Shown here one piece after another: positions 1 to 6,337 of a stretch of DNA of 6,337 bases. The position numbers were made by a program, and so were the translations under genes. The stretch is from Phycisphaerae bacterium (GTDB lineage: Bacteria > Planctomycetota > Phycisphaerae > Sedimentisphaerales > SG8-4): contig JAUVYQ010000140.1 of NCBI GenBank assembly GCA_030603035.1, positions 1-6,337 of the forward strand, written 5' to 3'. The stretch's first letter is position 1. The number at the start of each line of letters is the position of its first letter. The notes beneath the pieces were generated by a model. It saw only the letters and a program-made list of their open reading frames with translations. It ran no database searches and was not told where the DNA came from.

Positions 1-141
1 CGCGTTCCTGTGTACGCCAGATGTGAAACGAGACTTTTTCGATAGCTTTTTGGATTCGCTTTGTTAGCGGTATCAGACGTTCCCCTCTTTTCTCGGCGAT
101 TTCTTTGCCTACAAAAAGCGAGTGGACTGGGTGTGCCTCGA
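1..141. repeat. Terminal direct repeat, left copy (circular overlap)
   Basis: This segment is identical to 6197-6337. The integrase reading frame continues correctly from position 1 into 6196, so the repeat is the overlap of a circular molecule of 6,196 bp and not a biological duplication. An overlap of exactly 141 bases fits the largest k-mer of common short-read assemblers. Confidence 0.93.
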
Positions 142-328
142 AAAATAGATCCATTTGTAGCAGTCGGCAGGTTTCGCCGACACGGAGGCCAGCGTCCAGC
201 ATCATAAGACCGATAAGGTAGTTGCGGAAGCCCTTACGCTTTTGCTTGTACGTCCCAGTACCGTTGAGTAGCTGGTCCAGTAATGCGTTTGATTCGAGTG
301 CATCGAGCGTTTGTAGTGTTTGGCTCAT
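1..328 (-). CDS. int: Tyrosine recombinase/integrase, N-terminal part (gene crosses the circle junction)
   Basis: Codons 1-109 of a 210-aa tyrosine recombinase whose remainder is at 5892-6196. The start ATG (326-328) has AAGG about 7 bases upstream. Residues near 46-53 (AGLRVGET) form box I with the catalytic Arg49, and the EKRGERLIPL stretch near 79-88 carries the probable beta-hairpin lysine (K80). There is little protein before box I: the usual arm-binding and SAM-like core-binding domains (about 150-200 residues in lambda-type integrases) are absent, a size comparable to FimB/FimE-type recombinases. It probably integrates or excises the circle or resolves its multimers; the target is unknown. 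The gene follows the zinc-ribbon gene by 50 bases. The family assignment is firm; the biological role is inferred. Confidence 0.93.
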   Translation of the reverse strand, partial: MSQTLQTLDALESNALLDQLLNGTGTYKQKRKGFRNYLIGLMMLDAGLRVGETCRLLQMDLFFEAHPVHSLFVGKEIAEKRGERLIPLTKRIQKAIEKVSFHIWRTQER

Positions 329-366
329 AGTTTACCTTTCTTTCTGGAAAGCAACCTCGTGGCGAA

Positions 367-381
367 TGACACGAAGTGTCA
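367..381. repeat. GAA-triloop hairpin between zinc-ribbon gene and integrase
   Basis: A perfect 6-bp inverted repeat, TGACAC-GAA-GTGTCA, overlaps the stop codon of the zinc-ribbon gene, about 40 bases before the integrase start. On the plus strand the loop is C-GAA-G, a triloop known to be very stable in single-stranded DNA. The same loop heads both large repeats at 1643 and 1896. It may affect translation of the integrase message or act as DNA; the role is unknown. Confidence 0.45.
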
Positions 382-561
382 GAAAGAGGCCGCACCCGTC
401 ACAGCGGAGTGTTGGCTCTTTGTTTCGCCACGATGGTTTTTGCTTCCGTTATTTTGTGGTTTTTGCCGGGCATCGCAGTCCGGGCAGATGTCCCAAGTGA
501 TGCCACCCTCTTTTGGGGTGCCCGTTGTTGGTCTGCCACAAATAGGACAGTTGTGTAGCAT
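379..561 (-). CDS. Small zinc-ribbon protein, 60 aa
   Basis: Starts at ATG 559-561, preceded by AAAGGAG with good spacing; a longer in-frame start upstream has no such site and is rejected. The N-terminal half holds two cysteine pairs, CPICGR (Cys5, Cys8) and CPDCD (Cys26, Cys29), the CxxC...CxxC layout of a zinc ribbon that binds one Zn ion. The C-terminal 30 residues are polar and probably disordered. Such proteins often contact nucleic acid or a partner protein. It lies between a promoter/operator region and the integrase, so a regulator or recombination helper (directionality factor) is possible but unproven. No homologue is recognised. Confidence 0.75.
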   Translation of the reverse strand: MLHNCPICGRPTTGTPKEGGITWDICPDCDARQKPQNNGSKNHRGETKSQHSAVTGAASF

Positions 562-578
562 GATTTTACTCCTTTCTG

Positions 579-645
579 TTAAGGCGACATTGCCGGATTG
601 GAACTTACCACAAAAGCGACATCCTGTCAAGAACAAAAGCGACAT
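579..645 (-). promoter_or_regulatory. Operator-like repeats ATGTCGCTTTTG overlapping a promoter
   Basis: Read on the minus strand, ATGTCGCTTTTG occurs at 634-645 and 611-622, and a degenerate copy ATGTCGCCTTAA at 579-590. The starts are 23 and 32 bp apart, close to two and three helical turns. The first copy sits just upstream of the -35 box and the second fills the spacer, so a bound protein would be expected to control this promoter. Related copies appear at 711-722 and 5798-5807, and an exact inverted copy at 5866-5877. Confidence 0.55.
602..630 (-). promoter_or_regulatory. Sigma70-like promoter for zinc-ribbon/integrase genes
   Basis: On the minus strand there is a consensus -35 TTGACA (625-630), a 17-bp spacer and TAAGTT (602-607) as a weak -10, helped by an upstream TG (extended -10). 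Transcription would begin near 595, giving a leader of about 35 bases before the zinc-ribbon ATG. The -35, with its following GG, matches the promoter at 3458-3486. Confidence 0.5.
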
Positions 646-662
646 TTATTTTGCGACAGTTT

Positions 663-887
663 TTAGCAGTCACAGTGAGGACCTTTCGAAATCTTGTCGT
701 GGTCTGTATAAAAAGCGACCATTTCACTAATAGCAGCCATAACGCTCAAAAAATCCGGGTGTTGCTCAAGAGCCAACTTTTTGAATAAATCGTCTAAAGC
801 TGGTATTTCGGGTTTGAGGGTATCAGGGTATTCATCGTCCCTGCTTTTTACATCCTGAGCTATTCTGGGTGCCTTGCTTTGTATCAT
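663..887 (-). CDS. Hypothetical acidic protein, 74 aa
   Basis: The preferred start is ATG 885-887, preceded by AGGAG at 8 bases. An alternative ATG at 909-911 overlaps the previous gene's stop as ATGA, which would add 8 residues and suggest coupling. The sequence is mostly helical and charged, with a proline-rich DTLKPEIPALDDLF stretch, a hydrophobic helix near 44-58 and a C-terminal His-Cys-Asp-Cys. No transmembrane segment or recognised family. It lies between the 98-aa and zinc-ribbon genes of the integrase operon and is probably co-transcribed with the former. A regulatory role is possible but unsupported. Confidence 0.65.
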   Translation of the reverse strand: MIQSKAPRIAQDVKSRDDEYPDTLKPEIPALDDLFKKLALEQHPDFLSVMAAISEMVAFYTDHDKISKGPHCDC

Positions 888-907
888 TTCAGTATCTCCT
901 AACAAAA

Positions 908-1204
908 TCATCGTGGTAAGTATGGTGAGTACTGGTTTCTGATGAAATCTACCTTATCGAAACGAGTACCCTTCTGACCGTACGCTAAACGAAAATGACG
1001 GTCTGTAAGGTGTCGAGTGTAGTGAAATCCATAAGAGAGATACTCAAAAAGACGATGGGCTTTGGTAAGTAGAGAATCGTTGCCAGTGTACCATTTCGAT
1101 AGCATACGAGTGCGATACACGATTCTGCGAATGGTGCGAATTTCAGAGTCGATAAGCGATTGGTATGCTGCTTTGCCTAATTGTTGTTTTAGTGAGTTGT
1201 TCAT
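908..1204 (-). CDS. Hypothetical basic protein, 98 aa
   Basis: First gene of the integrase operon, bordering the 1-kb non-coding region. The start ATG at 1202-1204 has GAGG about 9 bases upstream; a frame extension to 1252 adds 16 residues without a better site. The protein is rich in Arg, Lys, Tyr and His (for example RTIRRIVYRTR and YGFHYTRHLTDRHFR), with no hydrophobic segment, consistent with nucleic-acid binding. Its position next to the putative origin makes it the best in-element candidate for an origin-binding or replication-related factor, but I see no HUH, Rep or helix-turn-helix motif. A poor TTGACG/TAGATG promoter lies at 1300-1327. Function unknown. Confidence 0.6.
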   Translation of the reverse strand: MNNSLKQQLGKAAYQSLIDSEIRTIRRIVYRTRMLSKWYTGNDSLLTKAHRLFEYLSYGFHYTRHLTDRHFRLAYGQKGTRFDKVDFIRNQYSPYLPR

Positions 1205-1352
1205 TTTTTCTGTCCTCTTTTTGGGATCATGGAGGGCAGAAAAAATGGTCACTTAAACTACTGGCAAAGCAAAATCGCTTGTTTTTGGCTCTGTTGGAGC
1301 ATCTACAAGGCAGCTATACGGCGTCAAGCAAATTAAATGACAGTCTGTCGTG

Positions 1353-1375
1353 GGACTGGCATAAATTTGCCGTCC
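1353..1375. repeat. Hairpin 1 of the origin-like cluster
   Basis: GGAC-t-GGCA, a six-base TAAATT loop, then TGCC-GTCC: an 8-bp stem with one bulged T. It is the first of a closely spaced series of hairpins. Confidence 0.5.
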
Positions 1376-1381
1376 TGTTCT

Positions 1382-1400
1382 TCCGCTCTTTGAGAGCGGA
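1382..1400. repeat. Hairpin 2, perfect 8-bp stem
   Basis: TCCGCTCT, a 3-base TTG loop, then AGAGCGGA. It directly abuts the next inverted repeat with no base between, so the two could stack coaxially in single-stranded DNA or RNA. Confidence 0.6.
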
Positions 1401-1451
1401 CTCCGGCGACAAGTAATGAAGCCCACCCTTGATGCTGCCTTGTCGCCGGAG
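1401..1451. repeat. Hairpin 3, perfect 13-bp inverted repeat
   Basis: CTCCGGCGACAAG (1401-1413) and its exact complement CTTGTCGCCGGAG (1439-1451) enclose a 25-base loop. No T-run follows on either strand, so it is not an ordinary terminator. Candidate roles are an initiator nicking or binding structure, or a recombination site. Confidence 0.7.
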
Positions 1452-1487
1452 AAAAACTCTCTGTACCGTAGGTGTTCAGTGATTACA

Positions 1488-1540
1488 TGTCGCAGTCGAT
1501 GTCGTTGCGACCGGGGACGGTGTCAAGCTCGACTGCGACA
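1488..1540. repeat. Hairpin 4, perfect 12-bp inverted repeat with nested hairpin
   Basis: TGTCGCAGTCGA (1488-1499) pairs with TCGACTGCGACA (1529-1540). The 29-base loop holds a smaller GTCG-TTG-CGAC hairpin (1501-1511). Confidence 0.65.
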
Positions 1541-1542
1541 GG

Positions 1543-1573
1543 TATGGCTCTGAGGCCGGCCTTCCGAGCCATA
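1543..1573. repeat. Hairpin 5 with inner palindrome
   Basis: TATGGCTC (1543-1550) pairs with GAGCCATA (1566-1573), and the interior contains the 10-bp palindrome AGGCCGGCCT (1553-1562). It lies two bases after hairpin 4. Confidence 0.6.
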
Positions 1574-1642
1574 GGGGTTTGGGTGGGGGTCTTACACAAA
1601 CCCTTGAAAAACTCCTGAAATTTCATCAGAAATTTTATCGGC

Positions 1643-1803
1643 CCGACCGAAGGTCGGCTTAAAATCCCATGATGGGGTCCTCTTGGCGAAGGGAGGGAAC
1701 GGGAGGAGCTGGGGGAAAAGAGAGAGCGGCAGCGAACGCCCCCAGCGGGGGTCAACAAGAGGAAAAAAAAGGGGAGAAAAAATGGTGCGAATATGATGAT
1801 GAC
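1643..1803. repeat. 161-bp direct repeat, copy 1
   Basis: Matches 1896-2056 at a constant offset of 253 bp without gaps. The unit begins with the hairpin CCGACC-GAA-GGTCGG, followed by a 13-base poorly conserved stretch. Then comes a 133-bp block that differs from copy 2 at only 8 positions, 81 consecutive bases of which (1704-1784) are identical. Inside are CCCCC-AGC-GGGGG (1739-1751), an outer pairing TCCTCTTG/CAAGAGGA (1678-1685 with 1756-1763), a purine-rich strand and A-runs. Four G runs at 1691-1715 fit a quadruplex motif in this copy only. Confidence 0.88.
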
Positions 1804-1852
1804 CCTCGATTTTGAAATACGTGCGATGATGATGATTCTCGATTTTGGAATA
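1795..1852. repeat. Two 25-bp iteron-like direct repeats
   Basis: GATGATG, then C or T bases, then CTCGATTTTG and RAATA: 1795-1819 and 1828-1852, offset 33 bp (about three helical turns), with 4 differences in 25. A partial third copy (GCGAATACGATAATGAC) ends repeat copy 2 at 2040-2056. Such spacing suits a protein binding one face of the helix, as initiator iterons do. Confidence 0.5.
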
Positions 1853-1895
1853 GACCTGATACTCAATTAAGGGTGGTTGGGTGGGGACGTTGGTA

Positions 1896-2056
1896 TCGAC
1901 CGAAGGTCGATTTCCTAAACCAGGATGGGGTCCTCTTGGCGAAGGGAGGCGCGGGAAGGAGCTGGGGGAAAAGAGAGAGCGGCAGCGAACGCCCCCAGCG
2001 GGGGTCAACAAGAGGAAAAAAAAGGGGAGAAAAAATGATGCGAATACGATAATGAC
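1896..2056. repeat. 161-bp direct repeat, copy 2
   Basis: Second copy of the 1643-1803 unit. Its leading hairpin is TCGACC-GAA-GGTCGA, extended by one A-T pair on each side (1895 and 1911). The outermost pair is T-A here and C-G in copy 1, a compensatory change. The CCCCC-AGC-GGGGG hairpin lies at 1992-2004. One G run is reduced to GG, so the quadruplex motif of copy 1 is incomplete. Confidence 0.88.
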
Positions 2057-2176
2057 GTAGCGTGTGCGGCGTAGCAAGGGTGGTGGGCGGGCTTTGGTTT
2101 TATAATACAAATCAGAAAAACCATGCGATACGAACGGCGTATTTTACCTTTGAATATATTACTTTAAGTCATATAT

Positions 2177-2222
2177 AATATAGTGTTTTTAGAGTAAGTT
2201 TACTCTAAATGTACACTATATT
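2177..2222. repeat. 46-bp AT-rich nested palindrome
   Basis: The outer arms AATATAGTGT (2177-2186) and ACACTATATT (2213-2222) and the inner arms TTTAGAGTAA (2188-2197) and TTACTCTAAA (2200-2209) all match perfectly, with only 1 and 3 unpaired bases between arm pairs and a 2-base centre. It follows the 178-aa gene by 26 bases. No T-run follows on the minus strand, so it is a poor intrinsic terminator. The inner part can be read as 8-bp arms around a 6-bp AAGTTT spacer, the layout of a tyrosine-recombinase crossover site. A plus-strand TTGAAT-N18-TATAAT (2150-2179) overlaps it, but no plus-strand gene follows. Confidence 0.75.
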
Positions 2223-2248
2223 GTCGGGGTTACCGTGCTTTTCGCTCG

Positions 2249-2785
2249 TTAGAGCTTTGGGATTTGGTAGTCTGGCGGTGGCGGAGTCAGGGATAGGGAT
2301 ACTGCAACCATGCCGGTGGACTCTCCGAAAGGGTAGTAATCGCCAGCAATTTTGGGCAGGGGCCTTATCCAGGCAATCGGCACACCCACACCAAGGCCTG
2401 GGCTGATTATCCATTTGTCGGTGCCGTTTGACCAGATGAAATAAAGACCGTCAGTCCGCCGATAGTAATCGTATTGGTTGTGCTTTCCGGTAAGCTCGTA
2501 AGTTCCTCTGCAATCAGGGGCGGGGTCACCAGTTACAATCGCATCGAAAATAAATGGCAGGTTGTTCAGTGCCCGGTAGATGTAGTAGCTTACCCATCGA
2601 GGGTCCTTTGTGTAGGTCTGTGCCTTGCTAAAGGCGTTACGCTGAGCGTTCTGTGCGGCGGAGCGTTGCTGAACTCTTCGCGGCTTAGCTGCTTGGTGCA
2701 AGCCGGATTTGTCCCTTGTGAAGTACACTCCACTGAAGCCGCCACGGATATCAGTTATGCCGCCACCGGGTTTTACGAGTGTCAT
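2249..2785 (-). CDS. GGGIT-type phage-like protein with C-terminal Y/W-rich domain, 178 aa
   Basis: Last gene of the long block, starting 5 bases after the HNH stop; AGG within the HNH stop region is the only Shine-Dalgarno, suggesting coupling. Residues 1-25 (LVKPGGGITDIRGGFSG..F.R) match the start of the 233-aa protein encoded at 4262, so the two share an N-terminal module. Residues 40-75 are Gln/Ala-rich and helical. Residues 88-163 (APDCRGTY ... YDYYRRTDGLYFIW ... KWIIS ... AGDYYPFG.STG) look like a small beta domain I associate with uncharacterised phage and environmental proteins. The tail is proline-rich. No enzyme motif. Probably a structural or surface protein, unproven. Confidence 0.82.
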   Translation of the reverse strand: MTLVKPGGGITDIRGGFSGVYFTRDKSGLHQAAKPRRVQQRSAAQNAQRNAFSKAQTYTKDPRWVSYYIYRALNNLPFIFDAIVTGDPAPDCRGTYELTGKHNQYDYYRRTDGLYFIWSNGTDKWIISPGLGVGVPIAWIRPLPKIAGDYYPFGESTGMVAVSLSLTPPPPDYQIPKL

Positions 2786-2790
2786 TTTCT

Positions 2791-3120
2791 CTACCTGTAT
2801 GAGAAGTACTTTGCATGTTCGAACTCGGTTATATTCAATAGATTATCGCGGCGGTTGTCAAGAGAATTTCCGTTGAGGTGGTGCGGTATCATACCGTCCG
2901 GCGTGTGTGCTACGATTCGGTGCATGCGTAGAAACTTTATTTCGCCGGCGAAATATACTTTTGCACAGGCGTAGTATAATCCACGTGACTTTTTAGCGTA
3001 CCAGTGGAGTTTTTTGAGGACCTCCCACCATTTAGGATCACAAAAGGCGATCATGCCTCTTTGTAGCGGTATCTCCACTTTGGGCGTATAGGGGAATCCC
3101 GGTTCAGTCTGGACTAGCAT
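2791..3120 (-). CDS. HNH endonuclease (IPLxRG/AP2-like plus HNH_3 type), 109 aa
   Basis: Start ATG 3118-3120 with GAGG 5-6 bases upstream; the first 17 bases overlap the zinc-finger gene. The N-terminal half has the IPLQRGMIAFCDPKWWEVLKK...W pattern that precedes HNH domains in many free-standing phage endonucleases. The C-terminal half has MHRIV (His67) and PHHLNGNSLDNRRDNLLNIT (78-97), with His80/His81 and conserved Asn/Asp, a typical HNH_3 core. It should nick or cut DNA using a divalent metal. The usual VDH is PHH here, so the Asp before the catalytic His is missing. It could be homing-like, or have a packaging or recombination role. The family call is strong, the role open. Confidence 0.88.
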   Translation of the reverse strand: MLVQTEPGFPYTPKVEIPLQRGMIAFCDPKWWEVLKKLHWYAKKSRGLYYACAKVYFAGEIKFLRMHRIVAHTPDGMIPHHLNGNSLDNRRDNLLNITEFEHAKYFSYR

Positions 3121-3412
3121 TTTTGCCTCGATTATTTGAAGCTCCAGCTGCCACGCAGCAACCTTTCGGACGAGATGATAACAATACTTGGAGTCCCTTG
3201 TTTAGTTTTTTAGACTTTTTTCGCGTTACCGCACGTGGATATCGTTTGCCGGCAGCCGGCCGTTTTCCAGTAACGTAGTTTTTGTATGCCCGGTAGTGGG
3301 CTTGTTTGTGGACCCCTGAGCAGAAACCGTCTCTAAACTTTGGCTGGCTTGCATGGTAGCCCACCCCACACCAGCGACAATGTTTGTAGCATTGTAAACG
3401 AGCCGTTCTCAT
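3104..3412 (-). CDS. Basic zinc-finger protein, 102 aa
   Basis: Start ATG 3410-3412 with AGGAG 7 bases upstream. Residues 12-35 hold CRWC (Cys12, Cys15) ... FCSGVHKQ (Cys31, His35), a Cx2C-x15-Cx3H finger of the kind seen in small phage DNA-binding proteins whose second half reads FCS..C..A..R. The HYRAYKNY stretch and the central Arg/Lys-rich region (RYPRAVTRKKSKKLNKG, 57-73) would bind nucleic acid. The C terminus is low complexity. The gene has its own promoter (3458-3486) and overlaps the HNH gene by 17 bases, so the two are probably translated together and may act on the same DNA. Confidence 0.78.
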   Translation of the reverse strand: MRTARLQCYKHCRWCGVGYHASQPKFRDGFCSGVHKQAHYRAYKNYVTGKRPAAGKRYPRAVTRKKSKKLNKGLQVLLSSRPKGCCVAAGASNNRGKNASPD

Positions 3413-3457
3413 AGCGTTACTCCTAAAAATTCGAATTCGCGGGTCCTTTTCGCTCAG

Positions 3458-3486
3458 CAGATACTGAAGTAACGCTGACCTGTCAA
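3458..3486 (-). promoter_or_regulatory. Sigma70-like promoter before the zinc-finger/HNH genes
   Basis: TTGACA (3481-3486), a 17-bp spacer and TATCTG (3458-3463) on the minus strand. The start would fall near 3451, about 40 bases before the zinc-finger ATG. It lies in the only sizeable gap (80 bp) of the block between 4250 and 2249. Confidence 0.5.
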
Positions 3487-3492
3487 GTATTT

Positions 3493-3642
3493 TCAGGAAA
3501 ACAGACCTATTTTTTCTAGCTCGTAGGTCTCGTTGATGCTGTGCGGCTCTTCTGTATCGAGTTCGAGATCCGTGGCCTTAAAATGCATTGTGCATCCGGG
3601 CATCAAAGCCAAAAGCAACAGTATTACGATAAGTGTTTTCAT
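3493..3642 (-). CDS. Small lipoprotein, 49 aa
   Basis: A short gene starting at ATG 3640-3642, three bases after the stop of the 65-aa gene, with GAGGAG 9 bases upstream. The protein begins MKTLIVILLLLALMPGC, a Lys-bearing start, a hydrophobic core of about 11 residues and a lipobox-like LMPGC, so Cys17 should be lipidated after signal peptidase II cleavage. The mature 33 residues are acidic (DLELDTEEPHS) without further membrane segment. Location would be the outer or inner membrane of a Gram-negative-type host. Phages use small lipoproteins as Rz1-like spanins or superinfection-exclusion factors; here no partner is seen, so the role is open. TGA stop at 3493-3495. Confidence 0.75.
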   Translation of the reverse strand: MKTLIVILLLLALMPGCTMHFKATDLELDTEEPHSINETYELEKIGLFS

Positions 3643-3645
3643 GGT

Positions 3646-3843
3646 TTAGGTCTCCTCTGCCATCCAGTCGTAGGGTTCGAGCGTCCCTATGTGGTTGTTC
3701 AGCGAATCGATGAGATCCTGTTCTGTGATTTCAGGCATACCCTGGTTTAGTCTGAGAATGTTAATTTGCTCTAGAAGTACGAGCGTTTGTGCTTCCAAAA
3801 GTATCGGGCCGAATTTCTGATAAAGTTCATCTCTTTGAGCCAT
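3646..3843 (-). CDS. Hypothetical helical phage-like protein, 65 aa
   Basis: Start ATG 3841-3843 shares its A with the TAA of the 135-aa gene (TAATG), a translational-coupling arrangement; four extra upstream codons in frame are unlikely to be used. The sequence is an all-helical acidic protein: MAQRDELYQKFGPILLEAQTLV, a second helix with QINILRLNQGMPEITEQDLID, and a conserved-looking end LEPYDWMAEE. No membrane segment or catalytic motif. I have the impression of similar small proteins next to phage structural genes, but cannot name a family. The lipoprotein gene follows at 3 bases. Confidence 0.75.
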   Translation of the reverse strand: MAQRDELYQKFGPILLEAQTLVLLEQINILRLNQGMPEITEQDLIDSLNNHIGTLEPYDWMAEET

Positions 3844-4250
3844 TATAACCACCATCCGCGAACGATAAAACCTAAGAGAGTAAAAGCCGGATCGATTTCG
3901 TAATCAATCTTGCCGTCTAAATCTACGCCTATGGCAACAGTCGAATTTATAAGAACGTTCGCGATCTGTGTATTCAAAATACACGTGTGCCAGGTTGAGG
4001 TAGTACCGTGAGGCCTGAGACGTATCGTCTTATTTATTGCAGTAGCACTAGCTTTGATTCGGATTTCGGCGGCCTTAGCATGTTGGTCAATTACATCACT
4101 TAAATCAAGTTCGTGCCATGCACCATCTGCCGTAAAGTCGCCTATCTGGCGAACTTCACCTATCGCGTAGCTGCCTCTGTCACGGTAGATACCGTTGGCG
4201 TAGATCCAATTCTGAATGGCCGCGATCGCTATGTCGATTAGCCACTGCAT
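3843..4250 (-). CDS. Phage-like beta-sandwich protein, 135 aa
   Basis: Starts at ATG 4248-4250, 11 bases after the stop of the 233-aa gene, with only a weak purine stretch upstream, and ends in TAATG with the next gene. The first 20 residues (MQWLIDIAIAAIQNWIYANG) are hydrophobic and may be an anchoring or packing helix. From 36 onward the pattern IGDFTADGAWHELDLSDVI ... EIRIKASAT ... IRLRPHG ... VAIGVDLDGKIDYEID ... GFIVRGWWL alternates like a beta sandwich and resembles C-terminal domains of phage fibre or surface proteins. Probable surface or adhesion role by resemblance only. Confidence 0.8.
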   Translation of the reverse strand: MQWLIDIAIAAIQNWIYANGIYRDRGSYAIGEVRQIGDFTADGAWHELDLSDVIDQHAKAAEIRIKASATAINKTIRLRPHGTTSTWHTCILNTQIANVLINSTVAIGVDLDGKIDYEIDPAFTLLGFIVRGWWL

Positions 4251-4261
4251 TTTTTACGTCT

Positions 4262-4963
4262 TTAGGCGGTTACTGTGCAGACCGCAGTAAACGGCTCACT
4301 GATTCGGGCGTCCATTCTTTCGATACGTGCTTTAACCCAAACTTTTTGACCTTCAAACGACGGCGTCCAGTGGTCTGTTGAGTGTGGCGTCGTTGGCGGG
4401 GCAACTGCATCACCACTGATTCGCAGTATTCTGCGGTAAGGCCCGGCGAAAAAGTTGCGGGTGCCGTTTTGTGGCGTTCCAGCAAGAAGCCACATAGAGC
4501 CTCCGGTTTCGTCACACCAGTCGCGGGTATCATCGTAGGTACAGACGATGAGGTTTGGCGGAGCGGCCGAAATAGCGATGGAAAAAGCCGGATCGTGTTC
4601 GGGGAGAGTCAAGACAGTAGGGCCGGCAAGGATAGGAGCAAATCCCCACCTTGCTCGATTAGCGTTGCTTCTGATGAAGTGGTTAAAGCCGGACAGCTTG
4701 ATGCTCTCGCCTAACGCGTTTTTCATTGTAATAGCATCGGCGTAGGCCTTCCACGCCGCCCGCTGAGCAGCGCTACACGTTTCGTTCCAAACTTCCGTCA
4801 AGAGGGCAATAGCCGACCTTACAGCGACCTGGTCTGCGGTGTTTGGATTGATTGGCTTTGTTCTTGCTCTTACGTAGTTTCCGTAGCGGTTTCTCGCGAA
4901 TGTGTTGCCAGCGATTGAGCCGGACATCTTGGTAATACCACCACCAAATTGTACTAGTGCCAT
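4262..4963 (-). CDS. GGGIT-type phage-like protein, 233 aa (largest gene)
   Basis: ATG 4961-4963 follows a very strong Shine-Dalgarno (AAAGGAGGTGA, 5 bases away); a TTG start 8 codons earlier would include that site and is rejected. Residues 1-50 (ALVQFGGGITKMSGSIAGNTFARNRYGNYVRARTKPINPNT) form the module shared with the 178-aa protein. Residues 53-76 (LLTEVWNETCSAAQRAAWKAYADA) are amphipathic helices, followed by SGFNHFIRSN (91-100). The rest is beta-rich (SIAISAAPPNLIVCTY; VWVKARIERMDARISEP). The strong translation signal implies high expression, as for a structural protein, but no capsid fold is identifiable. It sits directly behind a structured leader and terminator. Confidence 0.85.
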   Translation of the reverse strand: MALVQFGGGITKMSGSIAGNTFARNRYGNYVRARTKPINPNTADQVAVRSAIALLTEVWNETCSAAQRAAWKAYADAITMKNALGESIKLSGFNHFIRSNANRARWGFAPILAGPTVLTLPEHDPAFSIAISAAPPNLIVCTYDDTRDWCDETGGSMWLLAGTPQNGTRNFFAGPYRRILRISGDAVAPPTTPHSTDHWTPSFEGQKVWVKARIERMDARISEPFTAVCTVTA

Positions 4964-4985
4964 GTATGTCACCTCCTTTTGAGGC

Positions 4986-5020
4986 AAAAAAAGCCCCGAC
5001 CATCCGTCAACGGCCGGGGC
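4986..5020 (-). terminator. Intrinsic terminator/attenuator before the 233-aa gene
   Basis: In minus-strand RNA, GCCCCGGCC (5020-5012) pairs with GGUCGGGGC (5001-4993) around a 10-base loop; all nine pairs form, one being G-U. Seven U follow (4992-4986). It is a textbook terminator, yet it ends only 15 bases before the strong Shine-Dalgarno of the 233-aa gene. It therefore either separates the cysteine-rich gene from the rest or acts as a regulated attenuator in the leader. Confidence 0.82.
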
Positions 5021-5103
5021 GTTACTAAAGCGTTTAGCAGGTTTTCGGCCACACTACCTGAAAACCCGCGTAACGTCCAGAAAAAAGTTTGTGAGGTTGG
5101 ACG
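5020..5103 (-). promoter_or_regulatory. Structured leader RNA with three-way junction (possible regulator)
   Basis: On the minus strand CGTTAC (5075-5070) closes on GTAACG (5025-5020). Inside, with no unpaired linker base, lie GCGGGTTTTC/GAAAACCTGC (5069-5060 with 5046-5037, 13-base loop) and TAAA-CGC-TTTA (5036-5026). Upstream, CGTCCA/TGGACG (5103-5098 with 5079-5074) gives a hairpin that overlaps the closing stem by two bases. The closing stem shares base 5020 with the terminator stem. The one imperfect pair is U-G in minus-strand RNA but A-C on the other strand, favouring function in this transcript. A possible -10 TATAAA lies at 5134-5139. I cannot match it to a known riboswitch class. 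Confidence 0.6.
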
Positions 5104-5152
5104 CTGCTGCGATAAGTCGAGGCGGTTGGTAGTTTTATACCGTACTTTTTTT

Positions 5153-5350
5153 TTACGGTGGCTTTAATTCGGTGGTGTCGTATTGAACGTGGACCTTGAC
5201 GATGTTGGATGTGTTTGCAAAAAAGTGTGAGCCGATTCCGTTTGTCGGGACCGTCGCTTCGTACTTCAACGGCTCAAACGGAACGAGGTTATAGTCGTGG
5301 CATAAGAGCCACGCCCTGTAATCAGATATCCAGTCTCCGTTCACGGCCAT
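5153..5350 (-). CDS. C-terminal part of the cysteine-rich protein in the -1 frame, or separate 65-aa gene
   Basis: Open from 5431 in the frame one base behind the 121-aa gene. The region after 5350 (VNGDWISDYRAWLLCHDYNLVPFEPLKYEATVPTNG ... NIVKVHVQYDTTE) looks like genuine protein ending in a beta strand, whereas its upstream part is a shadow of the other frame. An ATG at 5348-5350 overlaps the TGA of the 121-aa gene by a few bases, but no Shine-Dalgarno at proper spacing is visible, so it would depend on coupling. Alternatives are a -1 frameshift product of about 185 aa or an assembly or natural indel. It lies before the structured leader; a short ACCGTA/TACGGT hairpin overlaps its stop. Confidence 0.55.
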   Translation of the reverse strand: MAVNGDWISDYRAWLLCHDYNLVPFEPLKYEATVPTNGIGSHFFANTSNIVKVHVQYDTTELKPP

Positions 5351-5706
5351 ACCTCGAAACGACAACCTTGGGTGCAGATACCATCTATCCACGGGCGGCA
5401 ATGGTTGTCGGCGATTATAAGGAGTGCACACCAGAAACCGTCAACGCGGTCGACGAAAATATGCGTATCGTTACTACCACCCCAACAAAAAATCAGATAG
5501 ACATCGCCTTGGCGACCATTGCCATCTGTGACTAAACCTTGGAATTCGCAGGGTGTGCCAGGGGCTTGGTCGAGGTCGCCGGTCAATGGGCTTAATGTAG
5601 GGACGGTTAATCTACAGTGTAGTATCTCTGGTAGATTAGCACAGCAATCTGAGCAGGTTCCTAAATCAGGCTCATCCGGTGGTACTGTATGTCCCATAGC
5701 GTACAT
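5341..5706 (-). CDS. Cysteine-rich protein, 121 aa (possibly truncated by frameshift)
   Basis: First gene after the integrase terminator. Ten cysteines (18, 21, 22, 31, 53, 74, 93, 103, 111, 115), several in pairs such as CSDCC, alternate with short beta-like segments (DVYLIFCW, FWCALLIIADNHC, CRFEVW), suggesting a metal- or disulphide-stabilised beta protein, perhaps virion-associated. No signal peptide. It ends abruptly after CRFEVWP with TGA at 5341-5343, and the adjoining frame continues with similar-looking sequence, so the natural protein may be longer. Start ATG 5704-5706 lacks a Shine-Dalgarno; the next ATG is at codon 4. Possible -10 TATAAT at 5728-5733 would give a leader of about 15 bases. 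Confidence 0.7.
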   Translation of the reverse strand: MYAMGHTVPPDEPDLGTCSDCCANLPEILHCRLTVPTLSPLTGDLDQAPGTPCEFQGLVTDGNGRQGDVYLIFCWGGSNDTHIFVDRVDGFWCALLIIADNHCRPWIDGICTQGCRFEVWP

Positions 5707-5727
5707 TGTAACAAATTCACAGGCTAT

Positions 5728-5733
5728 ATTATA
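5728..5733 (-). promoter_or_regulatory. Possible -10 box for the cysteine-rich gene
   Basis: An exact TATAAT on the minus strand 22 bases before the ATG of the 121-aa gene. No good -35 lies 16-18 bases further upstream; that stretch is a short run of TAG triplets on the plus strand (5753-5766). In an AT-rich stretch this match may be chance. Confidence 0.3.
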
Positions 5734-5824
5734 CTACTATATGTAAGAAGGGTAGTAGTAGTAGTATGCCCTGTTGGATTGTTGGTAAAAAAAACACAAA
5801 GCGACCCAAATGGGTATGATCATA

Positions 5825-5861
5825 AGAAAAACCCTCGTCTTTGGTAGTTAGATGAGGGTTT
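5825..5861 (-). terminator. Intrinsic terminator after the integrase
   Basis: In minus-strand RNA AAACCCTCAUC (5861-5851) pairs with GACGAGGGUUU (5839-5829), one pair imperfect, around an 11-base loop. The U-run continues to 5826 before a C. It lies about 30 bases past the integrase stop and should end the integrase operon and insulate the next gene block. Confidence 0.8.
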
Positions 5862-5865
5862 CGGA

Positions 5866-5877
5866 ATGTCGCTTTTG
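5866..5877 (+). promoter_or_regulatory. Inverted copy of the ATGTCGCTTTTG repeat
   Basis: Exact 12-base match, in the opposite orientation, to the operator-like repeats at 611-645. It lies between the integrase stop and its terminator. With a shorter related copy at 5798-5807 the motif brackets the integrase gene on the circle. Confidence 0.4.
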
Positions 5878-5891
5878 CGATCGGGAAATTG

Positions 5892-6337
5892 TTAAGTTTT
5901 CTGTGAGGTTTCGCCTGTTTCTTCACTGTCAAGCGAGTCGATGGCGTCTTTTAGGTGTTGGCTGTTAGGATGTGTGTAAATCTGTGTGCTACTTAGCTGC
6001 TTGTGGCCCAAAAGTACTTGGACGACTCGCATGCTGGTTGTTAGCATCAGCTTTGAGGCGAACGTGTGGCGTAAGACGTGGGGGTGGACAGGCCGATGGA
6101 TGGCGTTAAGAGCAGCGTATTTGATGATACGCTCAACCTGTCGGGTGGATAGTGGCTGCCAGTGGTTGACCTCGTAGAAGGCAAATTGGCCCGGTTCGCG
6201 TTCCTGTGTACGCCAGATGTGAAACGAGACTTTTTCGATAGCTTTTTGGATTCGCTTTGTTAGCGGTATCAGACGTTCCCCTCTTTTCTCGGCGATTTCT
6301 TTGCCTACAAAAAGCGAGTGGACTGGGTGTGCCTCGA
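5892..6337 (-). CDS. int: Tyrosine recombinase/integrase, C-terminal part (joins 328..1)
   Basis: Carries the rest of the catalytic domain (codons 110-210 below 6196; the part above 6196 duplicates the left end). Visible motifs are HPHVLRHTFASKL, with His149, Arg152 and the following His, then LLGHKQLSSTQIYTH, with His174 and the nucleophile Tyr183. With Arg49 and Lys80 from the other part, the full R-K-H-R-H-Y catalytic set is present, so the enzyme should be active. The gene ends with TAA at 5892-5894. A terminator lies about 30 bases further on in its direction of transcription (5825-5861). It is the last gene of its operon. Confidence 0.95.
   Translation of the reverse strand, partial: EAHPVHSLFVGKEIAEKRGERLIPLTKRIQKAIEKVSFHIWRTQEREPGQFAFYEVNHWQPLSTRQVERIIKYAALNAIHRPVHPHVLRHTFASKLMLTTSMRVVQVLLGHKQLSSTQIYTHPNSQHLKDAIDSLDSEETGETSQKT
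6197..6337. repeat. Terminal direct repeat, right copy (circular overlap)
   Basis: Second copy of bases 1-141, base for base. It lies inside the integrase gene. Removing it and joining 6196 to 1 restores one 633-nt open reading frame. Confidence 0.93.

What the first reader, a model, noticed from the sequence alone, without database searches (positions are those of the whole stretch)
4986..5103. Linker-free three-way junction followed by a terminator in front of the largest gene
Bases 5020-5075 fold completely into a 6-bp closing stem, a 10-bp hairpin and a 4-bp hairpin with no junction nucleotides. The closing stem shares a base with an intrinsic terminator, which ends 15 bases before a very strong Shine-Dalgarno, and a competing upstream hairpin overlaps the closing stem. 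Both imperfect pairs (one in the junction, one in the terminator) are G-U in minus-strand RNA but A-C on the other strand, which argues for an RNA role. This is the layout of a riboswitch or attenuator, matching no class I recognise.
Basis: partly seen in the sequence, partly recalled or inferred. Interest (0 to 1): 0.75.

Follow-up and report, generated by a model that had tools for sequence, protein, structure and literature searches.

The report
Terminator trapped between promoter and gene
The predicted folded RNA is probably not a riboswitch but overlaps a promoter, while the stop signal between that promoter and the main gene recurs in related small phage-like DNA circles, which suggests the gene is switched on by letting RNA polymerase run through the stop.

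Summary
The bases are as described: minus-strand 5075-5020 can form a linker-free three-way junction, followed by a strong intrinsic terminator, a Shine-Dalgarno and a 233-aa gene. The junction is not supported as a functional RNA: its 4-bp arm is open in the minimum-energy fold, its closing stem is lost when flanks are included, and none of 15 relatives compared shows a comparable inverted repeat spanning the promoter. By position it overlaps a sigma70-type promoter (-35 5079-5074, -10 5056-5051; a weak match, inferred by homology), so RNA from that promoter would lack the 5' arms.

What recurs is the layout. In 19 of 28 copies (window included) a hairpin of -18 kcal/mol or better plus T tract precedes the same gene, against 4 of 78 other ORFs. 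Thirteen alignable hairpins from eight elements show compensatory changes. Six of 16 elements have two terminators in tandem after the promoter. Sixteen contigs carry a 62-nt block ending about 0 or 20 nt before the -35.

Best reading: a promoter-proximal attenuator relieved by antitermination, perhaps by a factor loaded at the block, lambda-Q-like. Antitermination is inferred, not shown.

The parts
5080..5141 (-). 62-nt conserved block: GGTnnnnnnnnACC dyad (5141-5128) followed at fixed distance by GCAGCG.CC.ACCTCACAAACTTTTTTC (28-nt motif, 5107-5080)
   Evidence: PWM scan: one strong copy in each of 16 contigs, on the gene's strand and upstream of it; 8 of the 16 were used to build the PWM, the other 8 scored 24.7-40.7 against at most 13.4 for any other site in the scanned contigs; ungapped alignment
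5074..5079 (-). inferred -35 hexamer TGGACG, directly after the block
   Evidence: best promoter-like pair next to the block in the window, 7 of 12 consensus positions, spacer 17; not reported by the generic scan that needs 9 of 12
5051..5056 (-). inferred -10 hexamer TAGTGT; transcription start expected near 5044
   Evidence: start site is inference (7 nt after -10)
5037..5069 (-).
   Evidence: longest such repeat not shared by the other block elements at this place
4986..5020 (-). intrinsic terminator: 12-pair GC-rich hairpin (5020-4993) and T7 (4992-4986)
   Evidence: (-22.6 kcal/mol); kept as a feature in relatives
4971..4977 (-). Shine-Dalgarno AGGAGGT
   Evidence: sequence
4262..4963 (-). 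233-aa signature gene; C-terminal fibronectin type III-like domain, N-terminal part unassigned

Best explanation
The region is the control region of the element's main structural-type gene, not a riboswitch. Order on the minus strand: conserved 62-nt DNA block, sigma70-type promoter, short leader (about 20-35 nt), intrinsic terminator, Shine-Dalgarno, gene. RNA polymerase starting at the promoter normally stops at the terminator after about 60-70 nt; the gene is expressed when polymerase reads through. The block sits 0 or about 20 nt (two DNA turns) from the -35, so it most likely binds a protein that acts on the polymerase at the promoter, either as an activator or as an antiterminator loaded there, as lambda Q is. 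Shown by sequence: terminator, its covariation in relatives, block, spacing, order. Inferred: promoter activity, start site, termination in vivo, the protein, and antitermination.
For: Hairpin of -18 kcal/mol or better plus T tract before this gene in 19 of 28 copies (21 of 28 at -8 or better), against 4 of 78 (8 of 78) other clustered ORFs in the same contigs; 76 of these 78 do not overlap the signature gene, and the 4 are three Rep_1 genes and one small membrane-protein gene. Covariation: 13 alignable 32-nt hairpins from 8 elements, 94.2% of cells paired, 6 of 12 pairs with changes on both sides, 0 of 500 shuffles as high; slid controls 20-44% paired. Promoter-like site with at least 9 of 12 matches within 200 nt upstream of the hairpin in 14 of 20 copies, 3.6 expected from shuffles. 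Block in 16 contigs; automated best -35 at a gap of -1 to 1 in 4, 19 in 2 and exactly 20 in 10 of 16, although the 20-nt spacers are only 49% alike on average. Two terminators in tandem between promoter and gene in 6, one in 6 and none found by the scanner in 4 of 16. Distance from T tract to start codon is 18-35 nt in most, too short for a further promoter.
Against: The window's own promoter match is weak (7 of 12) and rests on its position next to the block. Four of 16 block elements lack a hairpin-plus-T-tract that the scanner accepts: L066 and L071 have hardly any hairpin, L009 and L069 have a hairpin set apart from a T8-T9 tract. Among the 28, L005, L013, L071 and L072 also lack one. The covarying set is a selection of alignable hairpins, with T1/T2 pairs from the same element, and the structure came from the same sequences. 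No known antiterminator protein was found: no Q-family Pfam hit in the 12 window ORFs scanned. Most copies come from one metagenome bin (G002). No expression data.
Confidence: 0.5

Rival explanations
1. Constitutive terminator: it only stops read-through from upstream genes and sets a low, fixed leak into the gene; nothing regulates it.
For: Strong single hairpin and U tract in the window; Tn916 carries a terminator that insulates its genes (PMC11658703, abstract).
Against: In 14 of 20 copies a good promoter-like site lies upstream of, not downstream of, the terminator, and 6 of 16 elements place two terminators after it; an insulator would sit before the promoter.
Confidence: 0.22
2. The promoter and terminator make a short (about 60-70 nt) RNA that is itself the product, for example a copy-number or silencing RNA; gene expression is a by-product of read-through.
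For: First terminator starts 18-51 nt after the inferred start in many copies.
Against: The leader before the terminator is not structured beyond chance in the window and no conserved leader sequence between distant relatives was seen by eye; tandem T1-T2 in 6 elements is not needed for one short RNA.
Confidence: 0.13
3. Riboswitch or RNA attenuator using the three-way junction, on transcripts that come from further upstream.
For: The 56 nt fold better than shuffles (z -3.0); the junction is geometrically perfect.
Against: Not the predicted fold in context; not seen in relatives; no Rfam match; arms overlap the inferred promoter. Closest relatives (about 86% identical protein, P0002 and P0003) could not be read as DNA.
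Confidence: 0.07
4. The conserved block and hairpins are a DNA-level site: the attachment site of the tyrosine recombinase, or a replication origin.
For: The block is single-copy and occurs in 13 of 15 recombinase-bearing contigs with enough upstream DNA, and in 0 of 7 contigs with Rep_1 only.
Against: Two recombinase contigs (L001, L061) lack it; its phasing to the promoter in all 16 points to transcription; terminators also occur in Rep_1 elements without the block.
Confidence: 0.08

Closest known systems
Lambda-type late control: Q binding element, late promoter pR', terminator tR', late genes (Q21, lambda Q, Q82 families)
   Same: DNA site at a promoter, terminator soon after it, structural-type gene beyond; expression would need read-through. 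Lambda Q needs a DNA binding element and a promoter-proximal pause (PMC7171158, passages).
   Different: No Q homologue found here (families PF06530, PF03589, PF06323 named in PMC7171158; none hit); block lies upstream of the -35, not shown to bind anything; no pause shown; element is about 6 kb.
Processive antitermination RNAs (Tn916 canT; HK022 put recalled from memory)
   Same: Mobile element with terminators ahead of its genes and an element-borne means of read-through (PMC11658703, abstract).
   Different: Leader between inferred start and first terminator is usually only 20-35 nt; no conserved RNA structure other than the terminators was found.
Classical 5'-UTR attenuators and riboswitches
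   Same: Terminator ahead of SD and gene.
   Different: No conserved aptamer or antiterminator pairing, no leader peptide sought or seen, no Rfam match.

Membership tests
Intrinsic terminator | GC-rich hairpin followed at once by a T tract | tested here: met
Intrinsic terminator | stem kept by compensatory change in relatives | tested here: met
   on 13 alignable hairpins of relatives; the window's own hairpin is not alignable with them
Intrinsic terminator | RNA 3' ends at the T tract | not testable with these tools
   no RNA data
Lambda-Q-type late antitermination | promoter followed by terminator ahead of structural genes | tested here: inconclusive
   layout met in relatives; promoter activity and structural role of the protein are inferred
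Lambda-Q-type late antitermination | Q-family protein | tested here: not met
   no Q-family hit among 12 window ORFs (integrase as two pieces) or 17 ORFs of relatives
Lambda-Q-type late antitermination | binding element and sigma-dependent pause | not testable with these tools
   a phased conserved block exists but binding and pausing need experiments
Riboswitch | match to a known class | tested here: not met
Riboswitch | conserved aptamer structure in the leader | tested here: not met
   limited to relatives with up to about 60% protein identity
Riboswitch | aptamer lies in the transcript | tested here: inconclusive
   5' arms lie upstream of the inferred start; a read-through transcript from upstream is not excluded

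The most novel reading that the evidence does not exclude
A previously undescribed family of 5-10 kb phage-like circles controls its main structural-type gene by a new DNA-loaded antitermination system: an element-borne protein binds the 62-nt block next to the promoter and converts RNA polymerase so that it passes one or two promoter-proximal terminators.
Probability: 0.25. Interest if true: 0.75.

Novelty: new variant of a known kind. Interest (0 to 1): 0.45.

Why it matters
If the reading holds, very small mobile elements, which encode few recognisable regulators, use a late-gene switch of the kind known from large lambdoid phages. The block, the terminators and the shared genes give a direct way to find the factor, and the gene family (1231 homologues) has no Pfam or PHROG name. 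For the finding itself it matters that a striking secondary structure turned out to overlap a promoter.

Tried and rejected
Rfam in the window at a permissive threshold: four weak hits, none near its gathering score, among them Spot_42 over 4985-5084 (19.1 bits, E 3.9), taken as chance. Window DNA against phages and plasmids: no match; homologue P0120 by tblastn against both: no match. Signature protein and its alignment in viral contigs: no relative. An exact 30-nt piece of the junction in viral contigs: none. Core of the block in viral contigs: 12 stretches, none with the rest of the block and none with the signature protein; one ORF of L082 resembles an ORF of L059 (E 1.2e-20) and was not followed up. 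More genomes: matches in 6 of 397, 7 of 397 (largely the same set), 2 of 389 and 1 of 227. The idea that the inverted repeat is a repeated operator: no second copy beyond chance in the window. Block as recombinase site: kept as a rival. Two overlapping ORFs upstream (5341-5706, 5153-5431) as parts of one gene of cluster 4: not supported by BLAST; the second weakly resembles short ORFs just upstream of the gene in L069 (E 0.002) and L001 (E 0.026). Structure search: only the C-terminal part is covered, by fibronectin type III domains; Foldseek itself had no match at E <= 0.001. Paper searches gave no description of this family or layout in their listings; this is not a full literature search.

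Choices that affect the counts. The 28 copies are profile hits scoring at least 95 with at least 55 nt upstream; lower-scoring hits (N-terminal paralogues) and truncated copies were dropped. The 78 control ORFs are mechanically called (at least 80 aa, SD-like start) and 2 of them overlap the signature gene. In one search the script gave L009 a gap of 19; I read 0 there (TTGACA directly after the block, with a -10 that the filter refuses), and L068 is ambiguous between 19, 20 and 21; the tree used 0 and 20 for them. L057 was labelled as without block in that tree although its upstream DNA is cut off. In that tree the label gap-20 needs 4 changes and gap-0 4 changes, so spacing classes are not one clade each, but most gap-20 rows do fall in one clade.

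Full report
What was checked. Alone, the 56 nt fold at -21.1 kcal/mol against a shuffled mean of -12.98 (z -3.0, 8 of 1000 as low), but the 4-bp arm is open in that fold; with flanks the closing stem gives way to the upstream hairpin. The terminator is strong: 12 pairs, then T7 (-22.6 kcal/mol). Rfam gives nothing at gathering score in the window or in nine related contigs.

What the window is. Its first and last 141 bases are identical, so it is a 6196-bp circle. It carries a tyrosine recombinase read across the join (Phage_integrase, E 3.6e-19 and 3.7e-5 for the two pieces), an HNH protein (E 2.7e-6), a possible zinc-ribbon protein (below cut-off) and small unassigned ORFs. The 233-aa product of the gene in question has 1231 homologues at E <= 0.01 (best 120 listed, longest contig among those 10,060 bases), no Pfam or PHROG match, and no match in the phage, plasmid or viral-contig collections as searched. 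Thirteen loci were found in genome bins, and one bin, G002, holds 30 matching stretches; small contigs are easily mis-binned, so the host is not known. Nine contigs including the window end in identical terminal repeats. Relatives carry either a short tyrosine recombinase or a Rep_1 replication protein, L060 both, and some carry tail-collar-like (PHROG tail protein E 1.7e-13; Pfam Collar only E 0.0075) or laminin-G-like proteins (E 1.6e-19). They look like small phage-like circles; no capsid or packaging gene was identified.

The conserved layout. In 28 copies of the gene with at least 55 nt upstream, 19 have a hairpin of -18 kcal/mol or better with a T tract in the last 110 nt before the start codon, and 21 one of -8 or better; among 78 other clustered ORFs the numbers are 4 and 8, three of the four being Rep_1 genes. 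Promoter-like sites of at least 9 of 12 lie upstream of the hairpin in 14 of 20 copies tested (3.6 expected); the window's own scores 7 of 12. Thirteen alignable hairpins from eight elements keep their pairing by changes on both sides at 6 of 12 pairs, with no shuffle in 500 as high. Six of 16 block-bearing elements have two terminators after the promoter, six have one, and four have none that the scanner accepts.

The block. Just upstream of the promoter, 16 contigs carry one copy of a 62-nt block, a GGTnC...ACC dyad at fixed distance from CATCCTCGCAAACTTTTTT. The automated gap from block to best -35 is -1 to 1 in 4, exactly 20 in 10 and 19 in 2 contigs; I read one of the two 19s (L009) as 0. 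The 20-nt spacers average 49% identity. On a tree of the proteins the spacing classes do not form single clades, though most gap-20 rows group together. The block occurs in 13 of 15 recombinase-bearing contigs with enough upstream DNA and in 0 of 7 contigs with Rep_1 only. A winged-helix-like ORF family is found in 12 of the 16 and in none of the 11 others in that tally, but not in the window; its matches are weak (HTH_DeoR E 4.7e-4, below cut-off; a PHROG replication-initiation family E 1.2e-5).

Reading. In the window the block ends at 5080 and the inferred -35 and -10 are at 5079-5074 and 5056-5051. The 5' arms of the junction are therefore promoter DNA, and a transcript from near 5044 could form only the 4-bp arm and the terminator. 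The 10-bp inverted repeat may be chance, or an operator; it is not shared by the other 15 block elements. The terminator then stands between promoter and gene, with no room for another promoter, so expression needs read-through. A DNA site at the promoter plus an early terminator is how lambda Q systems are laid out (PMC7171158, passages seen), and mobile elements are known to combine terminators with antitermination (PMC11658703, abstract and section list seen). I propose the same kind of control here. The factor is unknown; no Q-family protein was found.

Limits. There are no RNA data. Most relatives come from one bin and are at most about 60% identical to the window's protein, so a junction specific to close relatives would be missed. 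The promoter of the window is weak. The covariation set excludes the window's own hairpin, which does not align.

Noticed in passing
window 1-141 and 6197-6337: Identical 141-nt ends: the window is a 6196-bp circle, and the recombinase gene runs across the join.
   Followed up: yes
window 4262-4963 and homologues: Signature protein family with 1231 homologues, mostly on short contigs, without Pfam or PHROG name; C-terminal fibronectin type III-like fold.
   Followed up: partly
window 1644-1803 and 1897-2056: Two 160-nt copies, 90% alike, of a G+C-rich stretch with purine runs in a region without a clear gene; possibly an origin.
   Followed up: no
window 2249-2785: 178-aa ORF shares the N-terminal motif of the signature protein; similar N-terminal paralogues occur in relatives.
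   Followed up: no
L003, L011, L058, L067 versus L059, L065, L071, window; L060: Elements with the same signature gene carry Rep_1 or a short tyrosine recombinase, L060 both: exchange of replication or integration modules.
   Followed up: partly
terminators of L051, L052, L053, L059, L060, L063, L064, L065: The hairpins contain a perfect or near-perfect palindrome (such as ACCTGGCCAGGT, CACGAGCTCGTG) next to the loop, differing between elements; reason unknown.
   Followed up: no
L058, L060, L079 upstream of Rep_1: Strong hairpins with nearby T-rich stretches also precede some Rep_1 genes.
   Followed up: no
terminator loops of window, L009, L069: Shared GGATGG on the 3' side of the hairpin in three gap-0 elements.
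   Followed up: no
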